Source: Candidatus Hydrogenedentota bacterium (GTDB lineage Bacteria; Hydrogenedentota; Hydrogenedentia; Hydrogenedentales; JAGMZX01). Taken from it: 43,737 nucleotides of DNA. The stretch spans positions 1-43,737 of the forward strand of contig JAKQEQ010000100.1 in the NCBI GenBank assembly GCA_029556545.1, written 5' to 3'. Below the pieces are notes generated by a model. The model saw only the letters and a program-made list of their open reading frames with translations, searched no databases and had not been told where the DNA came from. Positions 1 through 43,737 of the stretch are shown one piece after another. Made by a program: the position numbers and the translations under genes. Within the stretch, counting starts at the first letter, position 1. Each line of letters starts with the position of its first letter.

Positions 1-1
1 C

Positions 2-1834
2 GAGCGGTACCGCGGCATCGTCGGGCGCAACGCGGTCACGCCACTCTTCCACGCCCCGGTGCCGGTGTTCGCCGACGAGAAGGCGGACCCCGAAAAGGGC
101 ACCGGCGTGGTCATGGTCTGCACCTTCGGCGATCAGACGGACGTGGACTGGTGGGGCGAGTACAGCCTGCCGCTCCGGCAGGTCATGGGCCGCGACGGAC
201 GGCTCCTGCCCGTGACGTTCGGCGCGCCCGGCTGGGCGAGCTTGAACCCAGATGGGGCGAACGCCGTCTACGGCGAACTCGCGGGCAAGTCCGCCAAGGC
301 GGCGCAGAAGCGCATCGTCGAAATCGCGCGCGAGACGGACGGCGTGCTCGACCGGCCTTCCGAAGCGATCACGCACGTAGTCAAATACTTCGAGAAGGGC
401 GAACGCGCCCTCGAACTCATCCCGACGCGCCAGTGGTACACGCGGATCATGGACAAGAAGGACGCCCTTATCGCGCAGGGCCGCAAGATTCAGTGGCGTC
501 CGGACTTCATGGTGAAGCGCTACGAGCACTGGGTCGAAGGACTCAACCAGGATTGGTGCCTGAGCCGCCAGCGGTATTTCGGCGTGCCGATCCCGGTCTG
601 GTACCGCGTCGGCCCCAGCGGCGAAGTGCTGTATGACCAGCGGCTGCTCCCGGCGGCGGACCGCCTGCCTGTGGACCCGCTGGCGGACGCGCCGGACGGT
701 TTCACCGAGGACCAGCGGGACCAGCCGAACGGCTTCACCGGCGACCCGGACGTGCTCGATACGTGGGCCACGAGTTCGCTCACGCCGCAGATCGCGACGC
801 AATGGATTATGAACCCGGATCGCCACGCGAAGCTGTTCCCGATGGACATCCGGCCTCAGAGCCATGAGATCATCCGCACGTGGGCCTTTTACACCATCGT
901 GAAGGCTTATCTACATGACCGCAAAATCCCTTGGAGGAACGTGGTCGTCAGCGGCTGGATTCTCGACCCGGACCGCAAGAAGATGTCGAAGAGCCACGGC
1001 AACGTCATCACGCCCGAGCCGCTCATCGACCAGTTCGGCGCGGACGGGGTCCGCTACTGGGCGGCACGCGCGCGCCTCGGCGTCGACACCGCCTATGACG
1101 AGCAGGTTTTCAAGGTCGGCAAGAAGCTGTGCACCAAGCTCTTCAATGCAAGCAAATTCGTGCTGATGCGTCTCGACGGCGTTGACCCGGCCACGCTCGG
1201 GCCCGACGCCGTTACCGCGCCCGCGGACCGGGCACTTGTCGCCGAATTGCGGCCGCTGCTGCGGCGCACGACGGCGGCCTTCGACGGCTTTGACTATGCC
1301 CAGGCGCTCTCGCTGATCGAGGAATTCTTCTGGCAGACCTTTTGCGACAACTATCTCGAGCTGTGCAAGGGCCGCGCCTACGAAGAAGGCATAAGCGAGG
1401 GAAAGCGGTCCGCCTTGGCGACGCTGCGCCTGCTGCACCGCGCCCTCGTCCGCCTATTCGCGCCGTTTCTGCCCTACTTGACCGAGGAAATCTGGCACTG
1501 GGCCTACCACAACGACCCGGATATGAGCGACTCCGTCCACATCAGCCCCTGGCCCGCCGTCGAGGAATGCGACGCCATCCCCGCGCCCTCGAGCGAACTC
1601 CAGTATCCCGCGGCGGTCGGCGTCTTCGAGGCGGTGCGCAAGGCGAAGGCCGAGGCCAACGCCAGCATGGCCGCCCCCGTCGCGCGCGTGGTTGTGGCCG
1701 GGCAGCCCGCCGTCCTGGACGCCCTCCGCGAGATGCAGGAGGACCTCGTGAAGATGCTCAACATCCAGGCGCTCGAGTGTGTCTCGGGTACACCCGAGAC
1801 CGGCCTGGTCGCCGTCGAGACCACCATGGCCTGA
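2..1834 (+). CDS. valS: Valine--tRNA ligase, C-terminal part (5' end outside window)
   Basis: Class I aminoacyl-tRNA synthetase that charges tRNA-Val in the cytoplasm. The reading frame is already open at base 2, so the N-terminus (HIGH motif, start of the editing domain) lies outside the window. Visible are the end of the editing (CP1) domain with GTGVVMVCTFGD, the second half of the Rossmann catalytic domain with KMSKS at 980-994, and the anticodon-binding helical domain with the WPAVEE region near the end. The GTGVVMVCTFGD-type editing segment is what I associate with archaeal and actinobacterial ValRS rather than the E. coli type (family knowledge, not tested). The protein ends about 90 residues after the anticodon-binding core, and I see no long C-terminal coiled coil. 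A DsrE-like gene follows after 30 bp, so valS may lead an operon. Confidence 0.97.
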   Translation, partial: ERYRGIVGRNAVTPLFHAPVPVFADEKADPEKGTGVVMVCTFGDQTDVDWWGEYSLPLRQVMGRDGRLLPVTFGAPGWASLNPDGANAVYGELAGKSAKAAQKRIVEIARETDGVLDRPSEAITHVVKYFEKGERALELIPTRQWYTRIMDKKDALIAQGRKIQWRPDFMVKRYEHWVEGLNQDWCLSRQRYFGVPIPVWYRVGPSGEVLYDQRLLPAADRLPVDPLADAPDGFTEDQRDQPNGFTGDPDVLDTWATSSLTPQIATQWIMNPDRHAKLFPMDIRPQSHEIIRTWAFYTIVKAYLHDRKIPWRNVVVSGWILDPDRKKMSKSHGNVITPEPLIDQFGADGVRYWAARARLGVDTAYDEQVFKVGKKLCTKLFNASKFVLMRLDGVDPATLGPDAVTAPADRALVAELRPLLRRTTAAFDGFDYAQALSLIEEFFWQTFCDNYLELCKGRAYEEGISEGKRSALATLRLLHRALVRLFAPFLPYLTEEIWHWAYHNDPDMSDSVHISPWPAVEECDAIPAPSSELQYPAAVGVFEAVRKAKAEANASMAAPVARVVVAGQPAVLDALREMQEDLVKMLNIQALECVSGTPETGLVAVETTMA

Positions 1835-1864
1835 TCCGCAAACCAAGCGAGGAGAAGTGGCCAG

Positions 1865-2185
1865 ATGAAAGTGGGAATGATCATTACACAGACCGATCCG
1901 GAGACTGTTTTCAATGCTTTGCGGCTGGCCTTGTACAGTCTCGGACAGGGGGACGAAGTGCGCATCTTTCTCTCGGGCCGCGGTGTCGAGATTGACCGGA
2001 TCGAAGACGCGAAATTCGACGTAAGAGGCCTCGCACAGAAAGTACTTGACGCGGGCGGCGAGTTTCTTGCGTGCGGGGCGTGCCTCAAATTGCGCAACTC
2101 GGAAGGTTCGGAAGTCTGCCCGCTGTCGACACTCAAAGACCACTACGAGATCGTGCGCGACTCGGACCGGCTGGTGACCGTCTGA
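1865..2185 (+). CDS. DsrE/DsrF-like family small protein
   Basis: A 106-residue protein resembling the DsrE/DsrF-like sulfur-relay fold: an N-terminal MKVGMIITQTDPE strand-turn, a helix (NALRLALYSLGQGD), a second strand (EVRIFLSGRGVEI), and a cysteine-bearing segment FLACGACLKLR near residue 70. Cysteines at 70, 73 and 85 could carry persulfide or redox chemistry, as in DsrE and TusD relatives; this is inference from the family. It sits 30 bp after valS and 27 bp before a methyltransferase gene, so co-transcription is likely. The start follows a GAGGAGAAG ribosome binding site. No dsr or tus partner gene is in view, so a role in sulfite reduction or tRNA thiolation cannot be assigned. Confidence 0.75.
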   Translation: MKVGMIITQTDPETVFNALRLALYSLGQGDEVRIFLSGRGVEIDRIEDAKFDVRGLAQKVLDAGGEFLACGACLKLRNSEGSEVCPLSTLKDHYEIVRDSDRLVTV

Positions 2186-2212
2186 GCGCGAGACGGGCGG
2201 AGCAAGTGCCGC

Positions 2213-2872
2213 ATGCGCCAGGTTTTCGATTCCATCGCAGACGCCTATGACCGGTGGTATGATACACGGGAAGGGGCCGCGATCTTTAGAGCCGAGCGCG
2301 ACTGCCTCGTGTCGCTGCACAAGGGGCCGTTTGACTCCTGGCTCGAGGTGGCCGTCGGCACAGGACGCTTTGCCTGTGCCCTCGGTATTCCCATGGGCAT
2401 AGACTTCTCGCCGAAAATGTTGGAGATCGCGGCATCTCGGGGAATCAGTTCTATCGTGGGGAACGCAGAACAACTTCCTTTTGGCGAGGCGTGCTTAGAC
2501 GGCATCCTGATGGCGTTGACGCTCTGTTTTGTGAGCGATGCGCCGCAAGCCCTCCTGGAATGTCGCCGGGTATTGCGGCCGGGCGGACGTCTCCTGCTGG
2601 GGATGGTTCCCGCCGACAGCGTCTGGGGCCGCGCATACGAAGAAAAGGCCGCTAAGGGGCATCCGGTCTATGCCCATGCCAAGTTCAGCACGGCGGCAGA
2701 GACTACTGAGCTGGCTCAGCGTGCCGGATTCGCGTTGTGCGACACTGCCGGTACGTTATTCTGGAAACCCGGCCAGACCGCCGAGTCGGAGCCGAAAATA
2801 ACATTTTCACGTGGCGGGGACGCCGGTTTCCTGGGTTTACTATTCAGGAAGGAGGGCGAGAATCGTCCATGA
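2213..2872 (+). CDS. Class I SAM-dependent methyltransferase
   Basis: A 219-residue protein with a Methyltransf_11-type Rossmann fold. Motif I is a variant, EVAVGTGRFA (about residues 45-54), where most relatives have D/E-h-G-x-G-x-G. Later come GIDFSPKMLEIA (motif II region), a GNAEQLPF segment (motif III) and RVLRPGGRLLLG (post-motif III). The substrate cannot be told from sequence; UbiE-like and small-molecule methylases share this layout. The gene lies between the DsrE-like gene (27 bp upstream) and an ATPase gene (28 bp downstream), all on the same strand, which suggests one transcript. Position 1 of the glycine loop is occupied by Ala-Val, a mild divergence. Confidence 0.85.
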   Translation: MRQVFDSIADAYDRWYDTREGAAIFRAERDCLVSLHKGPFDSWLEVAVGTGRFACALGIPMGIDFSPKMLEIAASRGISSIVGNAEQLPFGEACLDGILMALTLCFVSDAPQALLECRRVLRPGGRLLLGMVPADSVWGRAYEEKAAKGHPVYAHAKFSTAAETTELAQRAGFALCDTAGTLFWKPGQTAESEPKITFSRGGDAGFLGLLFRKEGENRP

Positions 2873-2900
2873 CCTGCGCGGCAAGCAGAGGATTATCGCC

Positions 2901-3476
2901 GTGATTCGCTCGATCACGATGTGTATCAACCATTCCAGCAGAGTGCGCAAGCTCGGGTTGGACAACCCCCGCGTGCATTTCAAGTCCGGGTATAACGTCC
3001 TCATCGGGCCGAACGGGGCGGGTAAATCGACGGTACTGAAGGCTATTGCTTCGTGCCCATTTTGCAGACTCGAAAAGACGTGCGATACAGATGAGATCAA
3101 GTATATTACGACTGAAACCCTCAATCCCTTGGTTGGAGGCGCCTTCGCCTCCCGTGAGGAAATGGTTCAGGGAATCCGGGCCATGTTTCAGTCCCACGGG
3201 CAGGGCGTACTTGACAGCCTGAGAAGCCAATCCCATGCGTCTGAGACCGTCGTGCTCATAGATAGTCCCGAGACCGGCCAGGACCATGAAAACAGCCTGC
3301 TCATTCACGAAGGTCTGGTAAGGATGTCCAAACGTTATCAGGTGATTGTCGCCACGAACAGCCTGATCTTCATGAGAAGCGGAAACGTCATTGACTTGGG
3401 GGACGGGACCCTGGCTAGCCTCGTTGAAGCAACCAGCACACTCGTGGACAAATTCGATGCAGCCGCGCGGCGGTAG
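2901..3476 (+). CDS. Small AAA/ABC-like ATPase with altered Walker B and switch residues
   Basis: A predicted ATPase of 191 residues. The open frame extends upstream to 2811 inside the methyltransferase gene, but GTG at 2901 has an AGAGGA ribosome binding site 8 nt upstream and leaves the fold intact; ATG at 2919 is an alternative. Visible are Walker A GPNGAGKST (36-44), an SHGQ segment (98-101) at the place of the ABC signature (COG3910-type ATPases have SHGE there), Walker B VVLIDSPE (117-124) and ATNS (151-154) at the H-switch. Standard relatives read LLDEPE and ATHS, so the residue after the Walker B aspartate is Ser and the switch histidine is Asn. The protein may hydrolyse ATP slowly or use another base. 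No transporter or nuclease partner is adjacent; the neighbours are a methyltransferase and a DsrE-like gene. Confidence 0.75.
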   Translation: MIRSITMCINHSSRVRKLGLDNPRVHFKSGYNVLIGPNGAGKSTVLKAIASCPFCRLEKTCDTDEIKYITTETLNPLVGGAFASREEMVQGIRAMFQSHGQGVLDSLRSQSHASETVVLIDSPETGQDHENSLLIHEGLVRMSKRYQVIVATNSLIFMRSGNVIDLGDGTLASLVEATSTLVDKFDAAARR

Positions 3477-3595
3477 CGCGGCGGCGCTTCGTGTTCGACG
3501 GCACGCAGCTAACCGCACTCAACAGTTCTCTCGGTCCTGTCGCGCGGTGCCTACGGCGATCCGGACCTCGTTCGGATTCTCGGTTTCACTTGCTA

Positions 3596-3631
3596 GTCCA
3601 GAATCTGGACGAATTATGTACAGATTCTGGA
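3596..3631. repeat. Nested perfect palindrome
   Basis: Positions 3596-3610 form a perfect dyad, GTCCAGA-A-TCTGGAC. In addition TCCAGAATCTG (3597-3607) is an exact inverted copy of CAGATTCTGGA (3621-3631) across a 13-nt spacer. The arms can therefore pair in two mutually exclusive ways. No gene start lies close by, and no T-run follows, so it is neither a clear operator nor a clear terminator. Confidence 0.8.
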
Positions 3632-3982
3632 TTTGCCGCCCCCCCCTTCCCTGTCGCGCGCATCTGCAAATTCGTAAGCCGCTGTCTTGCAGTGACTTAC
3701 CTCGCACACCACCACCGCGCGTTGCGCTGGCGCGAAAATTGCTCCCCCCTCGCCGGGTTCGAGGAGAGGCTCGATGAAGGATGCGTCCGCGACGGCAGGG
3801 CGGTGGGAAAGGTTGGAGGGGATCGACATCAGGGGCGCGGCCCGCATGAGGGAAGGGGCGTATCTGAGGTGTCTTCGGCGTGGCAGGGGGCATGGCGCTA
3901 CGGCGCCGACGCCGCCGAAGCAGACAAGCCCTCCTGGGAGAGTGCGCTCACCGCGTGCTCTCCTTGCCTAAGACCCAGTGGT

Positions 3983-4010
3983 CCCGGCGCGTTGAGGCAG
4001 ACGCGCCGGG
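3983..4010. terminator. GC-rich hairpin between convergent genes
   Basis: CCCGGCGCG (3983-3991) pairs perfectly with CGCGCCGGG (4002-4010) around a 10-nt loop. It lies 20 bp past the stop of the ceramidase-like gene on the minus strand. There is no T-tract, so it may act as an RNA 3' end stabiliser or a bidirectional barrier rather than an intrinsic terminator. Confidence 0.4.
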
Positions 4011-4029
4011 GCCGCACCATTCGCGGTTG

Positions 4030-5427
4030 CTACTTCAGACTGTACAGCAGACGTCGCGCGGCCTCGGCCATTTCCTCTCCCCATCCGGGCCGAACACGCG
4101 CGCTGACCACCTCGTAGCTGTCTTCGGCAAACCCCTTCGCCGTCGGGATGTAGGAAGGGTAGCTGTTCGCGAGTTCGACCACGAGTGTCGTGGCGAAGGG
4201 AGAGGCTTTCTTGATACTCATGCCGAGTTCGACAAAGACCTCGCCCGGCAGGAAGATGATGGCGGCATCGTCACTCAGGCGCACGACTTGCACGTCGAGG
4301 GGAACGGTGTCGCCGGGCGCGGCGGCGAGATGGAGCACGCGCCGTGCGTGGACATTGTCCAGAAACGGCGTCTTGCCCTCGCGGAGCCGCTTCGCCGTCT
4401 CCTTCGCGGCGGCCAATTCCGCGTCGGAATAGGGGCGTTTGGGCGCCTCGACCACGGCACGGGCGATACCGAGCGCGGGGCGTTCAACGGGGCGTAAGCC
4501 GGGCTCCGCCGCAATGACCGCTTCGGCCAGCGCGGCGCCGATGCGCTCCGGTTCGGATACTCCCTTCTGGGGTTCGTTGTGGCTAACATCGATGTGGTTG
4601 ATGTCGCCGCAAGTACCCGTGCCAAAAAAGGAAATCAGATCATTCCCGAGTTTCTCCCGCAGAAAACGCTGCAGATAGGCCGGGTAATCGCCCGAGTATT
4701 CCGTGCCGCCGGTCGTGTCGAGGTGCAGCGCAAAGGACGTGAAGAGCGCCCCGGGCCCGCCCGCGGCGTCGCTGAAGTGAAGTAACCCAACCTCCGTATC
4801 GACCGGCCCGGCGGGCCGCACAATGTCCGGGTTCATTTTACCGGGGTTGCAGCGGACGGTTCCGTCTTTCATGTAGAAGCGGCGGTTGAACGCGATGTTA
4901 TCGAGCGTTCCGACGCCGTGGCGCACTTGCACGGGCCGCGCCGCCGCGTCCGCCTCCGCGACCGCCGCCACGATCCGGTCGCGGAGTTCCGCTTCATAGG
5001 CCGCCGTCTGCGTCTCGATGGCGTCGGGTTCGGCGTCGGGGTCATCCTTGAAAAAGCGCTGCATATCGCCATAGAGCGGGCCGGTGTGCGTATGCGTCGC
5101 CGTGAGAACCACATGATCGCCCGGGATGCCGCGCTCGGCCTCGATGCGCGCGCGCACGTCGCGCGTCAGCGTCTCGTCAATGCCGAGCAGGTCGCAGCAG
5201 ACGATTGCGGCGGCGGTGTCGCCTTGGCGCAGCACCATCGCCTTGGCCAGCAGCGGGTCCTTGATTCCCGAGGCCAGCCGTTCGCTGAAATAGCCGCTCA
5301 TGCGAATGCCGAGCGGCGGCGTGATATCGACGATTGCGAATCCCGCGCGCAGGTCCTGCGCATTCTCGGCGATGCCGAGCAGCGGAAGGAGAAGAAGCGA
5401 AATAGAGATACTTGCCTTGAGTCGCAT
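4030..5427 (-). CDS. Neutral/alkaline ceramidase-like exported hydrolase
   Basis: An exported protein of 465 residues resembling the N-terminal domain of neutral/alkaline non-lysosomal ceramidase. The start at 5427 was chosen over the longer frame because AGAGGA precedes it and a signal peptide follows at once (MRLKASISISLLLLPLLGIAENA). Family motifs include DITPPLGIRMSGYF (N-terminal strand), a zinc-site type THTHTGP (111-117), GTCGDINH and GDYPAYLQRF. True ceramidases are around 650-700 residues with a C-terminal Ig-like domain, which is absent here, so the substrate may not be ceramide. Many short homologues of this kind occur in environmental bacteria (family knowledge). It is followed by a terminator-like hairpin and preceded on the same strand by the M28-like gene, 124 bp away. 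Confidence 0.85.
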   Translation of the reverse strand: MRLKASISISLLLLPLLGIAENAQDLRAGFAIVDITPPLGIRMSGYFSERLASGIKDPLLAKAMVLRQGDTAAAIVCCDLLGIDETLTRDVRARIEAERGIPGDHVVLTATHTHTGPLYGDMQRFFKDDPDAEPDAIETQTAAYEAELRDRIVAAVAEADAAARPVQVRHGVGTLDNIAFNRRFYMKDGTVRCNPGKMNPDIVRPAGPVDTEVGLLHFSDAAGGPGALFTSFALHLDTTGGTEYSGDYPAYLQRFLREKLGNDLISFFGTGTCGDINHIDVSHNEPQKGVSEPERIGAALAEAVIAAEPGLRPVERPALGIARAVVEAPKRPYSDAELAAAKETAKRLREGKTPFLDNVHARRVLHLAAAPGDTVPLDVQVVRLSDDAAIIFLPGEVFVELGMSIKKASPFATTLVVELANSYPSYIPTAKGFAEDSYEVVSARVRPGWGEEMAEAARRLLYSLK

Positions 5428-5551
5428 GGTTCCATCCTCTCGATTGGTCTTCCCGCCAGATGCCACCATGGCCCATTGTGGCAGAACCGGCTCGAACAAC
5501 GCCACGGCTGCTCGCACCCTGGAGCGCTCGCGACGTGATGACGGGCAAGAA

Positions 5552-6739
5552 TCAGGGCTGCGAGTCTTCCAGCCTTCGCAGCAGCGCTTCGCAGAAGTCG
5601 GCGGCGTTCGCGATGGCGGCGTCATCGACCTCGGTGAGCACGTCCGTGAGCCAGTTCCAGTGCGGCGGCACGCCGGTCTCGTCCAGGCCCATGACGCTCA
5701 TGGTCTGGTAGCCGCGCGCGAAGGCCATGTGGGCTGCGGAAGGGATGGCCCGCAATCGCGCCGGGGAGGCGTCGTGGCGGGCGGCCACCCCCTCGGCGGC
5801 CTCGACGAGGGGCGCGGCGCTCGGGGTAACGTGGAGCATGCCTTCGCCCGTGATGTAGTGCAGCTTGCCCGCGCCTACGCCTTCCACGTTGAGGATGAAG
5901 GTGCGCTTCTTATCGAGGGCGTGCGTGGTAAGGAGGTGGCGCAGCCCGGCCATCCAGGATTCATGCCCGCCCGTCGCCGTGAGCCAGACATCCGCGCGCA
6001 GGGGCGGTTGCGCCGCGAAGCGATCCGCAAGGCGCAACAGCGCCGCGACGCCCGAGGCGTTGCAATTCGCGCCGCGGATTTCCTCGCCCGTCAGCGCGGT
6101 GAAGAACAGCGCGGCGGCGGCGGAAAGCAGGAAACCGACGGCCCCCCAGCGCACGGCAAGGTGCACGGGCGGCTGGTCCGCCCCGAAGACGTGGAGCGCA
6201 TCTACCGCGCAGGTGGCCAGGATGATCACCATGCACGCGACGACGCCCAGGTGCAGGGGGCGCAGCCACTGGGTGACGGCGGGCCGCGAAAGCGGCGACG
6301 CGCGCCCGCTGTCATAGTGGGCGGCGACGATAAAGAGGTAGTGCGGCTCGTCTGCGAGAAACCGCGCAACGACGTTCTGCGATTGGAAATGGGGGAGGAG
6401 CCGCGAGAAGAGGGGAAACCCGAGGAACTCGGCAAGGTACGTCAGGAGCACGCACGCGCCGTAGCACAGGGCCGCCCGGGGCCACCAGACGGCGATAACG
6501 GCGACCACCAGGAACTCGCAGTAATACGACGCGAACAGATAAAAGGGGTTCTCGATGGCCCTGAACTCGTCCACCTCGACGTCCGACACGCTCTCGCGAA
6601 AACGATTGCGGATGTACACCGCCGCGAGGCGCTCCTGCTCGGTAAGCGCACCGCGATGGATCAACTCGCCCGCGAGATAGTGCATATCGTTATGGATGCG
6701 TTCCTGCTGCACGTAAAACCTCGTGGTAATCCATTTCAA
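5552..6739 (-). CDS. Membrane M28-like peptidase homologue with substituted active-site residues
   Basis: A 395-residue protein with an M28 aminopeptidase-like fold interrupted by membrane helices. Helices lie at about residues 65-105 (two) and again at 160-185 and 195-215, between the first and second metal motifs. Motifs: VAAHYDSG (H141, D143) is intact; the usual bridging-Asp motif GANDNASG reads GANCNASG (Cys226); the usual catalytic EE pair reads HE (259-260); the later metal ligand is Glu286 in NVEGVG; His337 and His360 are at expected places. Loss of the bridging Asp and catalytic Glu argues for an inactive or chemically altered member. The start shown is TTG at 6739, 37 nt after a predicted start site; GTG at codon 10, with CGAGG before it, or ATG at codon 19 are alternatives. 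It is divergently transcribed from the Gfo/Idh/MocA gene. Confidence 0.75.
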   Translation of the reverse strand: MKWITTRFYVQQERIHNDMHYLAGELIHRGALTEQERLAAVYIRNRFRESVSDVEVDEFRAIENPFYLFASYYCEFLVVAVIAVWWPRAALCYGACVLLTYLAEFLGFPLFSRLLPHFQSQNVVARFLADEPHYLFIVAAHYDSGRASPLSRPAVTQWLRPLHLGVVACMVIILATCAVDALHVFGADQPPVHLAVRWGAVGFLLSAAAALFFTALTGEEIRGANCNASGVAALLRLADRFAAQPPLRADVWLTATGGHESWMAGLRHLLTTHALDKKRTFILNVEGVGAGKLHYITGEGMLHVTPSAAPLVEAAEGVAARHDASPARLRAIPSAAHMAFARGYQTMSVMGLDETGVPPHWNWLTDVLTEVDDAAIANAADFCEALLRRLEDSQP

Positions 6740-6782
6740 GGGAGATGGCGACGGTCTTGCGCTTCAGACGGCGGCCGCATCG

Positions 6783-6811
6783 AGTATAGCGGGCGCGCGG
6801 CGTCGCGGCAA
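6783..6811 (-). promoter_or_regulatory. Predicted sigma70-type promoter of the M28-like gene
   Basis: On the minus strand TTGCCG (6811-6806) and TATACT (6788-6783) are separated by exactly 17 bp. Transcription would start near 6776, giving a leader of about 37 nt to the TTG start at 6739. Confidence 0.55.
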
Positions 6812-6889
6812 TCCGACGGGCAGCCGAGGATGTCGCGGAAGAGACGCGGCGTATAGCCGCTCGGCGTCACGTGCCGCCGCGGCGCCGAC

Positions 6890-6918
6890 TGGACACGGGG
6901 AACACCATCGCCTATCAT
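6890..6918 (+). promoter_or_regulatory. Predicted sigma70-type promoter of the Gfo/Idh/MocA gene
   Basis: TGGACA (6890-6895) and TATCAT (6913-6918) are 17 bp apart, giving a start near 6925 and a leader of about 70 nt. A start codon at 6917 would lie within the -10 element, which supports the start at 6995. Confidence 0.5.
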
Positions 6919-6994
6919 GGCGTCGATCGGGCGTGATTCGTGGGAACAGCAATGCAATGTCGCCGCTCCATCGGGCGGCGCGGAGGGAAAGAAC

Positions 6995-8215
6995 ATGGCG
7001 GAACAATCGTTATCGCGGCGCGGGTTTCTGGCGGCCTCCGGGTTGGCCGTGGGCGCGGGGCTGGCGATGCCCCGGTCGGTCTTCGGCGCGAACGACCGGC
7101 TGCGCGTCGGCATGATCGGCACGGGCGACCGCGGCGGCGCGTTGATGCACGAGATTGGGCGGCTGCGCGCGTCGCACAACGTCGAGGTGGTCGCCGTGTG
7201 CGACGTGTGGCGGCCCAACCGCGAGGGGGCGGCCGCGCGGGTCGAGAAACTGTTCGACAAGAAGCCGTTCCAGACGACCCGCTTCGGCGACGTACTCACG
7301 CGCGACGACGTGGACGCGGTCGTCATCGCCACGCCGGACTTCGGGCACACGCCGATCATGATCGAGGCGCTCAAAGCGGGCAAGGACGTATATGTCGAGA
7401 AGCCCATGTCGCTGACCATCGAGGAGGCCACCGAGGCGCTCGACCTCGCCCGCGAGCACGACCGCGTGGTGCAGGCGGGCACGCAACGCCGCAGCGAAGG
7501 CCGCTGGAAAGCGGCGCGCGCGTTCATCGCCACGGGCGTGCTGGGCCACGTGAGCCGCATCTCCGCCGCGAACTGCTTCAACCAGCCCCGTTGGGCGCGC
7601 AACTTCGACAACTGCAAGGAAGAGGACGTGGACTGGGACGCCTACCTCTTCAACCGTCCGAAAGTGCCCTTCGACCCGAAGCTCCTGCGGCGCTGGCACC
7701 TCTACCGCATGTGCACCAACGGCATTTCGGGACTGTGGATGGCGCACCTGATCGACGCGGCGCATCTCGCCATGGGCGCGCGCTACCCGAACAGCGCCGT
7801 CGCCCTCGGCGGCATCTACCTGTGGAAGGACGGGCGCGAACACACGGACGTCTTCCATGCGCTGCTCGATTACCCGGAGGGCTTCCTCTTCAACTGGTGC
7901 ATGGGCCTCACCAACTCCGCCGGATCGCACTACACCATCCACGGCCAGTACGGCACGCTCGACATGGAGCGCGCCACGTATTCCGGCGACGGCGTCGAAA
8001 GCGGCCAACGCATCGAGGCGGGCGCGCTCGAAGCGGTCCCGAACGAGGACCACATGGCGAACTGGCTCGAGTGCGTCCGCGACCGGCGGCGGCCCAACGG
8101 CGACATCGAATTCGGTCATCAACATGCGGTCGCCACCATCATGGCCGCGCACGCCCTCGATACCGGCCAGCGCATGCGCTACGACCCGGAGCAGCGCAGG
8201 ATGTTCGCCGGGTAA
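6995..8215 (+). CDS. Gfo/Idh/MocA family oxidoreductase, Tat-exported
   Basis: An NAD(P)-dependent sugar or polyol dehydrogenase-type protein of 406 residues. The start at 6995 has GGAGGG 8 nt upstream and opens a twin-arginine signal (SRRGFLAASG, residues 7-16, then a hydrophobic stretch to FGA), so it is probably exported folded with its cofactor. The Rossmann loop reads GMIGTGDRGG (39-48), the nucleotide-fold edge VVAVCDVW (65-72), and the family EKP motif is VYVEKPM (133-138). The C-terminal alpha/beta substrate domain follows. Tat-exported members are abundant in planctomycete-like bacteria (family knowledge); the sugar is unknown. A G+C-rich hairpin follows the stop directly. Confidence 0.93.
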   Translation: MAEQSLSRRGFLAASGLAVGAGLAMPRSVFGANDRLRVGMIGTGDRGGALMHEIGRLRASHNVEVVAVCDVWRPNREGAAARVEKLFDKKPFQTTRFGDVLTRDDVDAVVIATPDFGHTPIMIEALKAGKDVYVEKPMSLTIEEATEALDLAREHDRVVQAGTQRRSEGRWKAARAFIATGVLGHVSRISAANCFNQPRWARNFDNCKEEDVDWDAYLFNRPKVPFDPKLLRRWHLYRMCTNGISGLWMAHLIDAAHLAMGARYPNSAVALGGIYLWKDGREHTDVFHALLDYPEGFLFNWCMGLTNSAGSHYTIHGQYGTLDMERATYSGDGVESGQRIEAGALEAVPNEDHMANWLECVRDRRRPNGDIEFGHQHAVATIMAAHALDTGQRMRYDPEQRRMFAG

Positions 8216-8244
8216 GGCGGCGGGCCCGGCCCGGCTTCGCCGCC
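8216..8244 (+). terminator. Hairpin after the Gfo/Idh/MocA gene
   Basis: GGCGGCG (8216-8222) pairs with CGCCGCC (8238-8244) immediately after the stop codon. The T-run is minimal (TGTTATAAT), so it is only terminator-like. A TATAAT box for the next gene begins 8 nt downstream. Confidence 0.4.
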
Positions 8245-8251
8245 GCCGTGT

Positions 8252-8257
8252 TATAAT
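8252..8257 (+). promoter_or_regulatory. TATAAT -10 box upstream of the antitoxin-like gene
   Basis: A consensus TATAAT lies 30 bp before the ATG at 8288. No convincing -35 is seen at 16-18 bp because that region is the preceding hairpin, so the promoter may be weak or need an activator. Confidence 0.4.
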
Positions 8258-8287
8258 CGCATCGAAGCGCTGATCGGAGACCGAAGC

Positions 8288-8530
8288 ATGACGTGTCATG
8301 GCGTTGTGAAGAATGGGACCGTTGTCCTGGACGAACCCGCCACCTTGCCCGAAGGCAGCAGGGTTATTGTCCTGCCCGTGCAGCCGGGCGTCGTGGACTT
8401 GCCGTGGCGCGGGATTGACGCGGAAACGGCGCGGGAACTCCGGGCTCGGCTACAGACATTCGCGGGAGATTGGGACGACCCCGCCATGAACGTCTATGAT
8501 AACTACGATGCCGCCAAGTCCGCGCTATAG
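8288..8530 (+). CDS. Antitoxin-like protein of the AF2212/DUF104 type, without a visible toxin
   Basis: An 80-residue protein beginning with a small beta unit GVVKNGTVVLDEPATLPEGSR, typical of the AF2212-like/UPF0165 antitoxin family, in which a short swapped-hairpin N-terminus is followed by a flexible toxin-binding tail. The tail here is acidic (DWDDPAMNVYDNYDAA). GGAGA precedes the ATG by 7 nt. Such genes normally sit directly upstream of a PIN-domain or RelE-type toxin, but the next 200 bp hold no such gene, only a short tandem repeat and A+T-rich sequence. It is either an orphan, a non-toxin regulator, or the remnant of a lost pair. Confidence 0.6.
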   Translation: MTCHGVVKNGTVVLDEPATLPEGSRVIVLPVQPGVVDLPWRGIDAETARELRARLQTFAGDWDDPAMNVYDNYDAAKSAL

Positions 8531-8559
8531 TCACGTAGTCACGTAGTCACGTTGACACG
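8528..8559 (+). repeat. 8-bp tandem repeat beginning at the antitoxin stop codon
   Basis: TAGTCACG is repeated three times exactly (8528-8551), then once as TTGACACG. The TAG of the first unit is the stop codon of the antitoxin-like gene. The arrangement suggests slippage or scarring at the gene end. Confidence 0.85.
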
Positions 8560-8739
8560 TTGTTCGGAGGCTGACATTTGACGTATCGTCGCGTGACAAA
8601 GGGGTCTTTATATTGGGTGAAATACCCGTGCAACCCGAAGGTGCTTCGGATGGGATATCATGGCGTATATTTAAGTGTATAAGTCGGTTACATATCTAAA
8701 GTGTCCATGTGGTGATCCCATGATTGACAAGGAACCATT

Positions 8740-9036
8740 ATGATGAACCAGAACCAGTGCGTGACCATTGCCGTCGCCCTCATCCTCCTTCTTGGCGCTA
8801 CAGTCATGCCCCCATGGCGCCACGTAGTCGAGCGCCAGGATGGATTCTGGGCCAAGCCGGGACCTTACGCTTTTCTTTTCGCTCCTTCGATTCCCGACAT
8901 CCAGTTCACTGGTGCGCACCCCCGAATCGACTGGCCCCGTCTCGCCCTCGAGTACTTCGCCGTCTTCATCCTGGCCGGTATCGCCCTCGCCATCGACGAG
9001 GCAAGCCGCCAAGCCGCGGGCAACAAGAGACCATAA
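8740..9036 (+). CDS. Small two-helix membrane protein, unknown function
   Basis: A 98-residue protein with a hydrophobic helix at residues 7-24 ending in MPPW, a polar loop of about 40 residues (GYAF-like AYAFLFAP, then HPRIDWPRLALEYF) and a second helix at about 71-86, with a basic tail. The PPW after helix 1 and R-I-D-W-x-R-L before helix 2 recall a loosely conserved set of small two-helix hypothetical proteins in environmental genomes, but no function is known to me. AAGGA lies 6 nt before the ATG at 8740. It follows an A+T-rich patch and has less G+C than flanking genes. Confidence 0.65.
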   Translation: MMNQNQCVTIAVALILLLGATVMPPWRHVVERQDGFWAKPGPYAFLFAPSIPDIQFTGAHPRIDWPRLALEYFAVFILAGIALAIDEASRQAAGNKRP

Positions 9037-9100
9037 GCCTGCTTTCGCCTGTGCCGGCCCCAGTGGTATAGATTGCCTAGGCCGGGGAGGACACCACCCA

Positions 9101-9628
9101 ATGTTTGGACTGTTTTCCAGGAGCAAGGGGGAAAAATGCGCCGAAGAACTGTTCGTAGGCCTGAGCTACATTCTCTCGGTGGAAGAAGATAGTTCCATTC
9201 GCGGACAACAGAGTGTAAGGGCATACCTAGAAAGTATTCCGGGGTATGATGAGAGTAGCTTTCCTGAGTTACTTCCCGGAGTCTTGTTGTTTGCGCTGCA
9301 CGATCAACTTGTCCGCCAGTTCCCGAGCGAAAGCGACGATGTTTACGGCCATCTGGTCCAGTTGGTGAGAGCATCCTTTCCAGCGGTTGCCTTCTCGGTT
9401 CACGACGCCCTAGCCAGGGCAGCCACCGACGCGATGCGGGAACGAGAGTTAAGGAATGAGGAGAGTCCTCTTGCCTCTGTTCCGTACTGTGTCGGGAAAG
9501 CCATGGCCAACCTGGTAAGTGATACGGATCGTCCCGACCTTGCAATCTTCATGGCCCAGCATTTTCTATTCTACTTGGAGGCTGCTGCGCGTCTGGTTAG
9601 TGATGTCGGGAAGAAGTACTTGGGCTGA
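9101..9628 (+). CDS. Hypothetical protein
   Basis: I do not recognise this 175-residue protein. The start at 9101 was chosen because GGGGAGG lies 10 nt upstream; the longer frame only copies the previous gene in another register. It begins MFGLFSRSKGEK and appears helical throughout, with no signal peptide or membrane segment. The middle is rich in Leu and acidic residues, and the C-terminal half has an amphipathic helix ending in FLFYLEAAARLVSD. Codon use is less G+C-biased than in neighbours, which together with the adjacent small membrane gene suggests an acquired segment. It lies 64 bp after the membrane protein gene and could be co-transcribed. Confidence 0.6.
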   Translation: MFGLFSRSKGEKCAEELFVGLSYILSVEEDSSIRGQQSVRAYLESIPGYDESSFPELLPGVLLFALHDQLVRQFPSESDDVYGHLVQLVRASFPAVAFSVHDALARAATDAMRERELRNEESPLASVPYCVGKAMANLVSDTDRPDLAIFMAQHFLFYLEAAARLVSDVGKKYLG

Positions 9629-9838
9629 AATTCGCACTAGATGGCCTGCATTCCATGCGGTAGTATGGCTACCACCGTTACGGGGAATCGCTTTCCATGC
9701 ACGGTTAGTTGTGCCAGCGCAACACGCCCTACGATACGTGCACGCCCTCCGGGAAGATTCGGGCGAATTCCGCTGTTTTTCTCCTTTGTAAGGGCGGCGG
9801 AGCCGCATTCCCTCGAACCACTCCGGGAGACGCAAACA

Positions 9839-11476
9839 GTGTCTGAACACGGCGGCAAACTCGTGGCGCGCACGCTCAAGGCGGCCGGCATCGAGTGCAT
9901 TTTCACCCTCAGCGGCGGCCACATCATGCCCATATACGACGGCTGCCTCGACGAGGGCATCCGCGTCGTCGACGTGCGCCACGAACAGACCGCGGCGCTG
10001 GCGGCGGACGCCTGGTCGCGCGTGCGCCCAGGCAGTATCGGCGTGGCCGCGGTGACCGCCGGCCCCGGCGTCACGAACGCGGCGACCGGTATCGCGAACG
10101 CCTGGCGCGCGAACTCGCCCATGCTCGTCATCGGCGGGCAAGGGCCCTTCGCGAACCTCGGCAAAGGATCGCTCCAGGAGATGGACCACGTCAGCCTCCT
10201 CAAGCCCATCACGAAATACGCAGGGGCTTGCTACGAGACCGAGCGCATCCCCGAGTACATCGAACTCGCCGTACGCCACGCCATTTCCGGCATGCCGGGA
10301 CCGTCTTACCTCGAAATCCCGATGGACATCCTGATCGGCGCGCCGCGTTGGGACGTGAACATCCCGAAGCTTCGCACGGCGCCGCCCGTCGTGTGTCCCG
10401 AATGGAACAGCGTTGTGCAGGCGCTGCGTCACCTCGAAAAGGCCGAACGCCCCATGATGATGGTCGGCACCAGCGTGAAGTGGTCGCAGGCCCAGGGGCC
10501 GCTGAACGCATTCCTCGAGAAGACGGACATCCCCGCCTACGAGAACGGCATGGGCCGCGGCTGCATCCCCCGCGATTCGAGGCATCTCTTCAAGGTGACC
10601 CGCCGCGAAGCCATCGAAACCTGCGACGTCATCGTGCTGGCCGGTTGCGTGCTCGATTTCCGCCTCGCATTCGGCCAGACCATCCCGAAAGAGGCCAAGA
10701 TCATCAAGCTCGAAATGGACAATACCCTGATCGGCTATAACCGATCGGCGGATGCCGCCCTCGTCGGCAATCTGAGCTGTGGCTTCGAGATGATGCTCCA
10801 GGCCATGGAGGAGGAGCATATGCGCCTCGATTTCTCGAAGTACGCCGACCAACTGCGGGAGAAGGAGGCGGCGAAGCGCAAGGAGGACGAAACCGCCGGA
10901 CACAGTGACGAGACGCCCATCCGCGCGAAGCGCCTGTGCCGCGAGATCGCCGATTTCGTCCAGGACGACATGATCGTCATCGGCGACGGCGGAGACATCG
11001 TGGCCTCCGCCGCGAAAGTTATCCCGATTCCGAAGAACGGCTTCTGGCTCGATCCCGGCCCGCTCGGGACATTGGGCGTCGGCGCGCCCTTCGCGATCGC
11101 CGCGCAACTGGCCCACCCCGACAAGCGCGTGCTCGTCGTATTCGGCGACGGCAGCTTCGGGTTCAACGGCTTCGAGTTCGACACCGCCGTCCGGTTCAAT
11201 CTGCCCATCGTCGGCGTGGTCGGCAACGACGCGATGTGGGGGCAGATGCTGCGGCCCCAGGGCGCGCTCTACGGCGCGGACCGCGTTGTCGCGACGGAAC
11301 TCAACAGCGCGCGCTACGACGAGGTGGTCGCCGCGCTCGGCGGCCACGGCGAATACGTGACCGACCCCGCAGACATCCGCCCCGCGCTCGAACGTGCCTT
11401 CGCATCCGGCAAGCCCGCCTGCGTCAACGTGATCATCGAGCAAGACCGCGGCTACAGAGGCGGTTCCTACATCTAG
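9839..11476 (+). CDS. Thiamine diphosphate-dependent enzyme, acetolactate synthase/oxalyl-CoA decarboxylase type
   Basis: A 545-residue ThDP enzyme with the usual three-domain order: N-terminal PYR domain with the cofactor-activating Glu49 in VRHEQTAALAADAW, a central domain (about 185-330), and a C-terminal PP domain with GDGS (436-439) and Asn463, a 25-30 residue GDG-N motif binding Mg-ThDP. The GTG at 9839 has GGGAGA about 9 nt upstream and matches the usual family N-terminus; the longer frame adds an unrelated stretch. The substrate is uncertain. Acetolactate synthase, benzoylformate decarboxylase and oxalyl-CoA decarboxylase all share this layout, and no ilvN, ilvC or frc gene is nearby, so I do not call it ilvB. 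It ends just before a hexamer repeat array. Confidence 0.88.
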   Translation: MSEHGGKLVARTLKAAGIECIFTLSGGHIMPIYDGCLDEGIRVVDVRHEQTAALAADAWSRVRPGSIGVAAVTAGPGVTNAATGIANAWRANSPMLVIGGQGPFANLGKGSLQEMDHVSLLKPITKYAGACYETERIPEYIELAVRHAISGMPGPSYLEIPMDILIGAPRWDVNIPKLRTAPPVVCPEWNSVVQALRHLEKAERPMMMVGTSVKWSQAQGPLNAFLEKTDIPAYENGMGRGCIPRDSRHLFKVTRREAIETCDVIVLAGCVLDFRLAFGQTIPKEAKIIKLEMDNTLIGYNRSADAALVGNLSCGFEMMLQAMEEEHMRLDFSKYADQLREKEAAKRKEDETAGHSDETPIRAKRLCREIADFVQDDMIVIGDGGDIVASAAKVIPIPKNGFWLDPGPLGTLGVGAPFAIAAQLAHPDKRVLVVFGDGSFGFNGFEFDTAVRFNLPIVGVVGNDAMWGQMLRPQGALYGADRVVATELNSARYDEVVAALGGHGEYVTDPADIRPALERAFASGKPACVNVIIEQDRGYRGGSYI

Positions 11477-11500
11477 AGGGCCGGCGAAACGCCTCCTCCG

Positions 11501-11548
11501 CTCGCCCTCGTACTCGTACTCGTACTCGTGCTCGCCCTTGCCCTCGTC
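11501..11548. repeat. Hexamer tandem array (consensus NACGAG on the minus strand)
   Basis: Eight consecutive 6-bp units on the plus strand: CTCGCC, three CTCGTA, CTCGTG, CTCGCC, CTTGCC, CTCGTC. On the minus strand they read as GGCGAG, TACGAG and CACGAG. The array lies between the ThDP enzyme and tRNA-Ala. A related array in the opposite orientation is at 39142-39177. Confidence 0.9.
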
Positions 11549-11642
11549 TTCCGAGCACTCCCAATCACCGTCGGAACCCTGCTGCTCCCAAAGGTTTTGA
11601 CTCTCATCGGGCAGGTCTGCTATCATCAGTTTTCCATTTCAC

Positions 11643-11719
11643 GGGGCTGTAGCTCAGTTTGGGAGAGCGCCGCATTCGCATTGCGGAGGTCGTCGGTTCG
11701 ATCCCGATCAGCTCCACCA
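11643..11719 (+). tRNA. tRNA-Ala (anticodon CGC)
   Basis: A complete cloverleaf: acceptor GGGGCTG/CAGCTCC with the alanine identity pair G3-U70, D arm GCTC/GAGC, anticodon stem CCGCA/TGCGG with loop TTCGCAT (anticodon CGC), T arm GTCGG/CCGAT with TTCGATC. Discriminator A is at 11716 and CCA is encoded at 11717-11719. It reads GCG codons. An open frame on the opposite strand across this gene is spurious. Confidence 0.95.
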
Positions 11720-11774
11720 TCTAAGTCACTGAACGCTGGCGAGTTACAACAAGAGCCCGCCGGCGTCTCCTTTT

Positions 11775-11812
11775 CCGGTTCGGCCGTGACCGCCGGATGC
11801 CGCCTGAACCGG
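11775..11812. repeat. Inverted repeat downstream of tRNA-Ala
   Basis: CCGGTTC (11775-11781) pairs with GAACCGG (11806-11812), with extra GGC/GCC pairing inside. No T-tract follows on the plus strand. It could fold in a transcript but is not a clear terminator. Confidence 0.4.
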
Positions 11813-11913
11813 CGCGGAATCCCTCGATAAGCGCAAGAACCGGGGGAGAAAAGCATTCGATTCGCCGCATCATCCTCGGCAATGCCACGCACCGATTGTG
11901 CCCGACGCTCACC

Positions 11914-11942
11914 TTGACAACGGGGCGGTCCGGACCTACAAT
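11914..11942 (+). promoter_or_regulatory. Near-consensus promoter of the TetR-RND operon
   Basis: TTGACA (11914-11919) and TACAAT (11937-11942) are 17 bp apart, the strongest promoter match in the window. Transcription would begin near 11949, about 70 nt before the regulator start and directly before the operator half-sites. Confidence 0.85.
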
Positions 11943-11951
11943 GTGAACGCT

Positions 11952-11998
11952 GCGTCATGTTTTGAAATGTGGTGACGCCTTTTAGAACGTCGCGTCAC
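11952..11998. promoter_or_regulatory. Candidate TetR operator with three half-sites
   Basis: Half-sites GCGTCA (11952-11957), GTGACGC (11972-11978) and GCGTCAC (11992-11998) alternate in orientation. The last two form a perfect 7-bp inverted repeat with a 13-nt spacer. They start just after the predicted transcription start, so a bound dimer would block the polymerase; binding by the adjacent TetR protein is inferred from position. Confidence 0.6.
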
Positions 11999-12019
11999 AA
12001 ACACTGTCGGGGTCGATTC

Positions 12020-12643
12020 ATGCAAGAGGTGAAGCTTCCGCGCCGCGAACGAGAGAAACTCCGGCATCGCCGCCAGATGCTTGCCGCCGCGCTCGCGCTC
12101 TTTTCAGAGAAGGGCTACCACAACGTCTCGATGCACGAGATCGCGGAGAGCGCCGAGTTCGCCATCGGGACGCTTTACCGATTCTTCGCGAACAAGGAGG
12201 ACCTTTACCGGGCGCTCATGCTCGAACACGCGGAGAAGTTCCACGAGGCGCTTACAAAGGCGTTGGAAACGCCCGATGACGAGATTGAGAAACTCCGTCA
12301 CTATGTTCGCGTCAAGGGCGAGGTCTTCGGCGGCAATCTCTCTTTTGTTCAGCTTTTTCTCGCTGAGAGCAGAGGCGCGAGGGTCAACATCAAGGCCCGC
12401 CTGGATGAAGAGGTTCGAAAAGGGTACGATGAGACCCTGGAACGGCTTGCCTCGGTGTTTAAGCGCGGAATGACGAAGAAACGATTCAAGAGAATCGGCG
12501 ATCCCTACGCGCTGGCCGTGGCCCTCGACAGCGTAGTCAACGCCTTTCTGCTTCTCAGTCTCGAATGGCCTGACCGCTATCCGTATCCCGAGGACCCGGA
12601 CAAGGTCCTGGACATCCTTTTTCGGGGGGTGCTTGAAACGTAG
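12020..12643 (+). CDS. TetR/AcrR family transcriptional regulator of the efflux operon
   Basis: A 207-residue repressor. The N-terminal helix-turn-helix spans about residues 36-57 (VSMHEIAESAEFAIGTLYRFF), with the family hallmark GTLYRFF-NKEDLYRAL. The C-terminal all-helical ligand-binding and dimerisation domain is variable, as usual. The ATG at 12020 was preferred to GTG at 11969, which would fall between operator half-sites. The gene lies 39 bp before the RND adaptor gene on the same strand, the classic place of an AcrR-type local repressor. By analogy it should repress itself and the pump until an efflux substrate binds. Confidence 0.92.
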   Translation: MQEVKLPRREREKLRHRRQMLAAALALFSEKGYHNVSMHEIAESAEFAIGTLYRFFANKEDLYRALMLEHAEKFHEALTKALETPDDEIEKLRHYVRVKGEVFGGNLSFVQLFLAESRGARVNIKARLDEEVRKGYDETLERLASVFKRGMTKKRFKRIGDPYALAVALDSVVNAFLLLSLEWPDRYPYPEDPDKVLDILFRGVLET

Positions 12644-12682
12644 CCGCGTCCGCGGCATTTCGGCTTGAACGGGAGACTTCAG

Positions 12683-14023
12683 ATGTACCGAAACACGCAT
12701 GGTTATCTTCGCAGGCGCTGGACAGCAGTACTTGTTGCCGTGACGAGCGTCTTGCTGCTGGGGGGGTGCGCACAACAGGGACCGCCCGGCGGACCGCCTC
12801 CCGTTCCCGAAGTGGCGTTCGTGACGGTTACGACACAGCAGGTCGTGCTCACCACCGAGTTGCCGGGCCGCACCGCCGCGTACCTCGTCTCCGAAATCCG
12901 GCCTCAAGTAAGCGGTCTAATACAGAAACGCCTCTTTACGGAGGGCGCCGACGTCAAGGCGGGGGACTTGCTCTATCAGATCGACCCGGCGCCTTATCAG
13001 GCAGCGTATGACAGCGCGGCGGCGAATCTTGATGCGGCAAGAAAGGCCGCCGAGAGAATTCGGGCCGCCTTGCAGGCGAGCATCGCGAACGTGACGCGGC
13101 AACAGGCGACCGTGGCGCTTGCCAAGACGGATTTCCAACGCGCTGAGGACCTCTTCAAGGACGCGGCGGTCTCCGCCAGCGACCGGGACCATGCGGCGAC
13201 GAACCTGCAAGTGGCCGAGGCCACCCTTCGCGCGTTCGAGGCGCAGGTCGAGAGCGACCGGGCCGGGATAGCGGCGGCCGAGGCGGGCGTCAAGCAGGCG
13301 GCGGCGGCGCTCGAGGCAGCCCGGATCAATCTCGACTACACCCGGATTACCGCGCCCATTTCCGGCCGCATCGGACGGTCCAACGTGACGGACGGGGCAG
13401 TCGTGACAGCCTACCAGCCGTTACCCCTGGCGACGATCCAACAATTCGACCCGATCTACGTGGATGTCCCCCAATCCACCGCGGAGCTGGCCCGCTTGCG
13501 AAGGAACATGGAGAGCGGCCGTCTCCAAGACACCGACTCGGACCAGAAGACCGTGAAGTTGGTGATGGAAGACGGCGCAATGTATCCGCTGTCGGGGACG
13601 CTCGGGTTCCGCGATGTGACGGTGGACCCGACGACCGGGTCCGTCATCGTGCGGATTGTGGCTCCCAATCCGGAAGGCGTTCTCCTGCCGGGCATGTTCG
13701 TCCGGGCGATTGTCGAGGAGGGCGTCCTGAACGAGGCTATTCTTGTGCCGCACCAGGCGGTATCGCGCGACGCCAAGGGCAATCCTGTGGCTTTGACGGT
13801 GGACGCGAACGGCAAGGCGGAACCCAGGATGTTGGTCGTAGACCGGGACGTCGGCAACCAGTGGCTCGTGTCGTCGGGACTCGCCCCCGGCGATCGTGTG
13901 ATCGTGGAGGGGACGCAGCGCGTGCGGCCGGGCGCACCGGTCAGAGCGGTTCCCTTGGAAGAGGGAAGAACAGCGAACACGGCCCCCGAAAGCGCCTCCC
14001 AAGCGCCCCCCAATTCGAAGTAA
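12683..14023 (+). CDS. RND efflux periplasmic adaptor lipoprotein (AcrA/MexA type)
   Basis: Membrane-fusion protein that bridges the inner-membrane pump and the outer-membrane channel. It has 446 residues. The start at 12683 has GGGAGA 6 nt upstream; the signal ends in LLLGGC with Cys29 lipidated. In order: beta-barrel/lipoyl strand (VSEIRPQVSGLI), a long alpha-helical hairpin with coiled-coil heptads at about 110-200, the second lipoyl half (LDYTRITAPISGRIG), beta-barrel domain, and a C-terminal membrane-proximal domain with VPHQAVSRDAKG and GLAPGDRVIVEG. The tail is Pro/Ser/Ala rich. It lies between the tetR gene and the pump gene, 12 bp before the latter. Confidence 0.96.
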   Translation: MYRNTHGYLRRRWTAVLVAVTSVLLLGGCAQQGPPGGPPPVPEVAFVTVTTQQVVLTTELPGRTAAYLVSEIRPQVSGLIQKRLFTEGADVKAGDLLYQIDPAPYQAAYDSAAANLDAARKAAERIRAALQASIANVTRQQATVALAKTDFQRAEDLFKDAAVSASDRDHAATNLQVAEATLRAFEAQVESDRAGIAAAEAGVKQAAAALEAARINLDYTRITAPISGRIGRSNVTDGAVVTAYQPLPLATIQQFDPIYVDVPQSTAELARLRRNMESGRLQDTDSDQKTVKLVMEDGAMYPLSGTLGFRDVTVDPTTGSVIVRIVAPNPEGVLLPGMFVRAIVEEGVLNEAILVPHQAVSRDAKGNPVALTVDANGKAEPRMLVVDRDVGNQWLVSSGLAPGDRVIVEGTQRVRPGAPVRAVPLEEGRTANTAPESASQAPPNSK

Positions 14024-14035
14024 CGGAGCCACATC

Positions 14036-17000
14036 ATGCTATCGCGATTCTTTCTGGATCGGCCGGTCTTCGCCTGGGTTATCGCCATCTTCATTATGCT
14101 CTTGGGCGCGCTGGCCATCTACAACCTGCCGATCGCCCAGTACCCGAATATCGCCCCGCCGTCCATCGCCATCAGCGCCTTCTATCCCGGGGCTTCTGCG
14201 CAGACCGTGGAAAACAGCGTGACCCAGATCATCGAGCAGAAGATGACCGGCTTCGATGACATGCTTTATCTGTCCGGCACGAGCGATTCGGCGGGGGCCT
14301 CGCGCATCGAGTTGACCTTCAAGCCGGGGACCGACCCGGACCTGGCATGGGCCAAGGTGCAGAACAAGCTGCAACTCGCCATGACCAGTCTGCCGGAAGC
14401 GGTCCAGCGGTCGGGCATCACCGTAAACAAGTCCACACGCAACTATCTGCTGATTGTCAGCCTAATCTCGGAAGACGGTAGTATGAGCGGCCACGATCTC
14501 CGCGACTATGCCGGCTCGAACATCGAGAAGGTGCTGGCGCGTGTGCCCGGCGTCGGCGAAGTCGAGGCGTTCGGCGGGCAGTACGCCATGCGCGTCTGGC
14601 TCGACCTGGACAAGTTGACCGACTACCACTTGACGATGGAGGAGGTAATCCGCGCGCTGCGGGCGTACAACGTCGAGGTCTCCGCAGGCCAGTTCGGCGG
14701 GATTCCGGCGGTCGAGGGCCAGCGCCTGAACGCCTCGATCGTGGTGCAGAATCTGCTCCGGACCCCGGACGAATTCGCCGCGGTGCCCCTGCGCACCAAT
14801 CCCGACGGATCCGTCGTGCGCATCCGCGACGTGGGCCGAACGGAACTCGGCACGCAGTTCTACGATATCGACGCCCGCTACAACGGAAGACCCGCCGCCG
14901 GTCTGGCCATCCGGCAGGCGCCCGGCGCCAACGCATTGAACACGGCCAACGCCGTCAAGGCGCGCCTTGAAGAGATGAGCCGCGACTTTCCGCCGGGGAT
15001 GAAGGTCGTGTATCCCTTCGACACGACGCCGTTCATCAAGGTCGCCATCCGCGAGGCGGTCAAGGCGCTGCTGCAGGCGATTGTGTTGGTGTTTCTGGTC
15101 ATGTGGCTCTTCATGGGGAACATGCGCGCCACGCTGATTCCCACCATCTCGGTGCCGGTGGTGCTCCTGGGCACGTGCGCCATGCTCGGCGTGTTCGGAT
15201 TCTCCATCAATATGCTGACCATGTTCGCCATGGTGCTCGCCATCGGGCTGCTTGTGGACGATACGATCGTCGTGGTGGAAAACGTGGAGCGGATCATGAG
15301 CGAGGAGGGGCTATCGCCGCGGGACGCCACCGCCAAGTCGATGGGGCAGGTCACGAGCGCCTTGATCGGCTTCTTTCTGGTGCTCGCCGCCCTGTTCGGT
15401 CCCATGGCGTTCTTCAGCGGGTCCACCGGCATCATCTACCGCCAGTTCTCCGTGACCATCGTCACGTCCATGCTCCTGTCGGTGATGGTGGCGCTGATCC
15501 TCACGCCGGTGCTCTGCGCGTCGATACTCAGGCCGGTAGTGAAGGGACACGAGGCGGCGGAAGGGGCTGTCTGGTTCCTGCGCCCGTTCTTTCTCTGGTT
15601 TGACCGTGGTTTCTATCGGTTTCGCGACGGCTTCGTGAAGCTGGTGGGTTACGGGCTGGCCCGAAAACTGCGTTTCGTGGCCTTGTATGCAGCGATCGTG
15701 GTCGGCCTGGGATTCCTGGTCATGCGCATGCCCACCGCCTACCTCCCGGAAGAGGACCAGGGAATCCTGCTGTCGCAGGTCATCCTGCCCACGGGCGCGA
15801 CCCTTGAACAGACCCAGGAGGTCGCGGACGAAGTCCGCCGATACTTCATCGAGCACGAGAACGAGGCGATGGAGTCCTGCTTGACGATTGTGGGCGTGGG
15901 CTTTTCCGGTCGGGCGCAGAACAACGCGATGGTGTTCGGCAAATTGAAGGATTGGGACTTGCGCGACAGGCCGGATCTGCGGGCAAAGGCGGTCGCGGGC
16001 CGCGCCATGGCCAGGTTCTCCCAGATTCGCAACGCCATGGTGTTCGCCTTTCCGCCACCGTCCATCCCCGAATTGGGCAGCGCCATCGGGTTCGACTTCC
16101 AGTTGGTGGACCGCGGCGGCGGCGGGCATGACGCGCTGATGCAGGCGCGCAACCAACTCCTGGGCATGGCGGCGCAGGACCCGAGGCTGGCGAGCGTCCG
16201 GCCCAACGGTATGGAGGACGTGCCGGAGTATCGGGTTGACGTGGACTGGGAGAAGGCGGGCGCGCTGGGCGTGCCCATCACCTCCATCCACAGCACGATT
16301 TCGGCGGCTTTCGGCAGCGCTTATGTCAACGACTTCATCCACGGCGGGCGCATCAAACGGGTCTTCGCTCAAGCGGACGCGCCCTATCGCATGCTGCCCA
16401 AAGACATCGAGAAACTCTACGTGCGCAATTCCACAGGGAAGATGGTGCCGTTTCCTTCGTTCGCCTCCGGCCACTGGACCAGCGGGCCGCCCCGGCTCGA
16501 GCGGTTCAACGGGTTTCCGTCCATAAATATCTGGGGCGAGGCCGCGGCGGGCCGAAGCTCGGGCGACGCCATGCAGGCGATGGAGGAACTGACCTTGCGG
16601 TTGCCGCAGGGATTCGGCCATGACTGGACTGGGCTCTCGTACCAGGAACGGCAGGCCGCCGAGCAAACGGGACTGCTCTACACCTTTTCCATCCTGATCG
16701 TGTTCTTGTTCCTCGCGGCCTTGTACGGCAAGTGGGACATCCCGATGGCGGTCCTCATGATCCTGCCTTTGGGCGTCATAGGCGGCTTTGCCGCCGCGAA
16801 CTTGCGCGGGTTCCCGAGCGACGTCTATTTTCAGATCGGCATGTTGAACACCCTCGGATTGGCGACGAAGAACGCCATCCTCATTGTTCAATTCGCAATG
16901 GCCGGCGTGGCGGGGGGAATGGGCTTGATCGAGGCCGCGCTCCAGGCGGTGAAGTTGCGGCTGAGACCAATCCTCATGACGTCCATGACCACCGGCCTGT

Positions 17001-17206
17001 CCGTGCTCCCGCTGGCCTTCAGCACCGGCGCGGGCGCGGGCGCCATGAACGCCATCGGCACCGTGGTGCTGGGCGGCATGGTCACCGGCACCCTCCTGGT
17101 GGTCCTGTTTGCGCCGCTATTTTACGTGCTTGTCGAGAAGGGCTTTGGCGGACGGGGCAAAGGCCAACCGATCATGAGCGCCGAACCAGGTCCCGCGGGA
17201 GTGTAA
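14036..17206 (+). CDS. RND multidrug efflux permease (HAE1/AcrB type)
   Basis: Inner-membrane proton-driven drug exporter of 1056 residues, the full length for the family. It has the N-terminal motif RFFLDRPVFAWVIAI, two large periplasmic loops and twelve predicted membrane helices. The proton-relay residues are present: Asp408 and Asp409 in LLVDDTIVVVENV, and Lys945 in GLATKNAILIVQFA. Thus it should be functional. It closely follows the adaptor gene (12 bp) and precedes the outer-membrane factor gene (5 bp), forming the usual adaptor-pump-channel operon. Substrates cannot be told from sequence. Confidence 0.97.
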   Translation: MLSRFFLDRPVFAWVIAIFIMLLGALAIYNLPIAQYPNIAPPSIAISAFYPGASAQTVENSVTQIIEQKMTGFDDMLYLSGTSDSAGASRIELTFKPGTDPDLAWAKVQNKLQLAMTSLPEAVQRSGITVNKSTRNYLLIVSLISEDGSMSGHDLRDYAGSNIEKVLARVPGVGEVEAFGGQYAMRVWLDLDKLTDYHLTMEEVIRALRAYNVEVSAGQFGGIPAVEGQRLNASIVVQNLLRTPDEFAAVPLRTNPDGSVVRIRDVGRTELGTQFYDIDARYNGRPAAGLAIRQAPGANALNTANAVKARLEEMSRDFPPGMKVVYPFDTTPFIKVAIREAVKALLQAIVLVFLVMWLFMGNMRATLIPTISVPVVLLGTCAMLGVFGFSINMLTMFAMVLAIGLLVDDTIVVVENVERIMSEEGLSPRDATAKSMGQVTSALIGFFLVLAALFGPMAFFSGSTGIIYRQFSVTIVTSMLLSVMVALILTPVLCASILRPVVKGHEAAEGAVWFLRPFFLWFDRGFYRFRDGFVKLVGYGLARKLRFVALYAAIVVGLGFLVMRMPTAYLPEEDQGILLSQVILPTGATLEQTQEVADEVRRYFIEHENEAMESCLTIVGVGFSGRAQNNAMVFGKLKDWDLRDRPDLRAKAVAGRAMARFSQIRNAMVFAFPPPSIPELGSAIGFDFQLVDRGGGGHDALMQARNQLLGMAAQDPRLASVRPNGMEDVPEYRVDVDWEKAGALGVPITSIHSTISAAFGSAYVNDFIHGGRIKRVFAQADAPYRMLPKDIEKLYVRNSTGKMVPFPSFASGHWTSGPPRLERFNGFPSINIWGEAAAGRSSGDAMQAMEELTLRLPQGFGHDWTGLSYQERQAAEQTGLLYTFSILIVFLFLAALYGKWDIPMAVLMILPLGVIGGFAAANLRGFPSDVYFQIGMLNTLGLATKNAILIVQFAMAGVAGGMGLIEAALQAVKLRLRPILMTSMTTGLSVLPLAFSTGAGAGAMNAIGTVVLGGMVTGTLLVVLFAPLFYVLVEKGFGGRGKGQPIMSAEPGPAGV

Positions 17207-17211
17207 CGACC

Positions 17212-18801
17212 ATGCGACGAAGTCTCTTGCTTCCATATCCCGGAGTTGCCCATCTTCGGTGCGGCATCGCCGCCCGCGGTGTCGTGCTGCTTGCGCTGAT
17301 CGCGCTGTGTGCCCTCGCCGGATGCAAGACCGGCCCCGACTACCATCGCCCCGAGACCGCCACGCCGGAGTCGTGGCGCTTCGAGGCGAGCGACGCGGCG
17401 GAAATCGCGAACACGCAATGGTGGGCGCAGTTCGACGACTCGGTGCTGAACGATCTCGTGGAAGCCGCGCTTCAGGAGAACAAGGACCTCAAGATGGCCG
17501 CGGCCCGGGTCGAGTTGTTTGCGGGGCTCTATCAAGCCAGCCGGTCCGGTCTGTTTCCTCATGTCGGCGGAAGCACGAGCGCGGGTCGCGTGCGCAACAC
17601 GGAGGAAGGTCCCGGGGCCACGGTCTCGACCAGTACGATCCAGGAACTGTTGGGGCTGACCCAGAAAGTCCAGGCGTTGGTGAGCGGACTCGATACCTTG
17701 ACCGGGGGCGCGGGGGCGGCGGCCCCGTCAAGCGGCGCAACGTCGGGGATGTCCGCCATGCCCTCGGCCCGGATCGAGAACCCCGTGGACAGTTTCCGGA
17801 GCGGTTTCAGCGCCAGTTGGGAGATCGACCTCTGGGGCAAACTGAGACGGGCCAACGAATCCGCGCGCGCGGACCTGCTCGCCGCCGAGGAGGGCCGCCG
17901 GGGCGTTATTCTGATGCTGGTTTCCGCCGTGGCGGAGAGCTACGTGAATCTCCGGAGTCTGGACCGGGCGCTGGAAATTGCGCAAGCCACCGTGAAGACC
18001 CGCGAGGATACGTACAACCTGTTCAAGCGCCGTTTCGAGACGGGCGTCATCTCGCAACTGGAACTGAGCCAGGTGGAATCCGTGTATGAACAGGCGCGGG
18101 CCGCGCTGCCCGTCATCGAGCGGGCCGTTGCCCGGCAGGAGAATGGGTTGTGCATGTTGTTGGGGCGAAACCCGGCCGCGGTCCCGCGCGGTAAGACCCT
18201 GGACGAATTGGCGATCCCCGCCGTGCCCGCCGGACTGCCCTCCGACCTGCTCATCAACCGTCCGGACATTCGCCAGGCGGAACAGAACCTGATCTCGGCA
18301 AACGCGCAGATCGGCGTGGCGCGGGCCCAGTACTTTCCGAGCATTTCGCTCACCGGGATGTTCGGGTGGGCAAGCACGGACATCGACAATCTCTTTCAGG
18401 GTTCGGCGCGGACATGGAATTACGCCGCCCCGATAGACGTGCCGATATTCACCGCGGGCGGGATAAGGGGGCGGGTCAAGGCCGCCGAGGCCGGGCAAGA
18501 AGAGGCGCTGGCGCGGTATCAACAGGCCATCCAGAACGCCTTTCGCGAAGTCGAGGACGCGCTCATCACCGTCAAGACCGTGCGTGAGGAACTCGATGCG
18601 CATGGGCGGCAACTCGAAGCGTTCATGCGGTATGCCCATTTGGCGCGGCGGCGCTACGAGGGCGGCTTCGCCAGCTATATCGAAGTGCTCGACGCCGAGC
18701 GGGGCGTCTTCAGCGGCGAACTCGCCCTGGCGGAGGCACGGGGGAGGCTTTTCCAGGGGCTGGTCGCCCTCTACAAGGCGATGGGAAGCGGCTGGCAATG
18801 A
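17212..18801 (+). CDS. Outer-membrane efflux lipoprotein (TolC/OprM/NodT type)
   Basis: Channel protein that completes the RND efflux system. It has 529 residues. The ATG at 17212 follows the pump stop by 5 nt; a signal peptide ending LCALAGC (lipid-modified Cys38) and GPDYHRPE just after are hallmarks of the NodT/OprM family. Two OEP repeats are visible, each a long amphipathic helix pair: the first around 70-250 with an Ala/Gly/Ser-rich insert near 150-190, the second from about 310 with RPDIRQAEQNLISANAQIG and FPSISLTG. An insert of this size in the first repeat is longer than in E. coli TolC. The gene ends 36 bp from the convergent ABC permease. Confidence 0.95.
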   Translation: MRRSLLLPYPGVAHLRCGIAARGVVLLALIALCALAGCKTGPDYHRPETATPESWRFEASDAAEIANTQWWAQFDDSVLNDLVEAALQENKDLKMAAARVELFAGLYQASRSGLFPHVGGSTSAGRVRNTEEGPGATVSTSTIQELLGLTQKVQALVSGLDTLTGGAGAAAPSSGATSGMSAMPSARIENPVDSFRSGFSASWEIDLWGKLRRANESARADLLAAEEGRRGVILMLVSAVAESYVNLRSLDRALEIAQATVKTREDTYNLFKRRFETGVISQLELSQVESVYEQARAALPVIERAVARQENGLCMLLGRNPAAVPRGKTLDELAIPAVPAGLPSDLLINRPDIRQAEQNLISANAQIGVARAQYFPSISLTGMFGWASTDIDNLFQGSARTWNYAAPIDVPIFTAGGIRGRVKAAEAGQEEALARYQQAIQNAFREVEDALITVKTVREELDAHGRQLEAFMRYAHLARRRYEGGFASYIEVLDAERGVFSGELALAEARGRLFQGLVALYKAMGSGWQ

Positions 18802-18837
18802 AATGCGCTTTGTTTGCAGGTTGTTGCGAAGTGGCCC

Positions 18838-19731
18838 CTATTCGCCGTGATAGTGCACCCAGCGCCGCGACGTGACCATCACGCCCACGGTGGCGATCAG
18901 GATCACGACGAAGAGCATCCACGCCATGGCGGAGGCGTAACCCATCCGCAGGTAGTAGAAGGAATTGCGGTACATGTACAGTGCGTAGAACATCGTGCTG
19001 TCCACCGGCGTGCCGCGTCCCCCCGTCATGACGTAGACCTGCGTGAAGTACTGAAACGAACCGATGAGCCCCATGACCAGGTTGAACAGGATCGTCGGGC
19101 TGAGCATGGGCAACGTCACGTTGCGGAAGCGCCGCCATACGCCCGCGCCGTCGATGGCCGCCACTTCGTACAACTCGACCGGCACGTCGCCGAGTCCGGC
19201 GAGGAAGATGACGATCGCCCCGCCCAGCGCCCAGAAACTCATCAAGACGAGCGACGGCTTGGACCACCGCTCGTCGGCGATCCAGCCGGGACCTTCGATG
19301 CCGAACCACCGTTCGAGGGTCGTATTGATGAGCCCGCTGTCCGGGTTGAGCACCCAGAGCCATAACACGGCGGACGCCACGATCGGCACGATGCTTGGCA
19401 GGAAGAAGACCGTGCGGAACAGGGGCATGGCGGGCGTCTTCTGGTGGAGCAGCAGCGCGATGGCGATGCTGAAGGCGAGCCCGAGCGGGACGGCGAAGGC
19501 GGTGTAGTACAAGGTGTTGTAGAGCGATTTCCAGAAGAGGGGGTCCTCGAAGAAGAGGATGCGGTAGTTCTCGATCCCGGTCCAGACGGGCGGCTGGATG
19601 ACGTTAAAGTGCGTAAAGCTATAATAAACGCTCATAACCAATGGATACAGCGCAAAAACGCCGAAACCAATCAAATACGGCGCAATAAACAGCAATCCGT
19701 TGCGGAGATTCCGCCGGTCCATGCGCGTCAT
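18838..19731 (-). CDS. Carbohydrate ABC transporter permease (MalF/UgpA type)
   Basis: Inner-membrane permease of 297 residues with six predicted helices. The EAA loop that contacts the ATPase is EVAAIDGAGVWRRFRNVTLP, matching the sugar-transporter permease type. The start at 19731 overlaps the binding-protein stop by 4 nt (ATGA) and has GAGGG 7 nt upstream, so translation is coupled. A larger open frame running to 21153 is only the shadow of the binding-protein gene. Sugar importers of this class normally have two permeases; the second is not seen, because the next gene is the convergent outer-membrane factor. Confidence 0.92.
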   Translation of the reverse strand: MTRMDRRNLRNGLLFIAPYLIGFGVFALYPLVMSVYYSFTHFNVIQPPVWTGIENYRILFFEDPLFWKSLYNTLYYTAFAVPLGLAFSIAIALLLHQKTPAMPLFRTVFFLPSIVPIVASAVLWLWVLNPDSGLINTTLERWFGIEGPGWIADERWSKPSLVLMSFWALGGAIVIFLAGLGDVPVELYEVAAIDGAGVWRRFRNVTLPMLSPTILFNLVMGLIGSFQYFTQVYVMTGGRGTPVDSTMFYALYMYRNSFYYLRMGYASAMAWMLFVVILIATVGVMVTSRRWVHYHGE

Positions 19732-21137
19732 GACGCGGCCCTCGCCTTGGCGAAGCGGCGGGTGCGCTCGAGTTCCGCGTTCACCCGGTCCTGCACGGCG
19801 CGGAGGGCCTCCTCGGGGCGGACCTTCCAGAAGACGACCCGCTCGCGCTGGCGCTCGATTTCGTCCATGAGGAATTGGGTGATTGGCAGGACGGGCGCGG
19901 TGACGTTTTCGCGTTCGAGCAGTTGCTCGACGAAGACGCGGAACTTCGGGTTGCTCGTAAAGCGGTCCTGGCGCGCTTCGGCGGGGCGCGTGGGGATGTT
20001 GTGGATGGCGTAGCAATAGTCGCTGGCGGGGGAGGGGCGGCCATCGTCGCGGGGCGTGTGGAACCAGCGGAGGAACGTCATGGCCGCGTCCTTGTGTCGC
20101 GCCGTCGCGGGGATTGCGTCGGCGATGCAGGTGGGCGAGTAGCAGCGGGGCGTGACGCCTTCGGGCTGGGGCAGCGGCGCGACGCCCCAATCGAGGCCGG
20201 GCGCGTACTTGCTTACGAAGGTGACCTGCCATTCGCCCTCGGCGATCATGGCGACGCGGCCCGTGTAGAAGGGGTTGTTGGCGCTTTGGTAGTCGCCGAA
20301 GCCGCTGCGGAACGACGCGATCCGGTTTGCGTCCTGCGCGTAGGGGGATTGCCGGGGGGAGTCGGGCGGCAGCGCGGGGTCGAGCGTGAAGCTGCGCTGC
20401 CAGTAGAAGGAGTCGATAATGCCTTGGCTTTCCGCGGCCTGGATACGCCCCGTCGCCGGGTCGTACCACTGGCCGCCGAAAAAGCCGCCCCACATGTACG
20501 ACTGGTCCCACGGGGTCCACGGCAGGAATCCCATCTGGACGATGCGGTCGCCCTCGCGCACGGTCAGGCGCGCGGCGAGGTCGCCCAGTTCCTCGATGGT
20601 GCGCGGCGGCTGATCGGGGTCGAGCCCGGCGCGGCGGAAGGCGTCCTTGTTCCAGAGGAGGCAGACGCTGTCGGTCGTGGTGGGCACGCCCCAAACGTGG
20701 CCGTCGAAGCAGACGGCGCGCCAGAGATGGGGGAAGAACGCCGCTTCTTGCAGGTGGGGCGACGACGCCATCACGTCGTCGAGCGGCGTGAAGCACCCCT
20801 GCGCAACTATCTGGGCAAGCAGGGTGCCGTCGAGCGAGATGATGTCGGGGGCGGCGACCCCGGCGATCGAGGTAACCATCTTCTCCATGTTGAAGCCGAT
20901 GGGCAGCGCGCGCACGTGGATTTCGCGCTGGGATGCGTTGAACTCGTCGATGAGGGTGCGCCGCGCCTCGTGCTCGTGCCCCGAGTGCCGGTCCCAATAG
21001 GTGATGACCACCCGCCCTTCCGCGATGGCCTGGCGTTCGAGGCTGGTCAATTCCGTGCGCGGCCAGAGCGTGACAAGCAGCGCCGCGCCGACAAGCGACG
21101 CGAGCAGCCAAAGCAAGCCCTTGCGTTCGTGGTTCAT
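19728..21137 (-). CDS. ABC transporter substrate-binding protein, sugar type, membrane-anchored
   Basis: Extracellular solute-binding protein (family 1-like) of 469 residues. The start at 21137 has GAGGG 5-6 nt upstream. The N-terminus MNHERKGLLWLLASLVGAALLVTLWPR has a hydrophobic helix but no lipobox Cys and no clear Ala-x-Ala cleavage site, so it may stay anchored. Family signatures include VITYWDRHSGHE, APDIISLDGT, WGVPTTTDSVCLLWNKDAF and a GRVAMIAEGEWQ segment. The order binding protein then permease on the minus strand is the usual operon start. The ligand is probably a sugar or oligosaccharide by family, and no catabolic gene is next to it. Confidence 0.9.
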   Translation of the reverse strand: MNHERKGLLWLLASLVGAALLVTLWPRTELTSLERQAIAEGRVVITYWDRHSGHEHEARRTLIDEFNASQREIHVRALPIGFNMEKMVTSIAGVAAPDIISLDGTLLAQIVAQGCFTPLDDVMASSPHLQEAAFFPHLWRAVCFDGHVWGVPTTTDSVCLLWNKDAFRRAGLDPDQPPRTIEELGDLAARLTVREGDRIVQMGFLPWTPWDQSYMWGGFFGGQWYDPATGRIQAAESQGIIDSFYWQRSFTLDPALPPDSPRQSPYAQDANRIASFRSGFGDYQSANNPFYTGRVAMIAEGEWQVTFVSKYAPGLDWGVAPLPQPEGVTPRCYSPTCIADAIPATARHKDAAMTFLRWFHTPRDDGRPSPASDYCYAIHNIPTRPAEARQDRFTSNPKFRVFVEQLLERENVTAPVLPITQFLMDEIERQRERVVFWKVRPEEALRAVQDRVNAELERTRRFAKARAAS

Positions 21138-21351
21138 GCGTTCCCTCGCACAAAGCCGGAGCCCCTTATCATGCGCTGAAGCGCGCACGACGTATGCGGG
21201 GGCATTATCTCAGATTCAGCACGGAAATCGTACTTGCCGCAGCCGGCAATGACGCGTCCGCAGGCCTTCCCGCGCATGCTCCGCGTCGATAGCGTGTTGC
21301 TCCGCCGCCGCCCGCGCAAATCCAGAAAAACTGGAATCCGGCCCTCGCCGG

Positions 21352-21360
21352 TGGTATACT
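21352..21360 (+). promoter_or_regulatory. Extended -10 promoter element upstream of folK
   Basis: TGGTATACT matches the extended -10 (TGnTATAAT) with one mismatch. The -35 region at 21332-21337 (TGGAAT) is weak with a 17-bp spacer, as is common for extended -10 promoters. It lies about 45 bp before the folK start. Confidence 0.5.
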
Positions 21361-21404
21361 TTCTGTGGATGGGCAAGGGCATTGCCACTTGCCGGGCGAG
21401 GCGC

Positions 21405-21905
21405 ATGCGCGTTTATTTGGGCCTTGGCAGCAATGTGGGCGACCGGGAGCGGCACTTGGCCACCGCGTTGGACGCATTGCGGGGGCTTGCGGGTGTGCGG
21501 CTTTGCCGAGTATCGCCGTGTTACGAGACTGAGCCTCTCGGCGAGGTCGGCCAGGCGGCGTTCCTGAACTTGGCAGCGGAGATTGAGACGGAGATGGCTC
21601 CGCTTGAACTGCTGCGCGCCGTGAAAGGGATCGAGCGCCGCTTGGGCCGCCGGGAAACGCGCCGGTGGGGTCCGCGGGAGGTCGATATCGACCTCATCCT
21701 CTGCGGGGACGCGGTGGTGGAGACGGATGTGTTGACGGTCCCGCATAAGGCGTTTCGGAAACGGGCCTTTGTGCTGGCGCCGCTGGCGGACATCGCGCCG
21801 GACGCCGTCGACCCGGTGACGGGAAGGACGGTGGCCGAACTCGCGCGGTCGCCCGATGCCGAGGGACGTGTGGAAAAGCGCGGGGTTATCGCGCTAACTC
21901 CTTGA
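21405..21905 (+). CDS. folK: 2-amino-4-hydroxy-6-hydroxymethyldihydropteridine diphosphokinase
   Basis: Folate-synthesis enzyme transferring pyrophosphate from ATP to the pterin. The 166-residue protein starts MRVYLGLGSNVGDR, which is the family N-terminus; longer frames lack homology. The signature RRWGPREVDIDLIL (about 105-120) contains the Mg-ATP binding residues. AGG is close before the ATG, with a short spacer. It is the first gene of a folK-panB-panC-panD run on the same strand, an arrangement found in other bacteria. An extended -10 element lies 45 bp upstream. Confidence 0.95.
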   Translation: MRVYLGLGSNVGDRERHLATALDALRGLAGVRLCRVSPCYETEPLGEVGQAAFLNLAAEIETEMAPLELLRAVKGIERRLGRRETRRWGPREVDIDLILCGDAVVETDVLTVPHKAFRKRAFVLAPLADIAPDAVDPVTGRTVAELARSPDAEGRVEKRGVIALTP

Positions 21906-21965
21906 ACCGCTCCGCTTGGAGCCCAACAGGGACCGGGACGGTAAGTCACGGTCAAGGAGAACGAG

Positions 21966-22763
21966 ATGGCGAACGCCGTCACGACGCTCACCTTTCTGGA
22001 GCGTAAGCGGTCGGGTGAGAAACTCACCATGATCACCGCTTACGACTATCCCACCGCGCAATTGCTCGACGCTTCGGACGTGGACGCCGTACTGGTCGGG
22101 GATTCGCTGGGGATGGTGGTGATGGGCCTGCCGAGCACGCTGCCGGTGACGATGGACGACATGGTCCACCACACGCGCATGGTCTCGCGGGGGATCAGCC
22201 GGGCGCTGCTTATCGCGGACATGCCGTTTCTTTCCTATCAGGTCTCGCCCGAGGAGGCGCTGCGCAATGCGGGCCGGCTCGTGGCCGAAGGGGGTGCGCA
22301 GGCGGTCAAGCTCGAAGGCCCGGCCGAGAAATTCGGCGATGCGATCCACCGCATACTGAACGCGGGCATCCCGGTCATGGGGCATATCGGGTTGACGCCG
22401 CAGTCGGTGAATGTGTTTGGCGGCTACAAGGTCCAGGGCCGCGATGCGGCAAGCCGGGAGCGGCTGAAGCAGGAAGCCAAGGGCCTGGAAGCGGCCGGGT
22501 GCTTTAGTATTGTCCTCGAGTGCGTTCCCGCGGACCTCGCCGCGGAGATCACCGCGTCGATCAAGATTCCGACGATCGGCATCGGCGCGGGTGTCGGCTG
22601 CGACGGGCAGGTGCTCGTATTCCACGACATGCTGGGGTGGGGGAGGGCGCGCTTCTGCAAGACCTTCGCCGACGCCCGGCAGGCGATGCGGGACGGGGTG
22701 GCGGCGTTCGTGGCGGAAGTAAGGGCGGGCGCGTTTCCCGCCGAGGAGCACACGTACAAATGA
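21966..22763 (+). CDS. panB: 3-methyl-2-oxobutanoate hydroxymethyltransferase
   Basis: First committed enzyme of pantothenate synthesis: transfers hydroxymethyl from 5,10-methylene-THF to ketoisovalerate, giving ketopantoate. The 265-residue length is typical. Family motifs: ITAYDYPTAQLLD, VLVGDSLGMVVMG (Mg and substrate loop), DMPFLSYQ, KLEGP, and GHIGLTPQSVNVFGGYKVQG. AAGGAG lies 7 nt before the ATG. Its stop overlaps the panC start by 4 nt (ATGA), so the two are translationally coupled. Confidence 0.98.
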   Translation: MANAVTTLTFLERKRSGEKLTMITAYDYPTAQLLDASDVDAVLVGDSLGMVVMGLPSTLPVTMDDMVHHTRMVSRGISRALLIADMPFLSYQVSPEEALRNAGRLVAEGGAQAVKLEGPAEKFGDAIHRILNAGIPVMGHIGLTPQSVNVFGGYKVQGRDAASRERLKQEAKGLEAAGCFSIVLECVPADLAAEITASIKIPTIGIGAGVGCDGQVLVFHDMLGWGRARFCKTFADARQAMRDGVAAFVAEVRAGAFPAEEHTYK

Positions 22764-23611
22764 AGCTTATCCACACGGCGAGCGAGATGCGGGCGTGGTC
22801 GCTGGCGCGGAAGGCGGCGGGGCAGACGGTTGGTTTCGTGCCGACGATGGGCGCGCTGCACGAGGGCCACGCCAGCCTCATGCGCGCGGCCCGCGCGCGC
22901 GACGATGCCGCCGTGTTGAGCGTGTTCGTGAACCCGACGCAGTTCGGTCCGGAGGAGGATTACGATCGGTATCCGCGGACTTGGGAAGCGGACCAGGCGA
23001 TGGCCGTGGACATCGGCATGGATGCGATTTACGTGCCGGACGCGCGGGAGATGTACCCCGAGGGTTACGCGACCTACGTGATGGTCGAGGGGGTTTCGTC
23101 CGGGTTGTGCAGCCGCACGCGGCCCCATTTCTTCCGGGGCGTTGCGACCGTGGTGACGAAGTTGCTCAACGCCGTATTGCCCGACCGGGCGTATTTCGGG
23201 CAAAAGGACGGCCAGCAGTGCGCGGTGATCCGGCGCATGGCCCGCGACCTCGATATGGGCGTCGAGATCGTCGAAATGCCGACGGTGCGCGAGCCGGACG
23301 GGCTGGCCATGAGTTCGCGCAACAAGTATCTGAGCGCCGAGGAACGCAAGCGGGCGTTGTGCCTGTCGCGGTCGCTGTTCGCCGCGCGGGCGCGACTCGA
23401 TGCGGGCGAGCGCGACGGCGCGGCGCTGCTGGACCTGGTGCGTGAGGGCATGGCCGGCGTGACCATCGACTACGTGGAACTGGTCGACGCGGACTCGATG
23501 TGCCCGGTCGACCGCGTGCGGGGCCGGGTGATGCTCGCGGTGGCGGCGTTGGTCGGCAACGCGCGTTTGATAGACAACATAATGTTTACGCCGCCGGAGT
23601 GCGCCGGATAG
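22760..23611 (+). CDS. panC: Pantoate--beta-alanine ligase
   Basis: ATP-dependent joining of pantoate and beta-alanine. The 283-residue protein has the HIGH-like motif PTMGALHEGH (28-37), SVFVNPTQFGPEEDYDRYPR, the FRGVATVVTKL loop, FGQKDGQQ, and the KMSKS-like loop MSSRNKYLS. Length and motifs are typical and complete. The start overlaps the panB stop, and panD follows after a 37-bp gap. Confidence 0.98.
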   Translation: MKLIHTASEMRAWSLARKAAGQTVGFVPTMGALHEGHASLMRAARARDDAAVLSVFVNPTQFGPEEDYDRYPRTWEADQAMAVDIGMDAIYVPDAREMYPEGYATYVMVEGVSSGLCSRTRPHFFRGVATVVTKLLNAVLPDRAYFGQKDGQQCAVIRRMARDLDMGVEIVEMPTVREPDGLAMSSRNKYLSAEERKRALCLSRSLFAARARLDAGERDGAALLDLVREGMAGVTIDYVELVDADSMCPVDRVRGRVMLAVAALVGNARLIDNIMFTPPECAG

Positions 23612-23648
23612 GCCGCCCGGCTTATGAGTAAGGAGGACTTCGAGGACC

Positions 23649-24035
23649 ATGATGTTGACGATGCTCAAAAGCAAGATTCACCGGGCCACGGTGACGCAGG
23701 CGGACCTGAACTACGAGGGCAGCCTGACGCTGGACCGGGACCTCATCAAGGCGGCGCACATGCGCGTTTACGAGCAGGTTCACGTGTTGAACATCAACAC
23801 GGGCGCGCGGTTCACCACGTACATCATTGAGGGCGAACGCGGCAGCGGCGTGGTATGCCTGAACGGCGCGGCGGCGCGCTTGGGCCAGCCCGGCGACCTC
23901 GTCATCGTGATCACTTACGCGCAAATGGACGCGCGGGATGCCGAACGCTACTCGCCGCGGATGGTGCATGTCGATGCGCGCAACCGGATTACGCGCGTGG
24001 TCGGTGCGCCGCCGGAACCGGCGATGGTCGACTGA
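23649..24035 (+). CDS. panD: Aspartate 1-decarboxylase proenzyme
   Basis: Makes beta-alanine from aspartate for PanC. The proenzyme self-cleaves between Gly24 and Ser25 to form the pyruvoyl cofactor; here the segment is YEGSLTLD with Ser exactly at 25 if translation starts at 23649. TxY and catalytic region [11 protein letters not shown] and [15 protein letters not shown] are present. The 128-residue length is normal. AAGGAGG (23630-23636) and GAGGA (23642) precede the start. This completes the pantothenate branch in panB-C-D order. Confidence 0.97.
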
Positions 24036-24099
24036 TTCTCGTGGAGGACCGCGCCGCCATGTACGCTCGCCGTGGAGTCGTGCGCATCGGGCCGCTTAC

Positions 24100-25869
24100 A
24101 TGAACGGGGTCGGCGGCGTGGAGGGTGCGGCGCGAGGCATGCATGCCCGCCGCGCGGCGATTGCGGCGGCGTTGGCGGTTGTGCCCGTCCTGCTGTTTCT
24201 GAACAAAGCCCTTCATATTGATGACCCGCTCTTCGTATGGACCGCCCAGCATCTTCTTGAGGACCCCGTAGCGTTCTACGGGTTCGACGTGAACTGGTAC
24301 GGCGTGCCGGAATCGATGCACGCGGTGAACCAGAACCCGCCGCTGTTCTCGTATTATCTTGTCTTGTTCGGCGTCCTATTCGGCTGGCGCGAGTGGGGCT
24401 TGCACCTGGCCATGATGCCGCTCGCGGCATTGACAGGCGCGGGCGCGTATCTCGTGGCACGGCGATTCTGCGCGCATCCCCTGACGGCGGCGGCCACGGC
24501 GGTGCTGACGCCGGTGTTCCTGGTCTCCGCGACGACCCTCATGTGCGATGTGCCCATGCTGGCGCTCTGGCTGTGGGCGATGCATTGCTGGATCGTCGGG
24601 CGCGAACGGCGGTCCGCGCCGTGGTTTCTGGTGTCGGGGCTGTTGGTTGCGGCCTGTGCGCTGACGAAGTACTTCGGGGTCAGCCTCATACCTTTGTTGC
24701 TGGTATACACTTTGTTGCGAGGCAGGGGGGCGCGCATCCACGCGGCGTGGTTGATTCTGCCCGTCGCGTTACTGGGGCTTTACGAGTGGGGGACCGCGCG
24801 GTTGTACGGACGCGGGCTGCTCTGGGACGCGGTGTCCTATGCAAGTGGATTCCATGAAAGCGACGGCAATTACGCCGCCAAGGCGTGCACGACACTGGCG
24901 TTTCTTGGCGGGTGTCTCGTCTTCCCGTTGTTGTTTTCGCCGTGGTTGTGGTCGCGTCGGACGATTCTCGGCGGGATCGTATTCTGGGCGATGTTATTTG
25001 CCGCGTTCCTGTGGACCCCTGCGGGACGACACCTCCAGGATATCGCGGGGTTTGCGCCGTCAGCCGGCTATTTCGCGCAAGTGAGCCTGTGGCTTGTCGG
25101 CGGCGCGGCGACGTTGCTGTTGCTTGTGCCGGAAGGGGGAATGTTGCGCCCCCGTGGCACGGGTGTCCCGCCCGTGGAGGACCATGAGCAGGATGCTCAT
25201 GCCACGTGTGGCACGGGCGTCCCGCCCGTGGAGGACGGTGAGCGGGATGCACGTATCACGCGCCGCGCGGATCGTGTTGTGCTCGTCTTGTGGCTTGTGG
25301 GCACGGTCTTCTTCGCGGCGTTTGTGAACCACTACGTGAATGGCCGCGTGATCCTGCCCGCGGCGGTCCCCGCAGCCATCCTCGCGGCACGGCGCTTCGA
25401 ACATGCGCGATCCATGCCGGCGTGTTTTCGCCTCGCGCCGTTCGTCGTATCGGCCGTGCTTGGGTTGATGGTCGCCGGGGCCGATTATCGCCTCGCGGAG
25501 AACGGGCGCGTCGCCGCGCACGACACCATGGACCGCGCGGGGGACGGGCACGTCTGGTTTGTCGGGCATTGGGGTTTTCAATACTACATGGAGCGACGCG
25601 GCGCGCGGGCGGTGGACTTGTCGCGGCCCAATTTCAAGCCGGGTGAAGTGGTTGTCATACCGGAGAACAATACGAATCTGATCCGTCTCGGGGCGGACAT
25701 CATCGCCTCGACCGCCACGCTGGAATACCCCGCGTTTCCGGGATGCGCGACCATGCACCAAGCGTCGGGTGCGGGTTTCTATTCGGATGTGTGGGGACGC
25801 CTGCCGTTCGTGTTTACGGCCGCGCCGCCGGAGCGCTACGTGGTGGTGACGGTGGCGCCGAAGCCCTGA
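24100..25869 (+). CDS. GT39-type membrane glycosyltransferase with in-frame repeat insertion
   Basis: An integral membrane protein of 589 residues, resembling ArnT/PMT-like glycosyltransferases that use polyprenyl-phosphate sugars. It has an early acidic motif HIDDPLFVW (39-47), the aromatic NPPLFSYYLVLFG loop, about ten to twelve hydrophobic helices and a soluble C-terminal domain from about 470. ATG at 24100 has no strong ribosome binding site; ATG at 24139 with GCGAGG before it is an alternative. Around residues 352-388 the sequence is not membrane-like: it reads GTGVPPVED twice, encoded by a duplicated 29-nt palindromic unit inserted in frame between two helices. The acceptor is unknown. 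It lies 64 bp after panD. Confidence 0.85.
   Translation: MNGVGGVEGAARGMHARRAAIAAALAVVPVLLFLNKALHIDDPLFVWTAQHLLEDPVAFYGFDVNWYGVPESMHAVNQNPPLFSYYLVLFGVLFGWREWGLHLAMMPLAALTGAGAYLVARRFCAHPLTAAATAVLTPVFLVSATTLMCDVPMLALWLWAMHCWIVGRERRSAPWFLVSGLLVAACALTKYFGVSLIPLLLVYTLLRGRGARIHAAWLILPVALLGLYEWGTARLYGRGLLWDAVSYASGFHESDGNYAAKACTTLAFLGGCLVFPLLFSPWLWSRRTILGGIVFWAMLFAAFLWTPAGRHLQDIAGFAPSAGYFAQVSLWLVGGAATLLLLVPEGGMLRPRGTGVPPVEDHEQDAHATCGTGVPPVEDGERDARITRRADRVVLVLWLVGTVFFAAFVNHYVNGRVILPAAVPAAILAARRFEHARSMPACFRLAPFVVSAVLGLMVAGADYRLAENGRVAAHDTMDRAGDGHVWFVGHWGFQYYMERRGARAVDLSRPNFKPGEVVVIPENNTNLIRLGADIIASTATLEYPAFPGCATMHQASGAGFYSDVWGRLPFVFTAAPPERYVVVTVAPKP
25154..25236. repeat. Duplicated 29-nt palindromic repeat inside the GT39 gene
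   Basis: Two 29-nt units at 25154-25182 and 25208-25236, 54 nt apart, differ at one base. Each contains the dyad CACGGGYG-TCC-CGCCCGTG. Between them lies another perfect hairpin, CATGAGCA/TGCTCATG (25183-25201). The 54-nt period is a multiple of three, so the reading frame survives. A diverged copy is at 39071-39089. Confidence 0.95.
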
Positions 25870-25878
25870 GCAGGCAGT

Positions 25879-25918
25879 GTTGTGGCCGGTCTCCCCGCTT
25901 GCCCGTCGAAGCGCTTCG
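25879..25918. repeat. Repeat with 16-nt match to 35475-35490, plus palindrome
   Basis: GTTGTGGCCGGTCTCC (25879-25894) occurs in exact inverted orientation at 35475-35490. A 12-nt palindrome CGAAGCGCTTCG follows at 25907-25918. The copy lies directly after the GT39 stop codon. Confidence 0.85.
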
Positions 25919-25975
25919 CGAAGGCTGAGACTGCGCCACGGCCCCGACTGGAGGTCTCCAGCCTATCCTCCAAAA

Positions 25976-26005
25976 TTGAATTATCTCGGATCCGGTCGCT
26001 ATACT
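25976..26005 (+). promoter_or_regulatory. Promoter of tRNA-Leu
   Basis: TTGAAT (25976-25981) and TATACT (26000-26005) are 18 bp apart, and the tRNA begins 13 bp after the -10 box. Confidence 0.7.
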
Positions 26006-26017
26006 GTGCCTCTCACC

Positions 26018-26106
26018 GCCGGGATGGCGAAATTGGCAGACGCACTGGACTCAAAATCCAGCGGAGTTTCCCCTCCGTGCGGGTTCGACTCCCGCTCCCG
26101 GCACCA
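26018..26106 (+). tRNA. tRNA-Leu (anticodon CAA)
   Basis: Acceptor GCCGGGA/TCCCGGC, a Leu-type D arm, anticodon stem CTGGA/TCCAG with loop CTCAAAA (anticodon CAA), a long class II variable arm with GGAG/CTCC, and T arm GCGGG/CCCGC. CCA is encoded at 26104-26106. It reads UUG. A short GGCA/TGCC stem followed by a T6 run about 40 bp downstream (26140s) may end the transcript. Confidence 0.95.
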
Positions 26107-26240
26107 TACTGCTACAGCTGGCACACTCAGATATGCCGTATTTTTTGCGGATCGGGCGCCGGGAACCGGCAAACCATCGGTGAGCGTATGAGTCTTTTGG
26201 CGTATCCTTCGTTGGTTGCGTGTGCCAGGGAGGATGGAGC

Positions 26241-26639
26241 ATGAGTGCGCCGCTCAGGGTGCTGATCATCGATGACGAGGCGGACAATCGCGAGGTCGTT
26301 GCGGCCACGTTCGAGGCGGCCGGTTGGGAGACGACTACGGCGGAAAACGGCGAGATCGGGTTGATTCTTGCGTTGCGAGAGCACCCGAATCTTATCATTC
26401 TGGATGTCATGATGCCGGGCAAGGACGGTTTCGCGGTGTTCAAGGAACTGCGCGGCGACGCGCAAACGCAGGACATCCCGGTAATCATGCTGACCGCTGT
26501 AAATACTTACGAACTGGGCGTGCAACACGACGAGATGTCGATGTCGCGGACCTTGGGGGTGCGTCCGCCCGAGGCGTTCCTGGAGAAGCCGTTGGAGTGC
26601 GATCGGCTGATTGCGCTTGCCACGGAAGTCGCGGCCTGA
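26241..26639 (+). CDS. Stand-alone response regulator receiver protein
   Basis: A 132-residue CheY-like domain without an output domain. Acidic pair Asp11/Asp12 in IIDDE, phosphoacceptor Asp55 in LIILDVMMPG, Thr85 in VIMLTA and Lys116 in FLEKPL form the expected active site. The segment between Thr85 and Lys116 is about 30 residues, roughly 8-10 longer than in CheY, with a charged stretch (GVQHDEMSMSRTLGVRPP) that could mediate partner binding. GGGAGGA lies about 8 nt before the ATG at 26241. No histidine kinase is in the window. It lies 41 bp before the arylsulfotransferase-like gene. Confidence 0.92.
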   Translation: MSAPLRVLIIDDEADNREVVAATFEAAGWETTTAENGEIGLILALREHPNLIILDVMMPGKDGFAVFKELRGDAQTQDIPVIMLTAVNTYELGVQHDEMSMSRTLGVRPPEAFLEKPLECDRLIALATEVAA

Positions 26640-26680
26640 TTGTCTACTGAACCGCCAATTTTTCGGCAATAGGATTCGTC

Positions 26681-28093
26681 ATGGCGTGTAACCCTTTCAA
26701 GATCGTTGTTCCGGGCGCTCTCTGGCTCGTGCTGATCAGCGTGGCTTGTTCCGGGCCTTCTTCGCCGCAGCACGAGACCGGTTCCAGCGTGGAACCGGAA
26801 GCGGTTGCGCCGGGCGGCGATCCGGGGAACGCAACCACGCCGGGGAAATGGGAAGAGGAAGTCGATAATGTGGTGGACGAGGGGAGTCCGGCCTCGGATG
26901 AGGCCCCTGGGCCCGGTCGCTGGCGGCCTTTTCGCGCGGAATCGGGCGACGCGGCGCTTACTGAGGAGCAGCAACAGCAGATAGAACAACTCGACGCCAT
27001 CGGTTATCTTGCCGGCTCGATGCCGGCGCATGAGACAACCGGCGTGGTGCGGCACGACGCGACGCGAGCATTCCAGGGATTGAATTTTTACATGTCTGGG
27101 CACGCGCCCGCGGCGATGCTCATGGACATGGCGGGCAACGTGTTGCACGAATGGCGGCGCGAGTTTCGGTCGGTGTGGCCGAAACACCGCGCGAAAGACA
27201 CCCACCTCGGCGCCGCCCATTGGCGTCGCGCCTATCTCCTCGAAAACGGCGATGTGTTGGCTATCTTCGAAGGGCTGGGCGTCATCAAAGTCGACAGGGA
27301 CTCGCGGCTGATCTGGGCGAATCCCTGCCGGGCTCATCATGACCTCGAAGTGATGCCCGACGGTGACATCTACGTACTGGCGCGCGCGGCCCGCATCGTG
27401 GATTACGTGGACCCGAACCGGCCCATCCTCGAGGACTTCGTCCTGGTGCTGGATGAGCACGGAAAAGAGAAGCGCCGCGTGTCGCTGCTGCACGCCTTCG
27501 AACACTCGAAGTACCGGGCGTTCTGGCGCAAGTCGGGCAAGCGTCGCGGTGACATCTTTCACACGAACACCTTGGAGGTACTTGACGGGCGCATCGCGGG
27601 CCGCATCCCGGAATTCACGGCGGGGAACATCCTGACCTCGATGCTGAACCTGGATGCGATTGCGGTGGTCGACATGGATCGGGAGCAGGTGGTCTGGGCG
27701 CAACGGGGCAAGTTCAGGCGCCAGCACGATCCGCAAGTGCTCGAAAACGGCAATCTCCTGCTGTTCGACAATCGGGGACTGCCGGGCCAATCACGTGTTC
27801 TCGAGTTCGACCCGGACGACATGTCGCTCGTGTGGTCCTATCAAGGCACAGAGGCCGCGCCTTTCTATTCGCGCACCTGCGGGGTCTGCCAGCGGTTACC
27901 CAACGGCAACACCCTTATTACAGAGACCGATAATGGCCGCGCCTTCGAGGTGACGCCCGCCGGGGAAATCGTCTGGGAGTTTTACAACCCCGAGCGGGCC
28001 GGCAAGCAGCTCGAATTCATAGCGGCGCTGTTCGTGGTATTGCGTTTGCCCCCCGATTTCCCATTGGACTGGCTCGAATCGCGCGGCCCGTAG
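26681..28093 (+). CDS. Arylsulfotransferase-like lipoprotein (beta-propeller)
   Basis: A 470-residue protein with a lipoprotein signal ending ISVAC (Cys23), followed by a long Pro/Gly/Glu-rich linker (about 25-90). The body resembles the Arylsulfotran_2/ASST family: repeated blades such as GLNFYMSGHAPAAMLMDMAGN, HHDLEVMPDGDIYVL, HTNTLEVLDG, QHDPQVLENGNLLLFDN and CQRLPNGNTLITE. The family often has catalytic His in such HH/HT motifs, but members of this type may be sensory or binding propellers. AGGA lies about 6-7 nt before the ATG. The pairing with a single-domain response regulator 41 bp upstream suggests a surface propeller linked to signalling; this is inference. Confidence 0.8.
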   Translation: MACNPFKIVVPGALWLVLISVACSGPSSPQHETGSSVEPEAVAPGGDPGNATTPGKWEEEVDNVVDEGSPASDEAPGPGRWRPFRAESGDAALTEEQQQQIEQLDAIGYLAGSMPAHETTGVVRHDATRAFQGLNFYMSGHAPAAMLMDMAGNVLHEWRREFRSVWPKHRAKDTHLGAAHWRRAYLLENGDVLAIFEGLGVIKVDRDSRLIWANPCRAHHDLEVMPDGDIYVLARAARIVDYVDPNRPILEDFVLVLDEHGKEKRRVSLLHAFEHSKYRAFWRKSGKRRGDIFHTNTLEVLDGRIAGRIPEFTAGNILTSMLNLDAIAVVDMDREQVVWAQRGKFRRQHDPQVLENGNLLLFDNRGLPGQSRVLEFDPDDMSLVWSYQGTEAAPFYSRTCGVCQRLPNGNTLITETDNGRAFEVTPAGEIVWEFYNPERAGKQLEFIAALFVVLRLPPDFPLDWLESRGP

Positions 28094-28116
28094 CGCGCGT
28101 CCGGCTGCTTCTTTCA

Positions 28117-28178
28117 CCCTCACGCTTCCCTGTCCCTCACGCGGCGCAAGCGCCTGCGCTGCGCGCGGGGAGAGGGAG
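28117..28178. repeat. CCCTC/GAGGG-type imperfect palindrome
   Basis: An imperfect inverted repeat with CCCTCACG and CCCTGTCCCTC arms on the left, a GCGCAAGCGC centre and GGGGAGAGGGAG on the right. It resembles the perfect element at 35392-35412 and lies between convergent genes. Confidence 0.5.
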
Positions 28179-28194
28179 TAATGCCGTCGTCTCT

Positions 28195-28926
28195 TTACAG
28201 GCCGAGTGCGTCCACAGCCTGCTTCAGTAGGGCTTTCAGGCGCTCGTCGCGCGCATCCGGATCCAATCGCCTGCATAACATCTCGTAACAACTCGAGATG
28301 AGTCTTCTTTCTTCCCGGGTCACGTCGCTGCAACGCCCCGCACGTGCCTTGTTGATGGCGGCGCGGAGGATGAGTTGGTTGCGCCGCTCGGTGAAACTCA
28401 ACGGGCGCGACGGATCCGCGGCGGCCGAACGTCGCGTCTGGTTGGCCAGTTCGATTCGGGCCTCGGCCCGCTCCATGTCCGCGGATTCAAGGTCGATTTC
28501 CTGTTCCGGGAGTTGCGCGTGCAGCAAAGCCACCTGCTCCATGGTGAGCTTGCTCAGGTCCGTCAAGGAAAGCGCCAGCACTTGCGTCACGGCCTCTGCC
28601 GGGTCCTGAGACAATTGGATGTCGTCGCCGGAGCACTGGACGGTGTCCTCATCCGCTGGGGAAACCGACGAGACGGCGTCGGATCCGGCGCACTGCGCCT
28701 TGGCGACGAATCTGTCGACGCGTTCAAGACGCGCGCGCGCCTCATCGAGCGATCGTTCGAGGTGATCGAGCACGCGGTTCCAGCGGCGGTCGTTGTCCGA
28801 GGCGCTGGCGCGGCGCGCGTCGGCCTTCGAGAGAAGCGCCTTGATTTGTTCGAAGATATCGCGCGCGGCCTGTTGGCGTCGCAGCAGACGATCCAGATTG
28901 GGCGGCGCGTCTCTTGATGGTCTCAC
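28195..28926 (-). CDS. Hypothetical coiled-coil protein
   Basis: I do not recognise this 243-residue protein. It starts at GTG 28926, with AGGA 9 nt upstream. Residues 10-80 are strongly helical with charged heptads and many Arg/Glu/Ala, consistent with a coiled coil (LDRLLRRQQAARDIFEQIK, then LDHLERSLDEARARLERV). A Ser/Asp-rich linker (about 80-110) follows, then a second helical region to the end, including LTMEQVALLHAQLPEQEIDL. There is no signal peptide or membrane helix, so it is cytoplasmic. The strand is opposite to its neighbours, and it has no partner in view. Confidence 0.65.
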   Translation of the reverse strand: MRPSRDAPPNLDRLLRRQQAARDIFEQIKALLSKADARRASASDNDRRWNRVLDHLERSLDEARARLERVDRFVAKAQCAGSDAVSSVSPADEDTVQCSGDDIQLSQDPAEAVTQVLALSLTDLSKLTMEQVALLHAQLPEQEIDLESADMERAEARIELANQTRRSAAADPSRPLSFTERRNQLILRAAINKARAGRCSDVTREERRLISSCYEMLCRRLDPDARDERLKALLKQAVDALGL

Positions 28927-29117
28927 TTAGCGATGTCCTGGACTCGATTTTCGCCCCTCTAGACTTTCCGGTGAGTATATCACATTTGGATCTGCAACAA
29001 TCGAACGCCCCGCGAATGGGTCTGTCGATTTGATCGGAAACCGCCCCAAGAATGCGCGAATGGGTACCATGGTTCGCTGTGTGTCTTCATTATTAGGACG
29101 TGGGCCGGTCTTGTCAG

Positions 29118-29346
29118 CGCGCTTTAGCGCGGCTCTTCTTTGCACCCGTGTTCACGCGGGGTGTAAGAGGCCGTTGCTCCCGCGCTGAGGGCGCTTCAGC
29201 GCCGCTTGGCGAACTGCTTCAGCATAGAAACAATGCTGAAGCCGAGGAAAAGCCGCGCTGAGGCGTGCTTGTCTTTACACAAGGTTCCCGCATCACCCCG
29301 CATAAATGCGGGTGCAAAGAAGCGTCCGCCAAGGCGGGCTAAACGG
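29118..29346. repeat. Composite hairpin cluster with outward inverted copies
   Basis: About 230 bp of dense hairpins in a 500-bp gene-free interval. Hairpins: CGCGCT-TT-AGCGCG (29118-29131); GGCGCT-TC-AGCGCC (29190-29203); GCTTCAGCAT/ATGCTGAAGC (29216-29242, 10 bp perfect). The ends hold the same module in opposite orientation: CTTCTTTGCACCCG with GCGGGGTG near 29136-29163 is matched by the reverse complement of 29293-29322. Each module is a TTTAGC hairpin followed by a CACCC/GGGTG hairpin. No protein is seen. Confidence 0.8.
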
Positions 29347-29455
29347 ATTGCACGTACTCGGAGTCGATCGTGGGATAGTCGCGCTCAATTCTTGCTCGCC
29401 GCCGCATTGGACTACATCGACAGACCGGAATGCCGTGTCGCGGCCGCGCTTTCAG

Positions 29456-29461
29456 TATAAT
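29456..29461 (+). promoter_or_regulatory. TATAAT -10 box upstream of the esterase gene
   Basis: A consensus -10 lies 40 bp before the TTG start at 29502. No good -35 is seen at 17 bp. A translation start at 29430 would lie upstream of this box, so it was rejected. Confidence 0.5.
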
Positions 29462-29501
29462 AGACGGTACGACCCCGCATGGGTCGCGAGGAGACTATCG
29501 T

Positions 29502-30491
29502 TTGCATTCGTGGGCCCTGTCCATCACAGTCACATGCTGCGCGATGTCTTGCGCCGGTTGCGCGCACGGCTATCGCATTCAGGAGGGCGTGCGCTATGCT
29601 GCGCCGGGGACCAGACCGCTCCATTTGACGCTCTTCCTGCCCGAAGTCGATGACGCGGCGGCGCGACGGCCTTGCGTCGTGCTCATTCACGGCGGCGCCT
29701 GGGTAAGCGGCACGCGCCATCAACTGCGGTGGTACGGAAGGCGCTTGGCGGAGGAGGGGTACGTCGCAGCCGCCATCAGTTACCGAAAACTGCCACGCCA
29801 CCGCTTCCCGGCGTGCGTTCACGACGCCAAGTCGGCTGTCCGCTGGCTCCGGCTCCACGCGGACGACTACCGCATTGACCCGGATCGGATCGCGGCGTTG
29901 GGCAACTCCGCGGGCGGCCATCTCGCCGCCATGCTCGCCGCCACGGCGGAGATGCCCGAGTTCGAAGGGACCGAGAACCCTGGCCCGCCGAGCGATATCA
30001 GCGCGGCGGTAAGTCTCTACGGCGCGCTGGACCTCGCCGAGTACAAGCAACCCAAGACGTGGATTCGCGTCGGTGGCGTCGCGAAGGGGTTGGTGCGCCG
30101 TTTCGTGACCACGGACGCAAAAGCGCAACGGGACCCCTACGCCGCCGCGTCCCCGATCACCTATTTCGACGCGAACACGCGTCCGATCCTGCTGATTCAG
30201 GGCGAGAAGGACAATCTGGTGTCGGTCGACGTCGCGCGGCGGGCACACGACATGCTCGTCGAGGCCGGCGTGAAAACGAACTTGATCATCGTCCCCGACC
30301 GCGGCCACGCCTTCGATTTCTTCTATCCGAAAATCCGGCGCGAACTCTTCCCCGAGATACTCCACTTCCTCCACGAGACCCTCGGCGCGCCGCCCCGGGC
30401 CGCCCGATGTCGAGGGACTGGCACAAGCGACCCCGCGCTTCGCGGGGGAGGCGTGCCTGTCCCCGATCCCCAGGCCCCCCCCCATGACTAA
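29502..30491 (+). CDS. Alpha/beta hydrolase (BD-FAE/HSL-like esterase), lipoprotein
   Basis: An exported esterase of 329 residues. TTG at 29502 has GAGGAG 8 nt upstream and lies just after a TATAAT box. The N-terminus is a lipoprotein signal with MSCAGC (Cys20). The fold shows the oxyanion motif HGGAW (63-67), nucleophile elbow GNSAGG with Ser136, an acid in QGEKDNLV and the catalytic His in PDRGHAF. The family acts on short-chain or feruloyl/acetyl esters of polysaccharides. From about residue 305 the sequence is a repeat-derived tail (GTGTSDPALRGGGVPVP) encoded by the palindrome at 30414-30463, which looks added to a normally terminated enzyme. The stop overlaps the next gene by 8 nt. Confidence 0.85.
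   Translation: MHSWALSITVTCCAMSCAGCAHGYRIQEGVRYAAPGTRPLHLTLFLPEVDDAAARRPCVVLIHGGAWVSGTRHQLRWYGRRLAEEGYVAAAISYRKLPRHRFPACVHDAKSAVRWLRLHADDYRIDPDRIAALGNSAGGHLAAMLAATAEMPEFEGTENPGPPSDISAAVSLYGALDLAEYKQPKTWIRVGGVAKGLVRRFVTTDAKAQRDPYAAASPITYFDANTRPILLIQGEKDNLVSVDVARRAHDMLVEAGVKTNLIIVPDRGHAFDFFYPKIRRELFPEILHFLHETLGAPPRAARCRGTGTSDPALRGGGVPVPDPQAPPHD
30414..30463. repeat. 50-nt imperfect palindrome at the esterase 3' end
   Basis: Outer arms GGGACTGGCA (30414-30423) and TGCCTGTCCC (30454-30463) pair with one mismatch; inner arms CCCCGCG/CGCGGGG pair perfectly around CTT. The element supplies part of the C-terminal codons of the esterase. Confidence 0.9.
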
Positions 30492-31293
30492 GCCGACCCG
30501 TACCAAGCGGCCGCACGACGCCCCCTCCGAATACGACGCGTGGGCGCCCTTCTACGACCTCATTCACGAGGGGCTCCCCGGCGAAGCCGAGTTCTACGTC
30601 GGGCAGGCCGTACGCATCGGAGGCGCGACCCTCGAACTTGGCTGCGGCACGGGACGCCTCGCCATCCCGATGGCCCTCTCGGGCGTTGACGTCACGGGGC
30701 TGGACAATTCCCCAGCCATGTTGGCCCTGTGCCGCGAGAAGATTCGGCGATTCCCCCGATTGTCCGGGAGCCTCGAACTGGTCGAGGCGGACATGCGTGC
30801 GTTCACCCTCGAAAGGCGGTTCCGGTTCATCGCCATGGCGTATCGGACCTTCATGCAACTCCTCACGCCTGAGGACCAGTGCGCGTGTCTCGAATGCGTG
30901 CATCGCCATCTTGCGGACGACGGCGTGTTCATTCTCAACTTATGGGCGGCGCGGCCTTCGCGGGTCGTGACGGCCCATGAGTGGTCCCTCGCGGGGGAAC
31001 ACCACATCCCCGACACCGGAGAGCGGCTTGTCCATTACCATCGCGCGCGTTACGACGAGGACCGTCAACTGATTATCGAGGAACACCGCATCGAAGAGCG
31101 CGACCATTATGACCGCCTGCTGCGGGAAAGCCGCCTGCCGTTGGCGCGCGCCTGGGTTACCCCTCGCGAAATGAAACACCTCGTGCGCCGCTGCGGCTTC
31201 GACGTCGAGGCCGTCTTTGGCGATTTCAATTGCCGCCCCTTCCGACCCGAGCACACCGAGATGATATGGGTGCTTCGCCGGACAGGGACGTGA
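30484..31293 (+). CDS. Class I SAM-dependent methyltransferase
   Basis: A 269-residue methyltransferase with motif I LELGCGTGRLAIPM (from about 50), motif II VTGLDNSPAMLA, and a later EADMRAFTL segment typical of Methyltransf_25-type proteins. The C-terminal half has a beta-rich region with HYHRARYDEDRQLIIEEHRIEE that is common in this subfamily. The substrate is unknown; small-molecule or sugar methylases look like this. The start overlaps the esterase stop by 8 nt, so the two are likely co-translated. A clear intrinsic terminator follows at 31339-31364. Confidence 0.9.
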   Translation: MTKPTRTKRPHDAPSEYDAWAPFYDLIHEGLPGEAEFYVGQAVRIGGATLELGCGTGRLAIPMALSGVDVTGLDNSPAMLALCREKIRRFPRLSGSLELVEADMRAFTLERRFRFIAMAYRTFMQLLTPEDQCACLECVHRHLADDGVFILNLWAARPSRVVTAHEWSLAGEHHIPDTGERLVHYHRARYDEDRQLIIEEHRIEERDHYDRLLRESRLPLARAWVTPREMKHLVRRCGFDVEAVFGDFNCRPFRPEHTEMIWVLRRTGT

Positions 31294-31338
31294 AGGAGCG
31301 TTCTGAAGGCGGCATCACGTGCTGGTTGGGCCACTTGA

Positions 31339-31364
31339 GGAGGTCCGAAAGATCTCCGGTTTTT
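31339..31364 (+). terminator. Intrinsic terminator of the esterase-methyltransferase unit
   Basis: GGAGGTC (31339-31345) and GATCTCC (31351-31357) form a 7-bp stem with one G-U pair and a CGAAA loop, followed by GG and T5 (31360-31364). The T-tract overlaps the -35 of the leuA promoter. Confidence 0.8.
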
Positions 31365-31392
31365 GACGGGAAACGCGGGACTCTGGTAATAT
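31363..31392 (+). promoter_or_regulatory. Predicted leuA promoter with extended -10
   Basis: TTGACG (31363-31368) and TAATAT (31387-31392) are 18 bp apart, with TGG before the -10. The start site would be near 31399, giving a leader of about 97 nt. Confidence 0.7.
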
Positions 31393-31406
31393 TTCTCGAC
31401 TGGCCG

Positions 31407-31454
31407 ATGTTAATAGGCGGGGGCGGGCTGCGTCCGCCCTTTACGTGTATTTGA
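31407..31454 (+). promoter_or_regulatory. Possible leader region of leuA with small ORF and hairpin
   Basis: A 15-codon frame starts 8 nt after the predicted transcription start and includes two Leu and two Ile codons. It overlaps a GGGCGG/CCGCCC hairpin (31421-31439) followed by TTTA. This could form a small attenuator, but the Leu content is low and no ribosome binding site is visible. Confidence 0.25.
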
Positions 31455-31496
31455 CTGGCGGGGCGGGCCTGTATCACGCAAGACGAGGACGAAATA

Positions 31497-33041
31497 ATGT
31501 CGAATCGTGTGGAAATATTCGATACGACGCTGCGCGACGGGGAACAGTCGCCCGGCATGAGCATGCACCAGCACGAGAAGATCCGGATGGCGCGCCAACT
31601 CGAACGCCTCGGCGTCAACACCATCGAGGCCGGTTTCCCCATCGCCTCGGAACAGGAATTCGAGGCGGTGCGGCGGGTGGCGGGGGAAATCAAGGCGTGT
31701 CGTGTCGCCGCGCTGGCCCGGGCGCTGCCGACGGATATCGAGCGGGCGGCGCAGGCCCTCGAACACGCCGAAAAGCCGACCCTCCACACGTTTATCGCGT
31801 CTTCGGACATTCACCTCAAGGACAAGCTCCGCATGACCCGGCAGCAGGTGCTCGAAGCCGCCCACAATGCCGTAACCCTCGCCAAGCAGCTCGTGCCCCC
31901 GCGGGTCGAATTCTCGGCGGAGGACGCCACCCGCTCGGACTGGGACTTTCTGGTCGCGCTCACCAAGGTCGCCATCGAGGCGGGGGCGGATATTATCAAC
32001 CTTCCCGACACGGTGGGTTACACCACGCCCGGCGAAATCAAGGAAATGTTCGAGTACGTCATCGGGAAGACCAAGAATGTGCCCGGCGCGGAGCGCGTCA
32101 TCTTCTCTTCTCACAATCACAACGATCTGGGGCTTGCCGTGGCCAACGCGCTGGCCGCCGCCGCCGGCGGCGCGCGCCAGGTCGAATGCACCGTGAGCGG
32201 CATCGGCGAGCGCGCCGGAAACACCTCCCTCGAAGAGTTCGTCATGGCCCTCCGCGTGCGGCAAGACTCGTACCCCTTCGAGACGGACGTGGTAACCACG
32301 GAAATCGTTCCGTCGAGCACGCTGCTCAGCAAGATCACCGGCATGGCAATTCCCTACAACAAGCCGATTGTCGGGCGGAACGCCTTTGCGCACGAATCCG
32401 GCATTCATCAGCATGGCGTAATCGCGAACGCGCGCACCTACGAGATCATGACTCCGGATTCGGTCGGGCTGCACAAGAGTCAACTGGTCCTGGGCAAGCA
32501 CTCGGGCCGCGCGGGACTCGCGAAGCGCTGCGAGGAACTCGGCTATAAGCTCAGCGCGGACGATCTCCAGAAACTCTACGAGAAATTCATCGACCTGACG
32601 GCGAAGAAAAAGGAGGTCTACGACGAAGACCTCGTGATGCTCATCGTGTCCGCCTACGACGAAGAGTTCCAGGCATACCAACTCGATCAGGTGCGCATCT
32701 CCGGCGGTGTGCCGGCGCTGGCCTACGTGAAGGTGATCAAGGGCGATCAGCCCGTGGCAGAGACGGCCACGGGCGATGGCCCCGTGGACGCGGCGTTCCG
32801 CGCGGTCGAGAAGATCGTAAACGTGGTCGGTCGGCTCGAACAATTCGAGATACGCGCCACCACGCCGGGCAAGGAGGCGCTCGGCGAAGCCTACGTGACC
32901 GTGAACTTCGACGGTAAGGACTACCGGGGCAAAGGCGCGGACACCGACATCATCGTGGCCGCCGTCAAGGCGTACATGGACGCGGCGAATATGTACATCG
33001 CGCTCAAGGGCACGATGCAGCAGGGTGCCGCCGCGGTCTGA
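31497..33041 (+). CDS. leuA: 2-isopropylmalate synthase
   Basis: First step of leucine synthesis: condenses ketoisovalerate with acetyl-CoA. The 514-residue length matches the bacterial LeuA type I form. The catalytic TIM barrel starts [13 protein letters not shown], has the metal-binding HNHNDLG (after SSHN) and IEAGFPIAS. The C-terminal regulatory domain (from about 390, with [16 protein letters not shown]) is the leucine-feedback domain. A promoter with extended -10 lies about 100 bp upstream. Ketoisovalerate is also the PanB substrate, so leucine and pantothenate syntheses share this precursor. A hairpin follows at 33085. Confidence 0.98.
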
Positions 33042-33084
33042 GCTCCCCTCGTCTCGTATTGGCACTTGGCCGCGAGCCGGCGCG

Positions 33085-33101
33085 CGACGCGAGGCGCGTC
33101 G
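33085..33101. terminator. Hairpin downstream of leuA
   Basis: CGACGCG (33085-33091) pairs perfectly with CGCGTCG (33095-33101) with a 3-nt loop, 44 bp after the leuA stop. There is no T-run, so it is a weak terminator candidate. Confidence 0.35.
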
Positions 33102-33124
33102 AGTTCGAGTAATCGGACGCCAAC

Positions 33125-33154
33125 TTGCCTCCTGACGCGGACTTACGGTATGAT
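33125..33154 (+). promoter_or_regulatory. Predicted promoter of rpmE-prfA-prmC
   Basis: TTGCCT (33125-33130) and TATGAT (33149-33154) are 18 bp apart. Transcription would begin near 33161, leaving a leader of about 90 nt before rpmE, which could carry autoregulation. Confidence 0.55.
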
Positions 33155-33250
33155 AGCGCGGTTCCTGAATTGTGACGAACACTGGCGCTCGGGGTTTTCC
33201 GATAGGTATCGAGGCTCCGGCTTTTTGCATGAGTCGGCATCAGGAGAAGC

Positions 33251-33457
33251 ATGGTGAAAAAGGGCATCCATCCGGAATACGTGGAAACCAACGTGCGATG
33301 CGCGTGCGGCAATACGTTCAAGACCCGTTCGACGAAGAAGGCCATCAACGTCGAAATCTGCTCGGCCTGTCATCCGTTCTATACGGGTAAGCAGAAGTTC
33401 GTGGACAGCGAAGGCCGCGTCGAACGGTTCCAGAAAAAGTACGCGAGCACGAAGTAA
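33251..33457 (+). CDS. rpmE: 50S ribosomal protein L31, zinc-binding form
   Basis: Large-subunit ribosomal protein of 68 residues. Cysteines 17, 19, 37 and 40 mark the zinc-containing (C+) form, with the family sequence [16 protein letters not shown]. The length and the start [13 protein letters not shown] are typical; GGAGAAGC lies just before the ATG. It begins an rpmE-prfA-prmC run, an order found in other bacteria, with only 12 bp to prfA. Confidence 0.98.
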
Positions 33458-33469
33458 TCCTCTCCTCTC

Positions 33470-34549
33470 ATGGACACCATCACGCGGGAAAAACTCCTTG
33501 CGGTGGCGCGGGAGTATGACCGCCTCACCCACGCCATGTGCACGCCCGAAGTGGCCGTGAACCCGGATGCGTACCGTCGCCACGCCAAGCTCCAGGCGGA
33601 GATCAGCGAACTGGTCCACTGTTTCCGGCGGTACGAGGCCGAGGAAGCGCGCTTGGCCGAAGCGGAACATATCCTTCGCGAGGAAAGGGACGAGGACCTG
33701 CGCCAATTGGCCGCTGAGGAAAAGGACCTGTTGACCACATCGCTCGACGAACTGGAACAGGAACTGAAGGTCCTGCTGGTTCCCGGCGACCCAAACGACG
33801 AGAAGAACACCATCGTCGAGATTCGCGCCGGGACCGGGGGAGAGGAAGCCGGGCTGTTTGTGGGCGACCTGTTTCGGATGTACTCGCGCTACGCGGAATC
33901 CAAGGGGTGGCGGATCGAGACCATGAACGCCAACCCGACCGAACTCGGGGGATACAAGGAAATCTGTTTCCAGGTTACGGGGGATCGGGTCTACAGCCAG
34001 TTGAAGTGGGAAGGCGGGGTGCATCGGGTCCAGCGCGTGCCGGAGACGGAGGCGCAGGGGCGCATTCACACGTCGGCGGTCACGGTGGCGGTGCTGCCCG
34101 AGGCCGAGGAAGTGGATATCGCGATCAACCTCGAAGACATCCATTTCGACGTCTACCGTTCCTCGGGGCCGGGCGGGCAGAGTGTCAATACGACCGACAG
34201 CGCGGTGCGCCTGACCCATAAGCCCACGGGGATGGTAATCACCATCCAGGATGAGAAATCGCAGCACAAGAACAAGGCCAAGGCGTTGCGCGTGCTGCGC
34301 TCCCGGTTGCTCGCCCTCAAGGAGGAGGAAGAAGCCGCCGCGCGCTCGGAGAATCGCCGCAGTCAGGTGCGCAGCGGCGATCGCAGCGAGAAGATCCGCA
34401 CCTACAACTTTCCCCAGAACCGCGTCACGGACCACCGCATCAATTATTCGCAGCACAACCTCGACCGCGTCATGGAGGGCGAACTCCAGGGCATGATCGA
34501 CGCGCTGATCGCGGCGGACCGCGCCGCGAAACTTGCCGCGCCGCTATGA
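33470..34549 (+). CDS. prfA: Peptide chain release factor 1
   Basis: Recognises UAA and UAG at the ribosome and triggers peptide release. The 359-residue protein has the PxT stop-codon tripeptide (PET, 191-193, in [14 protein letters not shown]) and the GGQ motif (235-237, in [17 protein letters not shown]). The glutamine there is the residue methylated by PrmC, whose gene overlaps the stop by 4 nt. No ribosome binding site is visible before the ATG, and rpmE ends 12 nt upstream, which suggests translational coupling. Confidence 0.98.
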
Positions 34550-35421
34550 GCGCGCCCGGTCCGCAACGCGTCGCGGACCTGCTGGCCGACGCCGCGCGCC
34601 GCCTCGCCCCCGTCACGGAGACGCCGCGTCTCGACGCCGAGATTCTTCTCGCGCACGCCTTGGGGTTGCGGCGCGCAAAGTTGCTGGCGCGTTCGCGAGA
34701 CAAGGTCCACTGCGGGGACTTCGAGGCGCTGGTCGCGCGGCGTCTGAACGCGGAACCGATTGCGTACATCACCGGCGAGTGGGAATTCTTCTCCCTGTTG
34801 TTCGTTATACGTCCGCCGGTGCTGGTCCCGCGCCCGGAGACCGAGCACTTGGTCGAGACCGCGTTGCGGCATATCGGGACGCATGCCGCGGACGTGCTGG
34901 ACCTCGGAACCGGGTCCGGATGTGTCGCCATCGCCATTGCGCGGAACGCGCCGCGCAGTCGTGTCATCGCCACGGATATTGCGAACGAAGCCCTCGAACT
35001 CGCCGCCGAAAACGCTGTCCGGCTCGGCGTCGTCCTCAATACACGGCGCGGCGATCTTTTCGATGCCTTGCGCCCGGCGGACGGCCCGTTTGACGTAATT
35101 GTGTCGAACCCGCCTTACGTCGAGGACGACGAGTGGCCTCGATTGCCCCCGGTAATCCGCCTGCACGAGGACCGGCGCGCCCTGCTTGGAGGCGAGGACG
35201 GTCTCGACCTTATTCGCCGCATCGTGGCCGGCGCGCCAGAGCGTCTGAAGCCCGGCGGGCTGCTTGCGCTCGAGATCGGCGAAAAGCAGCGCGACGCCGT
35301 GGCGGCGCTGCTTGAAGAATCGGGATTCCGGGATATCGCCTTGGTTGACGACCTCGCCGGGATACCGCGCGTTGCGCGGGCGTTGTTTACTCCCTCTCCC
35401 TGCGGGAGAGGGGCGGGGTGA
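34546..35421 (+). CDS. prmC: Release factor glutamine methyltransferase
   Basis: Methylates the GGQ glutamine of release factors. The 291-residue protein has an N-terminal helical domain with [14 protein letters not shown] loop [12 protein letters not shown] (119-130) and substrate motif NPPY (188-191). It overlaps prfA by 4 nt. After residue about 280 the family domain ends and the last codons ([11 protein letters not shown]) are provided by the palindromic repeat at 35392-35412, which also places the stop codon. The enzyme core is complete, so activity is likely unaffected. Confidence 0.97.
35392..35412. repeat. Perfect 21-nt palindrome in the prmC 3' end
   Basis: CCCTCTCCC-TGC-GGGAGAGGG. 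It lies within the last codons of prmC, so it is translated. A similar but imperfect element is at 28117-28178. It may also stabilise the mRNA 3' end. Confidence 0.9.
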
Positions 35422-35435
35422 CGGTTGAATTGGGA

Positions 35436-35490
35436 GACCACGCGCGGCGCGTGGTCGGCGCGGTGGCGCGGTCAGGAGACCGGCCACAAC
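35436..35490. repeat. Palindrome plus 16-nt element shared with 25879-25894
   Basis: GACCACGCGC-G-GCGCGTGGTC (35436-35456) is a perfect palindrome. GGAGACCGGCCACAAC (35475-35490) is the exact reverse complement of 25879-25894. Together they fill the gap between prmC and dtd. Confidence 0.9.
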
Positions 35491-35511
35491 AAATTCCTGT
35501 GCGCCGGGCGG

Positions 35512-35541
35512 TTGGGTTTCCGGCGCGGCTCTTGTTAGACT
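35512..35541 (+). promoter_or_regulatory. Possible dtd promoter
   Basis: TTGGGT (35512-35517) and TAGACT (35536-35541), 18 bp apart, each with mismatches to consensus. It lies just after the repeats and 29 bp before the dtd start. Confidence 0.35.
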
Positions 35542-35569
35542 CGGCAATCGGCAACGTCGGGGAAGCATT

Positions 35570-36019
35570 ATGCGCGCCGTGATACAACGGGTATCGGAAG
35601 CGGAAGTGATCGTGGACGGTCGCACGACGGGCGCCATTGCGCGCGGGTTGCTCGTGTTGCTCAGCGTGGACCAGGACGACACGGACCAGGATACGGCGTA
35701 TACGGTGGAGAAGATCGTCGGCCTGCGCATCTTCAACGACGCGGAGGGCAAGTTCAATCTGTCGGTCGGGAACGTGGAGGGGAGCATTCTCGTCGTATCG
35801 CAGTTCACGCTGCACGGGGATTGTCGCCGCGGTCGGCGACCGTCGTTCAGCAACGCCGCGCGCCCCGAGAAAGCCGTGCCGATGTACGAGGCGGTCGTCC
35901 GGCGGCTGCGCGACGCGGGGTGCCACGTGGCGACGGGCGAATTCGGCGCGCATATGAACGTGCGGTTGGTCAACGACGGGCCGGTGACGATTCTGCTCGA
36001 CTCGAAGAAGGCGTTCTGA
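35570..36019 (+). CDS. dtd: D-aminoacyl-tRNA deacylase
   Basis: Removes D-amino acids, and glycine mischarged on tRNA-Ala, from tRNAs. The 149-residue length is typical. The motifs are SQFTL (77-81, catalytic cross-subunit loop) and NDGPVT (135-140), the GP motif that excludes L-amino acids. GGGGAAG is 4 nt before the ATG. It is the first gene of a tight dtd-formyltransferase-GT2 operon. Confidence 0.97.
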
Positions 36020-36967
36020 ATGTTGCGTATCGCGATTGCGGGCGGCGCTCGCCTGGGCATGAGCATGGTCGAACCGCTGCTGCACTCCCGGCACGAAGTG
36101 GTGGCGGTCGTGCAGGACGGGCGGCGCACGCGCGGCTGGAATCGTGTCGTGCAACCGGCGATGGCGCGTGTGCTGGGCGGTCCCTTCAGTATGCCGGGCC
36201 AGGCGCGCGCGCTCGGGCTGCCTCTCGTCTGGATTGATAAGATGACGGAGACGGAACTCGACCCGCTGCGGAAGCTTGATATCGACCTGCTGCTGGTCAG
36301 CGGGTTCGGCATCATTTTGAAGCAGCCGCTACTCGACTTGCCGCGCATCGGCTGCGTGAATTGTCACTCGTCGCTTCTGCCGCGGCATCGCGGGCCGAAT
36401 CCGTTCGCGGCAGTGCTGCTCTCCGACGACGACGAGACGGGCGTGACGTTTCACGTTATGGAGCGCGGCATCGATACCGGCGACATCCTCGATCAGGGGT
36501 CGTTCGCGCTTCGGCCCACCGACACGGTGCTCACCGTCTACCGGCGCTGCTGCGAACTGGCCGCATCGCGGGTTGTGCCGCTTGTGGACCGTATCGAGCG
36601 GGAGGGGCTGCGCGGGACGCCGCAGGACGCGGACAAAGCCACCTACGAGAAGAACCCGAGCGTCGCCGATGCCTGGATCGACTGGACGCGCTCGGCCTCG
36701 AAGATCGACCGACAAATTCGCGCGCTTGGGCCGTCGCCCGCGCCGCGTTTCCGGTTTCGGGGCAGGACCGTCTACGTGTTGCGCGCGAAGCCGAGCAGCA
36801 TCCCGCTCGACGCGGAACCCGGAACGGTGATCGAGAACCGGGGCTTTGTGAAAGTGGCGACGGGGCAGGGCACGATCTTGCTGCAAGGCGCGTTCACGCC
36901 CGGCCCCGTGCCGTGGTTCTGGCCCGCGCCGTGGTGTCGTCCGAGGCTAGGGGAGAAGCTCGAATGA
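36020..36967 (+). CDS. Formyltransferase, methionyl-tRNA formyltransferase-like
   Basis: A 315-residue 10-formyl-THF-dependent formyltransferase. Catalytic residues are Asn114, His116 and Asp152 (VNCHSSLLPRHRG and GIDTGDIL), with the same 38-residue spacing as E. coli Fmt Asn106 to Asp144. A C-terminal OB-like domain (ASKIDRQIRALGPSPAPRF, then GTILLQGAF) is present, as in Fmt and ArnA/FdtF-type sugar formyltransferases. The start directly follows the dtd stop. Fmt is the likely role because the C-terminal domain matches and dtd is a tRNA gene, but a following glycosyltransferase leaves a sugar-amine formyltransferase possible. Confidence 0.85.
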   Translation: MLRIAIAGGARLGMSMVEPLLHSRHEVVAVVQDGRRTRGWNRVVQPAMARVLGGPFSMPGQARALGLPLVWIDKMTETELDPLRKLDIDLLLVSGFGIILKQPLLDLPRIGCVNCHSSLLPRHRGPNPFAAVLLSDDDETGVTFHVMERGIDTGDILDQGSFALRPTDTVLTVYRRCCELAASRVVPLVDRIEREGLRGTPQDADKATYEKNPSVADAWIDWTRSASKIDRQIRALGPSPAPRFRFRGRTVYVLRAKPSSIPLDAEPGTVIENRGFVKVATGQGTILLQGAFTPGPVPWFWPAPWCRPRLGEKLE

Positions 36968-38046
36968 CGCCTTCCGCACCCGTTAGCGCGCCCATCTCGA
37001 TCATTATCCCGGCGTTCAACCAACTCGAATATTGCCGGCAATGCGTACATTCCGTTCTGCTCAACACGGACCTTTCGTACAAACTCGTCCTGGTGGACAA
37101 CGGTTCGACCGACGGCGTTTCCGAATTCTTCGACGGTGTGCCCGGCGCGACGGTGGTTCACACGGGGCGGAATCTCGGCTTCGCGGCGGGCGTCAATCGC
37201 GGCCTCGAACACGCGGAAGGCCACGCGCTGCTCCTGAACAGCGATACGCTCGTGTCGCGCGGCTGGCTCGGGCGGCTCGAACGCGCGCTGCGCAGCGCGG
37301 ACGACATCGGCATGGTCGGGCCGCGCAGCAACCTCGTCTCCGGAAGCCAGCAGATCGACGGACTCGAATTCACGAGCATGGGGGAGATCGACGCCTTCGC
37401 CGCGGCGCGCGCGGAGTCGCACGCGGGGCAGGTGCGCGACGTGGCGCGGTTGGTGGGCTTCTGCCTGCTCATTCGCGACAAGGTCCTCGCCCAGGTCGGC
37501 GGACTTGACGAGTCTTACGGCATCGGCAACTACGAGGACGACGACTACTGCGTGCTCGTGCTGCGCGCGGGGTGGCGCTTATGCGTCGCGGAGGACGCCT
37601 TCGTCTTTCACTATGGTGGGCGCACCTTCCTCGGCATGGGCATTGTCGAAGAGGACTGGCGCGCGCTCATGGACGAGAACCGGCGGCGCTTCGAGGCGAA
37701 GTGGGACCTCAAACCCGGCGAGCGAATCGACGCGGTGCAGCAGGCGCTCGAGGTGAACCGCCGCGCCTGCGCGGCGCTCGAAGCGGGCGACGTCGCGGGG
37801 GCGTTGCGGCTTTTCAAGGACGCCATCGCCCTCGCGCCCCACGAGGCGCGCCACTACAACGACCTTGGCGTCGCGCTGTGGCAAGCGGGTGACGCCGCGC
37901 GCGCCTACGACCACTTCACGCGCGCCTTGAGGCGGGACCCGCACTATGCCGAAGCGCGAGAGAACCTGCGCCACGCCGCCGAGGCGCTCGGCCGCGCCGA
38001 AGACGCGCGGGCGCTGCTGCAACGGCTTGATAGCAGGAAGGATTAG
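36964..38046 (+). CDS. Family 2 glycosyltransferase fused to C-terminal TPR repeats
   Basis: A 360-residue protein, GT2 catalytic domain (1-235) plus helical repeats. The GT-A fold begins ISIIIPAFNQ (11-20), with VDNGSTDG (44-51), NSD (92-94) as the metal-binding DxD equivalent, RLVGFCLLIRD and an acidic NYEDDDYC (189-196) that holds the catalytic-type ED. Residues 265-335 form about two TPR-like repeats (ALEAGDVAGALRLFKDAI and ALWQAGDAARAYDHF). The start overlaps the formyltransferase stop by 4 nt. Such GT2-TPR proteins often modify proteins or O-antigen; the target here is not known. Confidence 0.9.
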   Translation: MTPSAPVSAPISIIIPAFNQLEYCRQCVHSVLLNTDLSYKLVLVDNGSTDGVSEFFDGVPGATVVHTGRNLGFAAGVNRGLEHAEGHALLLNSDTLVSRGWLGRLERALRSADDIGMVGPRSNLVSGSQQIDGLEFTSMGEIDAFAAARAESHAGQVRDVARLVGFCLLIRDKVLAQVGGLDESYGIGNYEDDDYCVLVLRAGWRLCVAEDAFVFHYGGRTFLGMGIVEEDWRALMDENRRRFEAKWDLKPGERIDAVQQALEVNRRACAALEAGDVAGALRLFKDAIALAPHEARHYNDLGVALWQAGDAARAYDHFTRALRRDPHYAEARENLRHAAEALGRAEDARALLQRLDSRKD

Positions 38047-38110
38047 CGGGAATCGGCGTCCGGCGCGTTCCCGGGGTCTTCGTGCTGAATGGGAAAGACG
38101 TTGACCCCAG

Positions 38111-38317
38111 TCAGTCCCCTCTCCTGGTACGCTGATCGCCTTCCCACGCCACGTTGCCGCGCAGTTCGCGCAGACGCTTCTGGCTATTGACCCGCACAAG
38201 CAATCGCAGTCCCGCTTCGATCGCGGACCGCTTGGTCGGGAAAGGTCCTGATTTGAGCGCGCGCAATCTCGGGGAAAGTTGACATTCCGGCGCGGCGATG
38301 GTGTGATCGAGGCGCAA
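38111..38317 (-). pseudogene. Degraded VapB-like antitoxin
   Basis: A minus-strand frame carries a segment TKRSAIEAGLRLLVRV-SQKRLRELRGNVAWEGD that matches the C-terminal half of VapB-type antitoxins (DUF2191 style, where TKREAVEEALRLLV and RLRELRGKVWEGD recur). The N-terminal ribbon-helix-helix part is poorly preserved, about nine residues too long, and starts with TTG. There is no VapC gene downstream, since only 64 bp separate it from the GT2 stop. It is probably a remnant. It overlaps the pcm promoter on the other strand. Confidence 0.5.
38279..38307 (+). promoter_or_regulatory. Predicted promoter of the exported PIMT gene
   Basis: TTGACA (38279-38284) and TGTGAT (38302-38307), 17 bp apart. 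Transcription would start near 38314, about 20 nt before the ATG. Confidence 0.55.
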
Positions 38318-38334
38318 GACATGAGGAGGCGCGT

Positions 38335-39063
38335 ATGCGAATACTCAAGACGACGCTTCTTGCCATGATGCTGTGCGCCGCAACGGCGATGGGGGAGAGG
38401 GCCGATGCCCCGCACCAGTCCGAGCGGGACCGCATGGTGCGCGACCAGATCGGCGAGCGCGCGCCGTGGGGCCGCACGAAGGTGCGGGACAAGGCGGTGC
38501 TCGACGCGATGCGCAGGGCGCCGCGCCACGAATTCGTGCCGGGCGTCTCGATCAGCGCGGCATACTCGGACCGTCCGCTGCCCATCGGGCACGGGCAAAC
38601 CATTTCGCAGCCGTACATCGTCGCGTACATGACGGAGATGTTGAAGCCGAAGAAGGACCAAGTGGTCCTCGAAATCGGCGCGGGCTCGGGTTATCAGGCG
38701 GCTATCCTGGCGGAGATTGTGAAGGAGGTGTACACGATCGAGATCGTGCCGGGCCTGGGCGAGCAGGCGGCGAAGCGGCTCGAACGGCTCAAGTACACGA
38801 ACGTGACGGTCAAGGTCGGCGACGGCTACCACGGCTGGAAGGAGCACGGGCCGTATGACGCGATCATCGTGACTGCCGCCACCAGTCATATCCCACCGCC
38901 GCTCATCGAGCAACTGAAGCCCGGCGGGCGCATGGCCATCCCGGTCGGGCCACCGTTCCAGGTGCAGCAACTGTTGCTCGTCGAGAAGCGGGATGACGGA
39001 TCGGTCGTGCAGCGCAGCGAGATGCCAGTGCGTTTCGTGCCGCTGACGCGGGGCAAGGAATAG
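38335..39063 (+). CDS. pcm: Protein-L-isoaspartate O-methyltransferase, exported
   Basis: Repairs isoaspartyl damage in proteins using SAM. The 242-residue protein has a clear signal peptide (MRILKTTLLAMMLCAATAMG), unlike E. coli Pcm, so it is placed in the periplasm. Family motifs: PRHEFVPG, GHGQTISQPYIVAYM (86-100), LEIGAGSGYQAAIL (112-125), VGDGYHGW, and AIIVTAATSHIPPPLIEQLKPGGRM. GAGGAGG lies 5 nt before the ATG. SAM supply outside the cytoplasm is a problem for the model, so the segment may instead anchor it, or an unknown SAM route exists. Confidence 0.93.
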   Translation: MRILKTTLLAMMLCAATAMGERADAPHQSERDRMVRDQIGERAPWGRTKVRDKAVLDAMRRAPRHEFVPGVSISAAYSDRPLPIGHGQTISQPYIVAYMTEMLKPKKDQVVLEIGAGSGYQAAILAEIVKEVYTIEIVPGLGEQAAKRLERLKYTNVTVKVGDGYHGWKEHGPYDAIIVTAATSHIPPPLIEQLKPGGRMAIPVGPPFQVQQLLLVEKRDDGSVVQRSEMPVRFVPLTRGKE

Positions 39064-39070
39064 GGCGCGG

Positions 39071-39089
39071 CATGGGCGTCCCGCCCATG
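39071..39089. repeat. Palindrome CATGGGCG-TCC-CGCCCATG
   Basis: A perfect 8-bp hairpin with TCC loop. It has the same core as the GT39-internal repeat CACGGGCG-TCC-CGCCCGTG, but with a C-to-T change in one arm matched by G-to-A in the other. Confidence 0.9.
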
Positions 39090-39106
39090 AGATGCTGAGC
39101 GGTCCG

Positions 39107-39140
39107 CGTGGTGGTCCGGGTGCATGCGTCCTCCACCACG
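39107..39140. repeat. Inverted repeat CGTGGTGG/CCACCACG
   Basis: CGTGGTGG (39107-39114) and CCACCACG (39133-39140) are perfect 8-bp arms with an 18-nt spacer, between the palindrome at 39071 and the hexamer array at 39142. Confidence 0.75.
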
Positions 39141-39141
39141 G

Positions 39142-39177
39142 CACGAGCACGATTACGAGAACGAGAACGAGAACGAA
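39142..39177. repeat. Hexamer tandem array (consensus NACGAG)
   Basis: Six units: CACGAG, CACGAT, TACGAG, AACGAG, AACGAG, AACGAA. It lies 11 bp before the next start codon and in the opposite orientation to the array at 11501-11548. Confidence 0.9.
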
Positions 39178-39188
39178 CAGGGAACGGG

Positions 39189-41657
39189 ATGCTTTACGCC
39201 GCAATCTTCCTTGTTAGCGCGGTGGGCATTGCGTATCAACTGGCGTTGATGCGTATCTTCAGCATTGCGCAGTGGCACCATTTCGCGTACATGATCATCA
39301 GCATGGCGATGCTCGGGTTCGGCGCGAGCGGGACGGTGCTGGCGCTCGCGCGCGGGCGTCTCGCCGGGCGCGAGGCGCGGGCGTTGTCGTTCGGGGCGGC
39401 GCTGCTGACGATTGCGCTCGTCGTGTGTCACGCACTCGCGCAACGCATCCCATTCGAGACTTTTGAACTTACCACGCAGCCCCGCCAGGTCCTTTGGCTG
39501 TCTTGCCTGTACCTCGTGTTGGCCGTGCCATTCCTGCTCGTGGCGTCGTGCATCGCGCTCGGGTTCTTTCTCGTGCCGCGACAGGTGGGGCGTCTCTACG
39601 GCGTCAACATGATGGGCTCCGGTGTCGGCGCGCTCGCGACGGTTGCGCTGCTCTACCTGGTGCATCCCGCGCGATTGCCTGCGCTGCTCGCGCTGCCCGT
39701 CGCCGGCGCATACCTGTTGGTGACCCCGCGTTCGAGAGCCGCGCTGCTGTGCGCGGGCGGGCTGCTCGTGTTCACGGTGCTGGCGGCGGCGGGCGCGATC
39801 CCCGGCCTCGAACAGGACGTGCGGGTGTCGGCCTACAAGGGGCTGTCCTACGCGAAGCAATTCCCGGACGCGCGGGTCGTCGCCGAGCGGGTCAATCCGC
39901 TCGCCGTCGTGACCGCCGTCGCCTCGGCGCAAATACGCGAGACGCCCGGCCAGATTTCAAACTATCCCATGAGTGAACTGGGCGAATTGCCCGAGCAAAT
40001 CGGCTTGTATTTTGACGCGGGCGGCGTCTCACCGGTAAATCGCTTCGACGGCGACCTGGCCGCGTTCCGTTGGCTCGATCACGTCACGAACGCCGTGGCG
40101 TATCGCCTCGTCGAGCGCCCGCACGTGCTGGTTGTCGGCGCGGGCGGCGGGACGGACATCCTTGCCGCGCTCGCGCACGGCGCGCGTCACGTGACCGCTA
40201 TCGAGATAAACCCGGCCATTCCCGCGCTGCTGCGCGAGGACCTCGCGGCGTTATCGGGAAACCCCTACGCCTGGGAGACGGTCACGCCGGTGATTGCCGA
40301 CGGACGCGCGTTCCTCGAAGCGACGGACCAACGCTTCGACCTGATCCAGATCGCGCTGCTGGACTCGTTCACGGCTTCCGCGGCGGGCGTCCACGCGCTG
40401 AGCGAAAGCTACCTTTACACGGTCGAGGCGCTGGCCCTTTATCTCGAACGCCTGACAGAGAACGGCGCGCTCGCGATCACGCGCTGGCTGAAAACGCCGC
40501 CGCGCGACGCCCTCAAACTGTTCGCCACCGCCGTCGAGGCCAGCGAGCGCGTCGGCATCGCGCGCCCCGAGCGGCACCTCGTGTTCATCCGCTCGTGGAA
40601 CACCGGCACTATCGTCGTTACGCGCGTGCCATTGACCGACGCGCAAATCGCGGCCGTGCGCGCGTTCTGCCGCGACCGCTGGTTCGATCTGTGCCACGCG
40701 CCCGGGCTCCGCGCCGAGGAGACCAACCGCTACACAGTGCTCGAATCGCCGGTCTATCACGATTTCGCGCAGTCCGTTCTCTTCAGCGATCGCGCGCGCG
40801 CGTACCGCGACGCGCTGTTCTATCTGCGCCCGGCGACGGACGACCGCCCCTACTTCTTCCAGTTCTTCAAGTGGACCTCGCTCGACTGGTTGCTGGCGGG
40901 CATGGGCGCGGAATGGGTTCCTTTCGTCGAATGGGGCTATCTGACCTTGATCGCGACCCTTGCACAAGCGCTTGTGGCGGGCGCGGTGCTGGTGTGCCTG
41001 CCGCTCGTTACGCTGAGGCGCCTTCCCGGCGCGGCGCGCGGCGCGGCGCGCTGGACCGCACTCTATTTCACGGCGCTCGGCCTGGGCTATATGTTCCTTG
41101 AAATCGCGTTCATCCAGAAGTTCATGCTGTATCTGGCCTACCCCGTGTATGCCGTGGCGGTTGTCCTGACCGCGTTCCTGATCTTCTCCGGCCTCGGCAG
41201 CCTCGCCGCCAACCGGATACGCGAGCGACGCGGCCCCGCGCTGGGGGCAGTCGTCGGCGTCATGATTTTGCTTGCGGCGGGGTATCAGGCGGGGCTCGAC
41301 GACGTGTTTCGCGTGTGCGCCGCGTTGCCGGACCCGGCCAAGATCGCGCTCAGCGTGGCGTTGCTCGCGCCGCTGGCGTTCCTGATGGGCGTGCCGTTTC
41401 CACTCGGCCTGCAGTGGGTCAGCGACCGCGCGCCGGGACTCTTGCCGTGGGTGTGGGGCATTAACGGATGCGCCTCGATCATCGGCGCGTGCCTGGCGAC
41501 GATCCTCGCGGTGCACCTCGGCTTCCGACTGGTCATCGTGGTCTCCGCCGCAATCTACGTTCTTGCCTGGTTCGCGCTTTGCCGTTTTCCCCGGACCGAG
41601 AGTAACTCCGTTGAAGACGCAGTCACGATTACCGAATCGGGCGCGGAAACCGCATGA
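39189..41657 (+). CDS. Membrane-bound spermidine/spermine synthase-like protein
   Basis: An 822-residue protein with three parts: seven or so N-terminal helices (to about 215), a soluble Rossmann domain (about 300-500) with VLVVGAGGGTDILAAL and TAIEINP, and a C-terminal helix bundle from about 575 with GLGYMFLEIAFIQKFMLYL. The soluble part resembles spermidine-synthase or SAM-dependent methyltransferase folds, but the DxD substrate residues of true SpeE are not obvious; similar fused membrane proteins are widespread and uncharacterised. The ATG at 39189 has AGGGA 6 nt upstream. Its 3' end overlaps the convergent glycoside hydrolase gene by 29 bp. Confidence 0.85.
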   Translation: MLYAAIFLVSAVGIAYQLALMRIFSIAQWHHFAYMIISMAMLGFGASGTVLALARGRLAGREARALSFGAALLTIALVVCHALAQRIPFETFELTTQPRQVLWLSCLYLVLAVPFLLVASCIALGFFLVPRQVGRLYGVNMMGSGVGALATVALLYLVHPARLPALLALPVAGAYLLVTPRSRAALLCAGGLLVFTVLAAAGAIPGLEQDVRVSAYKGLSYAKQFPDARVVAERVNPLAVVTAVASAQIRETPGQISNYPMSELGELPEQIGLYFDAGGVSPVNRFDGDLAAFRWLDHVTNAVAYRLVERPHVLVVGAGGGTDILAALAHGARHVTAIEINPAIPALLREDLAALSGNPYAWETVTPVIADGRAFLEATDQRFDLIQIALLDSFTASAAGVHALSESYLYTVEALALYLERLTENGALAITRWLKTPPRDALKLFATAVEASERVGIARPERHLVFIRSWNTGTIVVTRVPLTDAQIAAVRAFCRDRWFDLCHAPGLRAEETNRYTVLESPVYHDFAQSVLFSDRARAYRDALFYLRPATDDRPYFFQFFKWTSLDWLLAGMGAEWVPFVEWGYLTLIATLAQALVAGAVLVCLPLVTLRRLPGAARGAARWTALYFTALGLGYMFLEIAFIQKFMLYLAYPVYAVAVVLTAFLIFSGLGSLAANRIRERRGPALGAVVGVMILLAAGYQAGLDDVFRVCAALPDPAKIALSVALLAPLAFLMGVPFPLGLQWVSDRAPGLLPWVWGINGCASIIGACLATILAVHLGFRLVIVVSAAIYVLAWFALCRFPRTESNSVEDAVTITESGAETA

Positions 41658-42903
41658 GGTATGAGGCGAGGTTTTCTTCGACGGCGCTCCACGTTTGGCC
41701 GGGTACGCCGGTGAGGTCCCAAATCCAGTGGAGGTCGCCGATGTAGCCCATCGCGTAGGCCTGCTCGAGCATCTCGCGTATCATTACCCGCGCCTCGTCG
41801 ATGGATTTGTTCTTGAACACGCCGTATTCGCCTACGATTGCCGGGATGCGTCCCGCGAGGACGGCGTCCCACTCGTGGGCTTCGGGGAGAACCTTTGACG
41901 TGCCGTCCCATGGGTAGATATGGACGTCGATGAAGTCGAGGCGGCTGTCCGGGCCGGCGAGCACCGACGGACGCGGCGGAATGCGCGGGTCCTTGTCGTC
42001 GGGCCAGAGGCCATTGCGCGGGGGACGTCCATGCGCGTCGGCCGTCCACATGCCTGTGGTCACGAGAGCGTGCGGATCCGCCTCTTTGATGCCCGAGGCG
42101 AGTTCGTTGGCCCAATAGAGGATGCTCTCGTCGTAGCACGCCTGGCGTTGTTCGCGATCGTTCATGTCGTACTGCTTGCCCGTACATAGGGTCACGATTC
42201 CCGCCGTGCGATTGAACGGTTCATTTGTGAAAGTGACGCATACTTCGTTCGCCAGCGACCACGCCAGAATGGTGCGCAACGATTCCGGCGCGTTTTCGCG
42301 GATGTAGCCGACAAAGTCCATGGCGCAGGCGCGCTTCGCCGCGATCAACCCGCGATTGAGGTACTGGCCATTGCGACCGGGAACGGGCGGAATTCCGGCG
42401 CGTTCGTCCGCCGCTCTTGCGATGGCGTGATAGTAGGGGCTTTGCGGCGTCTCATCGAGAATCGGTATCACGTACAGGCGATGTCGCGCCGCGCGACGCA
42501 GAAAGTCGATGAAATGGTCCATGTATGCGGGGTTGACCCCGGATTCCGCATCGGTGAAGCCACCCGCCTGCTGCACGCCCCACGCCCATATGCGTACCGT
42601 GTTTGCGCCCGCCTCCGTCATAGCCGCGAGAGTCGCGTCCATTGCTTGCGGGTCATACACTCCCACGTTAAACGTGGCGTGCCAGCCGGAGTCGCCGTGT
42701 TCGAGGACCGTGTGGTTGAAGCCTTGCGGATAGAACGGCGCGCCGGTGTCGCGAACGCGGAATTGCCCGGGCTTTCCGGGTTCCTTGATCACCGCGACGC
42801 GTGGCAGGGGCGGCACGGTCGCGGCGATTGCCGTACTGCAGCAGAGGACTGCACAAGCGACGGCGGCCGGGCCGCGTGATTTCAAAAAATGATGACTTCT
42901 CAT
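41629..42903 (-). CDS. Exported clan-A glycoside hydrolase (GH5-like)
   Basis: A 424-residue secreted hydrolase. The start at 42903 follows GGGAG by 7 nt, and the N-terminus is a signal peptide (about 10-29, ending STAIAA). TIM-barrel motifs: VRIWAWGVQQAGG, acid/base SLANEV (NE at 219-220), VHIYPW, and nucleophile Glu359 in IVGEYGVF, all typical of clan A families such as GH5. The likely substrate is a beta-mannan or cellulose-like glucan, but the family number cannot be fixed. It lies 25 bp from the GH99/WbsX-like gene on the same strand, so the pair likely works on one glycan. Confidence 0.85.
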   Translation of the reverse strand: MRSHHFLKSRGPAAVACAVLCCSTAIAATVPPLPRVAVIKEPGKPGQFRVRDTGAPFYPQGFNHTVLEHGDSGWHATFNVGVYDPQAMDATLAAMTEAGANTVRIWAWGVQQAGGFTDAESGVNPAYMDHFIDFLRRAARHRLYVIPILDETPQSPYYHAIARAADERAGIPPVPGRNGQYLNRGLIAAKRACAMDFVGYIRENAPESLRTILAWSLANEVCVTFTNEPFNRTAGIVTLCTGKQYDMNDREQRQACYDESILYWANELASGIKEADPHALVTTGMWTADAHGRPPRNGLWPDDKDPRIPPRPSVLAGPDSRLDFIDVHIYPWDGTSKVLPEAHEWDAVLAGRIPAIVGEYGVFKNKSIDEARVMIREMLEQAYAMGYIGDLHWIWDLTGVPGQTWSAVEENLASYLMRFPRPIR

Positions 42904-42928
42904 CGCGTAACTCCCGCGAGGCCTCGGC

Positions 42929-43737
42929 CTATGGCGCGATCGCTTCGGCCCGCTCGATGAAGATGAACGAGTCGATATGAACCGTTGCCCCGCGGGTGGC
43001 GCAGGGATCAAAGCGCAGCGTCGTGATCCGGCCGCGCCAGCGGGGATGTCCGCTCAGGTCGAGCGTATAGGTGCGCCAACCGCCGTCATGGGCGATGACG
43101 AAGTCGGCGCTCGTGGCCTCGGTCATGGCCGCGCCGCCGCTGGACCAGAACAACTGGGCGCGCTCGCCTTCGCGCACGGGGCCGTCGATCCGCATGCGGA
43201 CGCGCAGCGCGGTCATGTCGCGCGCGTCGAGGCCGCGGGTCGGCACATGAATCGCCGGGTCCTCGGACGTGGTCTCGAAGGCGAGGCAACCGTTGCGAAT
43301 ACGGAGGGGCGAAACGCCCATCATGCCGGCCCAGCCTTGCGGGTCGTCCGTGAATTCCCATGCGGTCACGGCAGCGGCGGGGGGCAGGTCATACGGCCCG
43401 AGCCCGACGTCGCTCGGACCGATGTTTACCGGCCACGCTGTGGGGTCGCCCGTGGCGAAGGCATTGCGAATCGCCTCGTACATGCTGAAACCAAACTCGG
43501 TGCATGGCTCGATGTAGCTGCCTTCACCCCATTCATTGATCGGCCCGAGCACGACGAAAGGCTTGCCGTGTTCCTTGGCGAAGGCCTTGCCCGCGCGCAG
43601 CAGGCTGTCGAAGTGCGTGACGGTGCGCCCGCCGAGAACGAGCGCCTTCGCGCCGTGCCAGGGCCGCGAGTCCCAACCGGTGTCGATGAGCGGATAATAG
43701 ACCAGGTCGCCGCACAGGGCGTTCCGCTCGGCCCAGC
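42929..43737 (-). CDS. GH99/WbsX-like protein with C-terminal sandwich domain (5' end outside window)
   Basis: The C-terminal 269 residues of a larger protein that enters from the right edge; the frame is open to base 43735. The catalytic part ends with the conserved block GPINEWGEGSYIEPCTEFG, characteristic of GH99-like/WbsX TIM-barrel proteins. Residues after about 120 form a beta-sandwich (VTAWEFTDDPQGW, then YTLDLSGHPRWRG and VHIDSFIFI) that looks like a carbohydrate-binding or galactose-binding-like domain. It precedes the clan-A hydrolase by 25 bp, consistent with one operon for mannan or glycoprotein glycan use; this is inference. Confidence 0.8.
   Translation of the reverse strand, partial: WAERNALCGDLVYYPLIDTGWDSRPWHGAKALVLGGRTVTHFDSLLRAGKAFAKEHGKPFVVLGPINEWGEGSYIEPCTEFGFSMYEAIRNAFATGDPTAWPVNIGPSDVGLGPYDLPPAAAVTAWEFTDDPQGWAGMMGVSPLRIRNGCLAFETTSEDPAIHVPTRGLDARDMTALRVRMRIDGPVREGERAQLFWSSGGAAMTEATSADFVIAHDGGWRTYTLDLSGHPRWRGRITTLRFDPCATRGATVHIDSFIFIERAEAIAP

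Follow-up and report, generated by a model that had tools for sequence, protein, structure and literature searches.

A probable membrane pseudopeptidase with an M28-like domain, retained across the Hydrogenedentota

A gene in a Candidatus Hydrogenedentota genome, an intact frame on the minus strand, encodes an M28-like membrane protein in which residues of the peptidase site have been exchanged. This raises the question of whether the protein is still an enzyme, has been kept for another purpose, or is the product of a decaying gene. An earlier note, made from the letters of the DNA alone, offered two answers: a pseudoenzyme that serves in binding or as a scaffold, or a site in which the metal or the chemistry is different. 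We examined the gene within the window, that is, the whole stretch of 43,737 nucleotides that was analysed (contig JAKQEQ010000100.1). The gene and a promoter-like site are located as follows:

5552..6739, minus strand: M28-like gene, an open reading frame of 395 aa from TTG 6739
6783..6811, minus strand: promoter-like site with 9/12 consensus matches (consensus match only)

Residue numbers are counted from TTG 6739. The real start is probably GTG 6712, giving 386 aa, because GAGG at 6722-6719 lies 6 nt ahead of it and the family profile match also opens there. This start had been missed in the earlier note, as had the helices at residues 65-85 and 87-105 and the exchange at Asn362 described below. 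The promoter had been called strong. A minus-strand site does exist at 6811-6783, and two such sites (one per strand) were counted over 1.8 kb where shuffled sequence gave 0.2 (sd 0.6), but this is only modest evidence.

Pfam Peptidase_M28 (PF04389) was the sole domain found in the protein, matching residues 219-384 with 49.9 bits against a cut-off of 21.3. The NCBIfam model PRK10199 reached 20.8 bits, far under its cut-off of 298. Searching the sequences of solved structures with this one protein gave chance matches only (E 0.016 and above), and a first contig scan with the same single query returned no relative. An AlphaFold2 model was built from an alignment of 46 orthologues (46 of 48 family members, leaving out L028 and L042) and predicted an M28 fold with confidence (pLDDT 95.2, pTM 0.92). 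Profile and fold together place the protein in peptidase family M28. Structure comparison (VIA) gave the aminopeptidases of B. subtilis (BSAP, 6hc6; Z 31.8, rmsd 3.4, 276 aligned), AM-1 (2ek8; Z 31.3, rmsd 4.6, 293 aligned), Streptomyces (1tf9; Z 30.2, rmsd 2.3, 245 aligned) and Aeromonas (1amp; Z 29.8, rmsd 3.0, 260 aligned), followed by a glutaminyl cyclase (7d18; Z 29.0, rmsd 2.7, 256 aligned) and the transferrin receptor (3kas; Z 27.3, rmsd 2.6, 256 aligned). None of the titles in the VIA list names a membrane-split M28 protein; as the list serves only as a supplementary check, this absence carries no weight.

According to the model and to hydropathy, the protein has four membrane helices in all, in two pairs:

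6425..6547, minus strand: first membrane helix pair, TM1 at residues 65-85 and TM2 at 87-105 (AlphaFold model, hydropathy)
6089..6265, minus strand: inserted membrane helix pair, residues 159-181 and 192-217, which splits the M28 domain (AlphaFold model, hydropathy)

The first pair precedes the H-x-D motif, and in the model the second follows the H-x-D strand and comes before the GANxNASG helix, the arrangement of a membrane-split M28 protein. Two helices splitting the domain between the first and second metal motifs had been proposed from the sequence, and the prediction agrees. Lys and Arg are scarce in both hairpin loops (means of 0.08 and 0.52 per sequence) and more frequent in the domain-side flanks (1.04-2.21). 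Moreover, hydropathy revealed no hydrophobic stretch ahead of residue 64 and no signal peptide. These features suggest that the M28-like domain most likely lies in the cytoplasm.

Alignment assigned the residues of the active site as follows:

6311..6319, minus strand: His141-Tyr142-Asp143, first metal motif, kept (alignment)
6062..6064, minus strand: Cys226, replacing the bridging Asp (alignment with intact relatives)
5960..5965, minus strand: His259-Glu260, catalytic Glu changed to His, metal Glu kept (alignment)
5882..5884, minus strand: Glu286, metal ligand position kept (alignment)
5654..5656, minus strand: Asn362, replacing the last metal His (HWN versus YYH/HYH in intact relatives)

At the six key positions the protein therefore reads His141, Cys226, His259, Glu260, Glu286 and Asn362, against His, Asp, Glu, Glu, Asp/Glu and His. 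The exchanges at 226 and 259 were those already named in the earlier note, as was the retention of the His141-x-Asp143 pair and of Glu260, the second-motif Glu. Of the five metal ligands (His, Asp, Glu, Asp/Glu, His), three are kept, which falls short of a two-metal peptidase. The Glu that precedes the metal Glu has the catalytic role in M28 peptidases, and it is His259 here. On these residues, the M28-like domain would be unable to assemble a two-metal catalytic site and would probably lack activity.

Is this loss peculiar to one copy? Strong matches to the family (127 bits or more) were found in 57 of the 68 genomes of the phylum, and 35 of the 38 good-quality genomes within the first sample of 60 had a match. 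A strong match was absent from 11 of the 68, three of them of good quality (G012, G016 and G018); some members of the phylum therefore manage without the gene. Residues were counted in 53 of the 57 strong-match genomes, omitting G002, G043, G053 and G061, which held fragments only. Position 259 is His in 29 of these orthologues, Lys in 15, Asn in 5, Ser in 3 and Gln in 1, and Glu in 0/53. At position 226 there are 12 different residues, Asp in 13 sequences and Cys in just 2, the latter confined to the window's genus. His stands at 141 in 30/53 and the last metal His (position 362) in 1/53, and not one of the 53 has the complete set of five ligands. Neither Cys226 nor His259 is thus conserved family-wide, the point that the earlier note had proposed to check in homologues; close homologues with normal motifs, named there as grounds for refutation, were sought among the 53 and did not turn up.

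The variation at these positions is ordinary for the family. The mean entropy of the six catalytic columns over the Hydrogenedentota rows was 2.14 (median 2.20), and six random columns were as low in 54% of draws. Asp143 is present in 52/52 Hydrogenedentota tree rows. It is fixed in the clade together with Asn227 and with glycines in the old loops, as would fit a structural role. NG86 estimates of dN/dS were 0.075-0.198 in 10/10 pairs. The gene is therefore maintained under purifying selection and decay is excluded, in line with the earlier view that it is not decaying.

To place the loss, relatives with an intact site are informative. A second M28 gene with the same four-helix layout, hereafter the A2 paralogue, is present in 33/68 Hydrogenedentota genomes (34 were listed, but the match in G065 falls on the window-family gene). 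Among the 20 of 33 paralogue rows that were fetched, 19 have a complete site and the remaining one carries Lys at the catalytic Glu position. The six catalytic columns are the most conserved of the paralogue (entropy 0.21 vs 1.82; random columns as low in 0/5000). The copy with Lys (L101:899-2077, minus strand, genome G022) has L103 as its nearest relative, which keeps the Glu, and its exchange appears to be a recent single-residue change. Among the matches listed, relatives of the paralogue include many in Bacillota and one in Omnitrophota. Outside rows nearer to the window family came from a Bacillota class (4/97 genomes, 175-260 bits; a fifth match there has its higher score against the paralogue profile), and the phylum of G069 supplied others (51/282 genomes at E <= 1e-24). 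In the phylum of G068, 0/14 genomes matched at E <= 1e-24. The type-B relatives outside the phylum, of which we fetched 43 of the 52 listed matches (from another listing, 9 of 80 loci were used), carry the same helix pair between H-x-D and GANDN.

We built a tree of 128 of the 135 rows with the key columns masked; L206, L220, L238, L195, L170, L249 and L255 were dropped as short or duplicate, and it is a quick tree with long branches. All 52 Hydrogenedentota rows group together as a single clade (SH-aLRT 98), whose sister consists of three Bacillota rows: L205 is intact, L203 differs at the key positions by Glu-to-Lys only, and L204 is more degenerate. The 43 type-B rows comprise 28 intact and 15 broken ones. 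The tree requires at least 6 changes between intact and broken, and although this count gives no direction, it suggests that the site was probably lost recurrently within the membrane-split subfamily. Five broken type-B rows from the phylum of G069 (L233, L244, L247, L251 and L254) form a separate clade with Pro for the first metal His, a gap at the last metal His, and the Asp after the first His kept. The helix insertion predates the loss of the site. The notion that the insertion broke the enzyme is ruled out, since the intact paralogue and the outside relatives share the layout. The splitting membrane pair is thus real, as had been noted, but unrelated to the loss.

Residues peculiar to the Hydrogenedentota clade point to another part of the protein. 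Two of them were scored against an outside comparison set of 80 rows, those that can be scored at positions 75 and 93:

6515..6517, minus strand: Glu75 in TM1, clade-specific (acidic in 53/53 Hydrogenedentota rows, 0/80 outside)
6461..6463, minus strand: Tyr93 in TM2, clade-specific (53/53 Hydrogenedentota rows, 0/80 outside)

The residues fixed only in the clade cluster in the first membrane pair (Tyr72, Glu75, Phe76, Val79, Tyr93 and Gly94). This amounts to 6/15 clade-specific columns within 10% of the protein's length (Fisher p 0.002), a pattern noticed after the fact, with both the 15 columns and the region 65-105 chosen post hoc. Column 72 is His in 39/80 outside rows and also in 13/15 broken type-B rows; this His in the first membrane helix occurs in many rows of L208-L215 and L221-L255, intact or broken. 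Because it is common there, in broken rows too, the first helix may be important outside the phylum as well. Glu75 and Tyr93 are single clade-specific residues that are open to test.

Taken together, we read the protein as an ancient membrane pseudopeptidase, with a cytoplasmic, non-catalytic M28-like domain and a putative role in binding or scaffolding, at a probability of roughly 0.7. The fold is kept under selection and the active site is lost in all 53 sequences examined across the phylum, which supports the pseudoenzyme of the earlier note beyond the single copy. The ancestor would have been an active, membrane-split M28 peptidase. Catalysis would have disappeared no later than the root of the Hydrogenedentota clade, with the protein retained since then for a non-catalytic job. 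That job is most likely to bind a protein or peptide and keep it at the membrane, in the manner of a scaffold, adaptor or substrate receptor, using the retained M28 cleft, the TM1-TM2 face with its six clade-specific residues, or both. We found no description of this Hydrogenedentota family in the literature searched. It would represent a bacterial, phylum-wide case of a non-catalytic M28-fold membrane protein, a kind familiar from eukaryotes (GPAA1, nicastrin, transferrin receptor). Its intact relatives of the same layout, together with the broken lineages outside the phylum, would allow the change from exopeptidase to binding protein to be studied in the membrane.

How does the protein compare with known members of the fold? 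The M28 aminopeptidases (1amp, 1tf9, 6hc6 and 2ek8) are alike in fold, but the window protein has an incomplete site, four membrane helices with one pair inside the catalytic domain, and no signal peptide. The closest in layout are the membrane-split A2 paralogue, with its relatives in Bacillota and Omnitrophota, and the type-B relatives. They share the four helices and differ in having a complete site in 19/20 and 28/43 rows, respectively, with no acid at 75 and no Tyr93. The glutaminyl cyclases, the single-zinc branch of M28, are similar in fold; their zinc ligands are Asp, Glu and His, and they have a catalytic Glu besides. The window protein has Cys226, Asn362 and His259 at three of these four positions and so does not belong with them. 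Nicastrin and the transferrin receptor carry a non-peptidase M28 fold as an extracytoplasmic domain on a single-pass membrane protein, and that domain, unlike the one described here, is not split by membrane helices. The best-described parallel would be GPAA1 of the GPI transamidase. One report describes GPAA1 as a membrane protein whose M28-like domain has no zinc motif; substrate recruitment is proposed for it, and mutation of its candidate zinc residues had no noticeable effect (PMC9098846). Another paper models it as a single-zinc enzyme (PMC7522609). GPAA1 differs from the window protein in its lumenal domain, its different membrane part and its place in a eukaryotic complex.

Several other explanations were weighed against the pseudopeptidase. 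For the whole family, the different metal or chemistry once suggested for Cys226 and His259 fails, given a Cys226 in 2/53 and a variable position 259. Within the window's own clade, a remodelled site is the main rival to a simple dead relic, although we consider it unlikely. Here His141, His259, Glu260 and Glu286, perhaps joined by Asn362 or His360, would hold a single metal or an organic ligand for other chemistry or for sensing. The local clade does keep Glu260, Glu286, Trp361 and Asp366 in 12/12 rows and His259 and Asn362 in 10/12. However, His141 is Tyr in 5/12 of these rows, position 226 takes at least four residue types, and the mean entropy of the six columns is not unusually low even locally (random columns as low in 15%), while phylum-wide these columns vary like any others. 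The same exchange at the catalytic Glu, E151H, was reportedly the subject of work on the Aeromonas aminopeptidase by Bzymek in 2005. The title of PDB entry 2anp calls the E151H enzyme "functional", a point in favour of a remodelled site and equally of a protein that is still a peptidase, with His259 as general base and the remaining ligands holding enough metal for slow turnover. Given this title, His259 alone is no proof of death, and the additional losses carry most of the weight. The mutant changes a single residue, whereas the window protein also loses the bridging Asp and the last His; Asn or Lys occupies those positions in 14 to 15 clade rows, and the full ligand set is found nowhere among the 53. 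We therefore regard residual peptidase activity as improbable.

A shade less probable still is that the protein serves as the non-catalytic partner of the intact paralogue in the same genome, in the manner of active/inactive protease pairs. The two share an identical layout, and both genes occur together in 30/68 genomes. Yet 27 genomes have only the window-family gene and 3 only the paralogue (8 have neither), a distribution that an obligate partnership does not fit, and in the window genome the two lie on different contigs (C179 and C66) and are not adjacent. Three changed active-site residues might have raised the suspicion of gene decay or of one isolated degenerate copy, but this has next to no probability: the frames are intact, comparable loss is seen in 53/53 sequences, and this survey and the low dN/dS refute it. 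We return to the pseudopeptidase with one tentative variation, which we find possible rather than likely: its working centre may have shifted. As the metal cleft lost its function at the origin of the Hydrogenedentota, a membrane-embedded TM1-TM2 cluster of Glu75, Tyr72 and Tyr93 would have become the invariant functional core, with the dead domain as a cytoplasmic arm, making the protein a membrane receptor, adaptor or conductor.

The surroundings of the gene were compared at 22 loci, and no conserved neighbour of the window copy was found among them. The next gene downstream (4030-5427, minus strand) is ceramidase-like (Pfam Ceramidase_alk, E 2e-13). Its likely start is ATG 5427 and not ATG 5625 of the ORF list, and from there the protein would begin with a signal-peptide-like stretch. 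The divergent neighbour (6917-8215, plus strand) encodes a Gfo/Idh/MocA oxidoreductase whose TAT-signal match is weak. Operon logic with these neighbours was rejected: ceramidase-like relatives lie near 3/22 loci and Gfo/Idh genes near 2/22, at other distances. An open frame of 518 aa (5300-6856, plus strand) runs antisense across the whole M28-like gene and had no Pfam match. Its BLAST matches fall antisense to the orthologue at 17/22 loci, so it looks like the mirror of a conserved coding sequence in G+C-rich DNA. Elsewhere, the gene beside the orthologues is often of the phosphomannomutase, alanine dehydrogenase, fmt or dtd type, as named from translation starts only.

Follow-up and report, generated by a model that had tools for sequence, protein, structure and literature searches.

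How a palindromic DNA repeat comes to lie, duplicated and in frame, inside a protein-coding gene is the question raised by a glycosyltransferase gene in the window, the whole 43,737-nucleotide stretch of a Candidatus Hydrogenedentota contig that was analysed here. A preliminary description of this DNA had pointed out two in-frame copies of the peptide GTGVPPVED within the gene and had compared the underlying dyad with REP/BIME elements. The evidence assembled below makes it very probable that the inserted DNA represents a non-autonomous REP dimer (BIME/REPIN) from a GTGG-headed family spread by a RAYT, and that the cognate RAYT clade shares its coding strategy.

The two GTGVPPVED copies are indeed found, at 25154 and 25208, and they belong to a tandem duplication of 54-nt units which are identical at 45 of 54 nucleotides when aligned with each other. 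A unit begins with a forward-reading 23-nt REP (GTGGCACGGGYGTCCCGCCCGTG), which is separated by 6 nt of spacer from a second REP in inverted orientation, and it closes with two more bases. The two copies described before both exist, but each is accompanied within its unit by an inverted partner, so that the insert consists of four REPs, organized as inverted 23-nt pairs with their GTGG heads pointing outward and then tandemly duplicated (Table 1). The units are read in the phase GTGVPPV...DAHAT, giving the in-frame peptides GTGVPPVEDHEQDAHATC and GTGVPPVEDGERDARITR, and the segment is stop-free only in the plus frames 0 and 2 and the minus frame 1. Its hairpins fold far better than shuffled sequences (z -3.5), while the chance expectation of the REP pattern within the window is 0.00 and shuffles of the window never yielded such matches. 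The third copy, for which a compensated stem had been proposed, does carry the change from C-G to T-A, although it starts at 39067 rather than at 39071. Directly 3' of the glycosyltransferase gene, a tRNA-like sequence occupies 26020-26105, which by eye resembles a leucine tRNA.

Table 1. Coordinates of the glycosyltransferase gene, its REPs and the embedded RAYT of the congener (positions in the window unless a locus is named).
Feature	Position	Strand	Remarks
PMT_2 (GT39-like) glycosyltransferase ORF, host gene	24100..25869	+	589 aa; Pfam PF13231, E 9.9e-16
Insert of 36 codons made of two 54-nt REP-dimer units in tandem	25154..25261	+	54-nt direct repeat
REP 1: GTGG head and hairpin	25154..25176	+	0 mismatches to degenerate consensus
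REP 2: inverted, pairs with REP 1; head points outward	25183..25205	-	GTGGCATGAGCATCCTGCTCATG, 0 mismatches, degenerate pattern
REP 3: head of the second unit	25208..25230	+	GTGGCACGGGCGTCCCGCCCGTG, exact consensus
REP 4: inverted, pairs with REP 3; decayed	25237..25259	-	from alignment of the two 54-nt units
Single intergenic REP	39067..39089	+	stem T-A replaces C-G
Congener embedded RAYT	L085/L098 1-1173	-	one 391-codon open frame: REP, RAYT, REP

An ordinary intragenic duplication of amino acids, or a loop of the glycosyltransferase family, would be in frame and tandemly repeated just as this segment is, and the DNA palindrome would then be incidental. The comparison with orthologues, which had been set beforehand as the main refutation test, speaks against such an origin. 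Homologues drawn from 100 genomes, mostly of the same order as the window, align on either side of the insert, and in an alignment of 15 of them every sequence lacks it, with a gap of about 38 residues. Moreover, the same DNA recurs 269 times in the 6.1-Mb genome of the window at no more than 3 mismatches, mostly outside genes and with covarying arms, whereas the reversed control pattern returned 0 copies. An incidental palindrome can accordingly be given almost no credence.

The REP behind these copies, GTGGCAYGGGCRTCYYGCCCRTG, conforms to the GTAG/GTRG superfamily, and it is high-copy, dispersed, and mainly intergenic. The dyad search in relatives that had been suggested found it, with a slightly different pattern, in 43 of the 100 genomes searched, including 113 copies in the congener (G001). 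In two of the genomes (G010 and G059) a sister REP family with the loop GGGCTTCCAGCCC was observed, which forms many dimers 51 nt apart and outnumbers the RTCCY type there. The copies of the window's own genome were surveyed in 1.49 Mb of stretches, which were partly chosen around known copies, with a simple gene caller based on codon usage. Among the 179 REP copies sampled in this way, 91 have C-G and 71 have T-A at stem pair 7:21, and 88 have G-C and 70 have A-T at stem pair 12:16; the arms thus covary throughout the sample, and the compensatory change noticed at the third copy holds for the family as a whole. In addition, 63 of 75 close REP pairs are inverted with their heads outward, the commonest spacers being 9, 6, and 8 nt, which is the geometry of BIMEs and REPINs. 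With this geometry, the copy number, and the covarying arms, the likeness to REP/BIME elements is borne out.

The same survey revealed how the family stands toward genes. Of the sampled copies, 115 are intergenic, 36 are genic and have a good coding signal to either side, and the remainder lie at edges or in weak signal; the REPs are consequently strongly depleted in genes, which hold 20% of the copies as against 87% of the DNA in the 1.49-Mb sample. When the genic copies were counted per insertion event from this survey, with its stretches partly chosen around known copies, 13 of 17 insertions used the GTGVPPV phase, in which the inverted partner reads HGQDAHAT (p = 3.4e-4 against 1/3). Avoidance of stop codons was considered as the full cause of this preference and was found insufficient, since in intergenic dimers two sense phases are open about equally often (34 and 33 of 37); the preference would rather reflect selection for tolerable peptides. 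The preliminary description had placed selection on the hairpin rather than on the peptide. The first half of that proposal agrees with the covarying arms, but selection on the hairpin does not rule out selection on the peptide, and both the phase bias and the genic depletion point to the latter as well.

A search for an associated transposase was answered in the congener rather than in the window's own genome. No RAYT flanked by the window's REP was detected in the own assembly, whose several Y1/RAYT genes carry other palindromes. Four of these own-genome RAYTs (L066, L067, L068, and L069) are accompanied by separate palindrome families, for example CTCGTTCCCAAG..CTTGGGAACG, CCGGGGACTGGCACAAGCGAG, ACACGCTGAAGCGTGTACTACAAAC, and GTAGACGAGGCTTCCAGCCTCGT. 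Because their flanking palindromes differ, the own-genome RAYTs were rejected as the cognate enzyme, and the RAYT of the congener was taken instead. This gene (L085) is bordered on both sides by arrays in which the window's REP recurs exactly, and two further RAYTs (L096 and L092) are flanked by variants of it. The transposase is a RAYT, the best solved match being TnpA-REP 4er8 both in sequence (E 3.6e-9) and in fold (E 2e-7, model pLDDT 90), and HxH and Y are invariant across 50 sequences. Around the congener RAYT, the open frame continues from MNAFMNQPRSFFR before the element to GERGAALIIAIAIMTILLAIALTFFAVTRLELKT after the final REP, the latter resembling by eye the start of a pseudopilin, and judging from these sequences the whole element appears to sit in frame inside a gene. 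In another RAYT (L090), its own repeat (ANxEIGVPR) recurs in frame several times, on either side of the transposase as well as within it.

The congener is not alone in this arrangement, as in about 6 of 53 RAYT copies of the order-level search the frame runs on into host genes both upstream and downstream. Six in-frame, stop-free embedded RAYTs were recognized in the window's order (L085/L098, L096, L101, L105, L114, and L118). In one genome (G032) the RAYT is flanked by GGGGCATGGGCGTCTCGCCCATG within a frame of 968 codons, where GCV_T precedes and GCV_T_C follows the Y1_Tnp domain. Four further RAYTs lie in frames of 1073-1466 codons with Pfam matches to Eco57I, Type ISP, or MmeI-type methyltransferases. 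Within one methyltransferase family, a single site is occupied by a REP dimer in the window's own genome (L273 5157-5211) and by a whole RAYT in another genus (L101, G021); the own-genome dimer is in frame, after ...PMIFVAQ and before ...FTQVESLEPPYPDV. A candidate with 685 open codons (L100) was rejected as an embedded copy, for its frame ends shortly downstream of the RAYT and its upstream part looks like a spurious reading of GC-rich DNA.

To a much wider range of organisms the arrangement was extended by scanning 84,980 species with a RAYT alignment, which yielded 80 loci with named organisms (L127-L206). A RAYT was defined as embedded when its frame stays open for 100 or more codons upstream and 60 or more downstream. 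On this definition 33 of the 80 loci are embedded, a proportion which is inflated and is not to be read as an unbiased rate, given that the query alignment consisted mostly of embedded copies; most of the other loci stop within about 30 codons. In the same genomes, a different type of RAYT had an open frame of more than 400 codons in 0 of 43 full-length matches counted by hand (p = 5e-8 against 33/80, and 0.03 against 6/53).

The hosts of the embedded RAYTs were identified by scanning eight chimeras, in which the models for ValS, FabZ, MetH, IspG, CarB, LeuS, DinG/YoaA, and NspC match in at least two stretches and the REP_Tyr_transpos model (NF047646) matches between the host segments. HsdR, PglX-like, DUF1156, and adenosine deaminase genes serve as further hosts. 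Restriction-modification or defence-type genes (Eco57I, Type ISP, PglX-like, DUF1156, and HsdR) make up a large share of the hosts, at L101, L105, L114, L118, L131, L152, L153, L158, L161, L162, L166, L176, and L178. The embedded transposases retain the PNHxH (HUH) motif in 33 of 33 and the tyrosine in all 33, as Y...N in 32 and as YTLEK in one. Perfect GT[AG]G hairpins around them number 47, compared with 1.3 in shuffles, and strict GT[AG]G hairpins border 13 of the 33 on both sides; for the RAYTs in ValS of a Phycisphaerales (L128) and a Planctomycetales (L129) member, the hairpins include the GTGGCACGGGCATCCTGCCCGTG type of the window.

In the RAYT tree, insertions at the same site form clades for FabZ, ValS CP1, MetH, and IspG (SH-aLRT 88-99), while embedding as such was gained or lost repeatedly, the starred branches requiring a minimum of 7 changes. 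Within groups that share a host, the host proteins are 49-90% identical and the RAYTs 48-77%. These diverged same-site clades imply that the RAYT has been kept open, with its active site, over long divergence. For IspG, the chimera is the only copy over the family cut-off in 4 of 4 genomes. For ValS, it is the only frame over the cut-off in 4 of 5 genomes, and in the fifth, where the chimera is cut by the contig end, no frame reaches the cut-off.

Whether such loci could be artefacts of binning or assembly, or fresh insertions in dying genes, has to be weighed, as most of them come from metagenome assemblies (MAGs) and REP arrays are hard to assemble. Against this stands the fact that both junctions keep the frame in 39 loci (33 from the species-wide scan and 6 from the order-level search), that the same site is inherited in clades whose host proteins have diverged while the catalytic residues are kept, and that embedded RAYTs also occur in records not titled as MAGs (L156, Pontiellaceae B12227, and L166, Ca. 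Viridilinea mediisalina). An origin of this kind is consequently regarded as very unlikely. The embedded RAYTs resemble inteins or other self-splicing inserts in that they sit in frame at conserved positions within essential genes, the interrupted gene often being the sole copy detected. The peptides that flank the RAYTs, however, are encoded by the repeats and vary by locus (GTGVPPV, GMGVSPM, SIPGQD, SAAVPAAS, and others), the junctions display no visible shared splice residues, and scans of the chimeras with NCBIfam and Pfam returned no intein model; self-splicing is thus judged highly improbable.

A different kind of objection holds that the hairpins act as RNA, either through ribosome bypass, as in T4 gene 60 and the mitochondrial byp elements, or by ending or stabilizing transcripts, with the peptide never being made. 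The strength of the hairpins is in keeping with such a role, as is the frequent transcription of REPs in other species (PMC3733652). Bypassed segments, nevertheless, have to keep neither an open frame nor a phase, yet the 33 embedded RAYTs are stop-free, and the genic REP dimers favour one open phase, so that an RNA role in place of translation is very improbable.

The preferred reading, a RAYT-spread REP dimer, can be formulated as a sequence of steps. By analogy with the TnpA-REP family, a RAYT would bind the GTGG-footed hairpin on single-stranded DNA and copy the inverted pair to new sites, and this mobilisation would also have taken place in the window's genome. Most insertions into genes would then be lost, and those with a net length that is a multiple of three and with the stop-free GTGVPPV/DAHAT phase would survive as hydrophilic loops; selection would be the agent of this step, which is based on the observed depletion, the phase preference, and the empty homologues. 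In the glycosyltransferase, one unit would finally have been tandemly duplicated, the duplication itself being directly visible in the 54-nt repeat. The RAYT clade follows the same coding strategy, as its sequences show: the genes stay in frame and stop-free, with REPs on both sides and catalytic residues kept, within host genes that are often essential. Embedded RAYTs are accordingly predicted to be made as a stretch of the host protein and thereby to be protected from deletion, and the host protein would tolerate the embedded insert. It is considered probable, with somewhat less confidence than the assignment of the window's insert, that a widespread RAYT clade is itself a coding insert, an extra domain of host proteins, many of them essential, that has been inherited for long with an intact active site, and that the REP dimers are its miniature offspring in the tolerated phase.

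The persistence of RAYTs for millions of years, in single copy and though no advantage to their hosts has been proven, calls for an explanation. If the proposed reading is true, a RAYT built into an indispensable protein without breaking it would offer a simple answer, for the host gene could not be deleted and any frameshift or nonsense mutation in the transposase would also kill the host protein. Its existence would thereby resemble that of an intein, but with no splicing. The same reading would also explain the origin of the in-frame REP peptides (GTGVPPVED...DAHAT) in predicted proteins, and gene names may conceal a transposase, for example inside a tRNA ligase.

Among the known systems, Rickettsia palindromic elements (RPE) resemble the window's REPs as palindromes in frame within many proteins, but RPE-4 and RPE-6 are CGTC repeats with no associated transposase, according to PMC3733652. 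The TnpA-Y1 subclass 2.4 (PMC6006769) is similar in having in-frame REPs in coding sequence, there in tnpA itself, and L090 is alike. Proteins of unexpected length were excluded from that survey, being too long, as "gene fusions or annotation errors" (PMC6006769), and these may include embedded RAYTs. GT(A/G)G REPs have been described in the PVC superphylum, with GTGG heads in Opitutus terrae (GTAG-20; Di Nocera 2013, PMC3733652), and the same paper already reports intragenic REP dimers encoding 20-30 residues. The window's family agrees with the GTAG superfamily and GTAG-20 in its GT(A/G)G head and short hairpin, in its high copy number, and in forming head-head dimers, some of them genic. 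The window insert is a new member of the published kind of intragenic REP dimer (PMC3733652). As for the embedded RAYTs, PMC3733652, as far as consulted, lists REPs in genes and no RAYT inside genes, and the open-access literature searched yielded no account of RAYTs in frame inside host genes. With BIMEs and REPINs that have a RAYT (Nunvar 2010, PMC2817692; Bertels and Rainey 2011, PMC3116915), the present family shares inverted REP pairs, compensatory stem changes, and a RAYT flanked by its own REPs. A free-standing RAYT gene with its own start and stop is usual and is no requirement for catalysis, and the embedded copies depart from it; whereas the RAYTs of the BIME/REPIN systems (PMC2817692, PMC3116915) stand free between their REPs, many of those found here are stop-free and run on into the REPs and the host gene.
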